From contig NZ_JQMM01000001.1 in assembly GCF_000744735.1 (NCBI RefSeq), positions 558,001 to 622,000 of the forward strand: DNA of 64,000 bases, read 5' to 3'. The DNA is from Porticoccus hydrocarbonoclasticus MCTG13d. GTDB taxonomy: Bacteria; Pseudomonadota; Gammaproteobacteria; Pseudomonadales; Porticoccaceae. A program made the translations under genes and the position numbers. Positions 1 through 64,000 of the stretch are shown piece by piece (positions within the stretch are counted from its first letter, which is position 1; the number at the start of each line of letters is the position of its first letter). The notes under the pieces are model-generated. The model did not search any database, had not been told where the DNA came from, and saw only the letters and a list, made by a program, of their open reading frames with translations.

Positions 1-43
1 TTGGGCAGGAAAGCCGGAAATGAGTTTGCTTTAATGAGCGCCA

Positions 44-75
44 CGCTGATGAGCACACCAACCTACTCATCAGCG
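44..75 (-). terminator. Hairpin just downstream of leuA
   Basis: A perfect 10-bp inverted repeat, CGCTGATGAG and CTCATCAGCG, with a 12-nt loop starts 8 nt past the leuA stop in the leuA direction. There is no clear U-tract after it, so it may be a weak or Rho-assisted terminator or a 3'-end stabilising hairpin. Confidence 0.45.
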
Positions 76-83
76 CAGCAGCA

Positions 84-1778
84 TTAGCTGGCGATGGCTT
101 CCATTTCCTCCTCCGACCTCGCTGCTGCCCGGTGCCGACCGAGGCCATTGAAAATGGCCTTGATCGCCGCACTGATGATATTGCGGTGCACCCCTACGCC
201 GAATATCGCCGAGCCGTCGTCGATCTGCATTTCGATATAGCACACGGCCTCAACTTCTGAGCCTGTTCCCAGGGCGTGCTCGTGGTAGTCGATGATACTG
301 ATATTCCCGCCCAGGGCTTTTACCGCCGCGTCGATGGTGCCGTTGCCAATGCCATTGACGGTTCTGGCTTTGCCCTGCTCCATAAACTGGATCTGCACTT
401 CGGTGGCGCCTTTGTCGCCGTGGCTGTGGGTGGTGACATCCGCATCTTCGAAGCTGTAAGCGCCGTTATCCTGCAAATACGCCTGTTCAAACAGGGCGAA
501 GATATCGGCACTGGTGGCCTCGCGGCCCTCGCGGTCGGTGAAGGCTTTCACCACCCGGCTGAACTCGATCTGCAGGCGGCGCGGCAATTCCAGACCGTAT
601 TGCTGTTGCAACAGGAAGCTGACGCCACCCTTGCCGGACTGACTGTTGACCCGCACCACCGCCTCGTAGCCCCGGTTCAGGTCGGCGGGGTCGATGGGCA
701 GGTAAGGCACCTCCCAGATCTCGCCCTCCACCCGCTGGGCAAAGCCCTTCTTGATGGCGTCCTGGTGGGAACCGGAAAAGGCGGTGAACACCAGCTCACC
801 CGCATAGGGATGGCGGGGATGCACCGGCAACTGGTTGCACTCTTCCACGGTGCGGCGAATGGCCTCGATGCGGGAAAAATCCAGACCGGGATGCACGCCC
901 TGGGAATAGAGGTTCAGGGCCAGGGTGACGATATCCACATTGCCGGTGCGCTCACCGTTGCCAAACAGGCAGCCCTCCACCCGGTCGGCGCTAGCCATCA
1001 ACGCCAGTTCCGCCGCCGCCACGGCGGTGCCCCGGTCGTTGTGGGGGTGGACGCTGATAACAATACTATCCCGGCGCGCCAGATTACGATCCATCCATTC
1101 CACCTGATCGGCATAGACGTTGGGAGTGGACATCTCCACCGTGGCGGGCAGGTTGAAAATCATTCTGTGCTCGGGGGTGGGCTGCCAGATCGCGCTGACC
1201 GCGTCGCACACCTCTTTGGCCACCGCTAATTCGGTGCCGGAAAACACCTCCGGCGAATACTGGTATACCCACTCGGTCTCCGGATGCTGGCTGGTGTAGT
1301 GCTTGACCCAGCGGGTGCCCTGCTCCGCGATAGCTTTCACCCCGGCTACATCAGTGTTGTAGACGATGCGGCGGAATTGTGGCGCTGTGGGGTTGTACAG
1401 ATGCACGATGGCGCGCCGGGCACCCACCACGGATTCCACGGTGCGGGCGATCAAATCCTCTCGCGCCTGGGTCAACACCTCAATGGTGACATCCTCGGGG
1501 ATACGGTCTTCCTCTATCAGGCGGCGCACGAAGTTGAAGTCGGTGTCGGAGGCAGCAGGGAATGCCACTTCGATCTCCTTGAAACCAATCTCCACCAGCA
1601 TCTCGAAAAAACGCAGCTTGGTGTCCACCGACATGGGGTCGATCAGGGACTGGTTGCCGTCCCGCAGGTCGGTGCTCATCCAGATAGGCGGTTTTTCGAG
1701 GGTGCGGCCGGGCCAGCGGCGGTCGTGCAATTGCACTGGCACGAAAGCCCGGTATTTGCTGGCGGGATTGGTGATCAT
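84..1778 (-). CDS. leuA: 2-isopropylmalate synthase
   Basis: LeuA condenses acetyl-CoA with 2-ketoisovalerate, the first committed step of leucine biosynthesis in the cytoplasm. The 564-residue protein has the N-terminal HMGL-like TIM barrel, with the metal-site motif [11 protein letters not shown] near residue 40 and HPHND near residue 245, followed by a C-terminal LeuA allosteric dimer domain. Length and the N-terminal extension before the barrel fit the long LeuA form found in Pseudomonas and actinobacteria rather than the E. coli form of about 520 residues. I chose the ATG at 1778 because GGAG sits 7 nt upstream; a GTG four codons earlier has no ribosome site. It stands alone, divergent from an Lrp-family regulator, and its 5' leader can fold (1807-1894), so leucine-responsive control is plausible. 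Confidence 0.95.
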
Positions 1779-1806
1779 ACGGTTCTCCACGGTTGACGAA
1801 TAAGGC

Positions 1807-1894
1807 CCTGAGAAAAACCGGCGACCGAAGCAAAGGGTGCGGGTAGCGGGACTCTGTCGGTGCCAGGGGCTTCTGGCCCACTGCTTTTCTCAGG
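1807..1894 (-). promoter_or_regulatory. Structured 5' leader of leuA (candidate attenuator or riboswitch)
   Basis: In the leuA direction the leader opens with CCTGAGAAAA and closes with TTTTCTCAGG, a perfect 10-bp helix enclosing about 68 nt. Inside are two shorter helices: GCCAG with CTGGC (1862-1877) and ACCGA with TCGGT (1824-1861). Together they suggest a three-way junction. The closing strand lies about 30 nt before the leuA start. I see no leucine-rich leader peptide. The fold is drawn by eye and I do not recognise the family. Confidence 0.4.
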
Positions 1895-2002
1895 ATGGTT
1901 GACAGTTTAATGCGTTAACGGCGGCATTTTATTGCTACTTGTATGGCAATTTTTATTATTTAAGCAATAATATGTTTATATAAATATTAATTGAGCAATT
2001 AT

Positions 2003-2464
2003 ATGAAACTGGACGCCTACGACCGGGCCATTCTGAGAAAGCTGCAACAGGAAGGGCGCATCTCCAACCAGGACCTGGCTGAAAATGTGAATCTCTCACC
2101 ATCTCCCTGCCTGCGCCGGGTGCGGCGTCTGGAAGAGGAAGGGGTTATCGATGGCTATACCGCCCGGCTGAACGCCCGGCGGCTGGGATTAAACCTGATG
2201 GCTTTTATCCAGATCAGCATGGATAAGCATATCCCCGAGCGCTTCGAAGGGTTCGAATCAGCGGTCGCCAACTTCCCGGAAGTGCTGGAGTGCCATCTGA
2301 TCACCGGGCAGGCGGCAGACTACCTGCTCAAGGTGGTTGTGGAGGATATGGACGGCTACCAGCAGTTTTTGTTGAATAAAATTACCCGTATCGAGGGGGT
2401 ATCCGGGGTGCAATCGTCCTTTGTTTTGAAATCGCCGCAGAATACGGCAACGTTGCCAGTATGA
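2003..2464 (+). CDS. Lrp/AsnC-family transcriptional regulator
   Basis: A 153-residue one-component regulator. Residues 1-60 form the AsnC-type helix-turn-helix (ISNQDLAENVNLSPSPCLRR), and residues 65-145 form the RAM amino-acid-sensing domain with the usual GQAADYLL segment. The ATG at 2003 is preferred over an in-frame TTG four codons upstream because it matches the usual Lrp N-terminus. The gene lies between divergent leuA and co-oriented putA. Lrp-family proteins are known to control leucine biosynthesis, and PutR-type members activate putA in other proteobacteria. Proline catabolism (putA) is the likeliest target, with leuA a second possibility; both are inferred from position only. The upstream region is very AT-rich, as expected for an Lrp-type promoter. 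Confidence 0.85.
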   Translation: MKLDAYDRAILRKLQQEGRISNQDLAENVNLSPSPCLRRVRRLEEEGVIDGYTARLNARRLGLNLMAFIQISMDKHIPERFEGFESAVANFPEVLECHLITGQAADYLLKVVVEDMDGYQQFLLNKITRIEGVSGVQSSFVLKSPQNTATLPV

Positions 2465-2660
2465 GCGTCTAGCACGCGCTGAGATTGCTCCCGCTTATGC
2501 TTCATCAGATAACCAGGGCAGACACCGCGACGGACTACAGGAACGACAGAATAGCCGTGGTAATCATCAACTTTGCTATTCGAAAATTGCCCGTTCAGCG
2601 TCCATACTTAGCACAAGCGCCCCTATTCAACACAGCGGTTATCGTTCCATCAGAATAGCC

Positions 2661-5600
2661 ATGACATTGACTGATCTAAGAACCCGAATTCGCCGGGCCA
2701 CTTCTACCGATGAGCACGCTTGTGTCGAGCAATTGCTGGCGGCCTTCCCCCTCAGCGAGGCGCAGCAACAGCAATCGCTTAACCAGGCCCGCCAATTGGT
2801 AGAGAGTTGCCGTGAGGCAACCGAGGGTAAATACCTGCTGGATGCCTTTTTACAGGAATTCGGCCTGTCCAATCGCGAAGGCGTTGCCCTGATGTGTCTG
2901 GCGGAGGCACTGCTGCGGGTGCCGGATGAGGCCACCGCCGACAAGTTGATCGCAGAAAAAATCCGCGACGGCAACTGGGCCAATCACCGTGGGCACTCGG
3001 ACTCCCTGTTCGTCAATGCCTCGGTGTGGGGTCTGATGCTGACCGGTGCGATACTGCCCCTAAGTGAAGAGATCACCACAGATACCAGCCGCTGGATGAA
3101 ACAACTGGTGAGCCGACTGGGTGAGCCGGTGTTAAGACGGGCCATGCTGCGGGCGATGAAGATGATGGGCAGCCACTATGTGCTGGGCCAGAGCCTGCCC
3201 GAAGCCATCGCCCGAGGCCATAACGAAGCATCGCCAAATACCCGTTTTTCCTTTGATATGCTGGGTGAAGGTGCCCGCACAGAGGCGGATGCCCGTCGTT
3301 ATTTCGAGGCCTATGCGTCCGCCATTGAAACCATCGGCAAAGCCAGCCGGGACGCGACTACACCCCGTACCTCACCCCTTACCTCGGATGGCATTTCGGT
3401 CAAGCTGTCCGCCCTGCACCCCCGCTATCAATTCAGTCAACGGGATCTGGTGATGGGCGAACTGCTGCCGCGCATCCGGGAGCTGGCCATTGCTGCCCGA
3501 AGTCACCGTATCGGCCTGAGCATTGATGCCGAAGAGGCCGCCAGACTGGAGCTATCCCTCGATATCTTTGAAGCACTGGCCCGCGACCCGGCCTTGTCTG
3601 ACTGGGATGGTCTGGGCTTTGTGCTACAGGCCTACCAGAAACGTGCCCCGGCCGTGATTCCCTGGTTGATCAAACTGGCCGGAGAAACCCGGCGCCAATT
3701 CATGGTCAGGCTGGTGAAAGGTGCCTATTGGGATACAGAGATCAAACTCGCCCAGCAACAGGGGCTCGCCGACTACCCGGTGTTTACCCGCAAGGCACAT
3801 ACGGACCTCTGTTACCTGCACTGTGCGCAACAGCTGCTCGCGGCACCGGGAGCCGTCTATCCACAATTCGCCACCCACAACGCCCAGACCATCACCACCA
3901 TTCAGCAGCTGGCCGGCGATGCCCCCTATGAATTCCAGCGCCTGCACGGTATGGGCGAGGTGCTCTATGGGCAATGGCAACGGCAGCCAGCTGAGTTGCC
4001 ACCGGTAAGGGTTTACGCGCCGGTTGGCGAACACCGCGATCTGCTGCCCTATCTGGTGAGGCGTTTACTGGAAAATGGCGCCAACAGCTCCTTTTTAAAC
4101 CACCTGCTGGATGAGCAGATGTCGGTGGACTCTCTGGTGAGACCCCTGCTACCCCAGATTCGCTCGGTGAGGCCCCATCGCCACCGACTGATTCCATTAC
4201 CGGTGAATATCTACCGCGCCGCCGGTGAAGAGCGTGCCGGGGCGGCCGGTTTGGACCTGAACAATCCACTGATCAGTGAACCACTGGTTGCCGCACTCAA
4301 CGAGACACCCATCCCTGTCCGGGCCGGGCCTGTGGTGGGCGGGGAATGGGTACAGCGGGACCCACAGCCAGTCCTGTCCCCCGCCGATGGCATAATGGTG
4401 GTGGGCCACTGCACGATGGCCAACGATGAAGATGTGACCAAAGCCCTGCAACAGGCAGCCACGGCACAGTGGGCCTGGAGCCAGCGTGGCGGTGCCGCAC
4501 GCGCTGACATACTGGAACGAATGGCCGAGCTGCTGACAGAACATCAGCTGGCGCTGTTGAAGCTGATTGTGCAGGAGGCGGGACGCACGATTGCCGATGC
4601 GTTGGCGGAGGTGCGGGAAGCAATCGACTTCTGCCACTATTACGCCCTGCAGGCCCGCTACCGGTTTTCCGGGGGTATCGATCTGCCCGGCCCCACCGGA
4701 GAGAGCAACCAGCTCTGTCTCGAAGGCCGCGGCGTGTTTCTCTGCATCAGTCCATGGAATTTCCCGCTGGCCATTTTTACCGGGCAGACCGCAGCGGCAT
4801 TGGTGGCAGGCAATGCGGTGATCGCCAAACCCGCCCTGCAGACACCGCTGGTGGCAGCCAAAGCCACAGAGCTGTTCCATCGGGCCGGTGTGCCAGTCGA
4901 TGTGTTACACCTCCTGCCCGGCGAGGGCGCGAAACTGGGCGAACGGTTGCTGCCGGACCCACGGATTGCCGGCGTTGCCTTTACCGGGTCCAGCGCTACG
5001 GCCAAAATCATCCAGCGACAGCTGGCCCGTCGCCCCGGTGCCATTGTGCCGCTTATCGCGGAGACCGGTGGCCAGAATGTCATGCTGGTGGATTCCACCG
5101 CCCTGCCGGAACAGGTGGTGGATGATGTGATTTCTTCGGCCTTCCTCAGTGCCGGGCAACGTTGCTCGGCACTGCGAGTGCTGTTTATTCAGGACGATAT
5201 TGCCGATGACCTGCTGACGACACTTACCGGCGCACTGCAAACCCTGAAGGTCGGCAATCCTGCCAGCCTGGCTACCGATATAGGCCCGGTGATTGACGGG
5301 CGCGCCAGGGATACCCTGATGGCCCATATCGAGCGGATAAGTCGGGAAAGCACATTACTGGGGAGTCTGAAAACGGAGCAGATACCCTCGCGAGGGTATT
5401 TTGTGGCACCACATCTGGTTGAGATCGACTCACTGGCGCAACTGCCCGAGGAGGTGTTCGGGCCTATCCTCCATGTGATCCGCTATCGCGCCGCAGATAT
5501 TGACCGGGTACTGGCGCAAATCAACGACAGTGGTTTTGGCCTGACACTGGGGATTCAAAGCCGCCTGAAACGGTTTGCCGACTATGTGTTCAGCCATACC

Positions 5601-5804
5601 CGGGTGGGCAATACGTATATCAACCGCAACATGGTGGGTGCCGTGGTGGGCAGCAATCCCTTTGGCGGTTGCGGACTCTCCGGTACGGGCCCGAAAGCCG
5701 GAGGCCCCCTCTACCTGATGGCCTTTGCGACCGAGAAAACCCGCACGGAAAATACCACCGCCCGCGGCGGCAATACGGCGTTGTTTTCGCTACCGGATGA
5801 TTAA
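2661..5804 (+). CDS. putA: Bifunctional proline dehydrogenase / glutamate semialdehyde (P5C) dehydrogenase
   Basis: PutA oxidises proline to glutamate in two steps, with FAD in the first and NAD in the second, at the inner face of the cytoplasmic membrane. The 1047 residues contain the proline dehydrogenase barrel at roughly 170-490 (ISVKLSALHPRYQ; RRLLENGANSSF near the end) and an aldehyde dehydrogenase domain at roughly 540-1030. Glu801 (AETGGQN) and nucleophile Cys835 (GQRCSALR) are both present at the spacing usual for the family. There is no N-terminal ribbon-helix-helix domain, so this is the non-autoregulating short form and control probably falls to the Lrp-family gene just upstream. 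No Shine-Dalgarno is visible before the ATG. The stop overlaps the stop of the convergent hydratase gene by 4 nt. Confidence 0.96.
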   Translation: MTLTDLRTRIRRATSTDEHACVEQLLAAFPLSEAQQQQSLNQARQLVESCREATEGKYLLDAFLQEFGLSNREGVALMCLAEALLRVPDEATADKLIAEKIRDGNWANHRGHSDSLFVNASVWGLMLTGAILPLSEEITTDTSRWMKQLVSRLGEPVLRRAMLRAMKMMGSHYVLGQSLPEAIARGHNEASPNTRFSFDMLGEGARTEADARRYFEAYASAIETIGKASRDATTPRTSPLTSDGISVKLSALHPRYQFSQRDLVMGELLPRIRELAIAARSHRIGLSIDAEEAARLELSLDIFEALARDPALSDWDGLGFVLQAYQKRAPAVIPWLIKLAGETRRQFMVRLVKGAYWDTEIKLAQQQGLADYPVFTRKAHTDLCYLHCAQQLLAAPGAVYPQFATHNAQTITTIQQLAGDAPYEFQRLHGMGEVLYGQWQRQPAELPPVRVYAPVGEHRDLLPYLVRRLLENGANSSFLNHLLDEQMSVDSLVRPLLPQIRSVRPHRHRLIPLPVNIYRAAGEERAGAAGLDLNNPLISEPLVAALNETPIPVRAGPVVGGEWVQRDPQPVLSPADGIMVVGHCTMANDEDVTKALQQAATAQWAWSQRGGAARADILERMAELLTEHQLALLKLIVQEAGRTIADALAEVREAIDFCHYYALQARYRFSGGIDLPGPTGESNQLCLEGRGVFLCISPWNFPLAIFTGQTAAALVAGNAVIAKPALQTPLVAAKATELFHRAGVPVDVLHLLPGEGAKLGERLLPDPRIAGVAFTGSSATAKIIQRQLARRPGAIVPLIAETGGQNVMLVDSTALPEQVVDDVISSAFLSAGQRCSALRVLFIQDDIADDLLTTLTGALQTLKVGNPASLATDIGPVIDGRARDTLMAHIERISRESTLLGSLKTEQIPSRGYFVAPHLVEIDSLAQLPEEVFGPILHVIRYRAADIDRVLAQINDSGFGLTLGIQSRLKRFADYVFSHTRVGNTYINRNMVGAVVGSNPFGGCGLSGTGPKAGGPLYLMAFATEKTRTENTTARGGNTALFSLPDD

Positions 5805-6568
5805 CGGCGGGCAAAATTCGGTTGGCGCTTTTCCCGTCGCGCCGCCAGCCCCTCTTTCAGATCCCCGGAGCGGTGACATTGCGAGGTGACAGCAAGGACT
5901 CTGGCAAGATCAAGATTACCGTCCGCCATCTGATCACAGAGCTGTTTCATGGCCGCTACCGTGGTCGGTGAGAGTGGTGTCAATGTGTCCACCAGTTTCG
6001 AGGTTTCCACCTCAAGCTCATCCTGAAGCACCAGATGCGTCAGGTAACCGGCCCGCAACAGCATTTCTGCATCCAGCACTTCCGCCGCAACCAGAATCCG
6101 TTTGGCCGTGGTGACACCCAGGCGTTTCACATAGCGACGGATGCCGTTCGGCGGATAGCAGAGACCGATTTCCGCGGCAGGCACCTTGAGCCGCATGCCG
6201 TAAACACCTATCCGAAAATCACAACACAAAGCGATTTCCGAGCCGCCTCCGTAGACACTGCCATTGAGGGCACAGATAACCGGCATGGGCATGGCTGTTA
6301 GGCGATCGGTAAGCGTCTCAAATTTATCACCGGTCATATCACCTGAGGTCATTTCTTCCAGCGATGCACCAGCACAAAAGGTTTTCTCCCCCTGACCAGT
6401 AACCACCAGGACCCGGATATCCCGGTTGGCGTCCACCTGATTCAGGCAATCAATAAACAGATCAATACCAGTGGCAGTCAGTGAATTGTGTTTGGCTGGG
6501 TTATTGAGAAGGATGCGAGCTACCGCTCCTTCCATGGATAGCAAAACCGGGGCGTCCAAATTGCTCAT
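5801..6568 (-). CDS. Enoyl-CoA hydratase/isomerase family protein
   Basis: A 255-residue crotonase-fold protein. The oxyanion-hole segments are visible as KTFCAGASLEEM (about residue 64) and LNGSVYGGGSEIALCCDFRI (about residue 100). Such proteins hydrate or isomerise acyl-CoA thioesters in fatty-acid or amino-acid breakdown. In the second segment the usual acidic residue after GGG is followed by I rather than the L or F common in hydratases, so the exact reaction cannot be read from sequence. The gene converges on putA with overlapping stops and is followed upstream, same strand, by carbonic anhydrase 24 nt away. No partner beta-oxidation genes are nearby. The family call is sure; the substrate is unknown. 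Confidence 0.85.
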   Translation of the reverse strand: MSNLDAPVLLSMEGAVARILLNNPAKHNSLTATGIDLFIDCLNQVDANRDIRVLVVTGQGEKTFCAGASLEEMTSGDMTGDKFETLTDRLTAMPMPVICALNGSVYGGGSEIALCCDFRIGVYGMRLKVPAAEIGLCYPPNGIRRYVKRLGVTTAKRILVAAEVLDAEMLLRAGYLTHLVLQDELEVETSKLVDTLTPLSPTTVAAMKQLCDQMADGNLDLARVLAVTSQCHRSGDLKEGLAARREKRQPNFARR

Positions 6569-6592
6569 AGTTTCGGGCTCTTGTATGCGGGA

Positions 6593-7249
6593 TCAGGAGG
6601 GTTCGGCATAGCGTTGTTTGATGCCTTCGACAGCCGCGTGATAGACGTTGCGCATTTCTTCACGACAACTGATGTTCATATTCAGGTCACGCAGCAAACC
6701 ATCGGCGATACCGTATATCCAGCCGTGCACTGTCAGCGGCTGACCGCGGGTCCAGGCATCCCGGATGATATTGGTTTTACAGACATTGACCACCTGTTCA
6801 ATGACATTCAACTCACAAACCTGATCGATGACCCGGTCTTTATCGGCATCATCGGTAAGGTAGGTCTGATGGATATACTGCACATCCTGAACATTCAGCA
6901 GCCAATGGTCGATCAATCCCAGATTTTGCTTCATAACGGCGGCTTTAACACCACCGCAGCCATAGTGACCAGTCACTATCACATGCTTGACCTTGAGATA
7001 TTCGACTGCGAACTGCATCACCGACAGGCAGTTGAGATCGCTGTGCACCACCATATTGGCCACATTTCTGTGGACAAATAATTCACCGGGCATCAGGCCG
7101 ACGATCTCGTTGGCCGGCACCCGGCTGTCGGAACAGCCGATCCACAAATACTCCGGGGTTTGCTGTTTTAAAAGCCGTTCAAAAAAGGTGGGGTCTTTCT
7201 CTTTCTGGGCCGCGGCCCAGGCAACATTTTTCTCGAACAGTTCTTTCAC
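6593..7249 (-). CDS. can: Beta-class carbonic anhydrase
   Basis: Catalyses reversible hydration of CO2 to bicarbonate in the cytoplasm, supplying bicarbonate for carboxylases. The 218-residue length matches Can of E. coli (220). Zinc ligands Cys39, His95 and Cys98 and the Asp41-Arg43 dyad are all present in WIGCSDSRV and TGHYGCGG. The start is a GTG at 7249 preceded by AGG six nt away. Downstream, same strand, is an enoyl-CoA hydratase; upstream is the terminator of the pst operon, so it is probably transcribed from its own promoter in the 50 nt after that terminator. Gene symbol by similarity to the proteobacterial Can group. Confidence 0.93.
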   Translation of the reverse strand: MKELFEKNVAWAAAQKEKDPTFFERLLKQQTPEYLWIGCSDSRVPANEIVGLMPGELFVHRNVANMVVHSDLNCLSVMQFAVEYLKVKHVIVTGHYGCGGVKAAVMKQNLGLIDHWLLNVQDVQYIHQTYLTDDADKDRVIDQVCELNVIEQVVNVCKTNIIRDAWTRGQPLTVHGWIYGIADGLLRDLNMNISCREEMRNVYHAAVEGIKQRYAEPS

Positions 7250-7305
7250 TGAACCTACTCCGCAGGGCTATTTCAGCAGACAAGTGTACGGTCAGTTGCC
7301 ACACA

Positions 7306-7334
7306 AAAAAACCGGATTTTTAGTCCGGTTTTTT
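7306..7334 (-). terminator. Rho-independent terminator of the pst operon
   Basis: AAAAAACCGGA and TCCGGTTTTTT form a perfect 11-bp stem with a 7-nt loop, followed in the phoU direction by T residues. It lies about 30 nt after the phoU stop and before carbonic anhydrase. Confidence 0.88.
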
Positions 7335-7365
7335 AAAGTGAGTCTGGCCGTGTCGCTACGGTGAT

Positions 7366-8055
7366 TCAATCGGGGTCGCGATGCCGGATATCCCGGCCCT
7401 GAACCAGATAGACAATATGCTCACAGATATTCTTGGCGTGGTCACCAATACGCTCCAGAGAACGCAGTGTCCAGAGAATATTCATGGAGCGTGAAATACT
7501 GCGGGGGTCTTCCATCATGTAGGTGATCATTTCACGCAAGGCAGACTTGTAGTCCATATCCACCTGACGGTCTTCTTTCATGGTGGCGATAGCGGATTCT
7601 GCATCAAAGCGGGAAAAGGCATCCAGTGCGTCATTGAGCATCTTGCGCACGCAATTGCCAATATGGCGCACCTCGGTATAACCCCGGGGCGCACTGCCCT
7701 GCTCGGAGAGCAGAATTGCCATTTTGGCAATTTTATTGGCTTCGTCGCCGATCCTCTCCAAATCCCGGAGCGTCTTGGACACGGCGAGTACCATCCGCAG
7801 ATCACTGGCCGCCGGCTGGCGCCGGGCAATCAGTGTGGTGCAGGTGTCATCGATGTCCATCTCCATGGAATCTATTCTGGATTCTACCTCCATGACCTTA
7901 TCCGCCAGGGTGCTGTCGGCATCCTCCAGGGCGCGAATCGCATCGGCTACCTGCCTTTCCACCAGGCCGCCCATTTCCAGCATGCTGGTCCTGATTTCTT
8001 CCAAGTCGTCATTAAATTGTCTGGAAATATGTTGGTCGAGATTCAAGTTGTCCAT
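7366..8055 (-). CDS. phoU: Phosphate signalling protein PhoU
   Basis: PhoU couples the PstSCAB transporter to the PhoR sensor kinase and keeps the Pho regulon off when phosphate is plentiful. The 229-residue protein shows the two tandem three-helix PhoU repeats (about 15-115 and 120-215), each with the metal-binding acidic signature; MEDPRSISRSMNILWTLRSL lies in the second. The start is the ATG at 8055 with AAGGAG about 8 nt upstream; an in-frame TTG six codons earlier would overlap the ribosome site. It is the last gene of the pst operon, 10 nt after pstB. phoB and phoR are not in the window. Confidence 0.95.
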   Translation of the reverse strand: MDNLNLDQHISRQFNDDLEEIRTSMLEMGGLVERQVADAIRALEDADSTLADKVMEVESRIDSMEMDIDDTCTTLIARRQPAASDLRMVLAVSKTLRDLERIGDEANKIAKMAILLSEQGSAPRGYTEVRHIGNCVRKMLNDALDAFSRFDAESAIATMKEDRQVDMDYKSALREMITYMMEDPRSISRSMNILWTLRSLERIGDHAKNICEHIVYLVQGRDIRHRDPD

Positions 8056-8065
8056 CCTCTGCTCC

Positions 8066-8956
8066 TTAACCAAAGCGGCCGGTAATGTAGGATTCCGTCA
8101 GCTCGTGTTGCGGCTTGGTGAAGACGGTGTCTGTGTCGTTCATTTCAACCAGCCAGCCAAGGTGGAAATAGGCGGTGCGCTGGGAAACCCGGGCGGCCTG
8201 CTGCATCGAGTGAGTAACGATTGCAATGGTGTAGGATTCGCTCAGCTCCCTGATCAGCTCTTCGATCTTGGCGGTGGCAATCGGGTCCAGAGCCGAACAG
8301 GGCTCGTCCATCAATACCACTTCCGGGCTGACGGCAATGGTCCTGGCAATACACAACCGTTGCTGCTGCCCACCAGAGAGGCCAGTCCCGGCAGAGTCCA
8401 GGCGATCCTTTACCTCGTCCCACAACCCCGCCTTGCGCAAACTGTTTTCCACAATCTCATCCAGATCGGTTTTGCGATTGGCCAGACCGTGAATCCGTGG
8501 GCCATAGGCGACGTTGTCATAAATCGACTTGGGGAAAGGATTGGGCTTCTGAAAGACCATCCCCACCCGGGCGCGCAGCTCAACCACATCCAGTTTCGGG
8601 TCATAAATATCCTGATTTTCCAGATGCAGGCTACCCTCCACCCGGCAAATATCAATGGTATCGTTCATCCGGTTCATGCAGCGCAGAAAGGTGGATTTTC
8701 CACAGCCACTGGGGCCGATCAGTGCCACCACCTCGTTTTTGCCGATATCCAGACTGACCCCGTGGATAGCCTGGTCCGCACCATAAAACACATTCACATC
8801 ACGCATGCGCATCTTGGGATCATCCACAAAGGGCGCACCAACGGTTTTTTCCGGAATGTACAAATTTTCTCCTGTCATCATATGCTCTTGTGCAACGACC
8901 CTGGGGTCTACTTGCACAGCATCCTGAAACACATTCATTTTTTCTGCAATATCCAT
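8066..8956 (-). CDS. pstB: Phosphate ABC transporter ATP-binding protein
   Basis: ATPase subunit that powers high-affinity phosphate import with PstA and PstC. In 296 residues it carries Walker A (GPSGCGKST, Lys87), the ABC signature ([14 protein letters not shown]), Walker B ([13 protein letters not shown]) and the H-loop (AIVTHSMQQ). It has an N-terminal extension of about 45 residues before the ABC domain relative to E. coli PstB, as in many marine gammaproteobacteria. ATG at 8956 with AGGAAAC upstream; ATG at 8938 (MNVFQDA) is a possible alternative. It sits between pstA (15 nt gap) and phoU (10 nt gap). Confidence 0.97.
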
Positions 8957-8971
8957 GTTGTTTCCTGTCAG

Positions 8972-10240
8972 TTACCAGCGGCGTTCAAGGCGTTTGCGCA
9001 TGACGACCGCCAAAGTGTTCATTGTGATCAGAAATGTCATCAGCACCATGATGGCGGCCGATGTCATGGTGACGAACGATTGCTCCGGACTGCTGGCCCA
9101 GAGAAATACCTGGACCGGCAATACGGTGGCGGCATCCATTGCACCGGCGGGCAATTCAACGATAAACGCCACCATGCCAATCATCAGCAGCGGCGCGGTT
9201 TCACCCAGTGCCTGGGCCATACCGATGATGCCACCGGTCAGCATCCCCGGCAGCGCCAGTGGCAGTACAAATTGCAATACCACCTGCATTTTTGAGGCAC
9301 CCAGTCCCATCGCTGCCTGCCGAATACTGGGGGGAACCGCCTTGATCGCTGCCCGACTGGAAATAATGATGGTGGGTAATGTCATCAACGTCAGAACCAA
9401 CCCGCCCACCAAGGGCACCGAGCGGGGCATACCGAATAAACCGATAAAAACCGCCAGACCCAGCAAACCGAAGATGATGGAAGGCACCGCAGCCAGGTTG
9501 TTGATGTTCACTTCGATAAAGTCAGTGAAGCGATTCTTCGGGGCAAACTCTTCCAGATAGACGGCTGCAGCAACACCGATCGGGAAACTCAGCGCCAGCG
9601 TCACCAACATGGTAAAAAACGAACCCAATATTGCCCCGAGGATACCGGCCTGTTCCGGTTCACGGGAATCACCCCGGGTAAAAAGGGAATGATTGAAGCC
9701 TGCGCGAACCTCATCACTCTGCTCCAGCTCCAACATCCAGGTCTGCTGCTGGTCACTGAGGCGAGCCGTCTTGCGCTTTGCCTCACTGCTCTTCAGAAAC
9801 ATGTCTGCATCATCATTGAGCTGCAACCACAGTGTGCGGGTCTGGCCCAGCAATTCCGGCGAGTTTTCCAACATCTCACGCAGCCGATAGCCTGCGGCGG
9901 TGCTCACCAGCGCAGCCAGTGCGCGCCTGTCTTCGCGCCCTTCCACGCCGGGAAAGCGCGCCTGAAGAGCCTCTCTAACAACCGCTTCGTAGTTGCCGTA
10001 CTGAAGCTGTTCCAGATCCCGGGGATCGTCTATTTCCAGGCTTTCCGGGTCAAAGGTAATCTGCAAAGCGACGGAATATTCGTAAAATGCCCGGTAACCC
10101 TTGCCGATGATATCGGTGAACAACAACAGCAGTGCCAGCAGGCCAATACTGATGGCACAGATACCATAGGCCTTGAAGCGTTTTTCTGCCCGATAGCGTC
10201 GCGCCAGCGTTTTGCGAACCTGTTCGGTGGTTACACTCAT
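8972..10240 (-). CDS. pstA: Phosphate ABC transporter permease PstA
   Basis: Integral membrane subunit forming the phosphate channel with PstC. The 422 residues start with a cytoplasmic tail and a first membrane helix at about 25-45. A large extracytoplasmic insertion of roughly 150 residues follows, then the five-helix permease core from about residue 200. The EAA loop that contacts PstB is seen near residue 335 (RQAAMGLGASKMQVVLQFVL). E. coli PstA is about 296 residues, so the periplasmic insertion is the main difference; the long form is common in pseudomonads and relatives. The start ATG at 10240 has AGAGGA 9 nt upstream. It follows pstC by 24 nt. Confidence 0.95.
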   Translation of the reverse strand: MSVTTEQVRKTLARRYRAEKRFKAYGICAISIGLLALLLLFTDIIGKGYRAFYEYSVALQITFDPESLEIDDPRDLEQLQYGNYEAVVREALQARFPGVEGREDRRALAALVSTAAGYRLREMLENSPELLGQTRTLWLQLNDDADMFLKSSEAKRKTARLSDQQQTWMLELEQSDEVRAGFNHSLFTRGDSREPEQAGILGAILGSFFTMLVTLALSFPIGVAAAVYLEEFAPKNRFTDFIEVNINNLAAVPSIIFGLLGLAVFIGLFGMPRSVPLVGGLVLTLMTLPTIIISSRAAIKAVPPSIRQAAMGLGASKMQVVLQFVLPLALPGMLTGGIIGMAQALGETAPLLMIGMVAFIVELPAGAMDAATVLPVQVFLWASSPEQSFVTMTSAAIMVLMTFLITMNTLAVVMRKRLERRW

Positions 10241-10264
10241 ACTTTAATCCTCTTGCAGTCGAGC

Positions 10265-11653
10265 CTACTCGTACTGTTCCCGGTATTTCTTGACGATATG
10301 CAGAGCGACCACATTCATCAACAGGGTGGTAATAAACAGCATCAAACCCAGGGCAAACGCCGCCAGTGTTTTGGCGCTGTCGAATTCCTGATCCCCGGTC
10401 AGCAGGGTGACAATCTGTACCGTAATGGTGGTCACCGCCTGCAGGGGGTTGGCGGTGAGATTTGCCGCAAGACCGGCCGCCATAACCACGATCATGGTTT
10501 CGCCGATGGCCCGTGAGGCCGCCAGCAGAATACCGCCCATAATGCCCGGCAACGCCGCGGGAAAAATCACCTTTTTGATGGTTTCCGAACGGGTGGCACC
10601 GAGCCCCAGCGAAGCATCCCGCATCGCTCTGGGCACCGCAGTGATCACATCGTCAGACAGAGAAGATACAAAAGGGATCAACATAATCCCCATCACCAGC
10701 CCTGCCGCCAGTGCAGATTCAGAGGCGACGGAGAGCCCCAGAGACTGACCGACATCACGAATAAAGGGCGCCACGGTGAGGGCTGCAAAAAAACCGTAAA
10801 CAACGGTCGGTACCCCGGCGAGCACCTCCAGCGCGGGCTTGGCGAACGAACGGACTTTGGAGTGGGCATATTCCGCCAGATAAATGGCCGACATCAATCC
10901 CACCGGTACTGCCACTATCAGGGCAATGGCTGAAATCAGCAGGGTGCCGGCGAACAGCGGCACGGCACCAAAGGCACCCTCCGAAGCCACCTGGTCCGCA
11001 CGCAGCGCCATTTGCGGACTCCAGTTTAGCCCGAACAGGAAATCTGTAATCGGCACCTGACCAAAAAACCGGATCGATTCAAACAGCACAGAAAACACGA
11101 TACCGACGGTGGTCACCACCGCCAGTACGGCACAGAGCATGAAGACGACCAGCAATACCCGTTCCACCTGTTCACGGGCTGGCATTCTTGCGGAAACCCG
11201 CAGCCAGGCCCAAGCACCACCCACCATGGCCAGTACGATCACAACAACGGCCATGGCCATGGCACTGATCGATTGCAACTGGTTTAGTCGTCCGGCAGCG
11301 TTAGCCACAGCAGCATCCACAAAGTCGGTCGGCAGCGCACCACTGGCCACATTGCCAATCTGGCTGATCAGCAGGTTGCGTGCAGTACCGTCCACCGGTT
11401 GGAGCTCTGTGGGCAGGCTGTCCAATACCATGATACGGATCAGGGTCTGATCAAATACCAGCCAGGTCACCAGTACTGTCAATGCCGGCAGCGCACACCA
11501 GATGGCCGAGCGCATGGCATAGTAGAATGGTAGTGAGCGGAGATGGCGGATACCACCCAACGGCTGTGCAACCTGCAGTGCCCGGTGGCGACCCATGATG
11601 AAAGCCGTAACAATCATCGCAGCAAGTATTAATAATAACTGTCCGGTCTGCAT
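10265..11653 (-). CDS. pstC: Phosphate ABC transporter permease PstC
   Basis: Second membrane subunit of the phosphate importer. The 462 residues begin with a hydrophobic helix (GQLLLILAAMIVTAFIMG), followed by a second helix near residue 45, a periplasmic loop, and the permease core from about 170 with the EAA motif (DASLGLGATRSETIKKV) near residue 365. I chose ATG 11653, which has GGAG at the correct distance and starts directly at the membrane helix. An upstream GTG or TTG extension of 23 codons would run into the intergenic hairpin after pstS. Longer than E. coli PstC (319) because of N-terminal helices and loop, as in pseudomonads. Confidence 0.94.
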   Translation of the reverse strand: MQTGQLLLILAAMIVTAFIMGRHRALQVAQPLGGIRHLRSLPFYYAMRSAIWCALPALTVLVTWLVFDQTLIRIMVLDSLPTELQPVDGTARNLLISQIGNVASGALPTDFVDAAVANAAGRLNQLQSISAMAMAVVVIVLAMVGGAWAWLRVSARMPAREQVERVLLVVFMLCAVLAVVTTVGIVFSVLFESIRFFGQVPITDFLFGLNWSPQMALRADQVASEGAFGAVPLFAGTLLISAIALIVAVPVGLMSAIYLAEYAHSKVRSFAKPALEVLAGVPTVVYGFFAALTVAPFIRDVGQSLGLSVASESALAAGLVMGIMLIPFVSSLSDDVITAVPRAMRDASLGLGATRSETIKKVIFPAALPGIMGGILLAASRAIGETMIVVMAAGLAANLTANPLQAVTTITVQIVTLLTGDQEFDSAKTLAAFALGLMLFITTLLMNVVALHIVKKYREQYE

Positions 11654-11725
11654 GAACTGCTCCAGTATTATTTTTCCACCTACAACCGTATAGCGGTGGG
11701 AATTTCCAATACCCAGGGACAAGAA

Positions 11726-11750
11726 GGCCCGACGTGTTCTACGCCGGGCC
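11726..11750 (-). terminator. Hairpin between pstS and pstC (partial terminator or mRNA stabiliser)
   Basis: GGCCCGGCGT and ACGTCGGGCC form a 10-bp stem with one G-U pair and a 5-nt loop, 18 nt after the pstS stop, followed only by TTCTTGT. The short U-tract fits read-through attenuation giving more PstS than membrane subunits. The mechanism is inferred. Confidence 0.6.
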
Positions 11751-11768
11751 CGATGTCACTAGTCAACC

Positions 11769-12818
11769 TTATTCAAACTCTTTACCGGTCATGCTGCTGA
11801 GCGACTTCGCGTTATCCGCCCACTTCATGCGCTCATTTTTAGGTGAAGGAATCAGACCCTTGTCTGCCAGATAGCCTTCGTCACCCCAAGCGCGATCGTT
11901 AGTGAATTCCTTCACATACTCCTGGATACCGGGAATCACGCCGACGTGGGCTTTTTTCACATAGAAATACATGGAGCGTGCCATCGGGTATTCACCACTA
12001 CCCACTGTTTCCATGTTCGGACTCACACCTTTGATTTTTACGGCCTTAACAATGGAGCGGTTCTGATCGAGGAAGGAGAAGCCAAAGACGCCCAGTATAT
12101 TGGGTGAAGATTCCAGTTTCTGAATAATCAAGTTATCGTTTTCGCCGGCTTCGATGTAGTGACCATCTTCACGAATGCTGCGACACACTGATTTGTATTT
12201 GTTTTTGTCCTGATCCTTCATCGCTTTCAACCAGGGGAAGGTCTTGCAGCCACCTTCAACACCCAGTTCGTTGAACGAATCACGGGTACCGGAAGTGGGC
12301 GGCGGGCCTACCACTTCAATCTTGACATTTGGCAGTGCCGGATTGACGTCTTTCCAGGTTTTGTAGGGGTTGGCTACCAGCTCTTCTGTGCCGTTCGGAT
12401 TTGGCACATCCTTGGCCATCGCCAGGTACAGATCACGCAGGGAAATATCGAGATCTGGTCCTTTTACGGAATTGGCAACTACCAGACCGTCATAACCGAT
12501 CTGTACTTCGGTAATGTCTTTAACACCGTTGGACTTGCACAGCTCAAACTCGGACTGCTTCATACGGCGGGAAGCATTGGTGATATCGGGGTGCTGGGTG
12601 CCAACGCCCTGACAAAACAGCTTCAGTCCACCACCGGAGCCGGTGGATTCAATTTTGGGGGTCGGGAAACTGGTATTGCGGCCGAACCGTTCTGCTACCA
12701 CAGTGGCAAAGGGATAGACGGTGGATGAACCGACTATGGAAACGGTATCACGAGCCATTGCTGGCACACTGGACAGAGCCAGTGCTGCAGCGAGTACTAA
12801 TTTATGGGTATTTTTCAC
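11769..12818 (-). CDS. pstS: Periplasmic phosphate-binding protein PstS
   Basis: Captures phosphate in the periplasm and delivers it to PstCAB. The 349-residue precursor has a typical signal peptide (Lys-rich start, hydrophobic core LVLAAALALSS, cleavage after AMA near residue 22). The phosphate-binding signatures follow: SIVGSSTVYPF and ESTGSGGGLKLFCQG near the N-terminus, and SGTRDSFNELG near residue 178. The start is a GTG at 12818 with GGAGG 6 nt upstream. It is the first gene of pstSCAB-phoU and is preceded by a tandem Pho box, so PhoB-dependent induction under phosphate starvation is strongly indicated. Confidence 0.96.
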   Translation of the reverse strand: MKNTHKLVLAAALALSSVPAMARDTVSIVGSSTVYPFATVVAERFGRNTSFPTPKIESTGSGGGLKLFCQGVGTQHPDITNASRRMKQSEFELCKSNGVKDITEVQIGYDGLVVANSVKGPDLDISLRDLYLAMAKDVPNPNGTEELVANPYKTWKDVNPALPNVKIEVVGPPPTSGTRDSFNELGVEGGCKTFPWLKAMKDQDKNKYKSVCRSIREDGHYIEAGENDNLIIQKLESSPNILGVFGFSFLDQNRSIVKAVKIKGVSPNMETVGSGEYPMARSMYFYVKKAHVGVIPGIQEYVKEFTNDRAWGDEGYLADKGLIPSPKNERMKWADNAKSLSSMTGKEFE

Positions 12819-12854
12819 GTTTGCCTCCAGGGCTGATCATTAACATCGGGACTG

Positions 12855-12860
12855 ATGCTA
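12855..12860 (-). promoter_or_regulatory. -10 element of the pstS promoter
   Basis: TAGCAT on the minus strand, starting 10 bp downstream of the last Pho box repeat, the position expected for a PhoB-activated promoter that lacks a normal -35. Confidence 0.6.
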
Positions 12861-12870
12861 GTGGTCTATC

Positions 12871-12910
12871 GTGACAACTCTATGAATCTTGTATGACAGT
12901 AATGTGACAA
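12871..12910 (-). promoter_or_regulatory. Tandem Pho box upstream of pstS
   Basis: On the minus strand four 7-mers recur with an 11-bp period: TTGTCAC, CTGTCAT, GATTCAT, TTGTCAC, each separated by 4 AT-rich bases. The PhoB consensus is two CTGTCAT repeats 4 bp apart, so this is one strong box followed by a second with one degenerate half. Confidence 0.88.
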
Positions 12911-13043
12911 CCGCCAGATCCCATAATACAAACAGGCTTCCGATTGGATTGCCATCAGCTCTCCCACCAACCATCTCAGGTTTGTTCTGGTCGCGACCCG
13001 CCCTGTCTTATAAACTGTGTGACGGTTGCGAGAGATAATAAAA

Positions 13044-13601
13044 ATGCCTCGATTGATACATTTTCTGGAACATCTGGCCAGCGGTATCGACTGTTTTACT
13101 GAATGGACCGGCAGATTGGTGGCCTGGCTGACCCTCGCCATGATGGTGTTGACCTGTCTGGTGGTGGTCATGCGCTATTTCCTGCAATCCGGCTCGATCG
13201 CCTTACAGGAGTCGGTCACTTATTTTCATGCAGTGGTTTTTCTGCTAGGTGCCGCCTTTACGCTAAAACGCGGCGGCCACGTTCGCGTGGATATTTTCTA
13301 TCAACGTTACAGCCCGCGCATGAAAGCACTGGTGGATGCGCTGGGTGGACTACTGTTTCTCATCCCTGTATGTATTCTGATACTGCTGTTCTGCTGGGAG
13401 TACGTCACAAACAGCTGGGCAATAAGGGAGGTCTCCAAGGAAGCGAGCGGGCTGCCGTGGGTTTACCTGCTGAAAACCCTGTTAATCCTGATGCCGATTA
13501 CCCTGCTGTTGCAGGGTATCGCGGAAGTGATCAAAAACCTGCTATTTTTCTTTGGGTTGAGTCAGACACAAACCATTGAACATCAGGAGCACGTGCTCTG
13601 A
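13044..13601 (+). CDS. dctQ: TRAP transporter small permease (DctQ family)
   Basis: Small membrane subunit of a tripartite ATP-independent periplasmic transporter, which imports organic acids using a sodium gradient. The 185 residues contain four membrane helices (about 25-45, 55-75, 95-120, 140-165) and the family motif of a conserved RHGGH-like turn, here KRGGHVRVD. ATG 13044 was chosen over a TTG six codons upstream; the ribosome site is weak. The stop overlaps the dctM start by one base (TGATG), so the two are translationally coupled. No binding protein is adjacent; the nearest is at 51071. Subfamily resembles the TakQ-like or mannitol/chloroaromatic group. Confidence 0.88.
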   Translation: MPRLIHFLEHLASGIDCFTEWTGRLVAWLTLAMMVLTCLVVVMRYFLQSGSIALQESVTYFHAVVFLLGAAFTLKRGGHVRVDIFYQRYSPRMKALVDALGGLLFLIPVCILILLFCWEYVTNSWAIREVSKEASGLPWVYLLKTLLILMPITLLLQGIAEVIKNLLFFFGLSQTQTIEHQEHVL

Positions 13602-14971
13602 TGGTTGAATACATTCCTGTACTGATGTTTGCCGTGGTCTGCCTGATGCTGATGGCTGGCTACCCGGTGGCGTTTTCGCTGGCGGGCACCGCACTGATTT
13701 TTGCAATGGTTGGCACCGCCACCGGCCATTTTGACATGTCCTTTTTGCATGCCCTGCCCAACCGTTTATACGGCACGATCGACAATACCACACTGATCGC
13801 TGTGCCCCTGTTTGTGCTGATGGGCGTCATGCTGGAAAAATCCCGATTGGCAGAGGACCTGCTGGATAGCATGGCCCTGCTGTTTGGGAAATTCAAAGGG
13901 GGACTGGGTATTTCGGTGGTAGTGGTAGGCATGCTGCTGGCTGCCAGCACCGGGATTGTCGGCGCCACGGTGGTCGCCATGGGACTGATGTCCCTGCCCA
14001 CCATGTTGAAACGCGGTTACCATCCGGCACTGGCCACCGGCTCCATTTGCGCCACCGGCACCCTGGGGCAGATTATTCCCCCATCCATCGCCCTGGTTCT
14101 GCTGGGCGATATCCTGTCCAGCGCCTACCAGCAGGCCCAGCTGGGAATGGGTATTTTTAACCCGAAAACAATCTCTATCGGGGATCTGTTTGTGGGCGCG
14201 ATTGTGCCCGGCCTGTTACTGGTAACCCTTTACATTCTGTATCTGATTGCCATCTCACGGCTTAAACCCGAGCTTGCACCAGTGGCTGAGGTTGACGGTG
14301 AGTCCAGCCTCTCGGCTGCCAGATTGCTGCGCAGCCTGTTACCGCCGGTGGTGTTGATCGTGGCCGTACTGGGTTCGATTCTCAGTGGTGCAGCCACCCC
14401 CACGGAAGCGGCCGGTGTAGGTGCCATGGGGGCCACCCTGCTGGCACTGGGGCGTCGACAATTAACTATCAAAAGATTGCGGGATGTCACTCAGTCCACC
14501 ACGGAAGTTACAGCGATGGTGTTCCTGATCCTGATTGGTGCCGCGATATTTTCCCTGATCTTCCGGGGTTTTGGCGGTGAGGAGTTGATGGAGGACCTGT
14601 TCACTCGCATTCCCGGCGGTGTCGTCGGCGCTACGCTGGTGGTCATGGTGGTGATTTTCCTGCTGGGTTTTATTCTCGATTTTATCGAAATCACCTTTGT
14701 CGTCGTACCCATTGTCGGACCTATTTTGCTGGCAATGGGGCTCGATCCGGTGTGGCTTGGCATCATGATCGCTATAAACCTGCAAACCTCTTTTCTGACA
14801 CCACCCTTTGGCTTTGCCCTGTTCTATCTGCGCGGTGTTGCACCACCCTCGGTGGCAACCCGCGATATTTACCGCGGCGTCGTGCCTTTTATCATCATTC
14901 AACTATTGCTGATGTTAATGTTGGCCATCTGGCCTTCGCTGGCCACCTGGCTGCCATCCATTGTTTTCTGA
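13601..14971 (+). CDS. dctM: TRAP transporter large permease (DctM family)
   Basis: The 456-residue integral membrane subunit carries the substrate and sodium path of the TRAP transporter. About 12 membrane segments are visible, with the conserved GSICATGTLGQIIPPSIALV stretch near residue 150 and NLQTSFLTPPFGFALFYLRG near residue 390. Both are family hallmarks. It begins at ATG 13601, overlapping the dctQ stop. Sequence type is that of the large-subunit group paired with keto-acid or chloroaromatic binding proteins rather than C4-dicarboxylates, so the substrate should be taken as an unspecified organic acid. The likely partner is the DctP-type lipoprotein at 51071. Confidence 0.92.
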   Translation: MVEYIPVLMFAVVCLMLMAGYPVAFSLAGTALIFAMVGTATGHFDMSFLHALPNRLYGTIDNTTLIAVPLFVLMGVMLEKSRLAEDLLDSMALLFGKFKGGLGISVVVVGMLLAASTGIVGATVVAMGLMSLPTMLKRGYHPALATGSICATGTLGQIIPPSIALVLLGDILSSAYQQAQLGMGIFNPKTISIGDLFVGAIVPGLLLVTLYILYLIAISRLKPELAPVAEVDGESSLSAARLLRSLLPPVVLIVAVLGSILSGAATPTEAAGVGAMGATLLALGRRQLTIKRLRDVTQSTTEVTAMVFLILIGAAIFSLIFRGFGGEELMEDLFTRIPGGVVGATLVVMVVIFLLGFILDFIEITFVVVPIVGPILLAMGLDPVWLGIMIAINLQTSFLTPPFGFALFYLRGVAPPSVATRDIYRGVVPFIIIQLLLMLMLAIWPSLATWLPSIVF

Positions 14972-15005
14972 AATCCGTACAGGATTTAATAATAAGGAGT
15001 AGAGC

Positions 15006-15404
15006 TTGACTGAAATCAATCAACCACCGGAACCCCGCGGTGAACTCACCCTGCAGACAATAGCCATGCCCAAAGACACCAATTCCAGCGGTGATATTTT
15101 TGGTGGCTGGCTACTCTCACAAATGGACCTCGGTAGTTCCATTCTGGCTCAGCGGGTTGCAAAGGGTCGCGTGGCCACGGTTGCAATCAGTGAAATGTCG
15201 TTTCTTCGACCGGTTCCGGTTGGTGCCATTGTCAGTTGCTACTGTGAGTTGATGCAGGTCGGCAGCAGCTCCATGACCATCAACGTTGAGGTCTGGATCA
15301 ACATTGAATCCACCAATGAGCCCGCCAAGGTAACAGAGGGGCAATTTGTTTTTGTTGCCATCGACGAACGGGGCAAAACCCGCACAGTCAGCAAGGACAA
15401 ATAA
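15006..15404 (+). CDS. yciA: Acyl-CoA thioesterase, YciA type
   Basis: Hydrolyses acyl-CoA thioesters, releasing CoA. The 132-residue protein is a single hot-dog domain with the YciA/BACH signature DTNSSGDIFGGWLLSQMD near residue 25, including the catalytic Asp. Length equals E. coli YciA (132). The start is TTG at 15006 with AAGGAG 6-7 nt upstream; no nearby ATG or GTG gives a full domain. It stands 34 nt after dctM and may share its transcript. It converges on glutaredoxin across a shared hairpin terminator. Confidence 0.9.
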   Translation: MTEINQPPEPRGELTLQTIAMPKDTNSSGDIFGGWLLSQMDLGSSILAQRVAKGRVATVAISEMSFLRPVPVGAIVSCYCELMQVGSSSMTINVEVWINIESTNEPAKVTEGQFVFVAIDERGKTRTVSKDK

Positions 15405-15405
15405 A

Positions 15406-15436
15406 AAAGGTATTGGCTGATAACGCCAATACCTTT
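15406..15436. terminator. Shared terminator between yciA and grxC
   Basis: AAAGGTATTGGC and GCCAATACCTTT form a perfect 12-bp stem with loop TGATAAC. A T-run follows on the minus strand (grxC direction); on the plus side the U-tract is short. The left arm begins just after the yciA stop. Confidence 0.85.
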
Positions 15437-15502
15437 CCATGTTTATGTGTGGGGACGCAATATCACCAACCGGGAAGTCGGCCTGAAGGTACTGAAAAGT
15501 TT

Positions 15503-15757
15503 CTATTGCTGCTGCCCGGCCTCTATTTTCTCAAAATATTCCGTGAGCTCCTGAAAACCACCGATATATTCTTTGCCGTGGAATATCTGCGGTACCGTAT
15601 TGACCGGCTGGCCAATAGTTTTGGCGAGGTCTGCCGGGCTGATACCCTCGTCGTGGATATTCACATAACGGTATTCCAGCCCCTTTTTTTCCATCAGTTC
15701 CTTGGCGCGGCGACAGAAACCACAGGCATCGTGGCCGAATATAGTAAAAGGTTGCAT
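15503..15757 (-). CDS. grxC: Glutaredoxin 3
   Basis: Small glutathione-dependent disulfide reductase of the cytoplasm. The 84 residues have the thioredoxin fold with active site Cys12-Gly-Phe-Cys15, the cis-proline in TVPQIF and the GG pair in YIGGF that binds glutathione. The active site is CGFC rather than the CPYC of E. coli Grx3, a variant seen in several gammaproteobacteria. ATG 15757 has AGGAG upstream. The gene is alone, in convergent orientation with yciA. Elsewhere grxC often lies next to secB, which is not present here. Confidence 0.93.
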   Translation of the reverse strand: MQPFTIFGHDACGFCRRAKELMEKKGLEYRYVNIHDEGISPADLAKTIGQPVNTVPQIFHGKEYIGGFQELTEYFEKIEAGQQQ

Positions 15758-15813
15758 AGTGTTTCTCCTGTTGGAATCAGATATTCATAGTAAATACTTT
15801 AGCTTTCGACCAA

Positions 15814-15865
15814 CAATAGCTACAGCTAATTATTACTATGCATACAATAGCTATAGACAATTATT
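15814..15865. repeat. Two imperfect 21-bp direct repeats upstream of grxC
   Basis: CAATAGCTACAGCTAATTAT plus T (15814-15834) recurs at 15845-15865 with 18 of 21 matches and a 31-bp period. They sit 57-108 bp upstream of the grxC start, and the second overlaps the stop codon of the CREST protein gene. They may be operator half-sites or a local duplication. Confidence 0.6.
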
Positions 15866-16625
15866 GGTTTACTAATTCCTTGCGCCACCACAGCATTTTC
15901 AGCAAGACCAGGATCGCGGCCGCCGCCAGCAAGTGTTTGAGGGTATGACCGCTAATGAGGGTGGTTGCGGCAAAAATCTGCTGGTCCAGATACTCCGTCA
16001 ACTTTGCCATACCGTAGCAGAATAAAATAACCAGAATATCCCGGCTTCTGGTAAATCGTGATCGGCTGATGGCCATCAACATGAACAAGAAGAGTATCGG
16101 CAAAAACTGCACCAGCAGGTAGGGGCGCAGGTCACCCCGGCCCAGACTCTCCGTGATATGCCAGTAGATAACGGATCCTGCACCGGTCAACAACAGTGGA
16201 TAAAAAAGTATTTTTTGTAATGGGCGGCCCAAATATTCAGCAAATAATGCCGTGATCAGGGACATAAAAACAACGGCCATTGGCAGACGGTCCCAGAACA
16301 GTGTCTGATTGGTGGGGTTGATATGAAACCAGATCGAACCGATGCCGGTAAAAATAACTGCTGTGAATAGCGTCAGATAAACCGGCGTCACGGGAAAATT
16401 ATCGTGCACCAGTTGCCTTTTACACGCCATCACGACGCCACAGATGCCGAGCAGAATAAGCGGCAGATTGGACACCACATTCCAGAAGTTTTTTATGCCT
16501 AGCAGCATTCTTTGGTCAGCAAACTGCAGATACTTTTTCGGCTGTGCCACAGGTTCTACCAATAAAAAAAACAGGGCCGTAACGCTGATCAGTATAAGTA
16601 GCAGGAACGCAATTTTTTTATCCAT
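15861..16625 (-). CDS. Ceramidase-like CREST superfamily integral membrane hydrolase
   Basis: A 254-residue protein with about seven membrane helices. The metal-hydrolase signature of the CREST superfamily (alkaline ceramidase, PAQR, Per1, TMEM8) is visible: Ser97-x3-His101 in GSIWFH, Asp112 in FWDRLPM, and His227-x3-His231 in SGHTLKH. The leading SNLPLILLG and the WDRLPMAVVFMSL stretch are especially like alkaline ceramidases. By family it would hydrolyse an amide or ester lipid at the inner membrane with a bound zinc; the substrate is unknown. I chose ATG 16625 because it begins just before the first helix; a GTG 31 codons upstream is possible but adds no recognisable sequence. It is a lone gene, divergent from glyQ. 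Confidence 0.75.
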   Translation of the reverse strand: MDKKIAFLLLILISVTALFFLLVEPVAQPKKYLQFADQRMLLGIKNFWNVVSNLPLILLGICGVVMACKRQLVHDNFPVTPVYLTLFTAVIFTGIGSIWFHINPTNQTLFWDRLPMAVVFMSLITALFAEYLGRPLQKILFYPLLLTGAGSVIYWHITESLGRGDLRPYLLVQFLPILFLFMLMAISRSRFTRSRDILVILFCYGMAKLTEYLDQQIFAATTLISGHTLKHLLAAAAILVLLKMLWWRKELVNQ

Positions 16626-16936
16626 GGCGTGAGCACGTTTTCTGGTGTCCGTAAGCCCCTCTACCGTGCAGGAGCACCCACGAGGGCGTCGCCAGGCAAG
16701 GATAATATCCCTGAGCACACGCCCCCGGTAAACAGAACGCTGCCCTTAAACCCGACACAGGGTTTTAGCGCAACCTTATCTTCAAAGGTTTTCATATACC
16801 TTCAGGAAGAACTGTATCAACCTTCCGCTATACCTGCCCAGAAACCGGCGGTGCACAGTCGCCGTCAATAAAGCCCTTACTATTCGGGGGTTGCAGCCTT
16901 ATAATTGCCGACTTTGCATGCCATGGGGGAACTCAG
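16626..16936. other. Intergenic region between the CREST gene and glyQ
   Basis: This 311-bp divergent interval holds a candidate glyQ promoter (16877-16905) and a short inverted repeat AAACCC/GGGTTT near 16747-16764. I see no further gene, RNA motif or T-box-like element. Confidence 0.6.
16877..16905 (+). promoter_or_regulatory. Candidate promoter of glyQS
   Basis: A perfect TATAAT (16900-16905) lies 17 bp after a weak -35, TTACTA (16877-16882). The predicted start point is about 25 nt before glyQ. Confidence 0.5.
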
Positions 16937-17887
16937 TTGTCACAGACTACACCGGATGTTTCGACATTCCAGGGGCTTATTCTGTCTCTGCAACAGTTTT
17001 GGGCAAAGCACCACTGCGTCATCCTTCAACCGCTGGACATGGAGGTAGGTGCGGGAACCTTCCACCCGGCAACTTTCCTGCGCGCCATTGGCCCCGAAAG
17101 CTGGCACAGCGCCTATGTGCAACCCTGCCGCCGTCCTACAGACGGCCGCTACGGTGAAAATCCCAACCGCCTGCAGCACTACTACCAGTTTCAGGTTGTT
17201 CTGAAACCGTCCCCCGATAATATTCAGGAGCTATATCTCGACTCCCTGCGTCAACTCGGCATTGATACCAATATCCACGATATTCGATTTGTGGAGGATA
17301 ACTGGGAATCGCCCACGCTGGGCGCGTGGGGGCTCGGTTGGGAAGTGTGGCTGAATGGCATGGAAGTGACACAGTTCACCTACTTCCAGCAGGTGGGCGG
17401 CCTGGAATGTTTTCCTGTCACCGGTGAGATCACCTACGGTCTCGAACGGATTGCCATGTATTTACAGGGTGTGGATAGCATCTATGACCTGGTATGGACC
17501 GAGGGACCGGAAGGCCGTGTCACTTACGGGGATGTTTTTCACCAGAATGAGGTGGAGATGTCAGCTTTCAACTTCAACGAGGCGAATGTGGATTTTCTGT
17601 TCCACAGCTTCGACGTTTACGAAAGCGAAAGTCAGCGGTTAATTGAAAAAGGCCTGCCACTACCCGCTTATGAAATGGTCATGAAAGCCTCGCACGCTTT
17701 CAATCTGCTGGACGCAAGGCATGCCATTTCCGTCACCGAGCGGCAGCGTTTCATTCTCCGTGTGAGGACCCTGGCAAGAGCTGTGGCCCAAGCGTATTTT
17801 AACTCACGCTTGGTACTTGGCTTTCCGCTCGCTCCACCGGCACTTGCCAGTCACGTTAAGCAGCTGGCAGCAGAGGCTCAAACATGA
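16937..17887 (+). CDS. glyQ: Glycine--tRNA ligase alpha subunit
   Basis: Catalytic subunit of the tetrameric alpha2-beta2 glycyl-tRNA synthetase. The 316 residues match the bacterial class II alpha chain throughout, including [20 protein letters not shown] near residue 35, [20 protein letters not shown] near 57 (motif 2) and [16 protein letters not shown] near 160 (motif 3). The start is TTG at 16937 preceded by GGGGGA; the protein then begins [14 protein letters not shown], aligning with the E. coli N-terminus. Its stop overlaps the glyS start by 4 nt. In Pseudomonas glyQS also lies near gyrB, but there it reads in the same direction as the dnaA-gyrB operon seen from the other side. Confidence 0.96.
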
Positions 17888-19977
17888 GTTCAGATTTTCT
17901 TATTGAAATTGGCACAGAAGAGCTCCCGCCAAAGTCACTGTTGAACCTGTCAGAGGCTTTTCGGGAGGAGGTTGTAAATCGCCTTTCCGGGCTAAAGCTG
18001 AATTTTGGTACCGTTTCCTCATTTGCATCGCCCCGTCGTCTGGCAGTGGTTGTCCGTGCGCTCGATCCGATGACCCCCGGGCAGGAAACCGTCAACTGGG
18101 GGCCACCCAAATCTGTTGCATTCGATCAGGCTGGTATGCCAACCCGCGCCGCCCAGGCCTTTGCCGAAAAAAACAACTGTCCACTAACTGCGTTAGCGGA
18201 CATGGTTGAGCACGATGGCAAACAGGAAAAACTGTGCCACAGGGCCAGCCAACCGGGTCAATCAACCGCGGCCCTGCTGGGGGATATCGTGTCCGGCGCT
18301 CTGACAGCATTGCCCATTCCAAAGCGCATGCGCTGGGGTACACGCCGCGAAGAATTCGTCCGGCCCGTTCACTGGATTGTTATGTTATTCGGTAACGATG
18401 TTGTCAATACACAGATAATGGGCCTGCTCGCCGGAAACCGAAGTCGCGGTCACCGTTTCCATGCCCCCAATGAGATCGTTATTGACAGTCCGGCCAGCTA
18501 TTGTCAGCAACTGAAGCAGGCTTACGTGTTGGCAGACTTTGATGAACGTCGCCATTTAATTCGGGAAGGCGTCCACGCCGCCGCCAAAAAAGCCGGCGGC
18601 CATGCAGCTATCGATGACGATTTGCTCAATGAAGTGACCGCCCTCAATGAGTGGCCCGTACCATTGGTGGGCCATTTTGAAGCACGCTTTCTCGACGTTC
18701 CCGCAGAAGCTCTGATCTCTTCCATGAAATCTCACCAGAAATATTTTCACGTGCTGGATGACAGCGGCAAGCTAATGCCCATCTTTATTACCGTTGCCAA
18801 TATAGAGAGCACTGACCCCGAGCAGGTAATCCGCGGCAATGAAAGGGTGATACGACCACGCCTGTCAGACGCGGCCTTCTTTTACGAAACTGACCGGCAA
18901 ACCACGCTGGCCAAACAGCGCGAGTCACTTCGCAGCATTGTGTTTCAGGCGAAGCTCGGATCACTATTTGACAAAACTGAACGGGTTGCCAGTCTGGCCC
19001 GGGCATTATCGGAGACAACCGGTGCCGACGGCGCGCTGGCATTTCGGGCCGGGGAACTGAGCAAGTCGGATCTGGTTAGCGAAATGGTCGGTGAGTTTGA
19101 CGACTTACAAGGAACCATGGGCCGCTATTATGCAATCCACGATGGTGAAGACCCCGAAGTAGCCAATGCACTTTTTGAACAATACCTGCCCCGTTTTGCC
19201 GGTGACATCATTCCCACCACCAGGACCGGGATTACCCTGGCGATCGCCGACCGCCTCGATACCCTCGTTGGTATCTTTGGTATCGGGCAACCGCCCAGCG
19301 GCTCGAAAGACCCCTTTGCCCTGCGCCGGGCAAGCCTCGGCGTATTACGGATTATTGTCGAACACAAAATCGATATTGATCTCAGTGCAGCACTGAATCT
19401 GGCTCTTACCCAACACATCGACACATCGACGCTGGTGGAGAGTGCTGACCACATTAATAAGCAAGTGCTCACTTACATGCTGGATCGATTTAAAGGGCGA
19501 TATGAAGATGAGTATATCCCTGCAGAGGTCTTCCAGTCTGTCGCTGCGCGACAGCTCAGCAACCCGCTGGATATTCATCTACGGGTAATGGCTGTTCACG
19601 CCTTTAACCAACTGCCGGAAGCCGAGGCACTTGCTGCCGCCAACAAGCGTGTGTCCAATATTCTCTCCAAACAAGTCGATCTGCCTGATGGCAGGGAGGT
19701 GAACCAGGCCTTGCTTGTCGAACCCGCCGAACAGACACTTGCCACAACACTCACAGCACTGACCGGTACAGTCGGACCACTCCTTGAAGCCCGGGATTAC
19801 ACCAGCGCGCTAAAGGAGCTGGCAAAATTGCGGGACCCAGTCGATCAGTTTTTTGATGAGGTCATGGTCATGGCAGAGCAGTCAGAAGTGCGTATGAACC
19901 GCCTTGCGCTGTTACAAAAGCTTCAGGCATTGTTTCTGAACATAGCGGATATTTCCCTGTTGGTACCGGCCAAGTAA
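17884..19977 (+). CDS. glyS: Glycine--tRNA ligase beta subunit
   Basis: Beta subunit of glycyl-tRNA synthetase, needed for tRNA recognition. The 697 residues are full length (E. coli 689). The start [18 protein letters not shown] is the conserved N-terminal signature, and an HD-like domain lies near residues 330-480 ([24 protein letters not shown]). A C-terminal anticodon-binding (DALR) domain follows, with [20 protein letters not shown] near residue 660. It overlaps glyQ (ATGA) and gmhB (TAATG), so the genes form a tightly coupled operon. Confidence 0.96.
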
Positions 19978-20606
19978 TGACCAAGCTGGTAATCCTCGAC
20001 CGGGATGGTGTTATCAATCAGGACTCCGACAATTACATCAAGACTGTCGATGAATGGATACCTCTGCCCGGCAGTATAGATGCCATAGCCAGGCTTAACC
20101 GGGCCGGTTACAGCGTAGTCGTGGCGACCAACCAGTCCGGTATTGGGCGAGGGCTGTTTGATCTTGATGACCTGGAAGCCATGCACGAAAAGTTGTCCGG
20201 GCTGCTGGCACAACAGGGTGCCGAGTTGGCGGGAATATTCTATTGCCCCCATACACCAGATGATCACTGTCATTGCCGAAAACCGGCACCCGGGCTTATC
20301 GATGCCATTGCCAGTGAATTTGGTGTGTCACTGAACGGCGTTCCCCTGATCGGCGACAGCCTGCGGGATTTACAGGCTGGCTTGAGCCACCAGTGCACCC
20401 CCATTCTGGTACGTACCGGCAAAGGTACCGCCACAGAAAAAAAACTGTCTTCTCAACCGGAAATTGAGTTACAGCAAGCACCAGTTTTTGATGATCTGGA
20501 CCAGGCTGTGGATTATTTACTGGCCCAGGACAAGGACAAGGACAAGGACAAGGACAAGGACAAGGACAAGGACAAGGACAAGGACACAGGAATTTTTTAT
20601 GAATAA
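19977..20606 (+). CDS. gmhB: D-glycero-beta-D-manno-heptose 1,7-bisphosphate 7-phosphatase
   Basis: HAD-family phosphatase of ADP-heptose synthesis for lipopolysaccharide core. HAD motif I is LDRDGVIN near the N-terminus, and motif II is VVATNQSGIGRG. The zinc-binding loop CPHTPDDHCHCRKP lies near residue 90, and motif IV is GDSLRDL near residue 123. The catalytic domain ends near 180. The last 30 residues are unusual: an Asp followed by nine Lys-Asp pairs, then TGIFYE, encoded by nine AAGGAC repeats. The tail is outside the conserved fold and probably tolerated. It overlaps the glyS stop by one base and the following acyltransferase by 8 nt. The gmhB-plsC pair beside glyS matches Pseudomonas. 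Confidence 0.93.
   Translation: MTKLVILDRDGVINQDSDNYIKTVDEWIPLPGSIDAIARLNRAGYSVVVATNQSGIGRGLFDLDDLEAMHEKLSGLLAQQGAELAGIFYCPHTPDDHCHCRKPAPGLIDAIASEFGVSLNGVPLIGDSLRDLQAGLSHQCTPILVRTGKGTATEKKLSSQPEIELQQAPVFDDLDQAVDYLLAQDKDKDKDKDKDKDKDKDKDTGIFYE
20532..20585 (+). repeat. (AAGGAC)9 tandem hexanucleotide repeat inside gmhB
   Basis: Nine exact tandem copies of AAGGAC, preceded by a partial copy, encode the Lys-Asp tail of GmhB. Copy-number change would keep the frame. The array ends 13 nt before the next gene's start codon and includes its upstream region. Confidence 0.97.
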
Positions 20607-21327
20607 GCCAATTATGCTCCTGCGTTCAATGCTGTTTTATCTGCTTTATATGCTGATAGTCTTTGTTTTTGGCCTTATTTCTACCATTTCTGGGCCTTTT
20701 CTAGGCTACCTGAACCGTCACCGTCTACTCACCACTGCCGGCATGCTGATTAACCGTGCGCTGAGTCTCACCTGCGGTATTAACGTCCAGGTAGATGGCC
20801 TGGAAAATGTTCCCCATACCCCGTGCGTTATCCTCAGCAAACACCAGTCAACCTGGGAGGTTTTTTTCCTGCAGCGGCTCTTTATGCCCGTCAGCACCAT
20901 CCTGAAACAGGAATTACTGAAAATACCATTTTTTGGCTGGGGTATCCGCCTGATGCACCCCATTGCCATTGATCGCAGCAACCCACGCCAGGCCATGAAG
21001 CAGGTTATGCAGCAGGGCACACAACGTATCAGCGAAGGGAACCGGGTGGTTATTTATCCAGAAGGGTCCCGCATCCCTTTTGGTAAAATTGGCAAGTATG
21101 GACGAAGTGGTGCCGCCCTGGCGATTGCAGCGGGTGTGCCCATCATTCCGGTAGCCCATAATGCGGGCTATTGCTGGCCGGCCCGGCAACTAATGAAACG
21201 ACCGGGTACGATCCATGTCATTATTGGCAAGCCCATTCTTGTGACACCGGAGAGCAACAGCCAGGCTGTTACAGAGCAGGTCAAAGACTGGATTGAGACA
21301 CAGCAGCTGAGATTGGCAGACCAGTAA
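20599..21327 (+). CDS. 1-acyl-sn-glycerol-3-phosphate acyltransferase (PlsC family)
   Basis: Transfers an acyl group to lysophosphatidic acid or a similar lysophospholipid at the inner membrane. The 242 residues start with a hydrophobic anchor (about 8-40). The acyltransferase motifs follow: SKHQSTWE (catalytic His near 79; the usual HX4D is HX4E here), an FGWGIR-type motif II, YPEGSR (motif III, near 155) and IPVAHNAG (motif IV). The KHQSTWE variant is usual in the group that neighbours gmhB in Pseudomonas (LptA/PA0005-like). ATG 20599 has AGGA 7-8 nt upstream and overlaps gmhB by 8 nt. The frame is open upstream through the repeat, where it would read Arg-Thr pairs, but no start with a ribosome site is seen there. 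Confidence 0.9.
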   Translation: MNKPIMLLRSMLFYLLYMLIVFVFGLISTISGPFLGYLNRHRLLTTAGMLINRALSLTCGINVQVDGLENVPHTPCVILSKHQSTWEVFFLQRLFMPVSTILKQELLKIPFFGWGIRLMHPIAIDRSNPRQAMKQVMQQGTQRISEGNRVVIYPEGSRIPFGKIGKYGRSGAALAIAAGVPIIPVAHNAGYCWPARQLMKRPGTIHVIIGKPILVTPESNSQAVTEQVKDWIETQQLRLADQ

Positions 21328-21412
21328 GTTTTCCATCACAAGCTGTTAGATTTTCTACCCATACTCTCCTAGACTGAACTGTGTGATTCCACAACCAGCG
21401 TGGGTTTTATGA

Positions 21413-21586
21413 ATGAAAAATCTAGATAAAGGCGCTTATATTGGAGAGGATCGGCGCAAAGAGCAGCGTCGGAAAAATCCCGATAGGCGAGATGACATAC
21501 GCTTTGAACCGAACAAAGAGGATCGCAGGGATAATCGTGGTCGCCGGAAAACGGATGGCGATGTCTGGCGGGATCACGAAGAATAG
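21413..21586 (+). CDS. Small highly charged protein of unknown function (57 aa)
   Basis: An open frame of 57 codons, ATG 21413 to TAG 21584-21586. The product is dominated by Arg, Asp, Glu and Lys, with spaced repeats of the form DRR (EDRRKEQRR, NPDRRDD, KEDRRDN, GRRKTDGD). Similar short DRR-rich proteins occur in marine gammaproteobacteria as I recall, without known function. The ribosome site is weak (GTGGG 8 nt upstream). A strong terminator begins 31 nt downstream. Composition is biased in a way random frames rarely are, and the gene lies alone between plsC and the convergent gyrB. It could bind nucleic acid or be disordered; that is speculation. Confidence 0.6.
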   Translation: MKNLDKGAYIGEDRRKEQRRKNPDRRDDIRFEPNKEDRRDNRGRRKTDGDVWRDHEE

Positions 21587-21616
21587 CAGCACGCCCGGAA
21601 AACAGGCAAACAAACC

Positions 21617-21649
21617 ATTAAAAACCCGACAAAAAGTCGGGTTTTTAAT
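21617..21649. terminator. Bidirectional terminator between the 57-aa gene and gyrB
   Basis: ATTAAAAACCCGAC and GTCGGGTTTTTAAT form a perfect 14-bp stem with a 5-A loop. A/T tracts inside both arms serve both directions, ending the small gene rightward and gyrB leftward. Confidence 0.92.
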
Positions 21650-21664
21650 TTAAAAATCAGCTAG

Positions 21665-24103
<2,439 letters not shown>

Positions 24104-24126
24104 TCATATTAATTTCCGGATGTAAA

Positions 24127-25230
24127 TTACTCAGTGCAATGCTCTTCCCGAACAGAACCCTGTTCCACGTGGAACAACCTAAGTTCGCTTGTTGTCTCAG
24201 ACCAAAGATCCAACAGGTCCCTCCGCTCTACCCCCGTGACGAATATCTGAGCACCGAGGGCACTTAGCTTTTCACAAACCTGCTGTCTGTGTTTTATATC
24301 CAGTTCTGCCGGTAGATCATCTATCAAGTAAAGGCCGGACCGACCGGTTTTATTATAAAAAAGATAACCTTGTGCAACTTGCATAGCCGTTGCCAACACT
24401 TTTAGCTGCCCGCGGGATAGAATATCACTGACGTTCTGTTTCTTTATCCTGATCCGCAAATCCGCACGGTGGGGGCCATGATGGGTGGTTTTTAGCAGAC
24501 GATCTCTCGGGCGATCTTTGTGTAGCACCTCGGGCAGACCCACCGCTTCATCCCAGCCAGGGTTAATAATGAAGTCCACATCACCTAAACCCTCAGATAG
24601 CTCACAAGCCACCTGTTTGACTATGGGTAACAAATCATTGAGATAGGCATTTCTCGAGGTATTTATCTGTTGCGCGAGATCGACAAATTCAGTATCCCAT
24701 ACAGCCAACAACTGTTCGTCTATTCTATCATGTCGCATTAGCGAATTGCGTTGTTTCAGTACACGCTGATAGCGTCGTACCAACTGTTTGTAGTTGTGTT
24801 CCACGTGGAACACACCCCAATCGATAAATCGACGTCGATACTGTGGCCCACCCCCAATCAGGTCAAAGCCCTCGGCATTTAAAAGCAACAATGGCAAAGT
24901 TTCAGCAAGAGCCGATGCGGCCGCAATTGGTTGTCCATTTATTTTGAATAAGAAATCGCCCTGGCGGCCGCGAGAAACACCTATCGGGGTTGAAACACCG
25001 GAAGATTCGCGCAAACCATACGCGGTACAGACCTGCTCTTGGGTATTTATGACGGTGTTGAGTACACGACTTCGGAAGGAACGACCACGACCCAACAAAA
25101 AAATCGCCTCCAGGATGCTGGTCTTGCCGCTACCGTTGGGGCCGTGGAAAAGGTTCACCTGCGGAGAAAGAGACAGCTGGATGTGCTTCAAATTTCTCAA
25201 TCCGTGCACATGCAACTGTTTAAGATACAT
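24127..25230 (-). CDS. recF: DNA replication and repair protein RecF
   Basis: SMC-like ATPase that loads RecA at gaps and replication-fork damage. The 367 residues carry Walker A (HGPNGSGKTS, Lys36), a signature-type motif (LSRGQLKVLATAMQ near 275) and Walker B/D-loop (LYLIDDLPAELD near 305). It lies between dnaN (37 nt) and gyrB. The coding sequence contains two perfect parS sites, both reading Phe-His-Val-Glu in the protein: one near residue 140 (GVFHVEHN) and one near the C-terminus (RLFHVEQG). ATG 25230 fits the family start MYLKQLHVHGLRN. Confidence 0.97.
   Translation of the reverse strand: MYLKQLHVHGLRNLKHIQLSLSPQVNLFHGPNGSGKTSILEAIFLLGRGRSFRSRVLNTVINTQEQVCTAYGLRESSGVSTPIGVSRGRQGDFLFKINGQPIAAASALAETLPLLLLNAEGFDLIGGGPQYRRRFIDWGVFHVEHNYKQLVRRYQRVLKQRNSLMRHDRIDEQLLAVWDTEFVDLAQQINTSRNAYLNDLLPIVKQVACELSEGLGDVDFIINPGWDEAVGLPEVLHKDRPRDRLLKTTHHGPHRADLRIRIKKQNVSDILSRGQLKVLATAMQVAQGYLFYNKTGRSGLYLIDDLPAELDIKHRQQVCEKLSALGAQIFVTGVERRDLLDLWSETTSELRLFHVEQGSVREEHCTE
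24161..24176. promoter_or_regulatory. parS: parS centromere site (copy 1, in recF 3' end)
   Basis: TGTTCCACGTGGAACA, a perfect 16-bp palindrome identical to the consensus ParB nucleation site of Pseudomonas-type chromosomes. ParB is encoded at 36034 in the same window. Confidence 0.95.
24797..24812. promoter_or_regulatory. parS: parS centromere site (copy 2, in recF)
   Basis: A second perfect TGTTCCACGTGGAACA, 636 bp from the first. It should nucleate ParB spreading near the origin. Confidence 0.95.
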
Positions 25231-25267
25231 TGACTGCGTCTATTGTTATATCCAAAACAGAAACGCT

Positions 25268-26371
25268 CTATAGGCGCATCGGCATTACCACGTAGACAGC
25301 ACCCTCAGTCGCGGGGTCTTCGATCAGCGCACTGCTGTTTGCATCGGACAGGGTGAATCGGACCTCCTCCCCACGTAAGACATTAAGCACATCAATGACA
25401 TAGCTAACATTAAAACCTATTTCCAATTCACCAGCATCATAGTTAACGGCTACGTCTTCCTGGGCCTCCTCCTGCTCCGGGTTATTCGCTGTCAACGTCA
25501 ACAAGCCATCACTGAGAAGCAAACGCACACCGCGGTACTTTTCATTGGAAAGGATCGCGGTGCGACTAAATGCCTGACGAAGCTCCTCCCTCCGACCGAT
25601 GAGTTGTTTATTGCCGCCTTTGGGCAAGACACGCTGATAGTCAGGATAGGCGCCATCAACCAATTTTGAAGTAAAACGAAATTCTGGTGTTGAAACCCGT
25701 ATGTGATTATTGCCAAGTACGACTTCAACCCCGGCATCTTCAACGAGCAGGCGGGACAGCTCCAAAACACCCTTGCGTGGGATAATGACCTGTATCGCGT
25801 CGCTGTCGAGATTCTCCAGGGGGGCGTCACGCATGGCCAACCGGTGACCATCGGTTGCAACCACCCGGACTCGGCCTTCACCGACCTCAAGCAGCATGCC
25901 ATTCAGGTAGTAACGTACATCCTGCTGAGCCATGGCAAATGCTGTGCTATCCAGCAATTGTTTGAACGTGTACTGGCTCAGGGAAAACTCCCTATTACCA
26001 GGACCATCTTCTACACTCGGAAATTCATTTGCCGGCAGTGTTGACAGGGTAAAACGGCTCCTACCACTCGTAACGGTTGCACGACCCGCATCCACCGAGA
26101 TAGTCAACTCTGCACCCTCGGGCAAGGAACGACAAATATCCATCAATTTTCGACCGGGCACCGTGATTTCACCATCTATAACCGGACTATCACCCAGATC
26201 CAGATAACCAAGAATCTCCACCTCAAGATCCGTTCCAGTTAACGATAAACGACCGTCACTCAATCCAATCAGCACATTCGATAGGATGGGTAAGGTCTGA
26301 CGCCTTTCAACAACGCCAACCACCAACTGCAGGGGCTTAAGAAAATCTTCTCGCGATACGGTGAACTTCAT
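25268..26371 (-). CDS. dnaN: DNA polymerase III beta sliding clamp
   Basis: Ring-shaped processivity clamp of the replicative polymerase. The 367 residues (E. coli 366) form the three clamp domains of about 120 residues each. The start MKFTVSREDFLKPLQLVVGV and the ending AVYVVMPMRL are diagnostic. Second gene of the dnaA operon, 94 nt downstream of dnaA and 37 nt before recF. The 94-nt gap is long enough for an internal promoter, though I see no clear one. Confidence 0.98.
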   Translation of the reverse strand: MKFTVSREDFLKPLQLVVGVVERRQTLPILSNVLIGLSDGRLSLTGTDLEVEILGYLDLGDSPVIDGEITVPGRKLMDICRSLPEGAELTISVDAGRATVTSGRSRFTLSTLPANEFPSVEDGPGNREFSLSQYTFKQLLDSTAFAMAQQDVRYYLNGMLLEVGEGRVRVVATDGHRLAMRDAPLENLDSDAIQVIIPRKGVLELSRLLVEDAGVEVVLGNNHIRVSTPEFRFTSKLVDGAYPDYQRVLPKGGNKQLIGRREELRQAFSRTAILSNEKYRGVRLLLSDGLLTLTANNPEQEEAQEDVAVNYDAGELEIGFNVSYVIDVLNVLRGEEVRFTLSDANSSALIEDPATEGAVYVVMPMRL

Positions 26372-26465
26372 TAGCTATCTTCCAACAAGTAAATAAGGCT
26401 GGCTATCTGAGGGTTACTATTATGATCTATCCTGGATTCCGGGAACAGTTTTTGTCATCAGACAC

Positions 26466-27896
26466 TCAGGTGGTCAATGCCCGAAGTAGTTGCTTGAAGT
26501 CCTCACCTATATCACGACTCGTTTCCTGCAACTCCTTGACCTTGCGGCAAGCGTGGAGGACCGTTGTATGATCCCTGCCACCGAAGGCCTCCCCTATTTC
26601 CGGTAAGCTGTGATTTGTCAGTTCCTTGGCCAGGGCCATTGCCACCTGTCGTGGTCTGGCGATTGACCGGCTTCTACGTTTTGAAAGAAGCTCAGACAGT
26701 TTAACCTTGTAATATTCAGATACCACCCGCTGGATATTATCGATGGTCACCAGCTTATCCTGCAGGGCTAGGAGATCCCGAAGTGATTCACGAATAAGGT
26801 CTATATCTATTGCTCTACCGGTAAAGTGGGCACTTGCTATAACTCTTTTTAAAGCACCTTCAAGCTCTCGCACATTTGACCGGATACGCTGGGCAATAAA
26901 AAAAGCGGCGTCGGTCGGCAGCTCAACCTTTGCTTGGTGGGCCTTTTTAATAAGAATCGCTACGCGGGTTTCCAGCTCCGGTGGCTCTACCGCAACAGTC
27001 AGCCCCCACCCAAAACGGGATTTGAGGCGCTCTTCAAGACCATTGATTTCTTTTGGGTAACGGTCACAGGTCAGTATCATTTGCTGACCGCCCTCAAGGA
27101 GTGCATTGAAGGTATGAAAAAACTCCTCCTGGGATCGCTCCTTGCCTGCAAAAAATTGGATGTCATCAATCAACAAAGCATCTACGGAACGGTAGAAGCG
27201 CTTGAAATCGTTGATAGCATTTAACTGCAATGCCTTGACCATATCCGCAACAAAACGCTCAGAATGCAGATAAATAATCTTTGCATTGGGCTTCTGCAGG
27301 CGCAGTGCATTACCCACAGCATGCATCAGGTGAGTTTTACCCAACCCAACACCACCGTAGATAAAGAGGGGGTTATAAGAGCCCCCGGGGTTTTCGGCAA
27401 TCTGCTTCGAAGCAGCCAGTGCCAGCTGATTTGATTTCCCTTCTACAAACGAAGAAAAAGTAAAAACTTCATTTATATTGCTCTGATGATTCAGGCCACC
27501 CTCAATACCACTGTTTCTTGTGGCTGAATGTGTTTGTGGTCGGGGTGGAACAGTAGCTGACACCGGAGCTGAAACAGCAGTATCAACCTCTATATCAGTA
27601 GATGCCTGCGAAACAGCTACACCTCGCTCCCTTTCCAGGACCCCTGATTCTACCGTAACGGCACATCGCTCCCCACAAACCTGCTGATAAATATCGACTA
27701 TTCGATCAAGAAATTTGTCCGACACCCAGTCTTTCACAAAACGATTGGGTGCCAGCAGACAGACACTGTTTGTGGTGGTCGACCCTGTAGATTGTGAGGT
27801 ATCGAGTTTTAGTGGCCTTATCCAGGTATTGAATTGTTGTGCTGGCAACTCTTCCTGAAGATAACCTAGACACTTTTCCCATAAAATTTGAGCCAA
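26466..27896 (-). CDS. dnaA: Chromosomal replication initiator DnaA
   Basis: AAA+ ATPase that binds DnaA boxes and opens oriC. The 476 residues show domain I (1-85, [18 protein letters not shown]), a variable linker rich in Ser, Thr and Val (90-150), the AAA+ domain with Walker A Lys187 (GGVGLGKTH) and Walker B (LLIDDIQFF), and the C-terminal DNA-binding domain. That domain carries the signature [15 protein letters not shown] near residue 440. It leads the operon leftward. Its upstream region contains three DnaA boxes, consistent with autoregulation. In Pseudomonas the next gene across the origin is rpmH; here it is mnmE in the same direction. Confidence 0.98.
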
Positions 27897-28239
27897 ACCA
27901 AACCCCTTCTTAGCTTTGTAGGCGGCACGAAAATGCGGATACTTCGTGTTGTTTTTATGGACTCAGTCTAGCGATAAAAGACTCAGTTATCCACACCTAT
28001 CTGGCATTATCTTAACAGGCAAAAAACTAATTATATTTATATTTATCAGTAAGTTATCTAATGCAATAGGTTTTATGTTATGCACAGAAAAAAAGTTTGT
28101 AATGGTTATTTTTTAATCAAAAACTGTGGATAACCTGTTATCAAAATGTGTGTTTACTGGGGATTTGCTGTCAATGAGATTTTGTAGGCGGCCGGTGTAA
28201 CTGGCCTGCAGTGATTAATGACTGTCCGTCCCAAAAAAG
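27897..28239. promoter_or_regulatory. dnaA upstream region with DnaA boxes (secondary oriC-like region)
   Basis: A 343-bp AT-rich interval with three consensus DnaA boxes: TTATCCACA at 27987-27995, TTATGCACA at 28078-28086, and TTATCCACA on the minus strand at 28125-28133. GACTCAGT is repeated at 27960-27967 and 27980-27987. It surely serves as the autoregulated dnaA promoter. It could also be a remnant half of an ancestral rpmH-oriC-dnaA junction. Confidence 0.7.
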
Positions 28240-29613
28240 TCATTTTCCGATGCAAAAACTGGAAAAAATTTCGCCCAGTAGATCATCCGGAGTAAATTCA
28301 CCTGTAATTTCGGCCAGGCAATGCTGGGCCAAACGCAAATCTTCAGCAAGCAACTCGCCCGCACCAGCCTCATTGAGTTGTTTTTCGCCACTACACAGGT
28401 ATTGTTGCGTACGCTGCAAGGCATCGAGGTGGCGCCGTCTGGCGGTAAAACTCCCCGTCTCGCTACCCGAATAACCCATGCACTGCTTGAGATGATCAAC
28501 CAGGTAATTCAACCCATGGTTCTGTTTGGCTGAGAGTGACACTACCGGATGCCCCTGATTCTCTGTGATGCCCACCGGAATGTCTGACGCATCTGCTTTA
28601 TTCAGGATGAAACTGATATTTTCGGCCTGCGGAAACATTCTGAAATACTCCGGCCAGTTCTCTTGTGGATCCAGTGAATAGGGTTGGCTGCTATCCACCA
28701 CAAACAGAACCCGATCCGCCTCTTCTATTGCGTGCCAGGCGCGACGGATACCTTCCTGCTCAATCGGGTCACCAGACTCGCGCAAGCCTGCCGTGTCGAT
28801 GATATGCAGCGGCATCCCATCCAGATTGATCTCTTCACGTAATAAATCCCTGGTGGTCCCCTCTATATCAGTGACTATTGCACTGTCCCTACCCGATAGT
28901 GCATTGAGTAAACTGGACTTGCCGGCATTGGGCTTACCTGCAATAACGACAGTCATACCCTCTTTCAACAGGGCACCCTGTTTTGCTTGATCAAAAACCC
29001 CATCAAGCCGGGTAACAATTTCATGTAGATCTGCGCTGACCCGGCCATCGGCCAAAAAGTCGATTTCTTCCTCGGGAAAATCAATAGCCGCTTCCACATA
29101 AACCCGCAGAGCGGTCAATGCCTCCAGTAATTGGTGAATCCTTGTGGAAAAAGCCCCCTGTAAAGAGCGGACTGCACAACGGGCAGCCTGCACTGAGGTG
29201 GCATCTATAAGATCGGCAATGGCTTCGGCCTGGGTCAGATCTAGTTTGTCGTTGAGAAAAGCACGTTGTGAGAACTCGCCGGGCAAGGCTAGCCTGGCAC
29301 CCAGCTCAACGGCCCGCTGTAGCAGCATATCCATGATAACCGGACCACCATGCCCCTGCAGTTCGAGCACGTGCTCCCCGGTAAAGGAATGGGGTGCAGG
29401 AAAATAGATCGCCAGACCGCGATCAATAACCTGATGATTGCCGTCGTAAAAGTCTGTAAAAACAGCTTTGCGGGGTTCCAGACTCTTCCCAATTAACGCG
29501 TCGACAAAGGGACCCAGTGCGGCCCCCGAAATACGTATCACGCCGACCCCACCGCGGCCCGGTGGAGTCGCCACTGCGACAATAACATCCTGATCGTGAC
29601 AGGGGCTGTTCAT
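28240..29613 (-). CDS. mnmE: tRNA modification GTPase MnmE
   Basis: With MnmG it installs the carboxymethylaminomethyl group on U34 of tRNAs reading split codon boxes. The 457 residues hold the N-terminal THF-binding domain ([20 protein letters not shown]), helical domain and the inserted Ras-like G domain. The G domain shows G1 [10 protein letters not shown]2 GTTRD, G3 DTAG and G4 NKAD. The C-terminal catalytic CIGK (formylation-site Cys) ends the protein. It follows yidC on the same strand, with a terminator hairpin in between. Here it is separated from mnmG by the whole rpmH-yidC block, whereas Pseudomonas has mnmE next to mnmG. Confidence 0.97.
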
Positions 29614-29621
29614 ATATCACC

Positions 29622-29644
29622 AAAAAGGCTCCCGGAGGAGCCTT
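29622..29644 (-). terminator. Terminator after yidC
   Basis: AAGGCTCC and GGAGCCTT pair as an 8-bp stem with a 4-nt loop, followed by TTT in the leftward direction. It starts 8 nt after the yidC stop and ends 9 nt before the mnmE start, so mnmE depends on read-through or a promoter within yidC. Confidence 0.85.
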
Positions 29645-29651
29645 GAAGTAT

Positions 29652-31358
29652 TTATTTCTTTTTCGCCGAAGTCGCTTCTATCTGACGGGTGATCATCCAC
29701 TGTTGAAGGATCGAAAGAAGATTGTTTACTGTCCAGTAAAGCACCAACCCGGCCGGAAAAAACATAAAGAAAAAGGTAAAGGCAATTGGCATCATTTGCA
29801 TGATTTTTGCCTGAGTAGGGTCTGGAGGCGTGGGATTCAATTTCTGTTGAATAAACATGCTGGCGCCCATGAGCAACGGCAGGATAAATAGCGGATCCTT
29901 GACCGATAAATCCTGAATCCAGAGTATCCAGGGTGCATGTCGCAACTCCACACTCTCAAACAACACCCAATAAAGCGCAATGAAAACCGGCATCTGCACC
30001 AAGATTGGCAGGCACCCACCCATGGGATTGACCTTTTCGCGTTTGTACAGGTTCATTGTCTCCTGGGAGAGTTTCTGCCGATCATCCCCGTAGAGATCCT
30101 TGAGGCGCATCATTTCTGGCTGTAAACGACGCATGTTCGCCATGGAACGATAGCTGGTAGCAGAGAGTTTATAGAATGCCGCCTTGATGAAAATGGTCAA
30201 AAGAATAATCGACCAACCCCAATTTCCTATCAATTCGTGCAACTGGTAAAGCACCCAGAACAGCGGTTTGGAAACCCACCAGAGCCAACCGTAGTCCACG
30301 GTCAAATCAAGGTAAGGGGAAATCTTTTCCAGCCTGTATTGATCCTTGGGACCAGCATAAAATTCGGCCCTGAACTCCCCGGTAGTGCCTGGTTCAACTG
30401 ATTTCTGAGGCGAAGTAAAACCGATGGCATAAAGATCCTGATTGCCAAGCTGACGCAGTGAAAAGGTGTTGGTTGTTGATTGATCCGGGATCCAGGCACT
30501 GATGAAGTAGTGTTGAATCATTGCAACCCAGCCACCTGTCAGGCTGTCCTTGAAAGGTTTTTCAGCAAGATCACCGAAATCGAGCTTTTTGTAGTTTTCT
30601 TCCGTGGTCCGCAGCGCTGCACCTACATAGGGGTTCATCCCCATTCCAGTAGCCACTTGGGGCTCATGGCTGTCGCGTTTGATCTGACCAAACAAGCCCG
30701 CCTTCCAGTTATCAGTACCCCGATTGTCGACCAAATAGCTCACCTGAATCAGATGATCGCCCCGGCTAAAGGTGAACCGTTTGGTAATGATGACGTCATT
30801 TTGCTGAAAAACCATGTCAACCTGGAGCTGGTCAGAATCTCCAGCGAGTTGATAGTCATTTTTTGCAGCCTTGAAGAGCGGGCGCCCTTCCGTGTTATCT
30901 GTTCCGTCGACGCCGATCAAGCCGCTTTGTGCAATATAAGTCGTACTGGCTGTCTGATTGAGCAGTACAAAAGGCGAGGAATCCTCTTCCAGCTCCGTCA
31001 GATGTTCTGGCAACGCTACCCGTACAATATCACCACCCCGCGTGTCAATCAGCACATTGAGCACATCTGTGGATACAGATAACAAACGGTCTGTCGTCGT
31101 TTCAGATGTTGTTGATTCAACAGGTGTCGACGTTACCGGGGAGGTATCACTTTGTAGTGCGGGTATTTCGTTATCAACAGAAACCGGTGTTACGTCACTG
31201 GGTGTTTGTGCCGTTTCCGGGGCTAAAACAGTTTCTTCAGAAACAGTACTCTGATTCTCCTGCTGAGAACTCTGAAAGGTGTCCCACTCAAGAAACAACA
31301 TATAAAGCACTACCAGCATGCCAGCTATCAGTAATGAACGTTGCCAATCCATAGTCAT
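29652..31358 (-). CDS. yidC: Membrane protein insertase YidC
   Basis: Inserts and folds inner-membrane proteins, alone or with SecYEG. ATP synthase subunits encoded in this window are classic clients. The 568 residues have an N-terminal anchor (LLIAGMLVVLYMLFLEW), a Ser/Thr-rich periplasmic linker (about 30-95), the large P1 periplasmic domain, and the five-helix Oxa1 core from about residue 350. The core includes MGGCLPILVQMPVFIALYWV near residue 460, and the tail is basic. ATG 31358 directly abuts the yidD stop; a second ATG two codons on is equally possible. Length compares with 548 in E. coli. Confidence 0.97.
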   Translation of the reverse strand: MTMDWQRSLLIAGMLVVLYMLFLEWDTFQSSQQENQSTVSEETVLAPETAQTPSDVTPVSVDNEIPALQSDTSPVTSTPVESTTSETTTDRLLSVSTDVLNVLIDTRGGDIVRVALPEHLTELEEDSSPFVLLNQTASTTYIAQSGLIGVDGTDNTEGRPLFKAAKNDYQLAGDSDQLQVDMVFQQNDVIITKRFTFSRGDHLIQVSYLVDNRGTDNWKAGLFGQIKRDSHEPQVATGMGMNPYVGAALRTTEENYKKLDFGDLAEKPFKDSLTGGWVAMIQHYFISAWIPDQSTTNTFSLRQLGNQDLYAIGFTSPQKSVEPGTTGEFRAEFYAGPKDQYRLEKISPYLDLTVDYGWLWWVSKPLFWVLYQLHELIGNWGWSIILLTIFIKAAFYKLSATSYRSMANMRRLQPEMMRLKDLYGDDRQKLSQETMNLYKREKVNPMGGCLPILVQMPVFIALYWVLFESVELRHAPWILWIQDLSVKDPLFILPLLMGASMFIQQKLNPTPPDPTQAKIMQMMPIAFTFFFMFFPAGLVLYWTVNNLLSILQQWMITRQIEATSAKKK

Positions 31359-31589
31359 TTAACTCTTTTCTTTTTCAGATTGCGGTACGGGATCATAGCC
31401 ACCCGCATGAAAGGGGTGACACTTTAACAGACGCTGAAACCCAAGGTAGACCCCCTTTGAAATACCATGCACTTTGATGGCCTCTTCTGCATAGCAGGAA
31501 CAACTGGGATAAAATCGACAGTTTTTTCCCAACAGAGGGCTTATCAGGTACTGATAGCCCTTCAGCATAGCCAACAATAATGAACGCAT
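31359..31589 (-). CDS. yidD: Membrane protein insertion efficiency factor YidD
   Basis: Small membrane-associated protein that aids YidC-dependent insertion. The 76 residues contain the conserved cysteine-rich core [14 protein letters not shown] near residue 24 and the [13 protein letters not shown] stretch near residue 57, which define the family. The N-terminus is an amphipathic helix. It lies 2 nt after rnpA and ends directly before yidC, in the conserved order rpmH-rnpA-yidD-yidC. Confidence 0.95.
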
Positions 31590-31591
31590 GA

Positions 31592-31957
31592 TTACTGTTC
31601 TGCCTGAAGCTTTCGTGATAACCGACGCCAGCTGTTTTCCAGCAGGTCGGTTTGTTCCCTGGGTGTCAAACGATCCATACCCTGACGTGCCAGAAATACG
31701 ATATCAAGGGAGTCAAGGAGGCTTTGAGAGTGACGAAAGGTTTCACGAACAACTCGCTTTACACGATTGCGATCTACTGATCGACGAATGTTTTTTTTTG
31801 CTACCACGAGACCGAGACGTGGCTGGCAAAGCCCGTTGGGCTTGGCCAGCAATAAAAGGTTGGGATGTGCTACTTTGTAACAGGTATCAGAAAAAACAGC
31901 CTGGTAAGCCCGGGCTGTTAATAGACGCTTGTTTCTGCCAAAAGAACTCTCGGGCAC
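31592..31957 (-). CDS. rnpA: Ribonuclease P protein component
   Basis: Protein subunit of RNase P, which matures tRNA 5' ends with the catalytic RNA. With a GTG start at 31957 the protein has 121 residues (E. coli 119). AGGG lies 8 nt upstream and the protein begins [19 protein letters not shown], which aligns with the family. The RNR signature [19 protein letters not shown] near residue 55 is intact. The frame remains open well upstream through rpmH, but that is an overlapping reading of the ribosomal protein gene. It lies 26 nt after rpmH. Confidence 0.95.
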
Positions 31958-31983
31958 AGGACTGCCCTGGTCGAGGGTAACAA

Positions 31984-32118
31984 TCAGGCGGCCAGACGCT
32001 TCCGGCCCTTGGCCCGGCGACGGTTTATTAGCTGGCGACCATTTTTTGTTGCCATGCGTGCACGAAATCCGTGGGTACGCTTGCGCTTTAATACACTGGG
32101 CTGGAATGTTCTTTTCAT
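31984..32118 (-). CDS. rpmH: 50S ribosomal protein L34
   Basis: A 44-residue, very basic ribosomal protein, complete from [19 protein letters not shown] to KGRKRLAA. All hallmark residues are present and the length is usual (E. coli 46). ATG 32118 has AAGGAAG 7 nt upstream. It heads the rpmH-rnpA-yidD-yidC run and has a clear promoter at 32163-32191. Here it faces mnmG across oriC instead of dnaA. Confidence 0.98.
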
Positions 32119-32162
32119 GGCGTACTTCCTTAAGCTGGCCTGTTACCTTCAAAGGGCGGGGG

Positions 32163-32191
32163 ATTTTAAAGAATATCCGGTGCCAGATCAA
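32163..32191 (-). promoter_or_regulatory. Promoter of rpmH operon
   Basis: On the minus strand TTGATC (32186-32191), a 17-bp spacer and TAAAAT (32163-32168) make a good sigma-70 promoter. The start point would be about 38 nt before the rpmH ATG. Confidence 0.75.
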
Positions 32192-32232
32192 TCAAAGATC
32201 TTTACCCGCAAGCAAATAACCCAGAAGTAAAC

Positions 32233-32561
32233 TTACCCACAGGCTGACCAGTGGTTCAAACCCGGTTATCCACATCTGTGTTAAAACTGTGGGTAACTCA
32301 CGGGAAAATTAGGTGGATTACCTATGAACGGAATTGTGGATAACTCATTATAAATAACGCCTGTGCACAACTGGCATCTTCACCCACAGGTTACACAAAG
32401 CAAAGGGGTCCTCTAAAAGCAACTTACTAAGTGTTTTTAATAGACTGTAAGTTATTGATAATAAAATAATATTCGAATATAACCACAGATTAACCATTGT
32501 ATATATATAACTACTATTTATTAATATCTATATAAAGAATATATATTTGATCTATTTTTAT
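32233..32561. other. oriC: Putative chromosomal replication origin oriC
   Basis: DnaA boxes: TTACCCACA 32233-32241 (one mismatch), TTATCCACA 32266-32274 (perfect), TTACCCACA on the minus strand 32288-32296, and TTATCCACA on the minus strand 32335-32343 (perfect). From about 32440 the sequence becomes extremely AT-rich up to 32561. It ends in GATCTATTTTTAT (32549-32561), which fits the E. coli 13-mer opening consensus GATCTNTTNTTTT with one mismatch. The order mnmG, AT-rich element, DnaA boxes is that of E. coli oriC. Flanking genes diverge from here, so both replichores begin co-directionally with transcription. Confidence 0.82.
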
Positions 32562-32635
32562 AATTGCCTGATGTTCGACTGAACACAGACCCTGAAGCGG
32601 GGGAAACTGTGTGGAGTATGGAAACAACGAAACGG

Positions 32636-32663
32636 TTAATTTATAGGCAATTTACTTTATACT
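32636..32663 (+). promoter_or_regulatory. Candidate promoter of mnmG
   Basis: TTAATT (32636-32641), a 16-bp spacer and TATACT (32658-32663) lie about 40 bp before the mnmG start, beside the AT-rich edge of oriC. Transcription from here would help origin opening, as known for gidA (mnmG) in E. coli. Confidence 0.45.
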
Positions 32664-32704
32664 CCCCGCCCTTGCTTAAAAAACCAGAGAATAGTCTTTT
32701 GCCC

Positions 32705-34597
32705 ATGTATTACCCGGAAAAGTTCGATGTCATTGTTATTGGTGGCGGCCATGCTGGTACCGAAGCCAGCCTGGCTGCGGCTCGAATGGGCTGTAAGACT
32801 CTTTTGCTCACACATAACATTGAAACATTAGGACAGATGTCCTGTAACCCGGCGATTGGGGGGATCGGCAAAAGTCACCTGGTAAAGGAGGTAGATGCCC
32901 TGGGTGGTGTCATGGCCCGTGCAACGGATCTCAGCGGTATTCAGTTCCGAACGCTCAATGCCCGAAAAGGTCCCGCTGTCAGGGCAACCAGAGCCCAGGC
33001 AGACCGTATTTTATACAAGGCAGCTGTCCGACAGGTTCTGGAGAACCAGCCCAATTTGTGGATTTTCCAGCAGGCAGCTGAAGATCTGACTATGTCCGGC
33101 ACCCGGGTGAGTGGTGTGGTGACGCAGATGGGGTTGCGTTTTGAGGCGAAAACCCTTGTTTTGACAGCGGGCACTTTCCTTGCCGGGAAAATTCATATCG
33201 GGCTGGAAAACTATGCCGGAGGGCGGGCTGGGGATCCTCCTGCAATGGGGTTGGCGGCAAAGCTCCGGGAATTACCCCTGCGGGTCGACCGGTTAAAGAC
33301 CGGCACGCCGCCAAGAATCGATGCGCGAAGCGTCAATCTTGAGGGGCTGCAGGTCCAGTGGGGCGATACGCCGGAGCCTGTCATGTCATTTCTCGGGGAT
33401 ACCTCCCAGCACCCGCAGCAAACCTGTTGTTACATTACCTACACCAACGAGCGCACCCATGAAATTATTCGTGGTGGAATGGATCGCTCACCGATGTATA
33501 CCGGTTTAATTGAGGGTGTTGGCCCCCGGTACTGCCCTTCCATCGAAGACAAGGTAGTCCGTTTTGCCGACAAGCAAAGTCATCAGATATTCATCGAACC
33601 AGAGGGGCTGACAACCCATGAGCTCTACCCCAATGGTATTTCAACCAGTCTGCCTTTTGATGTCCAGATGGAGCTGGTTCGCTCAATAGCCGGCTTTGAA
33701 AACGCGCATATAACCCGACCTGGTTATGCCATTGAGTACGACTATTTCAATCCGCAGGATTTGCAGTACTCACTGGAGAGCAAACATATTGACGGGTTAT
33801 TCTTTGCTGGACAGATTAACGGTACGACGGGTTATGAAGAAGCTGCCGCTCAGGGCTTACTGGCTGGTTTGAATGCCGGCCTACAGAGTCGCGAAATGGC
33901 GCCATGGTGTCCCCGACGCGATGAAGCCTACATTGGCGTGTTGGTCGATGACCTGATCACCATGGGGACGCACGAACCCTACCGGATGTTTACCAGTCGC
34001 GCTGAATACCGACTGTTGTTGCGGCAGGACAATGCGGACATGCGGCTCACCGAAAAAGGGCGGGAGTTGGGATTGGTTGATGATCAGCGCTGGCAGCGCT
34101 TCTGTGAAAAAAGTGAAGCGGTAGCACAGGAGCAGCAGCGATTGAAGAGTTGCTGGATCCAGCCAGGCAGCCCCCAGGCAGCAATGATTGCAAAAAAAAC
34201 CGGCTCTGTGCCAATGCATGAATACAGTCTTTTCGAGCTATTGAAACGGCCGGAACTGCATTACGACGATATTCAATCACTGGAGAAAGCGCCATTGCAC
34301 ATTGCCGGGGAGGTGGCGGAACAGGTAGAAATAGATGCCAAGTATGCCGGTTATATCGCACGCCAGCAGGAAGAAATTGCTCGCATGCAGCGCCAGGAAA
34401 ATACCCCGATACCTGCCGATTTTGACTTCAGTGCAGTCAAGGGGTTGTCCAATGAGGTGAAACAGAAACTGATGGTGGCGCGCCCGGATACCCTGTCGAG
34501 GGCTTCGCGCATACCGGGTGTTACACCAGCGGCAATATCCCTGCTACTGATCTATCTCAAGCGAAAATCCATGGTTGAAAAGAAGATCGCTTCCTAG
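32705..34597 (+). CDS. mnmG: tRNA uridine-5-carboxymethylaminomethyl modification enzyme MnmG
   Basis: FAD protein that works with MnmE on U34 of tRNA. With ATG 32705 the protein is 630 residues (E. coli 629) and starts [18 protein letters not shown], with the dinucleotide-binding glycines at once. The family signatures [20 protein letters not shown] and [20 protein letters not shown] near residue 370 are intact. An open frame extends 47 codons upstream but contains only promoter and oriC-edge sequence. Ribosome site is weak. rsmG begins at the next base after the stop. Confidence 0.97.
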
Positions 34598-35224
34598 ATG
34601 CCGGGTCGGGAACAAATACTTCGGGATGGGCTGGAAACTCTGGGTTTACCCCTGGCGGATGAGCAGATCCATACACTTTTTGCATACCTGGCGTTATTAC
34701 AACAATGGAATCACGCTTATAATTTGACCGCGATCCGCGACCCCGTAATGATGGTTACCCATCATTTACTGGATAGCCTCAGTATAGCGACGCGAGTAAA
34801 GGGAATGCGTATCATTGATGTGGGGACAGGTCCGGGTTTGCCCGGTATACCGCTCGCAATTTGCTTCCCGGAACGCCAGTTCACTCTGCTCGATAGCAAT
34901 GGCAAGAAAACCCGCTTTCTCTTTCAGGTAAAAACCACGCTCGGTTTGGGCAATGTGCAGCAACTGCAGTCTCGAGCAGAAGCCTATCGCCCGGAACAAC
35001 CCTTCGATGCCGTCATCAGTCGTGCATTTACCAGTCTGGCAGTTATGACCGAGACTTGTGAGCACCTGTTATCAAAGCATGGGCGTTTCTATGCCATGAA
35101 AGGGCAATTTCCAGAGCAGGAGTTGAGCGAGCTTCCAAAACACTATAATGTCGTCGACACACACCGGCTTGTTGTTCCCGGTATTGAAGGTCATCGGCAC
35201 CTGATAGAAATTGCGCCCGCCTGA
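34598..35224 (+). CDS. rsmG: 16S rRNA (guanine-527-N7)-methyltransferase
   Basis: Methylates G527 of 16S rRNA using S-adenosylmethionine; loss gives low-level streptomycin resistance in several species. The 208 residues match E. coli RsmG (207). The AdoMet site IIDVGTGPGLPGIPLAI near residue 70 and the upstream HHLLDSLS are typical. ATG 34598 follows the mnmG stop with no gap, indicating coupled translation. parA starts 10 nt after its stop. Confidence 0.96.
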   Translation: MPGREQILRDGLETLGLPLADEQIHTLFAYLALLQQWNHAYNLTAIRDPVMMVTHHLLDSLSIATRVKGMRIIDVGTGPGLPGIPLAICFPERQFTLLDSNGKKTRFLFQVKTTLGLGNVQQLQSRAEAYRPEQPFDAVISRAFTSLAVMTETCEHLLSKHGRFYAMKGQFPEQELSELPKHYNVVDTHRLVVPGIEGHRHLIEIAPA

Positions 35225-35234
35225 GGACATTGCT

Positions 35235-36029
35235 TTGAGTCAAACATTTGCCATTGCCAACCAGAAGGGTGGCGTGGGGAAAACCACCACCAGTGTAAAT
35301 CTGGCGGCCTCATTGGCCAGCTACAACAAGCGTATCCTGCTGGTGGATATGGATCCCCAGGGTAATGCCACCATGGGCTGCGGTATCGAAAAAAGTCAGC
35401 TGAAAATAACCATCCTTGATGTGCTGACCGGCGACATCAAAACAGAAGATGCACTGCAGCGCTGTGAGACAGGCAACTTTGATCTGTTACCAGCCAATGG
35501 TGATCTCACAGCAGCCGAAGTGGAATTGCTTCGAGTGAACAATAAAGAGAGCCGGTTGCGGCATGCACTGGCCAGAGTGAAAAGCAGTTACGATTACATC
35601 GTCATCGATTGTCCCCCATCACTCAGTATGTTGACAGTTAACTCGCTGGTGGCCTGTGATGGTGTCATCATACCCATGCAGTGTGAATACTATGCCCTGG
35701 AGGGATTATCGGCGTTGATGACGACGATCGGGAGGATAGGGAAATTCCTCAATCCAAAACTGCAGGTTGAGGGTATCCTGCGGACCATGTACGACCCCAG
35801 AAATAGTTTGACCAACGAGGTTACCGCGCAGTTGCGAAGGCACTTTGGCGACAAAATCTACCGTATCGCCATCCCGCGCAATGTCCGACTGGCTGAAGCA
35901 CCCAGCTACGGCCAGCCGGCTCTCAGTTATGACAAACATTCCAAAGGTGCACTTGCTTACCTAGGACTGGCAGGGGAAATCATTCGCAGAGGCAAATCGG
36001 CGAGAGTACAGATTGACAGAGCAGGTTAA
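35235..36029 (+). CDS. parA: Chromosome partitioning ATPase ParA (Soj)
   Basis: Walker-type ATPase whose nucleoid-bound gradient moves ParB-parS complexes apart. The 264 residues carry the deviant Walker A KGGVGKTTTSVNLAASLA near residue 10, Walker A' LLVDMDPQGNAT, and Walker B DYIVIDCPPSLSMLT. The start is TTG at 35235 with GAGG 8 nt upstream, giving MSQTFAIANQKGG as in Pseudomonas. An upstream TTG eight codons earlier overlaps rsmG and lacks a ribosome site. It lies 10 nt after rsmG and 4 nt before parB. Confidence 0.96.
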   Translation: MSQTFAIANQKGGVGKTTTSVNLAASLASYNKRILLVDMDPQGNATMGCGIEKSQLKITILDVLTGDIKTEDALQRCETGNFDLLPANGDLTAAEVELLRVNNKESRLRHALARVKSSYDYIVIDCPPSLSMLTVNSLVACDGVIIPMQCEYYALEGLSALMTTIGRIGKFLNPKLQVEGILRTMYDPRNSLTNEVTAQLRRHFGDKIYRIAIPRNVRLAEAPSYGQPALSYDKHSKGALAYLGLAGEIIRRGKSARVQIDRAG

Positions 36030-36033
36030 CGTT

Positions 36034-36900
36034 ATGGTCAGAAGAAAAGGTTTGGGGCGGGGCCTGGATGCACTGTTAGGTGTTGAGGGTGACGAGGAGG
36101 CTTCAACTTCTCAGCACGTGCCGGAAGGCGATCACCTGAGAGAATTACCCCTGGAGTTTATGACTCGTGGCAAATATCAGCCACGTCGAGATATGCACCC
36201 TGAAGCACTGGAGGAGCTTGCCAATTCCATTCGTGCGCAGGGGGTTATGCAACCCATTGTAGTGCGAGCCATTGGTGCCGACAGCTATGAGATCATTGCC
36301 GGAGAGCGCCGCTGGAGAGCGGCCCAACAGGTTGGCCTGGATACCATACCCGCGCTGATCAGGAATGTATCAGACGAAGCTGCCATTGCGATGGCGTTGA
36401 TTGAAAATATTCAACGTGAAGATCTCAATGCAATGGAGGAGGCCCAGGCACTCACTCGTTTGCAACAGGAGTTTGGTCTCACCCAGCAACAGGTGTCGGA
36501 TGCGGTTGGCAAACCTCGCAGTACAGTAGCGAACATCATGCGCCTGATGAGTCTCGAGGAAGATGTACAAAAACTGCTTGAGCACGGTGACCTTGAGGCC
36601 GGCCATGCCAAGGCCCTGCTTGGATTGTCGGGTCTCATGCAGGCTGAGGTGGCCAGAACGGCCGTGGTAAAAGGCTTGACTGTCCGGCAAACGGAAGCAT
36701 TGGTGAGAAAAATGCTCCAACCGCCAGCCGAGAAAGAGAAACAAAAAGAAAATAGTGATATCAGAGTGTTGCAGGACAAACTGTCAGAGCAAATCGGTGT
36801 CCCCGTACTGATTGAACATTCAGCCAAAGGTAAGGGAAAACTAACCCTTAAATACAACAGTCTGGATGAACTGGAAGGCATTCTTGAACACATAAAATAA
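36034..36900 (+). CDS. parB: Chromosome partitioning protein ParB (Spo0J)
   Basis: CTP-dependent clamp that loads at parS and spreads to form the segregation complex. The 288 residues begin with the N-terminal ParA-activating basic stretch (VRRKGLGRGLDALLG). The ParB/Srx domain follows with GERRWRAAQ near residue 90 and ENIQREDLN near residue 122, then a helix-turn-helix with GKPRSTVANIMRLM near 160, and a C-terminal dimerisation domain. Its target parS sites are both in recF, about 12 kb away across oriC. ATG 36034 is favoured over an upstream TTG that overlaps parA. Confidence 0.96.
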   Translation: MVRRKGLGRGLDALLGVEGDEEASTSQHVPEGDHLRELPLEFMTRGKYQPRRDMHPEALEELANSIRAQGVMQPIVVRAIGADSYEIIAGERRWRAAQQVGLDTIPALIRNVSDEAAIAMALIENIQREDLNAMEEAQALTRLQQEFGLTQQQVSDAVGKPRSTVANIMRLMSLEEDVQKLLEHGDLEAGHAKALLGLSGLMQAEVARTAVVKGLTVRQTEALVRKMLQPPAEKEKQKENSDIRVLQDKLSEQIGVPVLIEHSAKGKGKLTLKYNSLDELEGILEHIK

Positions 36901-36977
36901 AGTCATGCTATAAGCGGCATCAATGGTGGCTATTTATTCCACAGCCCGCCAAAACTTACTTCGATGGCAAAGTTTAG

Positions 36978-37006
36978 TTGAATCTGCAACTTGTACTACC
37001 TATAAT
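36978..37006 (+). promoter_or_regulatory. Promoter of the atp operon
   Basis: TTGAAT (36978-36983), exactly 17 bp, then a perfect TATAAT (37001-37006). Transcription would start near 37013, about 55 nt before atpI. Confidence 0.8.
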
Positions 37007-37068
37007 TGCCGCCCGTTTGGGTTGGCAAAATTGTCAGCTCGAACGAAAAGCACGGATGGGGGGAGGTA

Positions 37069-37455
37069 GTGAAAAAGGCTACCATTAAATCTCCGCCGGT
37101 AGCTCGAATAGCGCTGGTTCAACTGATGGTTTTATTGGTTGTGGCGTTGGCCTTACTACCGGTTGATAGAGTACTGTGCTGGTCCTTGCTGATTGGTGGG
37201 GTAATTCAGATAGGCCCGCAAGCCTATTTTACCCGACAGACCTTTCGCTATATGGGAGCCAGGCAGACCCCGAGAATAATACGTGCCATATACAGGGGAG
37301 AGACGGGCAAGTTATTGCTCACGGTTGTGTTGTTTGGTCTGACATTTGGTTATGTCTCGCCAGTCAGTCTACCCGGCGTTTTTCTCGGTTATGGTGCCAT
37401 GATAATTGTGCAGTGGTTTTGCGCGGCACGGATATTAAGTCAATCGAGCAATTAG
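37069..37455 (+). CDS. atpI: ATP synthase protein I
   Basis: Small membrane protein encoded at the head of the ATP synthase operon; thought to help assembly of the c-ring or magnesium uptake, not a core subunit. With GTG 37069 it has 128 residues and four membrane segments (about 13-33, 35-53, 75-95, 97-118). GGGGGA lies just upstream. An in-frame TTG at 37006 sits within the promoter -10 and is excluded. Sequence resembles proteobacterial AtpI (IQIGPQAYFTRQTFRYMGAR), but such proteins diverge quickly. Confidence 0.85.
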   Translation: MKKATIKSPPVARIALVQLMVLLVVALALLPVDRVLCWSLLIGGVIQIGPQAYFTRQTFRYMGARQTPRIIRAIYRGETGKLLLTVVLFGLTFGYVSPVSLPGVFLGYGAMIIVQWFCAARILSQSSN

Positions 37456-37470
37456 ACCTCGCTGGTTTGA

Positions 37471-38343
<873 letters not shown>

Positions 38344-38375
38344 TTTACTTTTAACTTTACTACTACAGTCATTAG

Positions 38376-38615
<240 letters not shown>

Positions 38616-38663
38616 GCAACAACAACCCGATTCTTTTTTTAACCCTAGGAACGAGGTGTTGGC

Positions 38664-39134
38664 GTGAATATTAACCTGACCCTATTCGGGCAGCTGGTTT
38701 CTTTTCTGTTCTTTGTGTGGTTCTGCAAAAAATTTGTATGGACAGCCATTATCAATGCAATGGAAGAACGGCAGAAGAAAATAGCCGATGGCTTGGATGC
38801 AGCAGATCGCGCATCGCGCGATCTGGAGCTGGCCCAAGAAAGAGCCACCGAACGGCTCAAGGAAGCCAAGCAAGAAGCGGCATCCATACTTGAGCAAGCA
38901 AATAAGCGTGCTAACCAGATAGTCGGTGAAGCCAAGGAGCAGGCCCGGGCCGAAGGTGATCGTCTCAAAGCAGCAGCTCAGGCAGAAATCGAACAGGACG
39001 TTAACCGCGCGAAAGAAGAGCTTCGCAAAAGGGTTGCCGTACTTGCTTTGGCTGGTGCTGAAAAAATCTTGCAGGCAAATATCGATGAAAGTGCAAACCG
39101 TGCACTGGTCGATAAACTTGCAGCAGAGCTGTAA
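38664..39134 (+). CDS. atpF: ATP synthase Fo subunit b
   Basis: Peripheral stalk subunit linking Fo to F1. The 156 residues (E. coli 156) have one N-terminal membrane helix ([20 protein letters not shown]) and then a long charged coiled coil to the end. The start is a GTG at 38664 giving [11 protein letters not shown], which aligns exactly with E. coli. It lies 48 nt after atpE. Confidence 0.97.
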
Positions 39135-39146
39135 CCGAGGTTAAAC

Positions 39147-39683
39147 ATGGCTGAATTAAGCACGTTGGCTCGGCCCTATGCAAAAGCGGCTTTTGAATAT
39201 GCTGCGGAAGCGGGAGATCTGCAAAACTGGTCAGATGGTCTTGCTGTAGCCGCCGCTGTAGCACAGCAAAATGTAGTAGAAAAACTGTTGAGCTCGCCGA
39301 CATACACGGCAGCACAGCAGGCAGAAAAAGTAATCACTGTTTGTGGTGATGCCCTTTCTGGCAAGATGCTGAATTTTATTCGGGTTTTGGCAGACAATCA
39401 TCGGCTCAAGCTGTTACCACAGATATATCAGCAATTTGAGATACTCAAGGCCAACCGCGAAAAAACCGTTGAGGTAAATGTCGTGTCAGCCATGGAAATC
39501 ACTGCTGAGCAACAAGAAAAGCTGGCCAGTGCGCTCAGTGCGAAACTGGAACGCACCGTTAACATGCAGGTGTCCATCGACAGCACGCTGATAGGTGGTG
39601 CTGTGGTACGAGCTGGTGACACCGTCATAGACGGATCCATACGCGGGCGATTGTCAAAACTCGCCGAAGCATTACATTCATAG
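39147..39683 (+). CDS. atpH: ATP synthase F1 subunit delta
   Basis: Caps the F1 head and joins it to the b-subunit stalk. The 178 residues begin with the family signature STLARPYAKAAFEYA and end with the C-terminal motif GGAVVRAGDTVIDGSIRGRL. Length matches E. coli (177). It lies 12 nt after atpF and 18 nt before atpA. Confidence 0.97.
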   Translation: MAELSTLARPYAKAAFEYAAEAGDLQNWSDGLAVAAAVAQQNVVEKLLSSPTYTAAQQAEKVITVCGDALSGKMLNFIRVLADNHRLKLLPQIYQQFEILKANREKTVEVNVVSAMEITAEQQEKLASALSAKLERTVNMQVSIDSTLIGGAVVRAGDTVIDGSIRGRLSKLAEALHS

Positions 39684-39701
39684 GATTGAGGACCAGAGCA
39701 C

Positions 39702-41246
39702 ATGCAGCAACTGAATCCATCCGAAATCAGTGAGATCATCAAAGAGCGTATCGATAGCCTTGATGTTTCTTCTGAGGCGCAAAACGAAGGCACGATCGTT
39801 TCGGTATCTGACGGTATTATTCGCATACACGGCCTTGCCGATGTGATGTACGGTGAGATGATTGAATTCGAAGGTGGCATCTACGGTATGGCTCTCAACT
39901 TGGAGAGAGACTCTGTCGGTGCTGTTATTCTGGGTGACTATCAAAGTCTGGCTGAAGGTCAGAAGGCTCGCTGCACCGGTCGTATTCTCGAAGTTCCGGT
40001 TGGGCCGGAGCTTGAAGGTCGTGTGCTTGACGCGCTCGGTAGCCCCATTGATGGCAAGGGCCCTCTCAACGCCAAGATGACCGATGCACTTGAAAAAGTG
40101 GCACCGGGTGTTATTGCCCGGCAATCGGTTGACCAACCTGTACAAATCGGTCTCAAGGCAATTGATGCGATGGTACCGATTGGCCGTGGTCAGCGGGAGT
40201 TGATTATTGGCGACCGCCAAATCGGCAAAACAGCAATTGCGGTAGATGCCATCATCAATCAGAAAGGTTCTGGCATTAAGTGTATTTACGTGGCGATTGG
40301 TCAAAAGGCCTCATCCGTCGCAGCCGTTGTGCGAAAGCTGGAAGAGCACGGCGCCATGGAACACACCATTGTGGTTGCAGCAACCGCATCTGATCCCGCG
40401 GCTATGCAATATCTGGCGCCCTTTGCCGGGTGTACTATGGGCGAGTATTACCGCGATCGTGGCCAGGACGCCTTGATTATTTATGACGATCTGACCAAGC
40501 AGGCCTGGGCCTATCGTCAGATTTCTTTGTTGTTGCGTCGTCCTCCGGGCCGGGAAGCCTACCCGGGCGATGTTTTCTACTTGCACTCCCGTTTGTTGGA
40601 ACGTGCTGCTCGCGTTAACGCGGCGTATGTTGAAAAATTCACCAACGGAGAGGTCAAGGGTAAAACCGGTTCGCTGACTGCCCTGCCCGTGATTGAAACC
40701 CAGGCAGGTGACGTATCAGCCTTCGTTCCGACAAATGTGATTTCGATCACTGATGGGCAGATATTCCTCGAGGCCGACATGTTCAATGCCGGTATCCGCC
40801 CTGCCATGAACGCAGGTATCTCAGTATCACGGGTAGGTGGCTCGGCACAGACCAAGATCATTAAGAAATTGTCAGGTGGTATCCGTACAGCACTTGCTCA
40901 ATACCGTGAACTAGCGGCTTTCTCTCAGTTTGCCTCTGACCTGGATGAAGCTACCAAGTCTCAGCTTGATCACGGTGAGCGTGTTACCGAGCTGATGAAG
41001 CAGGGCCAATACTCGCCACAAAGTGTGGCAGAAATGGCCGTGATGATTTATGCCGCTGACCGGGGTTATCTTAAAGAAGTCGAAGTCAACAAGATTGGTG
41101 ATTTTGAGCAGGCGTTGCTTTCCTATATGAAAGCGGAACACGGTGACCTGCTTGATCAGATTAATCAGACCGGTGACTGGAACGACGACCTTGATGCCAG
41201 TTACAAGGCAGCGCTGGATAAGTTCATCAGCACTCAAACCTGGTAA
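39702..41246 (+). CDS. atpA: ATP synthase F1 subunit alpha
   Basis: Non-catalytic nucleotide-binding subunit of the F1 hexamer. The 514 residues (E. coli 513) carry Walker [10 protein letters not shown] with Lys176 and the family signature [17 protein letters not shown] near residue 367. The arginine finger lies in that same region. Start [18 protein letters not shown] is canonical. Confidence 0.98.
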
Positions 41247-41296
41247 TTTCTGATTTGGGCTGACATTGTCGGCCCAAAATGGTGAAAGGCTAAATT

Positions 41297-42157
41297 ATGG
41301 CAGTCGGAAAAGAAGTCAAAACCAAAATCAATAGTATCCGTAGCACACAGAAAATTACCAGTGCTATGGAGATGGTTGCTGCGAGTAAAATGCGGCGGGC
41401 CCAGGAACGTCGCGAGATAAGCAAGCCCTACGCTGACAGAATTCGTTCCGTCGTTGGTCATCTCGCGAATGCGAATGTTGAGTACAAACATCGCTACATG
41501 GAAGAGCGAGAAGTAAAACGGGTCGGCTTTATTATTGTTTCGACCGATCGGGGTCTGTGTGGTGGCCTGAATACCAACCTGTTCAAAGAAGTTATCAAGT
41601 CAATGAAGTCCTGGTCAAATGAAGGTGTCGAGATTGATCTCTGCGCTTTGGGTAACAAAGCAGCGGCTTTCTTTGGCAGTTACGGTGGCAATGTTGTTGC
41701 TACCGTTAAAGATTTGGGCGACCAGCCCTCTGCCAGTGATCTTATTGGGGGCGTAAAGGTGATGCTGGATGGCTACGACAAGGGAGCCATTGATCGCCTT
41801 TATCTGGTATCGAATGATTTCGTTAATACTATGACCCAAAAACCCGTGGTAGAGCAGCTGTTACCCCTACTGCCAATTGAAGACGATAAGATGAAGCATC
41901 ACTGGGATTATATCTATGAGCCCGATGCCAAGGATCTCCTCGACGGACTTCTGATTCGGTATATCGAATCCCAGGTTTATCAGGGTGTGGTAGAGAACAA
42001 GGCCTGCGAACAGGCGGCGAGAATGATCGCCATGAAGAGCGCCACCGATAACGCGGGTGATTTGATCAACGAATTGCAGTTGCTTTACAACAAAGCACGC
42101 CAGGCGGCAATTACCCAGGAGCTGTCCGAGATCGTTAGTGGTGCAGCAGCCGTTTAA
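41297..42157 (+). CDS. atpG: ATP synthase F1 subunit gamma
   Basis: Central rotor shaft. The 286 residues (E. coli 287) have the coiled-coil termini: [20 protein letters not shown] at the start, and [15 protein letters not shown] at the end (the usual conserved terminal helix). It lies 50 nt after atpA and 38 nt before atpD. Confidence 0.98.
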
Positions 42158-42183
42158 TACAAGATTTTACAGCCTTAGTTTAA

Positions 42184-43596
<1,413 letters not shown>

Positions 43597-43619
43597 ACGA
43601 TCAATATAGGCACTAAGAT

Positions 43620-44051
43620 ATGGCTATGACTGTGCACTGTGACATCGTAAGTGCCGAGCAGTACCTGTTCTCCGGATTGATAGAGCTTCTGGTCGCCAGT
43701 GGTTCACAGGGAGAACTGGGTATCACCTTTGGTCACGCGCCGCTGTTAACAGACCTAAAACCTGGCCCTGTCCGGATTGTTAAACAGAACGGTGAAGAAG
43801 AGATTTATTACCTGTCTGGTGGCTATCTGGAAGTCCAGCCCAACAAGGTATCTATTCTGGCTGATACTGCATTGCGAGCTGATGATCTCGATGAAGCCGC
43901 GGCACTGGAAGCCAAGAAACATGCTGAACAGGCTATGACCAATCAGAGCGGAGAATTTGATTATTCCCGCGCTGCTTCCCAGCTGGCTGCCGCTGCTGCT
44001 CAACTCCGCACCATTGAACAATTGCGTAAAAAAATGGGTGGAAAAAAATAA
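43620..44051 (+). CDS. atpC: ATP synthase F1 subunit epsilon
   Basis: Rotor subunit that couples gamma to the c-ring and inhibits ATP hydrolysis through its C-terminal helices. The 143 residues (E. coli 139) show the N-terminal beta sandwich with [13 protein letters not shown] and [13 protein letters not shown] and the two-helix C-terminal domain. A second ATG two codons in is also possible. Last gene of the operon, followed by a terminator. Confidence 0.97.
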
Positions 44052-44073
44052 CTCTTTTCTGAAATTTATAATG

Positions 44074-44098
44074 AAGGGTGGCTTTTGCCGCCCTTTTT
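44074..44098 (+). terminator. Terminator of the atp operon
   Basis: AAGGGTGGC and GCCGCCCTT pair with one G-U and a TTTT loop, followed by TTTTTT. It begins 22 nt after atpC. Confidence 0.9.
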
Positions 44099-44202
44099 TA
44101 TGCGCGATTATTTCTCCGTGACAAGGGTCGATACAGATCCTTTCAAGGTGGTAATCCATAACTGATACTGATTAAATACTTTGATTTACCGAGGAGATAT
44201 CT

Positions 44203-45582
44203 ATGGCAACGGACGTCGTCGTACTGGCCGCAGGCAAAGGTACCAGAATGAAATCCAGTCTGCCAAAAGTTCTGCATTGTTTGGCCGGACGCCCCTTGCT
44301 GCAACATGTTGTCGATGCCGCGAACAGCCTGCAAACACCTAGAGTTATCATCGTTACTGGTCACGAGTCTGATAAGGTCAGATCGGAAATAAAAGGCACT
44401 GATTTGTGCTACGTTGAACAGCAACTGCAACTGGGTACGGCTCATGCTGTACAGCAGGCTCTCCCGCTTGTTCGCTGTGATGCCACCGTATTGATACTTT
44501 ATGGCGATGTTCCGTTAATTCAGCCGGACACGATACAGGCGATGGTAGATCTGGCAGCTGACGGATCATTAGTGCTGTTAACTGCGGTACTGGATGACCC
44601 GTCCGGTTACGGGAGAATTATCAGAAATAGTGCGAAGGCAGTGACTGCGATTGTTGAACAAAAAGATGCGACCCCGGAACAGCTCGGCATTTGTGAGGTG
44701 AATACAGGCGTACTGGCGTTACCTGCGGCAAAATTAAAAAACTGGTTACCGGCAATCGATAACAACAATGCCCAGCAGGAGTACTATCTAACAGACATCA
44801 TAGCGCTTGCTCACGAAGATAATTGCAAGATTAAAACCTCGCAACCCCTGTTCCCGCAAGAGATAGAGGGCGTGAATAATCGTAGTCAGTTGAGCCGACT
44901 GGAGCGTTACTATCAGCGGCAGTATTCAGAACGACTGATGATGGCAGGTATCACCATCGCCGACCCGGACAGACTGGATGTGAGGGGAAAACTGACTGCC
45001 GGCACAGACAATTTCATCGATATTAATGTGCTTTTCGAGGGTAACGTTGATTTGGGTAACAACATCCATATTGGCCCGAACTGTGTAATTATCGACAGTT
45101 GTATTGGCGACGGGGTCGAAATCAAGGCAAACAGCATTGTGGAAGGCAGCATGATTGGCCCGGGATGTGTCGTGGGACCGTTCGCGAGATTGAGAACGGG
45201 TACCGAGATGGCTGAAAATGCCAAAATAGGCAATTTTGTTGAAACAAAAAAATCTATCCTTGGAAAAGGCACAAAAATCAATCACCTTAGCTATGTGGGT
45301 GATGCTTCGCTGGGTGCTAATGTCAATGTTGGAGCCGGCACGATCACCTGCAACTACGATGGTGTAAACAAATATCAGACCGTCATTGGTGACAATGCAT
45401 TTATTGGCTCAAACACCTCACTGGTAGCACCGGTTAATATTGGCAAGGATGCGACAGTAGGCGCGGGCTCTACCATTACATGTAATGTGGCCGATGATGA
45501 GCTGGGTTTGACCAGAGCGGAGCAACGGAATATTCAGGGCTGGAAGCGGCCGACAAAAAAGATACATCCCTCCAGTAATTAA
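44203..45582 (+). CDS. glmU: Bifunctional GlcNAc-1-P uridyltransferase / glucosamine-1-P acetyltransferase
   Basis: Makes UDP-GlcNAc for peptidoglycan and lipopolysaccharide in the last two steps. The 459 residues (E. coli 456) consist of a pyrophosphorylase domain with LAAGKGTRMKSSLPKVLH at the start, and a left-handed beta-helix of hexapeptide repeats from about residue 250. The acetyltransferase site is near GAGTITCNYDGVNKYQT at about residue 380. Clear ribosome site GAGGAG before ATG 44203. glmS follows after 11 nt, so the UDP-GlcNAc pathway is an operon here. Confidence 0.97.
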   Translation: MATDVVVLAAGKGTRMKSSLPKVLHCLAGRPLLQHVVDAANSLQTPRVIIVTGHESDKVRSEIKGTDLCYVEQQLQLGTAHAVQQALPLVRCDATVLILYGDVPLIQPDTIQAMVDLAADGSLVLLTAVLDDPSGYGRIIRNSAKAVTAIVEQKDATPEQLGICEVNTGVLALPAAKLKNWLPAIDNNNAQQEYYLTDIIALAHEDNCKIKTSQPLFPQEIEGVNNRSQLSRLERYYQRQYSERLMMAGITIADPDRLDVRGKLTAGTDNFIDINVLFEGNVDLGNNIHIGPNCVIIDSCIGDGVEIKANSIVEGSMIGPGCVVGPFARLRTGTEMAENAKIGNFVETKKSILGKGTKINHLSYVGDASLGANVNVGAGTITCNYDGVNKYQTVIGDNAFIGSNTSLVAPVNIGKDATVGAGSTITCNVADDELGLTRAEQRNIQGWKRPTKKIHPSSN

Positions 45583-45593
45583 CGGAAAAGTTT

Positions 45594-47423
45594 ATGTGTG
45601 GAATAGTTGGGGCACAAGCACAGCGGAATGTGATCGGCATCCTGATCGAGGGGCTCAAAAGACTAGAGTATCGCGGTTATGATTCTGCCGGTCTGGCTGT
45701 GATTGATCAATACGGTGAGCTGCAGTTACGCAAAAACCAGGGCAAGGTGGCGCAGTTGGTCGATCGGTTGGTTGAGCAACCAACCCGTGGCAACCTCGGA
45801 ATTGCTCACACCCGCTGGGCAACTCATGGTATTCCCAATGAAATCAATGCCCATCCACATACGTCCGGCGGTGTGGCCGTTGTGCACAATGGCATTATTG
45901 AAAACCATGCCGAGTTGAAGAAAGAGCTGCTGGATCTGGGTTATCAGTTTACGTCCGAAACAGATACCGAGGTGATTGCCCATCTGGTGAATCACTTGCT
46001 GAAAAGTGCCGGTTCACTCCGTCAGGCAGTGCAAGACTGTCTGACGCGATTGCGTGGTGCCTATGCGCTGGCAGTGATCAGTACCAGTGAACCCGGAATA
46101 TTAATTGGTGCCAGAAGCGGTAGTCCACTGGTTATAGGTGTCGGTATCGAAGAAACATTCCTGGCCTCTGACCAAATGGCACTACGCCAGGTAACGGATC
46201 GATTTGTGTTCCTCAAAGAGGGTGATCTGGTTGAGTTAAAGGAAGGCGATTATAGCGTCTTTGACAAAACTGGCAGCTTGGTAGAGCGGGATATAGACAC
46301 ACTCCCAGGTGGTGACGATGTTGCTGACAAAGGTGGTTACCGCCATTACATGATGAAGGAGATATTTGAGCAGCCTGAAGTGCTTGAATCCACCCTGGAG
46401 GGACGTATCAGCCAAACCCATGTATTGCCGGAAGCATTTGGGAGTCGAGCCGTTGAAATATTTCCCAAGATAAAAGCCGTGCATATAGTGGCTTGTGGTA
46501 CCAGCTATCACGCCGGGCTTGTGGCCCGCTTCTGGTTGGAAGAATGGGCCGGTATTCCCTGTCAGGTCGAGGTGGCCAGTGAGTACCGCTACCGCAAAGT
46601 GGTTGTTCCCGCCGATACCTTGTTTGTCACGATCTCTCAATCCGGAGAAACGGCCGATACCCTTGCTGCCTTGGCCTCAGCAAAAACATCCGGCTATCTC
46701 GCCACACTGGTTATCTGTAATGTTGCCAACAGCTCGCTGGTTAGGGAGTCGGATCTGGCCTTGATGACCTATGCCGGACCGGAAATCGGTGTTGCATCGA
46801 CAAAAGCATTCACGACCCAGTTAGTGGCTCTGCAACTACTCTGTATCGGCATTGGCAAGAGCCATGGCCTGCCTGAAGAAACAGAGCGATTGCTGGTGGA
46901 AGCCCTTCGTCAGTTGCCACGGCTCTGTCGGGACACACTTTCACTGAATGGTCAGATTGAAGAAATCTTTGAGTGTTTTGCTGATAAGCAACACGCCCTT
47001 TATCTTGGCCGGGGTGTGCAGTATCCGGTTGCGCTGGAAGGTGCACTCAAGCTCAAAGAGATTTCTTATATTCATGCTGAAGCCTATCCCTCCGGTGAAC
47101 TCAAACACGGACCGCTGGCATTGGTAGACAAGGATATGCCGGTGGTGGCGGTAGCGCCCAACAACGATCTCCTCGAAAAATTGAAATCAAATCTACATGA
47201 AGTAAAAGCCCGTGGGGGGCAACTGTTTGTCTTTGCCGACCTGAATGCCGGATTCGAAAATGAAACGGATGTGACGGTAATTAATCTTCCCCATGTTCCG
47301 AAGAGTCTGGAAGCCGTCATTTATACGATACCACTGCAATTACTCTCTTATCATGTGGCTGTGCTGAAGGGAACTGACGTCGATCAGCCGCGCAACCTGG
47401 CGAAGTCTGTCACTGTTGAGTAA
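45594..47423 (+). CDS. glmS: Glutamine--fructose-6-phosphate aminotransferase (isomerising)
   Basis: Makes glucosamine-6-phosphate from fructose-6-phosphate and glutamine, the entry to amino-sugar synthesis. The 609 residues equal the E. coli length. The N-terminal Ntn glutaminase starts with nucleophile Cys2 (MCGIVGAQAQRNV), and two SIS isomerase domains follow from about residue 285 (VACGTSYHAGLVARFW; SQSGETADTLAAL). The end, GTDVDQPRNLAKSVTVE, is the conserved TnsD-recognised attTn7 segment. No glmS ribozyme or GlmZ-type element is seen upstream. Confidence 0.97.
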   Translation: MCGIVGAQAQRNVIGILIEGLKRLEYRGYDSAGLAVIDQYGELQLRKNQGKVAQLVDRLVEQPTRGNLGIAHTRWATHGIPNEINAHPHTSGGVAVVHNGIIENHAELKKELLDLGYQFTSETDTEVIAHLVNHLLKSAGSLRQAVQDCLTRLRGAYALAVISTSEPGILIGARSGSPLVIGVGIEETFLASDQMALRQVTDRFVFLKEGDLVELKEGDYSVFDKTGSLVERDIDTLPGGDDVADKGGYRHYMMKEIFEQPEVLESTLEGRISQTHVLPEAFGSRAVEIFPKIKAVHIVACGTSYHAGLVARFWLEEWAGIPCQVEVASEYRYRKVVVPADTLFVTISQSGETADTLAALASAKTSGYLATLVICNVANSSLVRESDLALMTYAGPEIGVASTKAFTTQLVALQLLCIGIGKSHGLPEETERLLVEALRQLPRLCRDTLSLNGQIEEIFECFADKQHALYLGRGVQYPVALEGALKLKEISYIHAEAYPSGELKHGPLALVDKDMPVVAVAPNNDLLEKLKSNLHEVKARGGQLFVFADLNAGFENETDVTVINLPHVPKSLEAVIYTIPLQLLSYHVAVLKGTDVDQPRNLAKSVTVE

Positions 47424-47428
47424 CCATT

Positions 47429-47456
47429 AAAACTGCCTGTCCCCCGGGCAGTTTTT
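47429..47456 (+). terminator. Terminator of glmUS
   Basis: AAAACTGCC and GGCAGTTTT form a 9-bp stem with loop TGTCCCCCG, followed by T residues. It starts 5 nt after the glmS stop, in the region where Tn7 would insert; no transposon is present. Confidence 0.85.
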
Positions 47457-47646
47457 GAAGAATCCCCCCTATTCCCGAGCCCTTCCGGGTAGCCCAGGGT
47501 TTATATCAAATCACCCCCTCCCACTAATTGCATATGGCCCCTGTGTGCAAGGTTTAGCCTGTCAGAACCAGTCAGGCCCCTCGTTCCATGAATCATGAAC
47601 CCCGGAAAGAGGCGTAGCTGACAACCAGGCACGATAAAATTAGTAA
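47457..47646. other. Intergenic stretch after glmS
   Basis: About 190 bp with no supported gene. It has C-rich runs and short imperfect inverted repeats such as CCTGTCAGAACCAGTCAGG (47568-47586), but no open frame, tRNA or known RNA motif that I recognise. Confidence 0.5.
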
Positions 47647-47676
47647 TTGATCATCATAATATGATGATAGTATGAT
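47647..47676 (+). promoter_or_regulatory. Candidate promoter of the small RNA
   Basis: TTGATC (47647-47652), an 18-bp spacer and TATGAT (47671-47676) in a very AT-rich patch with ATGATGATAG repeats. Predicted start near 47683. Confidence 0.45.
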
Positions 47677-47682
47677 AATGAA

Positions 47683-47870
47683 AAATGAGTTGTATCCAAT
47701 TCAAAGTTAAATAAGACACAACTGCGTCGCCCGAACAAGCAAACTGCTGATGGCGAAAATATTTTTATGATGTAGGCAGAAAAATAGTCGAACAACCCAG
47801 ACTGTCTAACGAAATCTGTTTTATCTCGTAGCTCGAACCTTTACCCCATTTTCAAATGGGGTTTTTTTTT
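47683..47870 (+). ncRNA. Candidate small RNA between glmS and hexR
   Basis: About 188 nt run from a candidate promoter to a strong intrinsic terminator (ACCCCATTT with AAATGGGGT, then nine T, 47843-47870). No gene on this strand ends here: glmS already has its own terminator about 390 nt before, and hexR converges from the right. A short helix TCGCC/GGCGA (47727-47756) is visible inside. There is no start codon with a ribosome site and a useful frame. The 5' end is approximate and the family is unrecognised. The terminator could also act alone against read-through. Confidence 0.4.
47843..47870 (+). terminator. Intrinsic terminator with long T-tract
   Basis: ACCCCATTT, TC, AAATGGGGT and a nine-T run on the plus strand, placed 25 nt past the hexR stop on the opposite side. 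Its plus-strand T-tract means it ends a rightward transcript. Confidence 0.88.
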
Positions 47871-47895
47871 GGCTGTTTTTTGGTGAAATGCAGAG

Positions 47896-48756
47896 TTAAT
47901 GATTTTCCAGTGGTTCCCGCAGCACTTCCAGACCGAGCTGCATTTCCAGCAGATGTTCCTGCAGACGACCGCCTTTATGCTGTGCTACGCCAATTGCCAG
48001 TACATCAATCAGTACCAGATGGGCAATACGGGATGACAGCGGCGTATAGATTTGGAAGTCTTCCTTGACATCGATGGTTAACGGGATATTTGCGGCATTG
48101 GCGACCGGAGAATCTGAGGGTGCAATGGCGATAACAATGGCACCTCTGCCCTTTACGCGCTCCATGGCATTGATCAATGTCGTGGTCCTTCCCGACTGGG
48201 AAATGGCGATGACCACATCCCCGGGAGCCATGGAAGCGGCGGACATATTCTGTAAGTGCGGGTCGGCATAGGCAGCAGCAGAGACCTGCAGACGGAAAAA
48301 CTTGTGCTGGGCGTCGGTTGCCACGGCAGCGGACGCGCCAAACCCGTAGAATTCCACCCGGTTGGCTACACAGAGCGCCTGAACAGCCTGGTCAAGCATG
48401 TTCAGGTCCAATGAATCACGAACCTTCAGCAGGGTGTCGACAGTGGAATCGAAAACCTTAAAGGTGTATTCGGCCACAGAGTCCTGGTCAGTGACGGCAA
48501 TCTGTCCGTAGCTCGGGCTTGATGCCAGTTGTTGTGCCAGGGCCAGTTTGAAATCCTGAAAACCATCACAGCCCACGGCGCGACAGAAACGCACTACCGT
48601 GGGCTCGCTGACCTCGGCTTTCTCTGCCAGATCCACGATTCTCATGCGAATGACATCGGTCAGATTGGCCAGAATAAACTCTGCTACCTTGCGTTCCGAT
48701 TTGCGTAAGCTGGGCAGGCTACTGCTGATAGCCCAGGTGAGTGCAGCAGGTTTCAT
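47896..48756 (-). CDS. hexR: RpiR-family regulator, HexR-like
   Basis: Repressor/activator of central sugar catabolism; HexR senses 2-keto-3-deoxy-6-phosphogluconate. The 286 residues have an N-terminal RpiR helix-turn-helix (LRKSERKVAEFILANL; VSEPTVVRFCRAVGCDGFQD) and a C-terminal SIS sugar-phosphate domain (YGFGASAAVATDAQHKFFRL; AISQSGRTTTLI). Resemblance to E. coli HexR runs along the whole length, including SLDLNMLDQAV and SRIAHLVLIDVLA. A 15-bp palindrome matching the HexR operator lies 28 bp upstream. In Pseudomonas hexR lies beside zwf; here it is alone between glmS and uvrD. Confidence 0.88.
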   Translation of the reverse strand: MKPAALTWAISSSLPSLRKSERKVAEFILANLTDVIRMRIVDLAEKAEVSEPTVVRFCRAVGCDGFQDFKLALAQQLASSPSYGQIAVTDQDSVAEYTFKVFDSTVDTLLKVRDSLDLNMLDQAVQALCVANRVEFYGFGASAAVATDAQHKFFRLQVSAAAYADPHLQNMSAASMAPGDVVIAISQSGRTTTLINAMERVKGRGAIVIAIAPSDSPVANAANIPLTIDVKEDFQIYTPLSSRIAHLVLIDVLAIGVAQHKGGRLQEHLLEMQLGLEVLREPLENH

Positions 48757-48784
48757 GGTGATTTCTCCCTAACACGAGCTTTAT

Positions 48785-48799
48785 TGTAAATAATTTACA
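48785..48799. promoter_or_regulatory. HexR operator
   Basis: TGTAAATAATTTACA is a perfect 15-bp palindrome that fits the gammaproteobacterial HexR consensus TGTARTWWWAYTACA (my recollection) closely. It lies 28 bp before hexR, suggesting autoregulation. Confidence 0.75.
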
Positions 48800-48885
48800 G
48801 AAAAATGGAATTCTTGTAGTAAAAACCGGTTGCCGGGCGCACGGATCATCCACCCCGAGCGGGGGTTCTGATAGAATTCACCGCC

Positions 48886-51054
48886 ATGGATGTCACGACA
48901 ATACTCGATCCCCTAAACCCTGCTCAGCGTGAGGCTGTTTCCAGCAACGCCAGTCATCTTCTGGTTCTGGCAGGTGCAGGTAGCGGTAAAACCCGCGTTC
49001 TTGTCCATCGGATTGCCTGGTTGATACAGGTGGAACAGGTTTCGCCCTATTCGATCATAGCGGTCACCTTTACCAATAAAGCGGCGAGGGAGATGCGGGG
49101 GCGTATTGAAGAACTGTTAGGTTTCTCCGCCCGGGGAATGTGGGTGGGTACCTTTCACGGATTGGCCCATCGACTACTCAAAATGCATTGGCAAGATGCG
49201 GGTCTGCCGGAAAATTTTCAGATACTGGACAGTGACGATCAGCTTCGGTTGGTAAAACGTCTCTATCAGGGCCTGGGCATTGATGACAGTCGCTGGCCCC
49301 ATCGACAGGCCCAGTCATTCATTAACAACCAGAAAGATGAGGGATTGCGCAGTCGCGATTTGCAACCGGCTCGCGATTCCTATCAGCGAACCATGCAGCA
49401 GATTTATGCTGCTTACGAGGAAGCCTGCGAGCGTGGCGGCATGGTAGATTTCGGTGAGCTACTTCTTCGTGCACACGAGCTCTGGCTGAAAAATCCCGAA
49501 CTTCTGCAGCATTATCAGCATCGTTTCCGGCATCTGTTGGCAGATGAGTTCCAGGATACCAACGCTATTCAATATGCCTGGTTGCGGGTGCTGGCAGGTG
49601 ATCAGGTGCCGGTAACAGCGGTGGGTGATGATGATCAGTCAATCTATGGCTGGCGCGGCGCCAAGGTGGAAAACATACGCTATTTTTCACGCGATTATCC
49701 GGCTACCCAGACTGTAAGACTGGAACAGAATTACCGTTCCAGTAAAAACATCCTCGAAGCAGCCAATGCGGTGATTTCGCGCAACGCCAATCGGTTGGGT
49801 AAAAACCTGTGGACAGAGGACAATGAAGGTGAGGCTATCTCACTCTATGCCGCCTTCAACGAGCAGGATGAAGCCCGTTTTATTGCCGAGCGGCTGAGGG
49901 AATGGGCCAATCAGGGCAATCTGCGCGAAGAGTCGGCCATTCTTTACCGTTCCAATGCACAGTCCCGGGTACTCGAAGAAGCTCTGTTGCGAGCGGCCAT
50001 CCCCTACCGTATCTACGGTGGGCAAAAATTCTATGAACGTCAGGAAATACGCAACGCCCTCGCCTACTTGAGATTGTTGGTCAATTGTCACGACGACGCC
50101 GCATTTGAGCGAGTGGTTAACACGCCGACCCGTGGTATCGGTGACAAAACAATCCAGGAATTGCGTGAGTTGGCCCGCGAAGAAGGTATGTCGCTCTGGC
50201 GAACAGCCGAGCATGCCATCGCTGCCGGACGATTTTCGGGCCGGGCCAGCAATGCTCTGGAAGCCTTCCTGAAACTACTGGCAAAGCTGGGCGAAGAGTC
50301 TGCGGGGTTGCCGCTACATGAATTGGTAGACCACATTATTGAAGGGAGTGGCTTGATTGGTTTCCATCGCCGGGAAAAAGGAGATCGCGGTGAATCCAGA
50401 GTGGAAAATCTGCAGGAGCTGGTGATCGCCTGCCGATCCTTTGAGCCGGAGGAAAAGGAGTTGCCACCATTGCCGCAATTTCTCGATCAGGCGGCATTGG
50501 ATGCGGGAGACCGGCAGGCAGATATCGGTGAGGATGCGGTGCAATTGATGACATTACACTCTGCCAAAGGGCTTGAATTTCCGTTGGTCTTTCTGGCGGG
50601 TATGGAAGAAAACCTGTTTCCCCATCGGATGTCTGCCGAGGATCCCGATCGACTGGAGGAGGAGCGGCGGCTGGCCTATGTGGGGATTACCCGGGCGATG
50701 CAAAAACTCTACCTCACCTTTGCCGAATCCCGCCAGCAATATGGCATCGAAAACTATAACCGGGTGTCCCGCTTTGTCCGGGATATTCCGGCCAATCTGG
50801 TGGAAGAGGTTCGGTTGCGCGCCCAGATTAAGCGCCCTACCAGCTATGCGCGACAACCGGCAATGAATCTCAGTGATAGTGGTGAAGATACGGGTCTCTC
50901 TCTGGGGCAGCGGGTTCTGCATCCTATTTTTGGTGAGGGTGTCGTCATCAATTTTGAGGGCAATGGTGCACATGCCCGGGTACAGGTTAATTTTGATAAA
51001 GAAGGGACCAAATGGCTGGTTTTGGCCTATGCCAAACTGAGTCCGGTTGCCTGA
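48886..51054 (+). CDS. uvrD: DNA helicase II UvrD
   Basis: SF1A 3'-5' helicase for nucleotide excision and mismatch repair. The 722 residues (E. coli 720) show Walker A GAGSGKTRV with Lys35, motif II ADEFQDTN near residue 220, motif III DDQSIYGWRGA, motif IV EQNYRSSKNIL and motif VI VGITRAM near residue 600. The C-terminal RNA-polymerase-binding Tudor-like domain lies at about 665-722 (GQRVLHPIFGEG). ATG 48886. Divergent from hexR; no LexA-type box is evident upstream. Confidence 0.96.
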   Translation: MDVTTILDPLNPAQREAVSSNASHLLVLAGAGSGKTRVLVHRIAWLIQVEQVSPYSIIAVTFTNKAAREMRGRIEELLGFSARGMWVGTFHGLAHRLLKMHWQDAGLPENFQILDSDDQLRLVKRLYQGLGIDDSRWPHRQAQSFINNQKDEGLRSRDLQPARDSYQRTMQQIYAAYEEACERGGMVDFGELLLRAHELWLKNPELLQHYQHRFRHLLADEFQDTNAIQYAWLRVLAGDQVPVTAVGDDDQSIYGWRGAKVENIRYFSRDYPATQTVRLEQNYRSSKNILEAANAVISRNANRLGKNLWTEDNEGEAISLYAAFNEQDEARFIAERLREWANQGNLREESAILYRSNAQSRVLEEALLRAAIPYRIYGGQKFYERQEIRNALAYLRLLVNCHDDAAFERVVNTPTRGIGDKTIQELRELAREEGMSLWRTAEHAIAAGRFSGRASNALEAFLKLLAKLGEESAGLPLHELVDHIIEGSGLIGFHRREKGDRGESRVENLQELVIACRSFEPEEKELPPLPQFLDQAALDAGDRQADIGEDAVQLMTLHSAKGLEFPLVFLAGMEENLFPHRMSAEDPDRLEEERRLAYVGITRAMQKLYLTFAESRQQYGIENYNRVSRFVRDIPANLVEEVRLRAQIKRPTSYARQPAMNLSDSGEDTGLSLGQRVLHPIFGEGVVINFEGNGAHARVQVNFDKEGTKWLVLAYAKLSPVA

Positions 51055-51070
51055 TCATTAAGGAAAAACT

Positions 51071-52168
51071 ATGAAAGCGCCTATCTTGTCGGCAATGCTG
51101 TTATTGGCCCTGGTGGGCTGTGGTGGTGACCGTGACGCTGCATCCCCGGATCGTGAGCAGCAGGCTACCCAGAAAACCTACCAGTGGAAAATGGTCACTA
51201 CCTGGCCAAAAAACTTTCCCGGCCTGGGTATGGCCGCTGAAAACTTTGCTGAGCTGGTGGCGCGTATGAGCGGTGACAGACTCAAGGTAAAGGTCTACGG
51301 CGCGGGTCAGTTGGTACCGGCCATGGAGGTTTTCGATGCTGTTTCACAGGGTACCGTTGAAATGGGGCATGGGGCTTCCTATTACTGGAAGGGAAAATCT
51401 CCGACCACAGCGCTTTTTACGACCATCCCCTTTGGTCTCAATGCACAGGAAATGAATGGCTGGTTGCACTATGGCGGCGGTATGGCTTTATGGCGCGAGC
51501 TTTATGAACCCTTCAACCTGATACCGCTGGCAGCGGGCAATACCGGTGTACAGATGGCTGGCTGGTTTAATCGTGAAATCAATTCCCTGGAAGACCTCAA
51601 GGGGTTGAAAATGCGGATACCGGGTTTGGGTGGCGAGGTGATCAGCCGCATGGGCGTGGAGGCAGTCAATATCCCTGGCGGGGATCTCTATATCGCGATG
51701 CAAACGGGTGTGATTGATGCCACCGAGTGGGTGGGACCTTACAATGATCTGGCATTTGGTTTTCATCAGGTAGCCAAGTACTACTATTATCCGGGTTGGC
51801 ACGAACCGGGCCCGACACTGGAGTTGATGGTTAACAAACAGGCTTTTTCCTCCCTGCCAGATGATCTGCAGGCGATTGTCGAAGTTGCAGCGCGAGCGAT
51901 TAATCAGGATATGCTGGACGATTACACCGCTCGCAACAACGGTGCGTTAAAGGAATTGGTGGAAACTCATGGTGTCGAGGTGCGGCCGCTACCCGATGAA
52001 GTTCTGGCGGAACTGAATCGTGTCACCGATCAGGTTCTGGAGGAAATTGCCAACAAAGATCCCCTGTTCAAGCGGGTTTACGAATCCCAGAATGCTTTCA
52101 AAACCGGTGTGATGGACTATCACAAAATTTCGGAAGAAGCGTATTATCGTGCCCGGGAGCTGAAATAG
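51071..52168 (+). CDS. dctP: TRAP transporter substrate-binding lipoprotein (DctP family)
   Basis: Extracytoplasmic binding protein that feeds a TRAP transporter. The 365 residues begin with a lipoprotein signal (LLALVGCGG, lipobox Cys17). The mature part, from WKMVTTWPKNFPGLGMAAEN, resembles the keto-acid-binding TakP group, including the helix-swapped dimer signature region near ASYYWKGKSPTTALFTTIPF and the ligand-Arg region GLKMRIPGLGGEV near 190. No permease genes are adjacent; DctQ and DctM are 37 kb away. AAGGA lies upstream of ATG 51071. It is 16 nt after uvrD and may be cotranscribed. TakP members are usually free periplasmic proteins; the lipid anchor here suggests an outer- or inner-membrane-tethered form. 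Confidence 0.87.
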   Translation: MKAPILSAMLLLALVGCGGDRDAASPDREQQATQKTYQWKMVTTWPKNFPGLGMAAENFAELVARMSGDRLKVKVYGAGQLVPAMEVFDAVSQGTVEMGHGASYYWKGKSPTTALFTTIPFGLNAQEMNGWLHYGGGMALWRELYEPFNLIPLAAGNTGVQMAGWFNREINSLEDLKGLKMRIPGLGGEVISRMGVEAVNIPGGDLYIAMQTGVIDATEWVGPYNDLAFGFHQVAKYYYYPGWHEPGPTLELMVNKQAFSSLPDDLQAIVEVAARAINQDMLDDYTARNNGALKELVETHGVEVRPLPDEVLAELNRVTDQVLEEIANKDPLFKRVYESQNAFKTGVMDYHKISEEAYYRARELK

Positions 52169-52189
52169 CCGGTTGTCCGAGCGGGGAAC

Positions 52190-53236
52190 TCAAAGGGGCT
52201 GCGTAAAAGCTTCTGGTTCCGGCTGATCGTCGAACTGTTCCTGAAATGCCTCAACGCTGTCTGAGGCCTTCCTCAGGGTGGTGAATTCCGCAATATGAAA
52301 GAGCGCCTCCCCCTCGTTCACCAGAGGGATCTGCGATGCAGCGATAACAATGCCATCACTGCGTGATTTCAGAGGTTTTTCCGGGCCACCGAATGGCGAA
52401 GCGAGATAGGCCAGTACCTGACCCTCTTTGACCCGTTGTCCCAGTTTAATTTTACTGATCACGATGCCGTCCCGCTCCGCCCGCAGCCAATAGCTTCGAC
52501 TGGCCTTTACCGGTACCAGCTTGCGAGGGGGCTGATCTGTTCTGGCCGGCAGCATGCCGAGGTGGCGCATGACCGACATAATGCCCCGCACTCCTGCCTT
52601 TATGGCAGGTTCGTCAAAACGGAGCGCTTCTCCTGCTTCATAGAGTATCACCGGTATTCCCAGTTCGGTGGCGGCGGCACGCAGTGAACCATCCCTGACT
52701 TTGGCATCCATAAAAATGGGCGCACCAAATGCCTCTGCCATACCCAGTGCAGCGGGGTCATCGAGATCCCCACGAATTTGTGAAAGATTCTTGCGATGGA
52801 TAGCGCCGGTATGAAGGTCGATAACGTGCGTGCAGTGACTGAGCAGTTCCGTATGAATCAGGTTGGCTAGGCGGCTACCCAGTGGCCCCCGTGGTGAGCC
52901 TGGAAAGCATCGATTTAAATCGCGTCGATCCGGTAAATAGCGGGATTGCTGGATAAAACCGAACATATTTACAATCGGAACAATCAGTAATGTACCTGAT
53001 AAACGGCGAAGTAAGCGCTTGCCAACAATACGGCGGCAGATTTCGATACCGTTAATTTCATCCCCGTGAATCGCTGCGCAAACCAATAGCACTGGCCCGG
53101 GTTTGCGGCTGTGTATAACCTCGACCGGCAAGTCGATGGGCGTGTCTGTATACAGGCGGGCAGCGGGGATGGACAGCAATCGGGTCTCCCCGGGATTAAT
53201 GACCTCGCCTGCCAGTTTCAGGGGTAATCTGCTCAA
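52190..53236 (-). CDS. Succinylglutamate desuccinylase/aspartoacylase-family protein
   Basis: A 348-residue member of the zinc carboxypeptidase/deacylase group (AstE/AspA). The metal ligands His57 and Glu60 (AAIHGDEINGIE) and His141 (VIDLHTGA) are visible, with SRYLPDRRDLNRCFPG between them and the catalytic Glu in LYEAGEAL. Residues about 250-325 form an added barrel-sandwich-like domain (ERDGIVISKIKLGQRVKEGQ). No ast operon genes are near, so arginine breakdown is unlikely. The gene is last in a run with rimB and rimK, 12 nt after rimK. Genes of this type accompany rimK widely, suggesting it removes or trims an amide-linked group. That role is inference. Confidence 0.8.
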   Translation of the reverse strand: MSRLPLKLAGEVINPGETRLLSIPAARLYTDTPIDLPVEVIHSRKPGPVLLVCAAIHGDEINGIEICRRIVGKRLLRRLSGTLLIVPIVNMFGFIQQSRYLPDRRDLNRCFPGSPRGPLGSRLANLIHTELLSHCTHVIDLHTGAIHRKNLSQIRGDLDDPAALGMAEAFGAPIFMDAKVRDGSLRAAATELGIPVILYEAGEALRFDEPAIKAGVRGIMSVMRHLGMLPARTDQPPRKLVPVKASRSYWLRAERDGIVISKIKLGQRVKEGQVLAYLASPFGGPEKPLKSRSDGIVIAASQIPLVNEGEALFHIAEFTTLRKASDSVEAFQEQFDDQPEPEAFTQPL

Positions 53237-53248
53237 AACAGCGGTTCC

Positions 53249-54154
53249 TCAGCCCTGTCCGCGGGTTTTGGTGCGGGATTGCCGGGCATTTTTTTCAATG
53301 AACTGAATGATATTACCCGCTACGTCCTTGCCGGTGGCCGTTTCAATGCCCTCAAGGCCCGGCGATGAATTCACTTCCATCACCAGTGGCCCATGGTTGG
53401 AGCGAAGAATATCCACCCCCGCCACATTCAGTCCCATGGTTTTGGCAGCGCGAACAGCAGTGGATCGCTCCGCTGGAGAAAGCCTGGCCAAAGTCGCTGT
53501 ACCGCCACGGTGCAGATTGGAGCGGAATTCTCCCGGCTGTGCCTGCCGCTGCATGGCTGCGACCACCTTGTCGCCAATGACCAGACAGCGAATATCCGCA
53601 CCACCGGATTCCGAAATATACTCCTGAACCATAATATCGGCTTTCAGGCCCATAAACGCTTCAATTACGCTTTCTGCCGCTTTGCGGGTTTCCGCCATCA
53701 CCACACCGATGCCCTGGGTGCCTTCGAGCAGTTTGACCACCAGCGGTGGTCCGCCCACCATATCGATCAGATCCGGAATATCACTGGGTTTGTTGGCATA
53801 ACCCGTAACGGGCAGGCCAATCCCCTTGCGCGACAACAATTGCAGGGAGCGCAATTTGTCACGGGAGCGGGTGATGGCCACAGATTCGTTCAGTGGATAA
53901 ACACCCATCATCTCGAACTGACGCAATACGGCCGTACCGTACGTTGTGACCGACGCACCGATGCGGGGAATCACAACGTCAAAGGGCGGTAGCTCCACGC
54001 CCTTCACATGAATGCTGGGGTTTTGGATGTTGATATTCATGTAGCACTTCAATACATCAATAATCCTGACTTCATGGCCACATTCTATGGCTGCCTCTTT
54101 CAGGCGACGAGTGGAATACAAGTCGGCATTGCGGGACAGAATGGCAATTCTCAT
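53249..54154 (-). CDS. rimK: Alpha-L-glutamate ligase RimK
   Basis: ATP-grasp ligase that adds glutamate residues to the C-terminus of ribosomal protein S6, affecting ribosome function and translation in Pseudomonas. The 301 residues match E. coli RimK (300) in full, with the N-terminal [21 protein letters not shown]-grasp core ([20 protein letters not shown] near 140; [20 protein letters not shown] near 178) and metal site [12 protein letters not shown] near 262. It overlaps the rimB stop by 4 nt (ATGA). Ordering rimB-rimK-deacylase with a small TPR gene at the head suggests a co-regulated unit. Confidence 0.94.
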
Positions 54155-54576
54155 TTATTTTTTCCCGCTAAAAAGGATGTCTGTGGATCCACAATGAATT
54201 GTCCTGCCAGGGCTGAACGACCCAGCAGCATGCGAAATCTCATGGTATCCCGATTGGTGAGGGTCATTTCTATGGGCCAGTTCTGGGTTCCGAGCACTAC
54301 AGTGGTTTTTATTACAATACGCCGTTCACAATGACCACCAGAATCGGTGACAACACGCTCATCCACAATGGGAGCCGCGCAACAGATACTTTGCGTACTT
54401 CCCTGCAGGGGGTGGACCCAGATTCTTACCCAGGGAGAACCCCGTTCAGTGAAAAGTTCCAGTCGATGAGCATGCAAACAGGAGGTGCGTGCGCCAGTAT
54501 CCACCTTGGCTTTGATTCGGGCAATCCCCAAATCGGGTAAGGCCAACCATTCCCGCCAACCAATCAGCTGTGTCAT
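54151..54576 (-). CDS. rimB: RimB-type retropepsin-like protease (ATP-dependent zinc protease family)
   Basis: A 141-residue protein of the PF05618 family with a retropepsin-type signature [12 protein letters not shown] near residue 24 (putative catalytic Asp26) and [15 protein letters not shown] near the end. In Pseudomonas, RimB is encoded with RimK and modulates S6 modification. ATG 54576 ([10 protein letters not shown]) fits the family start. An ATG 10 codons earlier (54606) and a GTG at 54621 that overlaps the TPR gene are alternatives. It overlaps rimK by 4 nt. The database name ATP-dependent zinc protease does not rest on clear motifs in this sequence. Confidence 0.83.
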
Positions 54577-54613
54577 GCTGTTTTTCCGTGTAACAGCGTT
54601 GTCCATCGAAGGA

Positions 54614-54928
54614 TCAATCACTGGCTAATTTCTTTAAAAAAACCTGCATTTCACGTTCGGTCTGGATGTCGCCGGTAGCATGGGCTTTTTCAAGCCCCTT
54701 CGTGAAAGACTGTTTTGCAGCATCCAGCTGCTCAAGTTTGAACTGTGCCCGCCCCAACAGGTTGTAGGCAGCGGTATAGTTTTCATCCAACGCCAGACAG
54801 CGCTCCAGGTGCTCAATTGCCTGCGCATGACGCTTTTCACGGAGACAGGCGCTACCGAGACCAAACCGAAGCATTGCCGAATCGTTGCCCCGGGCGAGCA
54901 TTTCTTCAAGGTTGTCGATCAGTGTCAT
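54614..54928 (-). CDS. Small tetratricopeptide repeat protein
   Basis: A 104-residue soluble protein with two to three TPR helices ([60 protein letters not shown]). It probably acts as an interaction module. ATG 54928 has GAGG 5 nt upstream; the frame upstream of it has no coding character. It is the first gene of the run leading to rimB-rimK-deacylase. Similar short TPR proteins stand beside rimK genes in related bacteria as I recall, without assigned function. No signal peptide. Confidence 0.75.
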
Positions 54929-54989
54929 TGAAGCCTCTCTGATCAATGGTTTGTCTGTTTTTTCATTGCTGCCGTTTCTACTGGCGGTT

Positions 54990-56441
54990 TCAACGGCGCC
55001 AGAACATCGGGGTGAAGAGCACCAGAAGAGTAAATATTTCCAGTCGGCCCAACAGCATACCGATACAGAGTATCCACTTAGCGAAAATATTGATGTTGCC
55101 ATAATGGGCCGCTACATCCCCGAGCCCGGGGCCGAGGTTATTGAGAGTCGCAGCGGTAGCGGACCAGGATGTCACATAGTCGAGGCCTGACGCCAGCAGC
55201 AGCAAGACCATCAAATAATAGACAGCAAGATAAACACCAAAAAATGCCCAGATAGCGTTGGTAATCTTTTCGGGTACGCTGCGATTACGTATTTTGATGG
55301 GAAACAGTGCATTGGGGTGAATCAGGCGGTAGATTTCCCGGAGGCTCTGCTTCGCCAGAATCAGCATGCGACCCACTTTAATGCCGCCACCAGTGGAATT
55401 GGCGCAGGCGCCAAAAAATGACAGGAAAAGCATAAGAAAAGGCAGGAAAGTGGGCCAAATACTGAAATCATCAGTGGTAAACCCAGTGGTTGTCATAATA
55501 GACACCAGCTGAAAAATACCGTGATAAATGCTTTCACCCGTGCCGTAGGTACCATTCCAGATAAGATAGCCTGTTACCAAAATACTGCCTGCCAACAGCA
55601 TTTGAAGATAAAGTTTGGCCTCAGGATTGCGCAGGTAGTGAGTGAGAGATTTTCTGACAAAGGCATAATAGTGAAGGCCAAAGTTCAGACCAGAAACGAT
55701 CATGAAGAAAACGCAGATACCAACAATAGTGGTGTTGCCATCAAAATAGCCCATGCTCGCGTCATGGGTGGAAAAACCGCCAATGGCTACGGTCGAAAAA
55801 CTGTGTCCAATCGCGTCAAAAAAAGTCATGCCGGCCAGCCAGTAAGCAAGCATGCACGCAACAGTCAGGCCAAGGTAGATAAAAAATAGTGCTTTTGCCG
55901 TTTCAGTGATGCGAGGGGTCAGTTTGTTATCCTTGACGGGTCCCGGTGTTTCTGCACGGTAGAGCTGCATACCGCCAACGCCCAGCATGGGCATGATGGC
56001 CACGGCGATGACAACGATCCCGATACCACCTAGCCATTGCAACTGCTGGCGATAATAGAGAATGGATTTGGGCAGAAGATCCAGGCCGGTGATCACTGTG
56101 GCACCAGTGGTGGTGAGGCCTGACATGGATTCAAATACGGCGTCTGTGATACTTAACTGCAATGACTCGGAAAGTACAAAAGGCAGCGCCCCGACAAGAG
56201 CCAGCTCAACCCAGAACATCACAGTAATCAGGAATCCGTCACGGCTGCGAAGTTCTGCACGTTGACGGCTGAATGGCAGCCACATGAGCACGCCCAATGA
56301 AAAAGTGATGGCAAAGGACAGGAAAAAAGCCCCATGGGTTTGTTCATCGTAGATAATGGCAATTACGATTGGTGTCAGCAGCGTCAGGCTGAAAACCATG
56401 AGTAGTAACCCGAGGACTTTTGAAATCACATTAAAATGCAT
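54990..56441 (-). CDS. trkH: Trk potassium uptake protein TrkH
   Basis: Membrane channel subunit of the low-affinity Trk K+ system. The 483 residues (E. coli 483) show four membrane-pore-membrane units; selectivity-filter glycines are in TTTGATV near residue 110, ATVGFST-like SFSTVAIGGFSTHD near 220, TTTGFTTDDF near 315 and the fourth near LNNLGPGLG about 435. ATG 56441. It follows trkA by 23 nt. Confidence 0.95.
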   Translation of the reverse strand: MHFNVISKVLGLLLMVFSLTLLTPIVIAIIYDEQTHGAFFLSFAITFSLGVLMWLPFSRQRAELRSRDGFLITVMFWVELALVGALPFVLSESLQLSITDAVFESMSGLTTTGATVITGLDLLPKSILYYRQQLQWLGGIGIVVIAVAIMPMLGVGGMQLYRAETPGPVKDNKLTPRITETAKALFFIYLGLTVACMLAYWLAGMTFFDAIGHSFSTVAIGGFSTHDASMGYFDGNTTIVGICVFFMIVSGLNFGLHYYAFVRKSLTHYLRNPEAKLYLQMLLAGSILVTGYLIWNGTYGTGESIYHGIFQLVSIMTTTGFTTDDFSIWPTFLPFLMLFLSFFGACANSTGGGIKVGRMLILAKQSLREIYRLIHPNALFPIKIRNRSVPEKITNAIWAFFGVYLAVYYLMVLLLLASGLDYVTSWSATAATLNNLGPGLGDVAAHYGNINIFAKWILCIGMLLGRLEIFTLLVLFTPMFWRR

Positions 56442-56464
56442 AGGTTAGAACTTCGCTACCAACG

Positions 56465-57847
56465 CTAAAAAAAGGTGAAGCCAACGGCAAACAATTTTTC
56501 CACTTCCCGGGTACGGCGTTTGTCCACCACAAAGACAATGGCGTGATCGTTGTTTTTCACCACAGTATCGTGATGTGCAATGATGACCTCGCCGTCGCGC
56601 ACCAGCGCCGCCAGGGTGACACCGGGAGGTGATTTGATTTCTTCGATGGTTCTGCTGACCACTTTGGATGTTTTACTGTCGCCATGGACAACGATCTCCA
56701 TTGCCTCAGCGGCACCCCGGCGGAGAGAGTGCGCTTTAACCGTATCTCCGCGCCGCACATGGCTGAGCAGAATACTGGTTGTGGCCTGTTGAGGAGAGAT
56801 GGCGATGTCAATTTCGCCCCCCTGAACCAGGTCGGCATAAACCGGATTGTTGATCAGGGTCATCACTTTGCGGGCGCCCAGCCTTTTTGCCAGCAGTGAA
56901 GCCATGATATTGACTTCATCGTCATTGGTCAGCGCAAGAAAAACGTCGCTTCGCTCGATATTTTCCTCAAGTAACAGATCCTGATCCGTGGCAGATCCAT
57001 TGAGTACGATGGTTTTATCCAGTCGTTCGGAAATGTACTGGCACCGCTCTTCCGAAAATTCGATGATTTTGATGTTGTACTGTTTTTCCAGTGCCTTGGC
57101 CAGACGGTAGCCGATATTGCCACCCCCGGCGATGACAATCCGCTGGTAGGAATTTTCAAGCCTGCGCAATTCGCCCATGACCTTGCGGATATCTTTTTTG
57201 GCCGCAATAAAAAATACCTCGTCGCCCTCCTCTATGACAGTATCGCCTTGGGGGAAGATAGGCCGGTCGCGGCGGAAAATCGCTGCGACCCGGGCATCCA
57301 CTTTGGGCATGTGCTTGCGGAGGAGTCGCAATTCATGTCCCACCAGTGGGCCCCCCTTGAATGCGCGGACTGCTACCAGTTGGATCAGACCTTCGGCAAA
57401 ATCGATAACCTGAAGACTGCCTGGTTGCTCGATCAGACGGAATATGTAGTCGGTGACCACCTGTTCCGGGGTGATCAGAAAATCTACCGGGCAGTTGGCA
57501 TCATTGAATAAGCGTTCACGAACTTTATCGTCGGTGTAGCTGCGATCACGAATACGGGCAATTTTGGTGGGTGTGCGAAACAGGGAATAGGCAACCTGAC
57601 AGGACGCCATGTTGATTTCGTCGCTACTGGTGACTGCCACCAGCATGTCGGCATCCTCAATCCCTGCGCGGATCAGGACGTCCGGATGAGAGGCCATGCC
57701 ATAGACGGTCCGAATATCCAGCCGGTCCTGGAGCTCACGCAGGCGGTGGTCGTTTGTATCAATGACAGAAATATCGTTAGCCTCTCCGGCCAGATGCTCG
57801 GCGAGTGTTCCACCCACTTGGCCAGCACCGGTAATGACGATTTTCAT
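56465..57847 (-). CDS. trkA: Trk potassium uptake regulatory protein TrkA
   Basis: Cytoplasmic NAD(H)-binding gate of the Trk K+ channel. The 460 residues are two tandem RCK modules of about 230 each: Rossmann motifs GAGQVGGTLAE at residue 7 and GGGNIGYRLAKALE near residue 240, each followed by a TrkA-C domain. trkH lies immediately downstream. In Pseudomonas aeruginosa trkA likewise neighbours rsmB, fmt and def, but trkH is apart there. Confidence 0.96.
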   Translation of the reverse strand: MKIVITGAGQVGGTLAEHLAGEANDISVIDTNDHRLRELQDRLDIRTVYGMASHPDVLIRAGIEDADMLVAVTSSDEINMASCQVAYSLFRTPTKIARIRDRSYTDDKVRERLFNDANCPVDFLITPEQVVTDYIFRLIEQPGSLQVIDFAEGLIQLVAVRAFKGGPLVGHELRLLRKHMPKVDARVAAIFRRDRPIFPQGDTVIEEGDEVFFIAAKKDIRKVMGELRRLENSYQRIVIAGGGNIGYRLAKALEKQYNIKIIEFSEERCQYISERLDKTIVLNGSATDQDLLLEENIERSDVFLALTNDDEVNIMASLLAKRLGARKVMTLINNPVYADLVQGGEIDIAISPQQATTSILLSHVRRGDTVKAHSLRRGAAEAMEIVVHGDSKTSKVVSRTIEEIKSPPGVTLAALVRDGEVIIAHHDTVVKNNDHAIVFVVDKRRTREVEKLFAVGFTFF

Positions 57848-57906
57848 AGCTGGAAATTCCCGTTAATTGCTTAATAACCCGGGCTTTGGAGAAAAAACCA
57901 ATGCCG

Positions 57907-59211
57907 TTAAGCTATTGCCGTCTTGACCAGACGGGCAAAATAAAAGCCGTCATGGCCATCAATCTGTGGCATCAATTGGCGCCCGGCAGAAGTTGCCATG
58001 CCTGCCTCGGTGGCCACAGGTTCGACATGGACAGAATGGTTGTCTCTGGCGAATTCTGCGATGACCTGATCATTTTCCTGGGCCAGTGTGGAGCAGGTCG
58101 CGTAAAGTAAAACGCCGCCCTCTGCCAACAGTGGCCACAGTGCCCTCAACAGGGATAACTGCAAGGTGGCCAGCTTAGCAATATCCGTTGGCCTGCGCAT
58201 TAGTTTCACATCCGGGTGTCGGCGGATAACACCCGTGGCGGAGCAGGGTGCATCCAGTAAAATTCGATCGAAGGGGTGCCCATCCCACCAGCTGGCTATA
58301 TCGGCGGTATCTGCGGCGATCAGCTTGGCTTGCAAACCAAGTCTCAGCAGGTTATCGGTGACCCGCGTCAGTCGTTCTGCTGCGATGTCGATGGCAATGA
58401 CGTCGCCCTGATTATTAAGCAGCTCGAGTATGTGGCCGGTTTTGCCACCCGGTGCACAACAGGCGTCCAAGACGCGCTGACCAGACCTGGGCGCCAGTAG
58501 CTGGGCCGCCAGCTGGGCCGCCTCATCTTGCACGCTCACTTGACCCTCGGCAAAACCGGGTAAGTTAATAACATCACAGGGTTGCTGCAGGGTGATACCG
58601 ACATCACTGAATGGGGTGGGATATGCCTGGATATCTGCCTCTGCAAGTGTCGAGAGATATTGGTCCCGGCTGCAGCGGATCTGGTTTACCCGCAGGGTCA
58701 TGGGGGGCTGATGGTTGTTGGCCGCCACCAGTTGATCTACCTGCTCCGGCCAGGCCGCTTGCCATAGGTCAATGAGCCAATCAGGGTGTGCGGTCTGGAA
58801 TTCACGACGACCCCCCAGCTTGATATCGAGTGTGGCGCGCTCACGTAAAAATCGTCGCAGGACCGCGTTGGCAAGACCTTTGGCCCAGTTTTTTTTCAGG
58901 TTCTGACAGGTGGCTACGGCTTCATTAACTGCTGCGTGAGGGGGAATCCGGGTTTCGAGTAACTGATAAAGCGAACAGGCTAGGGTTGCCTCTATGTCAA
59001 AATCCTTTGCCTTGAAGGGTTTTGCCAGCAATTCTGCGAGGTAAACAGACAGTCGCGGGTAGAACCGCAATGTGCCATAACACAGCTGTTGCAACAGCCC
59101 GCGATCGCGGTCATCTACTTTGGCCAGGTACTCGGGTAGAAGTGTATTGAGTGAGCCCTCTCCCCGCAGCACAGACGCGATAATTTTAGCGGTAGCCACC
59201 CTGACATTCAT
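57907..59211 (-). CDS. rsmB: 16S rRNA (cytosine-967-C5)-methyltransferase
   Basis: Methylates C967 of 16S rRNA. The 434 residues (E. coli 429) have an N-terminal NusB-like RNA-binding domain and a C-terminal AdoMet domain, with CCAPGGKTGHILEL near 255, DAPCSATGVIRRHPD near 320 and catalytic Cys in LYATCSTLAQEN near 375. ATG 59211 overlaps the fmt stop (ATGA). The upstream open frame belongs to fmt coding sequence and is not used. Confidence 0.95.
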   Translation of the reverse strand: MNVRVATAKIIASVLRGEGSLNTLLPEYLAKVDDRDRGLLQQLCYGTLRFYPRLSVYLAELLAKPFKAKDFDIEATLACSLYQLLETRIPPHAAVNEAVATCQNLKKNWAKGLANAVLRRFLRERATLDIKLGGRREFQTAHPDWLIDLWQAAWPEQVDQLVAANNHQPPMTLRVNQIRCSRDQYLSTLAEADIQAYPTPFSDVGITLQQPCDVINLPGFAEGQVSVQDEAAQLAAQLLAPRSGQRVLDACCAPGGKTGHILELLNNQGDVIAIDIAAERLTRVTDNLLRLGLQAKLIAADTADIASWWDGHPFDRILLDAPCSATGVIRRHPDVKLMRRPTDIAKLATLQLSLLRALWPLLAEGGVLLYATCSTLAQENDQVIAEFARDNHSVHVEPVATEAGMATSAGRQLMPQIDGHDGFYFARLVKTAIA

Positions 59212-60152
59212 GTGCCCATTACCGTACCCGGGGAAAACAGATCGGCATGTGCATTGAGCACTTCTCCCGCGTGGAGCGGCTTCTTGCCGGGCAGTTGCAG
59301 TGCCGTGATTAACAGGCACCCTTCACCGGTTTGTACCAGAATACCGGATTTATCGGTATGAATGATCGTACCCGGCACCACCTTGCGGTCTTGATTTGGC
59401 ACCGCGACACCCTTCCAGATACGGATTCGTTCTCCCGAGAGCGTGCTGTAACAGATCGGGAAAGGATTAAAGGCGCGAATTTTCAAAACCAGGGTTTTGA
59501 CAGGCTCATGCCAGTTTACCAAGGCTTCCTGCTTGGTAATTTTTGGTGCGTAATTGCTCTGCTCGTCATCCTGTTTCTCCGCCACAACCTTTCCCTGTGC
59601 AATCTCGTCCAGGACCGTGAGCAGGGCGTCGGGGCCGATCCCGGCCAGTTTGTCATGGAGGGATCCGGCATCATCATCCGCTTCTATGGGGCAGCGGGCC
59701 TTGAGCAGCATATCGCCGGTGTCCAGGCCTTCGGCCATCTGCATAATGGTTACCCCGGTTTCGGTATCTCCGGCTTCTATGGCGCGCTGGATGGGGGCGG
59801 CACCTCGCCAGCGGGGCAACAGCGAGGCGTGGACATTGATGCATCCGTATACGGGGATAGCCAACACAGCCTTTGGCAAAAGCAGGCCGTAGGCCACAAC
59901 CACAATGATGTCGGCATTATAGTTGGCCAGGATTTGCTGCTCCGCCGCCGCTTTCAGGCTGAGTGGCTGATGAACAGGTATCTGCTGATCGGTAGCCAGC
60001 AACTTGACCGGGCTGGCAGTGAGTTTTTTGCCGCGCCCGGCGGGGCGATCAGGCTGTGTGAATACGGCGACCACCTGGTGGGATGGACAATCCAGTAATG
60101 CTCGGAGGTGTGATGCTGCAAATTGCGGGGTGCCGGCAAATACGATTCGCAA
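59208..60152 (-). CDS. fmt: Methionyl-tRNA formyltransferase
   Basis: Formylates initiator Met-tRNA. With a TTG start at 60152 (SD GAGGAC 7 nt upstream) the protein has 314 residues, beginning MRIVFAGTPQFAASHL as in E. coli (315). A TTG eight codons earlier has no ribosome site. The signatures NVHASLLPRWRGAAPIQRAI (catalytic His and the SLLPRWRG loop) and TGDMLLK are present, with the C-terminal OB-like domain from about residue 210. It lies 30 nt after def and overlaps rsmB. Confidence 0.94.
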   Translation of the reverse strand: MRIVFAGTPQFAASHLRALLDCPSHQVVAVFTQPDRPAGRGKKLTASPVKLLATDQQIPVHQPLSLKAAAEQQILANYNADIIVVVAYGLLLPKAVLAIPVYGCINVHASLLPRWRGAAPIQRAIEAGDTETGVTIMQMAEGLDTGDMLLKARCPIEADDDAGSLHDKLAGIGPDALLTVLDEIAQGKVVAEKQDDEQSNYAPKITKQEALVNWHEPVKTLVLKIRAFNPFPICYSTLSGERIRIWKGVAVPNQDRKVVPGTIIHTDKSGILVQTGEGCLLITALQLPGKKPLHAGEVLNAHADLFSPGTVMGT

Positions 60153-60182
60153 AGAAGGGTCCTCAGTGTCGACCAACCGGTG

Positions 60183-60689
60183 TCAGTCTTGTTGACGGTG
60201 GAGTTTTTCCAGTTTTTGCCTGATTCGCTGCCGTTTGATGGGCGACAGGTAATCCACGAAAAGCTTGCCGTCGAGGTGGTCAATTTCGTGCTGGATACAG
60301 ACGGCCAGCAGACCTTCCGGCTCAAGCACGTAGGGCTGCCCCTCCCGGTCGAGTGCGCTCAGACGAATATGTTCAGGACGTTGGATGGTTTCATAAAAAC
60401 CGGGCACTGACAGACAGCCTTCCTGATGCGGGGAGGTAATGTCATCCAGTATTTCTACCTTTGGATTGATCATCACAATCGGCTGGTCGCCCTCATCTGA
60501 TAAATCCATGACTACAATCCGCTTGTTGACGTTGACCTGGGTAGCAGCAAGGCCAATGCCGTTAGCCTGATACATGGTTTCCAGCATATCGTCCACCAGC
60601 GATCTGGTGTTCTGATCGATTTCTGCTATGGGAGCAGCCCTGATACGCAGTCGTGGGTCAGGAAATTCAAGGATGTTGAGTATTGACAT
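60183..60689 (-). CDS. def: Peptide deformylase
   Basis: Removes the N-terminal formyl group from nascent proteins. The 168 residues (E. coli 169) have all metal-binding motifs: GIGLAATQV near residue 44, EGCLSV with Cys92, and HEIDH with His134, Glu135 and His138. ATG 60689 aligns with the family start; a longer upstream frame is not supported. First gene of def-fmt-rsmB, divergent from the LysM gene. Confidence 0.97.
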
Positions 60690-60823
60690 TTGTTTGTGAC
60701 GAGTTTCTAGCAATCTGGCGTAAACCACTGCTAACATAAGGCCAATGGAGCGGAATATCACTTAATATAGTCGAGTGAGAAGTATACACACAATCCGGAT
60801 ATAGCACACAGGACGGCCATAAG

Positions 60824-61843
60824 ATGAAAAAAACATTGTTGGGAATAGTAGCTGCTTGCGCTATTGCAATTGCCGCCATTGCTGCAGAGGCACCCTTTAA
60901 TGAGGATGTCCCTGAAAAATATACCGTGAAGAAAGGCGACACTCTGTGGGATATCTCTGATCTGTATCTACGGGATCCCTGGTTATGGCCTGAAATCTGG
61001 TATGCCAACCCTCAGATTGCCAATCCCCATCTGATTTATCCCGGTGACATTATCTCCATGGTCTATATTGATGGCCGTCCCCATTTGATGCTGGAAAAGC
61101 GCGATCGGCGGGTAAAACTGTCTCCAGAAGTTAAGGTCGTGCCAGAGTCGGAGGCCATTCCGGCGCTACCACTGGATATCATCAACAGTTTTCTGACCCG
61201 CAACCGTATTGTCACCCAGGAAGAGGTCGATAGAGCTCCTTACGTGGTGGCGGGCTATGAGAAAAAACTGCTCTCCGGATCGGGAGATACGTTCTACGCC
61301 CGTGGTCAGTTTGATGAAACCCCGACCTACGGACTTTACCGGGTTGGTGAGCCCTATCTGGATCCGGTGACCCAGGAAATATTGGGTATACGCGCGCAGG
61401 ATGTGGGGTCCGCCAAGGTGCAAAGAGTGGCCGATGATATAGCCACCATGCTGGCGACCCGATCCCTTGAGGAAGTGCGTATTGGGGAGCGTTTGCTGCC
61501 CCATGAAGAGCGACCACTCAATTCCATCTTTTACCCCAGTGCGCCCGAGTCCACGGTTGAGGGTGAGATTATGGCTGTTGAGGGTGGTATCACCCAGGTT
61601 GGGCATCTCGACGTGGTGTCTATTAACCGGGGTGAGCGCGAAGGCCTCGAAGCGGGAAATATTCTGGCCATCTTCAAACGTGGAGAGGAAGTAACTGACT
61701 ATATCGCCAAGGAAAAAATAAATCTGCCTAACGAGCAGGCCGGGTTGTTAATGATATTCCGCGCGTTTGAAAAAATGAGTTATGGTCTGGTGATCAAGGC
61801 CGAGCGCCCTCTGGCGGTAAACGATATTGTTAAAAACCCCTAG
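60824..61843 (+). CDS. LysM-domain protein of the dprA locus
   Basis: A 339-residue exported protein: signal peptide (KTLLGIVAACAIAIAAIAAEA, cleavage near residue 21), then one LysM domain at about 31-80 (YTVKKGDTLWDIS, NPQIANPHLIYPGD) that should bind peptidoglycan. A long C-terminal region follows, with motifs such as SGDTFYARG near 150. Homologues occupy the same place before dprA in Pseudomonas (PA0020-like). Their role is poorly known, some affecting biofilm and motility. It diverges from def and is followed by a terminator. Confidence 0.85.
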   Translation: MKKTLLGIVAACAIAIAAIAAEAPFNEDVPEKYTVKKGDTLWDISDLYLRDPWLWPEIWYANPQIANPHLIYPGDIISMVYIDGRPHLMLEKRDRRVKLSPEVKVVPESEAIPALPLDIINSFLTRNRIVTQEEVDRAPYVVAGYEKKLLSGSGDTFYARGQFDETPTYGLYRVGEPYLDPVTQEILGIRAQDVGSAKVQRVADDIATMLATRSLEEVRIGERLLPHEERPLNSIFYPSAPESTVEGEIMAVEGGITQVGHLDVVSINRGEREGLEAGNILAIFKRGEEVTDYIAKEKINLPNEQAGLLMIFRAFEKMSYGLVIKAERPLAVNDIVKNP

Positions 61844-61857
61844 GCAACGGGGTAATT

Positions 61858-61886
61858 AAAACGCCGACCTGTGTCGGCGTTTTTTA
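61858..61886 (+). terminator. Terminator after the LysM gene
   Basis: AAAACGCCGAC and GTCGGCGTTTT form a perfect 11-bp stem with loop CTGT, followed by TT, 15 nt past the stop. Confidence 0.93.
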
Positions 61887-61926
61887 TGGGCAACGGATAT
61901 CAAGCAGGTAAGGGAGTACCAACCCA

Positions 61927-63024
61927 ATGGACAGGGAGTCCAAAGCAGCACTAGTCATGGCGTTTCTCGATGGATGCTCACCTGCCGACAGCGTCAGATT
62001 GTGTCGATCGGCGGGTTCCTTTGTCGAGGCAGCTGCTCAGGCAGAAGACTATTTTTCTTCTGGTTACGCCAGTCAGCCAGGAAAGTATTTCCGAAAACAC
62101 CATAATAATCGAGCAGAACGGGAAGATCGGGCAGAGCAGGTGCTGGATTGGTGCCGGCATAATCAGGTGAACTGCCTAAATTTGCTCGATCCGGATTACC
62201 CGCCTCTTTTATTGGAACTGAGCGTTCCTCCACCCCTGTTGTTTATTCGTGGCGATGCGCAGTTGCTGTCCATGCCACAAATCGCCATTGTTGGCAGTCG
62301 CAATGCCAGCCCCGGTGGACTGGGCAATGCCCGGGCCTTTGCCGCCGCTTTGGCGGCCAGTGGTTTTGTGATCACCAGTGGTCTGGCGCTGGGCATTGAT
62401 GGGGCGGCTCATGATGGAGCCCTGCAAACGGGCAAAACCATCGCTGTGCTGGGGACTGGTCTGGATGTGACCTACCCGCGCCGACACGGTGATTTGTATC
62501 GGCGGATAATTGATCAGGGTGGAGCGGTCGTCAGTGAGTTTTTGCCAGAAACACCACCCCTTGCGGGCAATTTTCCTCGTCGCAACCGGATAATCAGTGG
62601 CCTGAGTCTGGGCATTCTGGTGGTTGAAGCGGCATTGAAGAGCGGGTCGCTGATCACTGCTCGGTACGGACTGGAACAGGGGCGAGAAGTATTTGCCATT
62701 CCCGGTTCGATCCATAGTGCTTTCAGTAAAGGCACCCACCAGCTGCTCAAACAGGGCGCAACTCTGGTGGAATCAGCAGCGGATATTGCAGAGCAACTGG
62801 GTGGTCTGCTGGCCTCTATAGTGCCGGACGTTAAAACAGGTCAGCCACCGTCGACAGAAGCAAGACAGGTCCTGCTGGAGGCGATGGGATTCGACCCGGT
62901 TGATATGGATATGCTTGTGCAACGTACGGCCATGCCAGTGAATACGTTGACACAGGAGCTGCTGTTGCTGGAACTGGAGGGCGCTATTGCCGCTGGGCAG
63001 GGAATCTATCAGCGGTTGCGTTAG
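61927..63024 (+). CDS. dprA: DNA processing protein DprA
   Basis: Binds single-stranded DNA taken up in natural transformation and loads RecA. The 365 residues contain an N-terminal SAM-like domain, the Rossmann-type core (AIVGSRNASPGGLGNARAFA near 120; TSGLALGIDGAAHDGAL; VLGTGLDVTYPRRH) and a C-terminal winged-helix (DML1) domain. ATG 61927 sits after AAGGGAG with long spacing. The LysM gene's terminator precedes it, so it has its own promoter or read-through. It is common also in non-competent bacteria. Confidence 0.94.
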   Translation: MDRESKAALVMAFLDGCSPADSVRLCRSAGSFVEAAAQAEDYFSSGYASQPGKYFRKHHNNRAEREDRAEQVLDWCRHNQVNCLNLLDPDYPPLLLELSVPPPLLFIRGDAQLLSMPQIAIVGSRNASPGGLGNARAFAAALAASGFVITSGLALGIDGAAHDGALQTGKTIAVLGTGLDVTYPRRHGDLYRRIIDQGGAVVSEFLPETPPLAGNFPRRNRIISGLSLGILVVEAALKSGSLITARYGLEQGREVFAIPGSIHSAFSKGTHQLLKQGATLVESAADIAEQLGGLLASIVPDVKTGQPPSTEARQVLLEAMGFDPVDMDMLVQRTAMPVNTLTQELLLLELEGAIAAGQGIYQRLR

Positions 63025-63148
63025 CAGATGGCCCTTCTCATGGGATTCACACATTGATGAGCAACAAACCCTCCTGTTAACAGGCGCATTTTATTGCGAA
63101 ATTCCCCAGGTTCCGGTAGCCTGCCGCGTTTTACAGGGGGATTAAAAA

Positions 63149-63655
63149 ATGAACAAACCCTTTATTGCCATCCTGATGGGTTCGGACTCGGACCTGCCAG
63201 TCATGGAAGCCAGCTTTGAAGTGCTCAAAAAGTTCGAGGTGCCCTTCGAAGTTAAAGTATCGTCGGCGCATCGAACGCCGGAGGCAACGCACCGTTATGT
63301 GAAGGATGCGGACCAGCGGGGCTGTGCAGCCTTTATATGTGCTGCGGGAATGGCGGCGCATCTGGCGGGTGCCGTTGCAGCCAATACGCTCAAGCCTGTG
63401 ATTGGGGTGCCTATCAATTCATCACTGGATGGCCTTGATGCGCTGCTCTCAACGGTGCAAATGCCCGGTGGCATTCCGGTTGCTACTGTGGCAATCGGCA
63501 AGGCAGGTGCAAAGAACGCAGCCTATCTGGCAGCCCAGATAATTGGTGTCAGTGATGCTGTGTTGCACCAGAAGCTGCTGGATGAGCGAGCAGATAATGC
63601 CCGCGCCATTCTGGAAAAAGACGCGGCATTACAAGAGAAGCTGAAAAGTCTCTGA
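63149..63655 (+). CDS. purE: N5-carboxyaminoimidazole ribonucleotide mutase
   Basis: Purine synthesis step converting N5-CAIR to CAIR. The 168 residues are class I PurE, with [10 protein letters not shown] near the start, [10 protein letters not shown] near 41 and [16 protein letters not shown] near 70. purK, its usual partner, is not adjacent. GGGGGA before ATG 63149 is a good ribosome site. tsaC begins 11 nt after its stop. In Pseudomonas aeruginosa dprA is directly followed by yrdC, so purE is an insertion in this order. Confidence 0.95.
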
Positions 63656-63666
63656 GCCGCGTCTCC

Positions 63667-64000
63667 GTGGGCAATTTTCGTATAATCAGGGCGGTGGATT
63701 GTCTGCGTGGCGGAGGGGTGATGGCCTACCCCACAGAGGCAGTCTGGGGCCTCGGTTGCGACCCGTTTTCTGAGGGAGCCGTTATGCGGCTGTTGGCGCT
63801 CAAAAAACGCCGTCGGGACATGGGGCTTATCGTAATAGCCGCCTCAATGGCACAGCTGGAACCTTTTTTGGCAGGCATAGCAGTGTCTGATCGCCAGCTA
63901 CTTGAGGCCAGCTGGCCGGGTCCACAGACTTGGCTGGTACCCAATAATGGTTATGCACCAACCTGGGTTACCGGTGGCAGAGAAACCCTGGCATTACGCG
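63667..64000 (+). CDS. tsaC: Threonylcarbamoyl-AMP synthase (partial, 5' end)
   Basis: Makes threonylcarbamoyl-AMP for the t6A modification of tRNAs reading ANN codons. The first 111 codons are present; the gene runs off the window. With GTG 63667 the protein begins MGNFRIIRAVDCLRGGGVMA, followed by the YrdC signature YPTEAVWGLGCDPF, then LKKRRRDMGLIVIAA and SWPGPQTWLVP. A TATAAT at 63681-63686 is inside this frame, so a shorter start at ATG 63721 would be the alternative. It would lack the strand before YPTEAV, so the longer form is preferred. Confidence 0.88.
   Translation, partial: MGNFRIIRAVDCLRGGGVMAYPTEAVWGLGCDPFSEGAVMRLLALKKRRRDMGLIVIAASMAQLEPFLAGIAVSDRQLLEASWPGPQTWLVPNNGYAPTWVTGGRETLALR

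Follow-up and report, generated by a model that had tools for sequence, protein, structure and literature searches.

The locus and its gene order

The window, by which is meant the whole 64 kb stretch of DNA analysed here, corresponds to positions 558001-622000 of the single-contig genome (2,474,654 bp) of Porticoccus hydrocarbonoclasticus MCTG13d. On its minus strand, read left to right, lie gyrB-recF-dnaN-dnaA-mnmE-yidC-yidD-rnpA-rpmH and on its plus strand mnmG-rsmG-parA, the order and strands given in a preliminary description of this DNA and found again for the genes checked here, gyrB to parA. Matches above the NCBIfam cut-offs identified dnaA (26466..27896, TIGR00362) with dnaN to its left (25268-26371, TIGR00663), recF (24127-25230, TIGR00611), gyrB (21665-24103, TIGR01059), mnmE (28240..29613, NF003661 and TIGR00450), yidC (29652..31358, NF002352) and rnpA (31592..31984, TIGR00188 on the ORF 31592-32191) on the minus strand, together with mnmG (32705..34597, TIGR00136) and rsmG (34598-35224, TIGR00138) on the plus strand. 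Two short minus-strand ORFs are conserved in tblastn searches, one of 76 aa at 31359..31589, which from its sequence and position we take to be yidD, and one of 44 aa at 31984..32118, presumably rpmH from its sequence. The ORF at 35211-36029 on the plus strand encodes a ParA-type ATPase that scored below the cut-off of the ParA models and is assumed from its position to be parA. The Rfam scan of the 64 kb window gave no match. Among the matches listed, the closest named relative by MnmE was Porticoccus sp. SAT26 (95% identity), and the family of marine bacteria that shares the arrangement described below would, judging from two named members, be the Porticoccaceae. The genes rpmH-rnpA-yidD-yidC-mnmE form a block that is inverted relative to other gammaproteobacteria, with rpmH at its start beside mnmG and mnmE at its end beside dnaA.

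Sequence elements in the rpmH-mnmG gap

The gap between rpmH and mnmG (32119-32704) contains on its rpmH side a cluster of four DnaA boxes (32233..32343) with at most one mismatch to TTATCCACA, two of them perfect, at 32266-32274 on the plus and 32335-32343 on the minus strand, and two with one mismatch, at 32233-32241 on the plus and 32288-32296 on the minus strand. The whole 64 kb window holds 29 such boxes, which corresponds to an expectation of about 0.05 in a stretch of 111 bp, and the four found form a cluster well above chance. On the mnmG side lies a putative AT-rich unwinding element (32466..32565), its 100 bp being 85% AT, the maximum of the window. Both elements had been noted in the preliminary description. 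Between the cluster and mnmG are a degenerate DnaA box, TTGTGCACA, with two mismatches (32362..32370, minus strand), an IHF consensus, TATCAATAACTTA (32448..32460, minus strand), and an R1-like DnaA box, ATAACCACA, also with two mismatches (32479..32487, plus strand). Read outward from mnmG, the R1-like box stands at 218, the IHF consensus 27 bp and a plus-strand box, the degenerate one, 117 bp beyond it. By itself the IHF motif occurs at chance level (three in the window against 2.27 expected) and was dropped as origin evidence; what recurs is its spacing from the R1-like box, and only this was used below.

A 13-mer-like site that had been taken as a further mark of the origin lies inside the AT-rich element (32549-32561) and reads towards mnmG. 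The 13-mer repeats of E. coli (GATCTNTTNTTTT) are not enriched in the window, with one match at up to one mismatch against 1.33 expected, and in E. coli they have the reverse orientation relative to mnmG. On both counts the 13-mer was discarded as evidence. The gap has three GATC sites compared with 11 in E. coli oriC, and Dam/SeqA sites are not clustered in it. The promoter scan returned a promoter-like site for rpmH, TTGATC-17-TAAAAT followed by a GC-rich stretch (32163..32191, minus strand), of which TTAAAAT and the GC-rich stretch are kept in the genus alignment. On the mnmG side a -10-like TATACT (32658..32663, plus strand) followed by CCCCGCCC was recognised from the sequence and the genus alignment, being absent from the output of the promoter scan. 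Promoter-like matches near the gap were not above chance (five against 6.4 expected), and terminator-like matches were weak (eight against 5.0).

Strand composition and the probable site of initiation

GC skew was sampled in 20 stretches of 20 kb and in the window. Values are negative in the samples that run from 1.97 Mb past the contig ends and up to the left half of the window, and positive in those between its right half and 1.85 Mb. Within the window the cumulative minimum falls at 31682, inside rnpA and 0.55 kb to the left of the first DnaA box, that is outside the box cluster by less than the resolution of the switch (~1 kb). The gap between rpmH and mnmG thus combines a DnaA-box cluster, an adjoining AT-rich element and a switch in strand composition, and the minimum, proposed earlier as a check on the site, does not lie in the other candidate interval, 27897-28239. 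In two further family genomes the interval in which the sampled skew switches takes in the locus: it extends from 70 to 480 kb in G042, where the locus is at 196 kb, and from 1.91 to 2.20 Mb in G043, where it is at 2.07 Mb.

A finer measure was sought in the composition of the block itself. GC skew at fourfold sites was abandoned as too weak and gene-dependent in favour of keto skew at these sites, for which stop-to-stop ORFs of this genome with 250 or more codons, rather than gene calls, served as calibration. Leading ORFs had a keto skew of +0.111 (sd 0.078, n=115) and lagging ORFs of -0.113 (sd 0.092, n=91), and the rpmH-mnmE block, at +0.084, has the composition of a leading strand. Log likelihood ratios for leading were 2.05 for mnmE and 3.40 for yidC, with rnpA (-0.53) and mnmG (-0.50) having a skew near zero. 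The composition of the block makes it most likely that the leftward fork copies it and that the origin lies on its mnmG side. In keeping with the preliminary description, oriC is thus most likely between rpmH and mnmG, and replication would be expected to start in this gap, a reading that draws on sequence data. Given oriC at this position, the genes on either side are co-directional with the forks, as had also been proposed.

A second set of DnaA boxes upstream of dnaA

The gap between dnaA and mnmE (27897..28239), attributed to the inversion, is likewise AT-rich (0.81 at 28024, a 100-bp value second in the window only to that beside mnmG) and carries three DnaA boxes, perfect at 27987-27995 (plus strand) and 28125-28133 (minus strand) and with one mismatch at 28078-28086 (plus strand), such that each of the two gaps holds two perfect boxes. 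A plus/minus pair of boxes separated by 133-139 bp and enclosing an AT-rich stretch recurs upstream of dnaA across much of the family. With two box clusters ~4 kb apart flanking the block, the dnaA-mnmE gap could be the main origin or one half of a bipartite origin, in keeping with its boxes, its AT content and the recurrence of the pair. This is considered improbable, since the block has the composition of a leading strand if the fork arrives from the direction of mnmG, and the origin-module profiles described below found no good match in the gap (best E 0.11). In addition, the plus-strand box upstream of dnaA is kept in 41/41 family loci and is also present in 25/30 from other families. Five rpmH-dnaA gaps of other families are matched by a profile of the dnaA-mnmE gap (best E 1.4e-5). 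Both results would agree with an old promoter element of dnaA.

Distribution and phylogeny of the inversion

The block is inverted in 56 of the 57 family genomes fetched, the remaining one (G046) being uninformative and none contradicting; thus every family relative that could be resolved shares the order, the comparison that had been suggested as a check. The dnaA-mnmE tandem junction was seen in 54 of the 57 genomes, the divergent rpmH-mnmG junction in 50 and both in 48. Genomes G012, G045 and G048, which gave no full MnmE match, were left out of the 57; loci L092, L117 and L118 have no rpmH-mnmG gap and fall outside the 41 and the 43 family loci used in the comparisons of gaps, and the 43 count two genomes twice (L001/L095 and L002/L115). 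Taken by itself, the window's genome would have been compatible with an assembly error or misbinning, but with the same junctions present in 56/57 family genomes, among them both named isolates and MAGs, an assembly break was ruled out and the chance of an artefact is negligible.

Outside the family the inversion was not seen in any of the sets searched. Among 35 loci of the order's other families, obtained from 36 genomes (G093 had no MnmE match), 32 have the standard order and three are uninformative. Of 78 other named loci, taken from the best 80 of a longer list in which two were family members, 71 are standard and seven uninformative. Among 133 class genomes 84 were informative, and in all 84 mnmE and dnaA are close together on opposite strands, the standard arrangement; the other 49 had the genes on different contigs (29), a single gene (10), the genes far apart (seven) or neither gene (three). 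Genome G095 is counted both among the 84 and among the 35 order loci. Five class genomes have mnmE and dnaA across contig ends, with mnmE stopping 2.5-3.5 kb before the contig end. G148 was dropped as a second inverted genome and counted as uninformative, its mnmE and dnaA lying ~25 kb apart on a contig of 1,932,455 bp. Gene order next to oriC is highly conserved in the gammaproteobacteria, mnmE/dnaA being standard in every informative class genome.

A FastTree phylogeny computed from eight proteins joined end to end (71 tips, 3736 columns) places the inverted set in one clade with support 1.0, such that a single event on the family stem suffices. Its sister branches, L174 (0.864) and then Microbulbifer, L165 and L167 (0.994), all have the standard order, and the inversion is regarded as the derived state of one family. 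The preliminary description had read the order as an intermediate between two textbook layouts, those of Pseudomonas and E. coli; its sharing across the family without contradiction and its absence elsewhere argue against an intermediate as they do against an assembly break, and the origin module, a homologue of the mnmG-side module, keeps its old place and orientation. No description of this inversion was found in the titles or abstract starts of the literature searched, among the matches listed. What appears to be new is the variant of gene order, the origin itself being of a known kind.

Homologues of the origin module and its orientation

Origin profiles were built from the mnmG-side gap of Pseudomonas (25 loci), the rpmH-side gap of Pseudomonas (25) and the window's genus (14), the last trained on 14 of the 43 family loci. 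The module was matched (E 0.05) in 33/43 family loci, 18 of them outside the window's genus, and in 33/33 the best match runs outward from mnmG with its AT-rich side to mnmG. With the Pseudomonas profiles alone the AT-rich side faced mnmG in 21/21 matches of the mnmG-side profile and in 19/20 of the rpmH-side profile (8 and 10 outside the genus), one match of the latter in a family gap running outward from rpmH. Ten of the 43 family loci gave no match to the module. At L107 (G018) the rpmH-mnmG gap has an AT content of just 40%, peaking at 0.63-0.68, and no module match, unlike most family members.

In the nearest outgroups the genus profile matches the mnmG gap only, at L174 (3e-5), L165 (7e-9), L167 (1e-11) and in 3/3 Microbulbifer loci (~1e-6), the rpmH-dnaA gap of these same loci giving no module at E 0.05. 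In the outgroup loci listed, the module is directed outward from whichever gene adjoins it. Across 34 loci of other families, matches were at mnmG only in 16, at rpmH only in seven, at both in three and at neither in eight; mnmG falls outside seven of the 34 loci, and 'rpmH only' is uncertain for L155, L168 and L183. As the mnmG and rpmH gaps carry homologous modules in family-specific combinations, the names of neighbouring genes cannot give the position of an origin.

The orientation of the module, together with the mnmG-only matches in the nearest outgroups, indicates that the origin kept its place at mnmG and that the block was reversed beside it. Conversely, an origin of the Pseudomonas type might have travelled with rpmH, such that rpmH, oriC and the block flipped together from dnaA to mnmG. 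This would keep rpmH and oriC as neighbours, a homologous module does adjoin rpmH in Pseudomonas, and the one match running outward from rpmH would be in keeping with it. An origin carried along in this way should have its AT-rich side to rpmH, but this side faces mnmG in all 33 best matches, and no module was matched between rpmH and dnaA in the nearest outgroups (E 0.05). The travelling origin was set aside on the orientation of the module and is judged very unlikely, and the stationary origin beside mnmG is the reading followed here.

On the mnmG side, an R1-IHF spacing of 27 bp occurs in the window, 17/41 family loci, 9/27 other-family loci and E. coli, and at the same stringency a spacing of 22-30 bp was absent on the mnmG side in 25 Pseudomonas, seven Vibrio, four Alteromonadales and three Microbulbifer loci. 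The minus-to-plus box spacing of 117 is the commonest in the family (10/41 loci in five genera), the next being 45, 92 and 144 with six loci each against a mean of 0.84 per 3-bp bin, and it is found in Pseudomonas in 25/25 loci upstream of mnmG and 24/25 upstream of rpmH.

Comparison with known origins

The gap resembles the mnmG-side oriC of E. coli and Vibrio in adjoining mnmG, being AT-rich on the mnmG side and having an R1-type box and distal plus-strand boxes. Outward from mnmG in E. coli K-12, R1 is at 168 with R2 at +106 and R4 at +180, whereas the window has its box at +117 instead; one of three IHF-like matches (two mismatches) in E. coli is 27 bp from R1, as in the window. The other neighbour of oriC differs, being mioC reading in towards the origin in E. 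coli and rpmH reading away in the window. Sequence profiles do not firmly tie the gap to E. coli oriC, the genus profile giving no match to it and the mnmG-side profile of Pseudomonas one that is marginal only (E 0.011).

With Pseudomonas the window shares a homologous module by profile, the minus-to-plus spacing of 117 and a block that is co-directional by skew. It differs in having a single module, at mnmG, and an inverted block, where Pseudomonas has the standard gene order and a module in both gaps; rpmH and dnaA are not adjacent in the window and the module faces mnmG. The rpmH-oriC-dnaA layout cited for Pseudomonas in the preliminary description is itself more complex, in that both gaps carry a homologous module. 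Pseudomonas loci (e.g., L018 and L039) have an AT-rich stretch, a minus box and plus boxes at +117/+179 upstream of both mnmG and rpmH, and the mnmG and rpmH profiles each match the other gap, which resembles a duplicated origin. Two putative origins of P. aeruginosa are mentioned in PMC4403523 and were reportedly described by Yee and Smith in 1990 and by Jiang et al. in 2006.

Microbulbifer, L165, L167 and L174 have the homologous module in their mnmG-mnmE gap, directed outward from mnmG as in the window. They differ in that the block is not inverted, the mnmE end faces oriC and the keto skew of the block is below that of its flanks.

Direction of transcription and replication beside the origin

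The keto skew of the block minus that of its flanks was -0.147 in Vibrio, -0.139 in Alteromonadales, -0.150 in the Marinomonas group, -0.162 in Microbulbifer and +0.010 in Pseudomonas, and +0.025 in the family genera (n=14, none < -0.08). It was below zero in 29/32 loci of other families, from which the family genera differ with P 1.3e-5. In the sister branches it was -0.143 (L165), -0.200 (L167) and, in the nearest outgroup L174, -0.064 (z -1.3). By hand sums, this difference averaged ~-0.14 in families with the module at mnmG only (16) and ~-0.06 in those with it at rpmH only (six with data). Exceptions are the Halomonas-type loci (-0.124 despite an rpmH module in 6/9), L170 (-0.143, although both gaps carry modules), L166 (+0.063, the module being at mnmG only), L177 (+0.137 with no module match) and L174, whose value is given above. 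The direction of the change in block skew is supported by these values, the measure itself being noisy, and they suggest that the block had earlier been head-on to replication.

The explanation regarded as highly probable is that the gap between rpmH and mnmG is an oriC of the mnmG-side type beside which the block flipped once, the origin itself being stationary. The gene order, the single clade, the homology and orientation of the module and the leading-strand composition of the block are shown by the sequences; that replication starts in the gap, that the block was once head-on and why the flip was kept are inferred. Such an oriC would comprise, outward from mnmG, the AT-rich unwinding element, the R1-like box, the IHF site and then the main cluster of DnaA boxes. 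Originally the block would have stood between the origin and dnaA, its genes head-on to the fork and the end of the operon facing oriC. In the family ancestor the five genes rpmH-rnpA-yidD-yidC-mnmE would have been inverted once between the origin and dnaA, such that rpmH now starts at the putative oriC and reads away from it, mnmG reads away on the opposite side, and dnaA-dnaN-recF-gyrB follows mnmE in tandem, with everything apparently co-directional with replication. The probable effect of the flip was to make co-directional a ribosomal-protein operon that had been head-on and to exchange transcription towards oriC for outward transcription.

Why the flip was retained may lie in relief from head-on conflict and in outward, perhaps ppGpp-controlled, transcription aiding the opening of oriC. 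GC-rich discriminators mark ppGpp-sensitive promoters. The -10-like TAAAAT of rpmH and TATACT of mnmG each precede a GC-rich stretch, and both stretches are found again in the genus alignment. In E. coli, according to Kraemer et al., initiation at oriC is favoured by outward and disfavoured by inward transcription (PMC6606810). Such an adaptive reason, including a link from the layout to better initiation, is a suggestion to which neutrality is a serious rival. A few genes may simply have been swapped between the arms beside oriC and fixed by drift, with no effect of transcription direction, and the odds of this are about even. The inversion is a single event and there is therefore no repetition within the family to support selection, and Kraemer et al. 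also report that replication in exponential phase was unaffected when gidA or mioC transcription was blocked (PMC6606810). Against drift, the gene strands are now all co-directional, the standard arrangement is highly conserved elsewhere (84/84 informative class genomes) and another lineage, G145, seems to have flipped rpmH-yidC separately.

It is tentatively suggested, as a possibility less probable than not, that several lineages independently solved the problem of a head-on operon beside an old mnmG-side origin, the flip being one such solution. The Porticoccaceae would have turned the operon beside a fixed origin, Pseudomonas would have kept the operon and used another copy of the origin module at its opposite end, and in the G145 lineage rpmH-yidC would have been flipped beside dnaA. 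The result in all three would be that promoters on either side of the active origin read away from it, and growth-controlled transcription would aid the opening of oriC. An old, family-wide inversion at the origin, set beside outgroups in which the operon is apparently head-on, offers a natural experiment on replication-transcription conflict and transcription-coupled initiation.

Observations in other lineages

G145 belongs to another family of the class (L216 and L217) and has rpmH-rnpA-yidD-yidC-dnaA-dnaN-recF-gyrB in one direction with mnmE ~11 kb away on the opposite strand, an arrangement resembling an independent flip of rpmH-yidC. The origin profiles gave no match there; three DnaA boxes lie just upstream of rpmH at L217 4497-4672, and the sampled local cumulative GC skew has its minimum near 4500. 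In a further genome the best match to dnaA (G160:C1:701018-702091) contains eight stop codons, and dnaA may be decaying in it.
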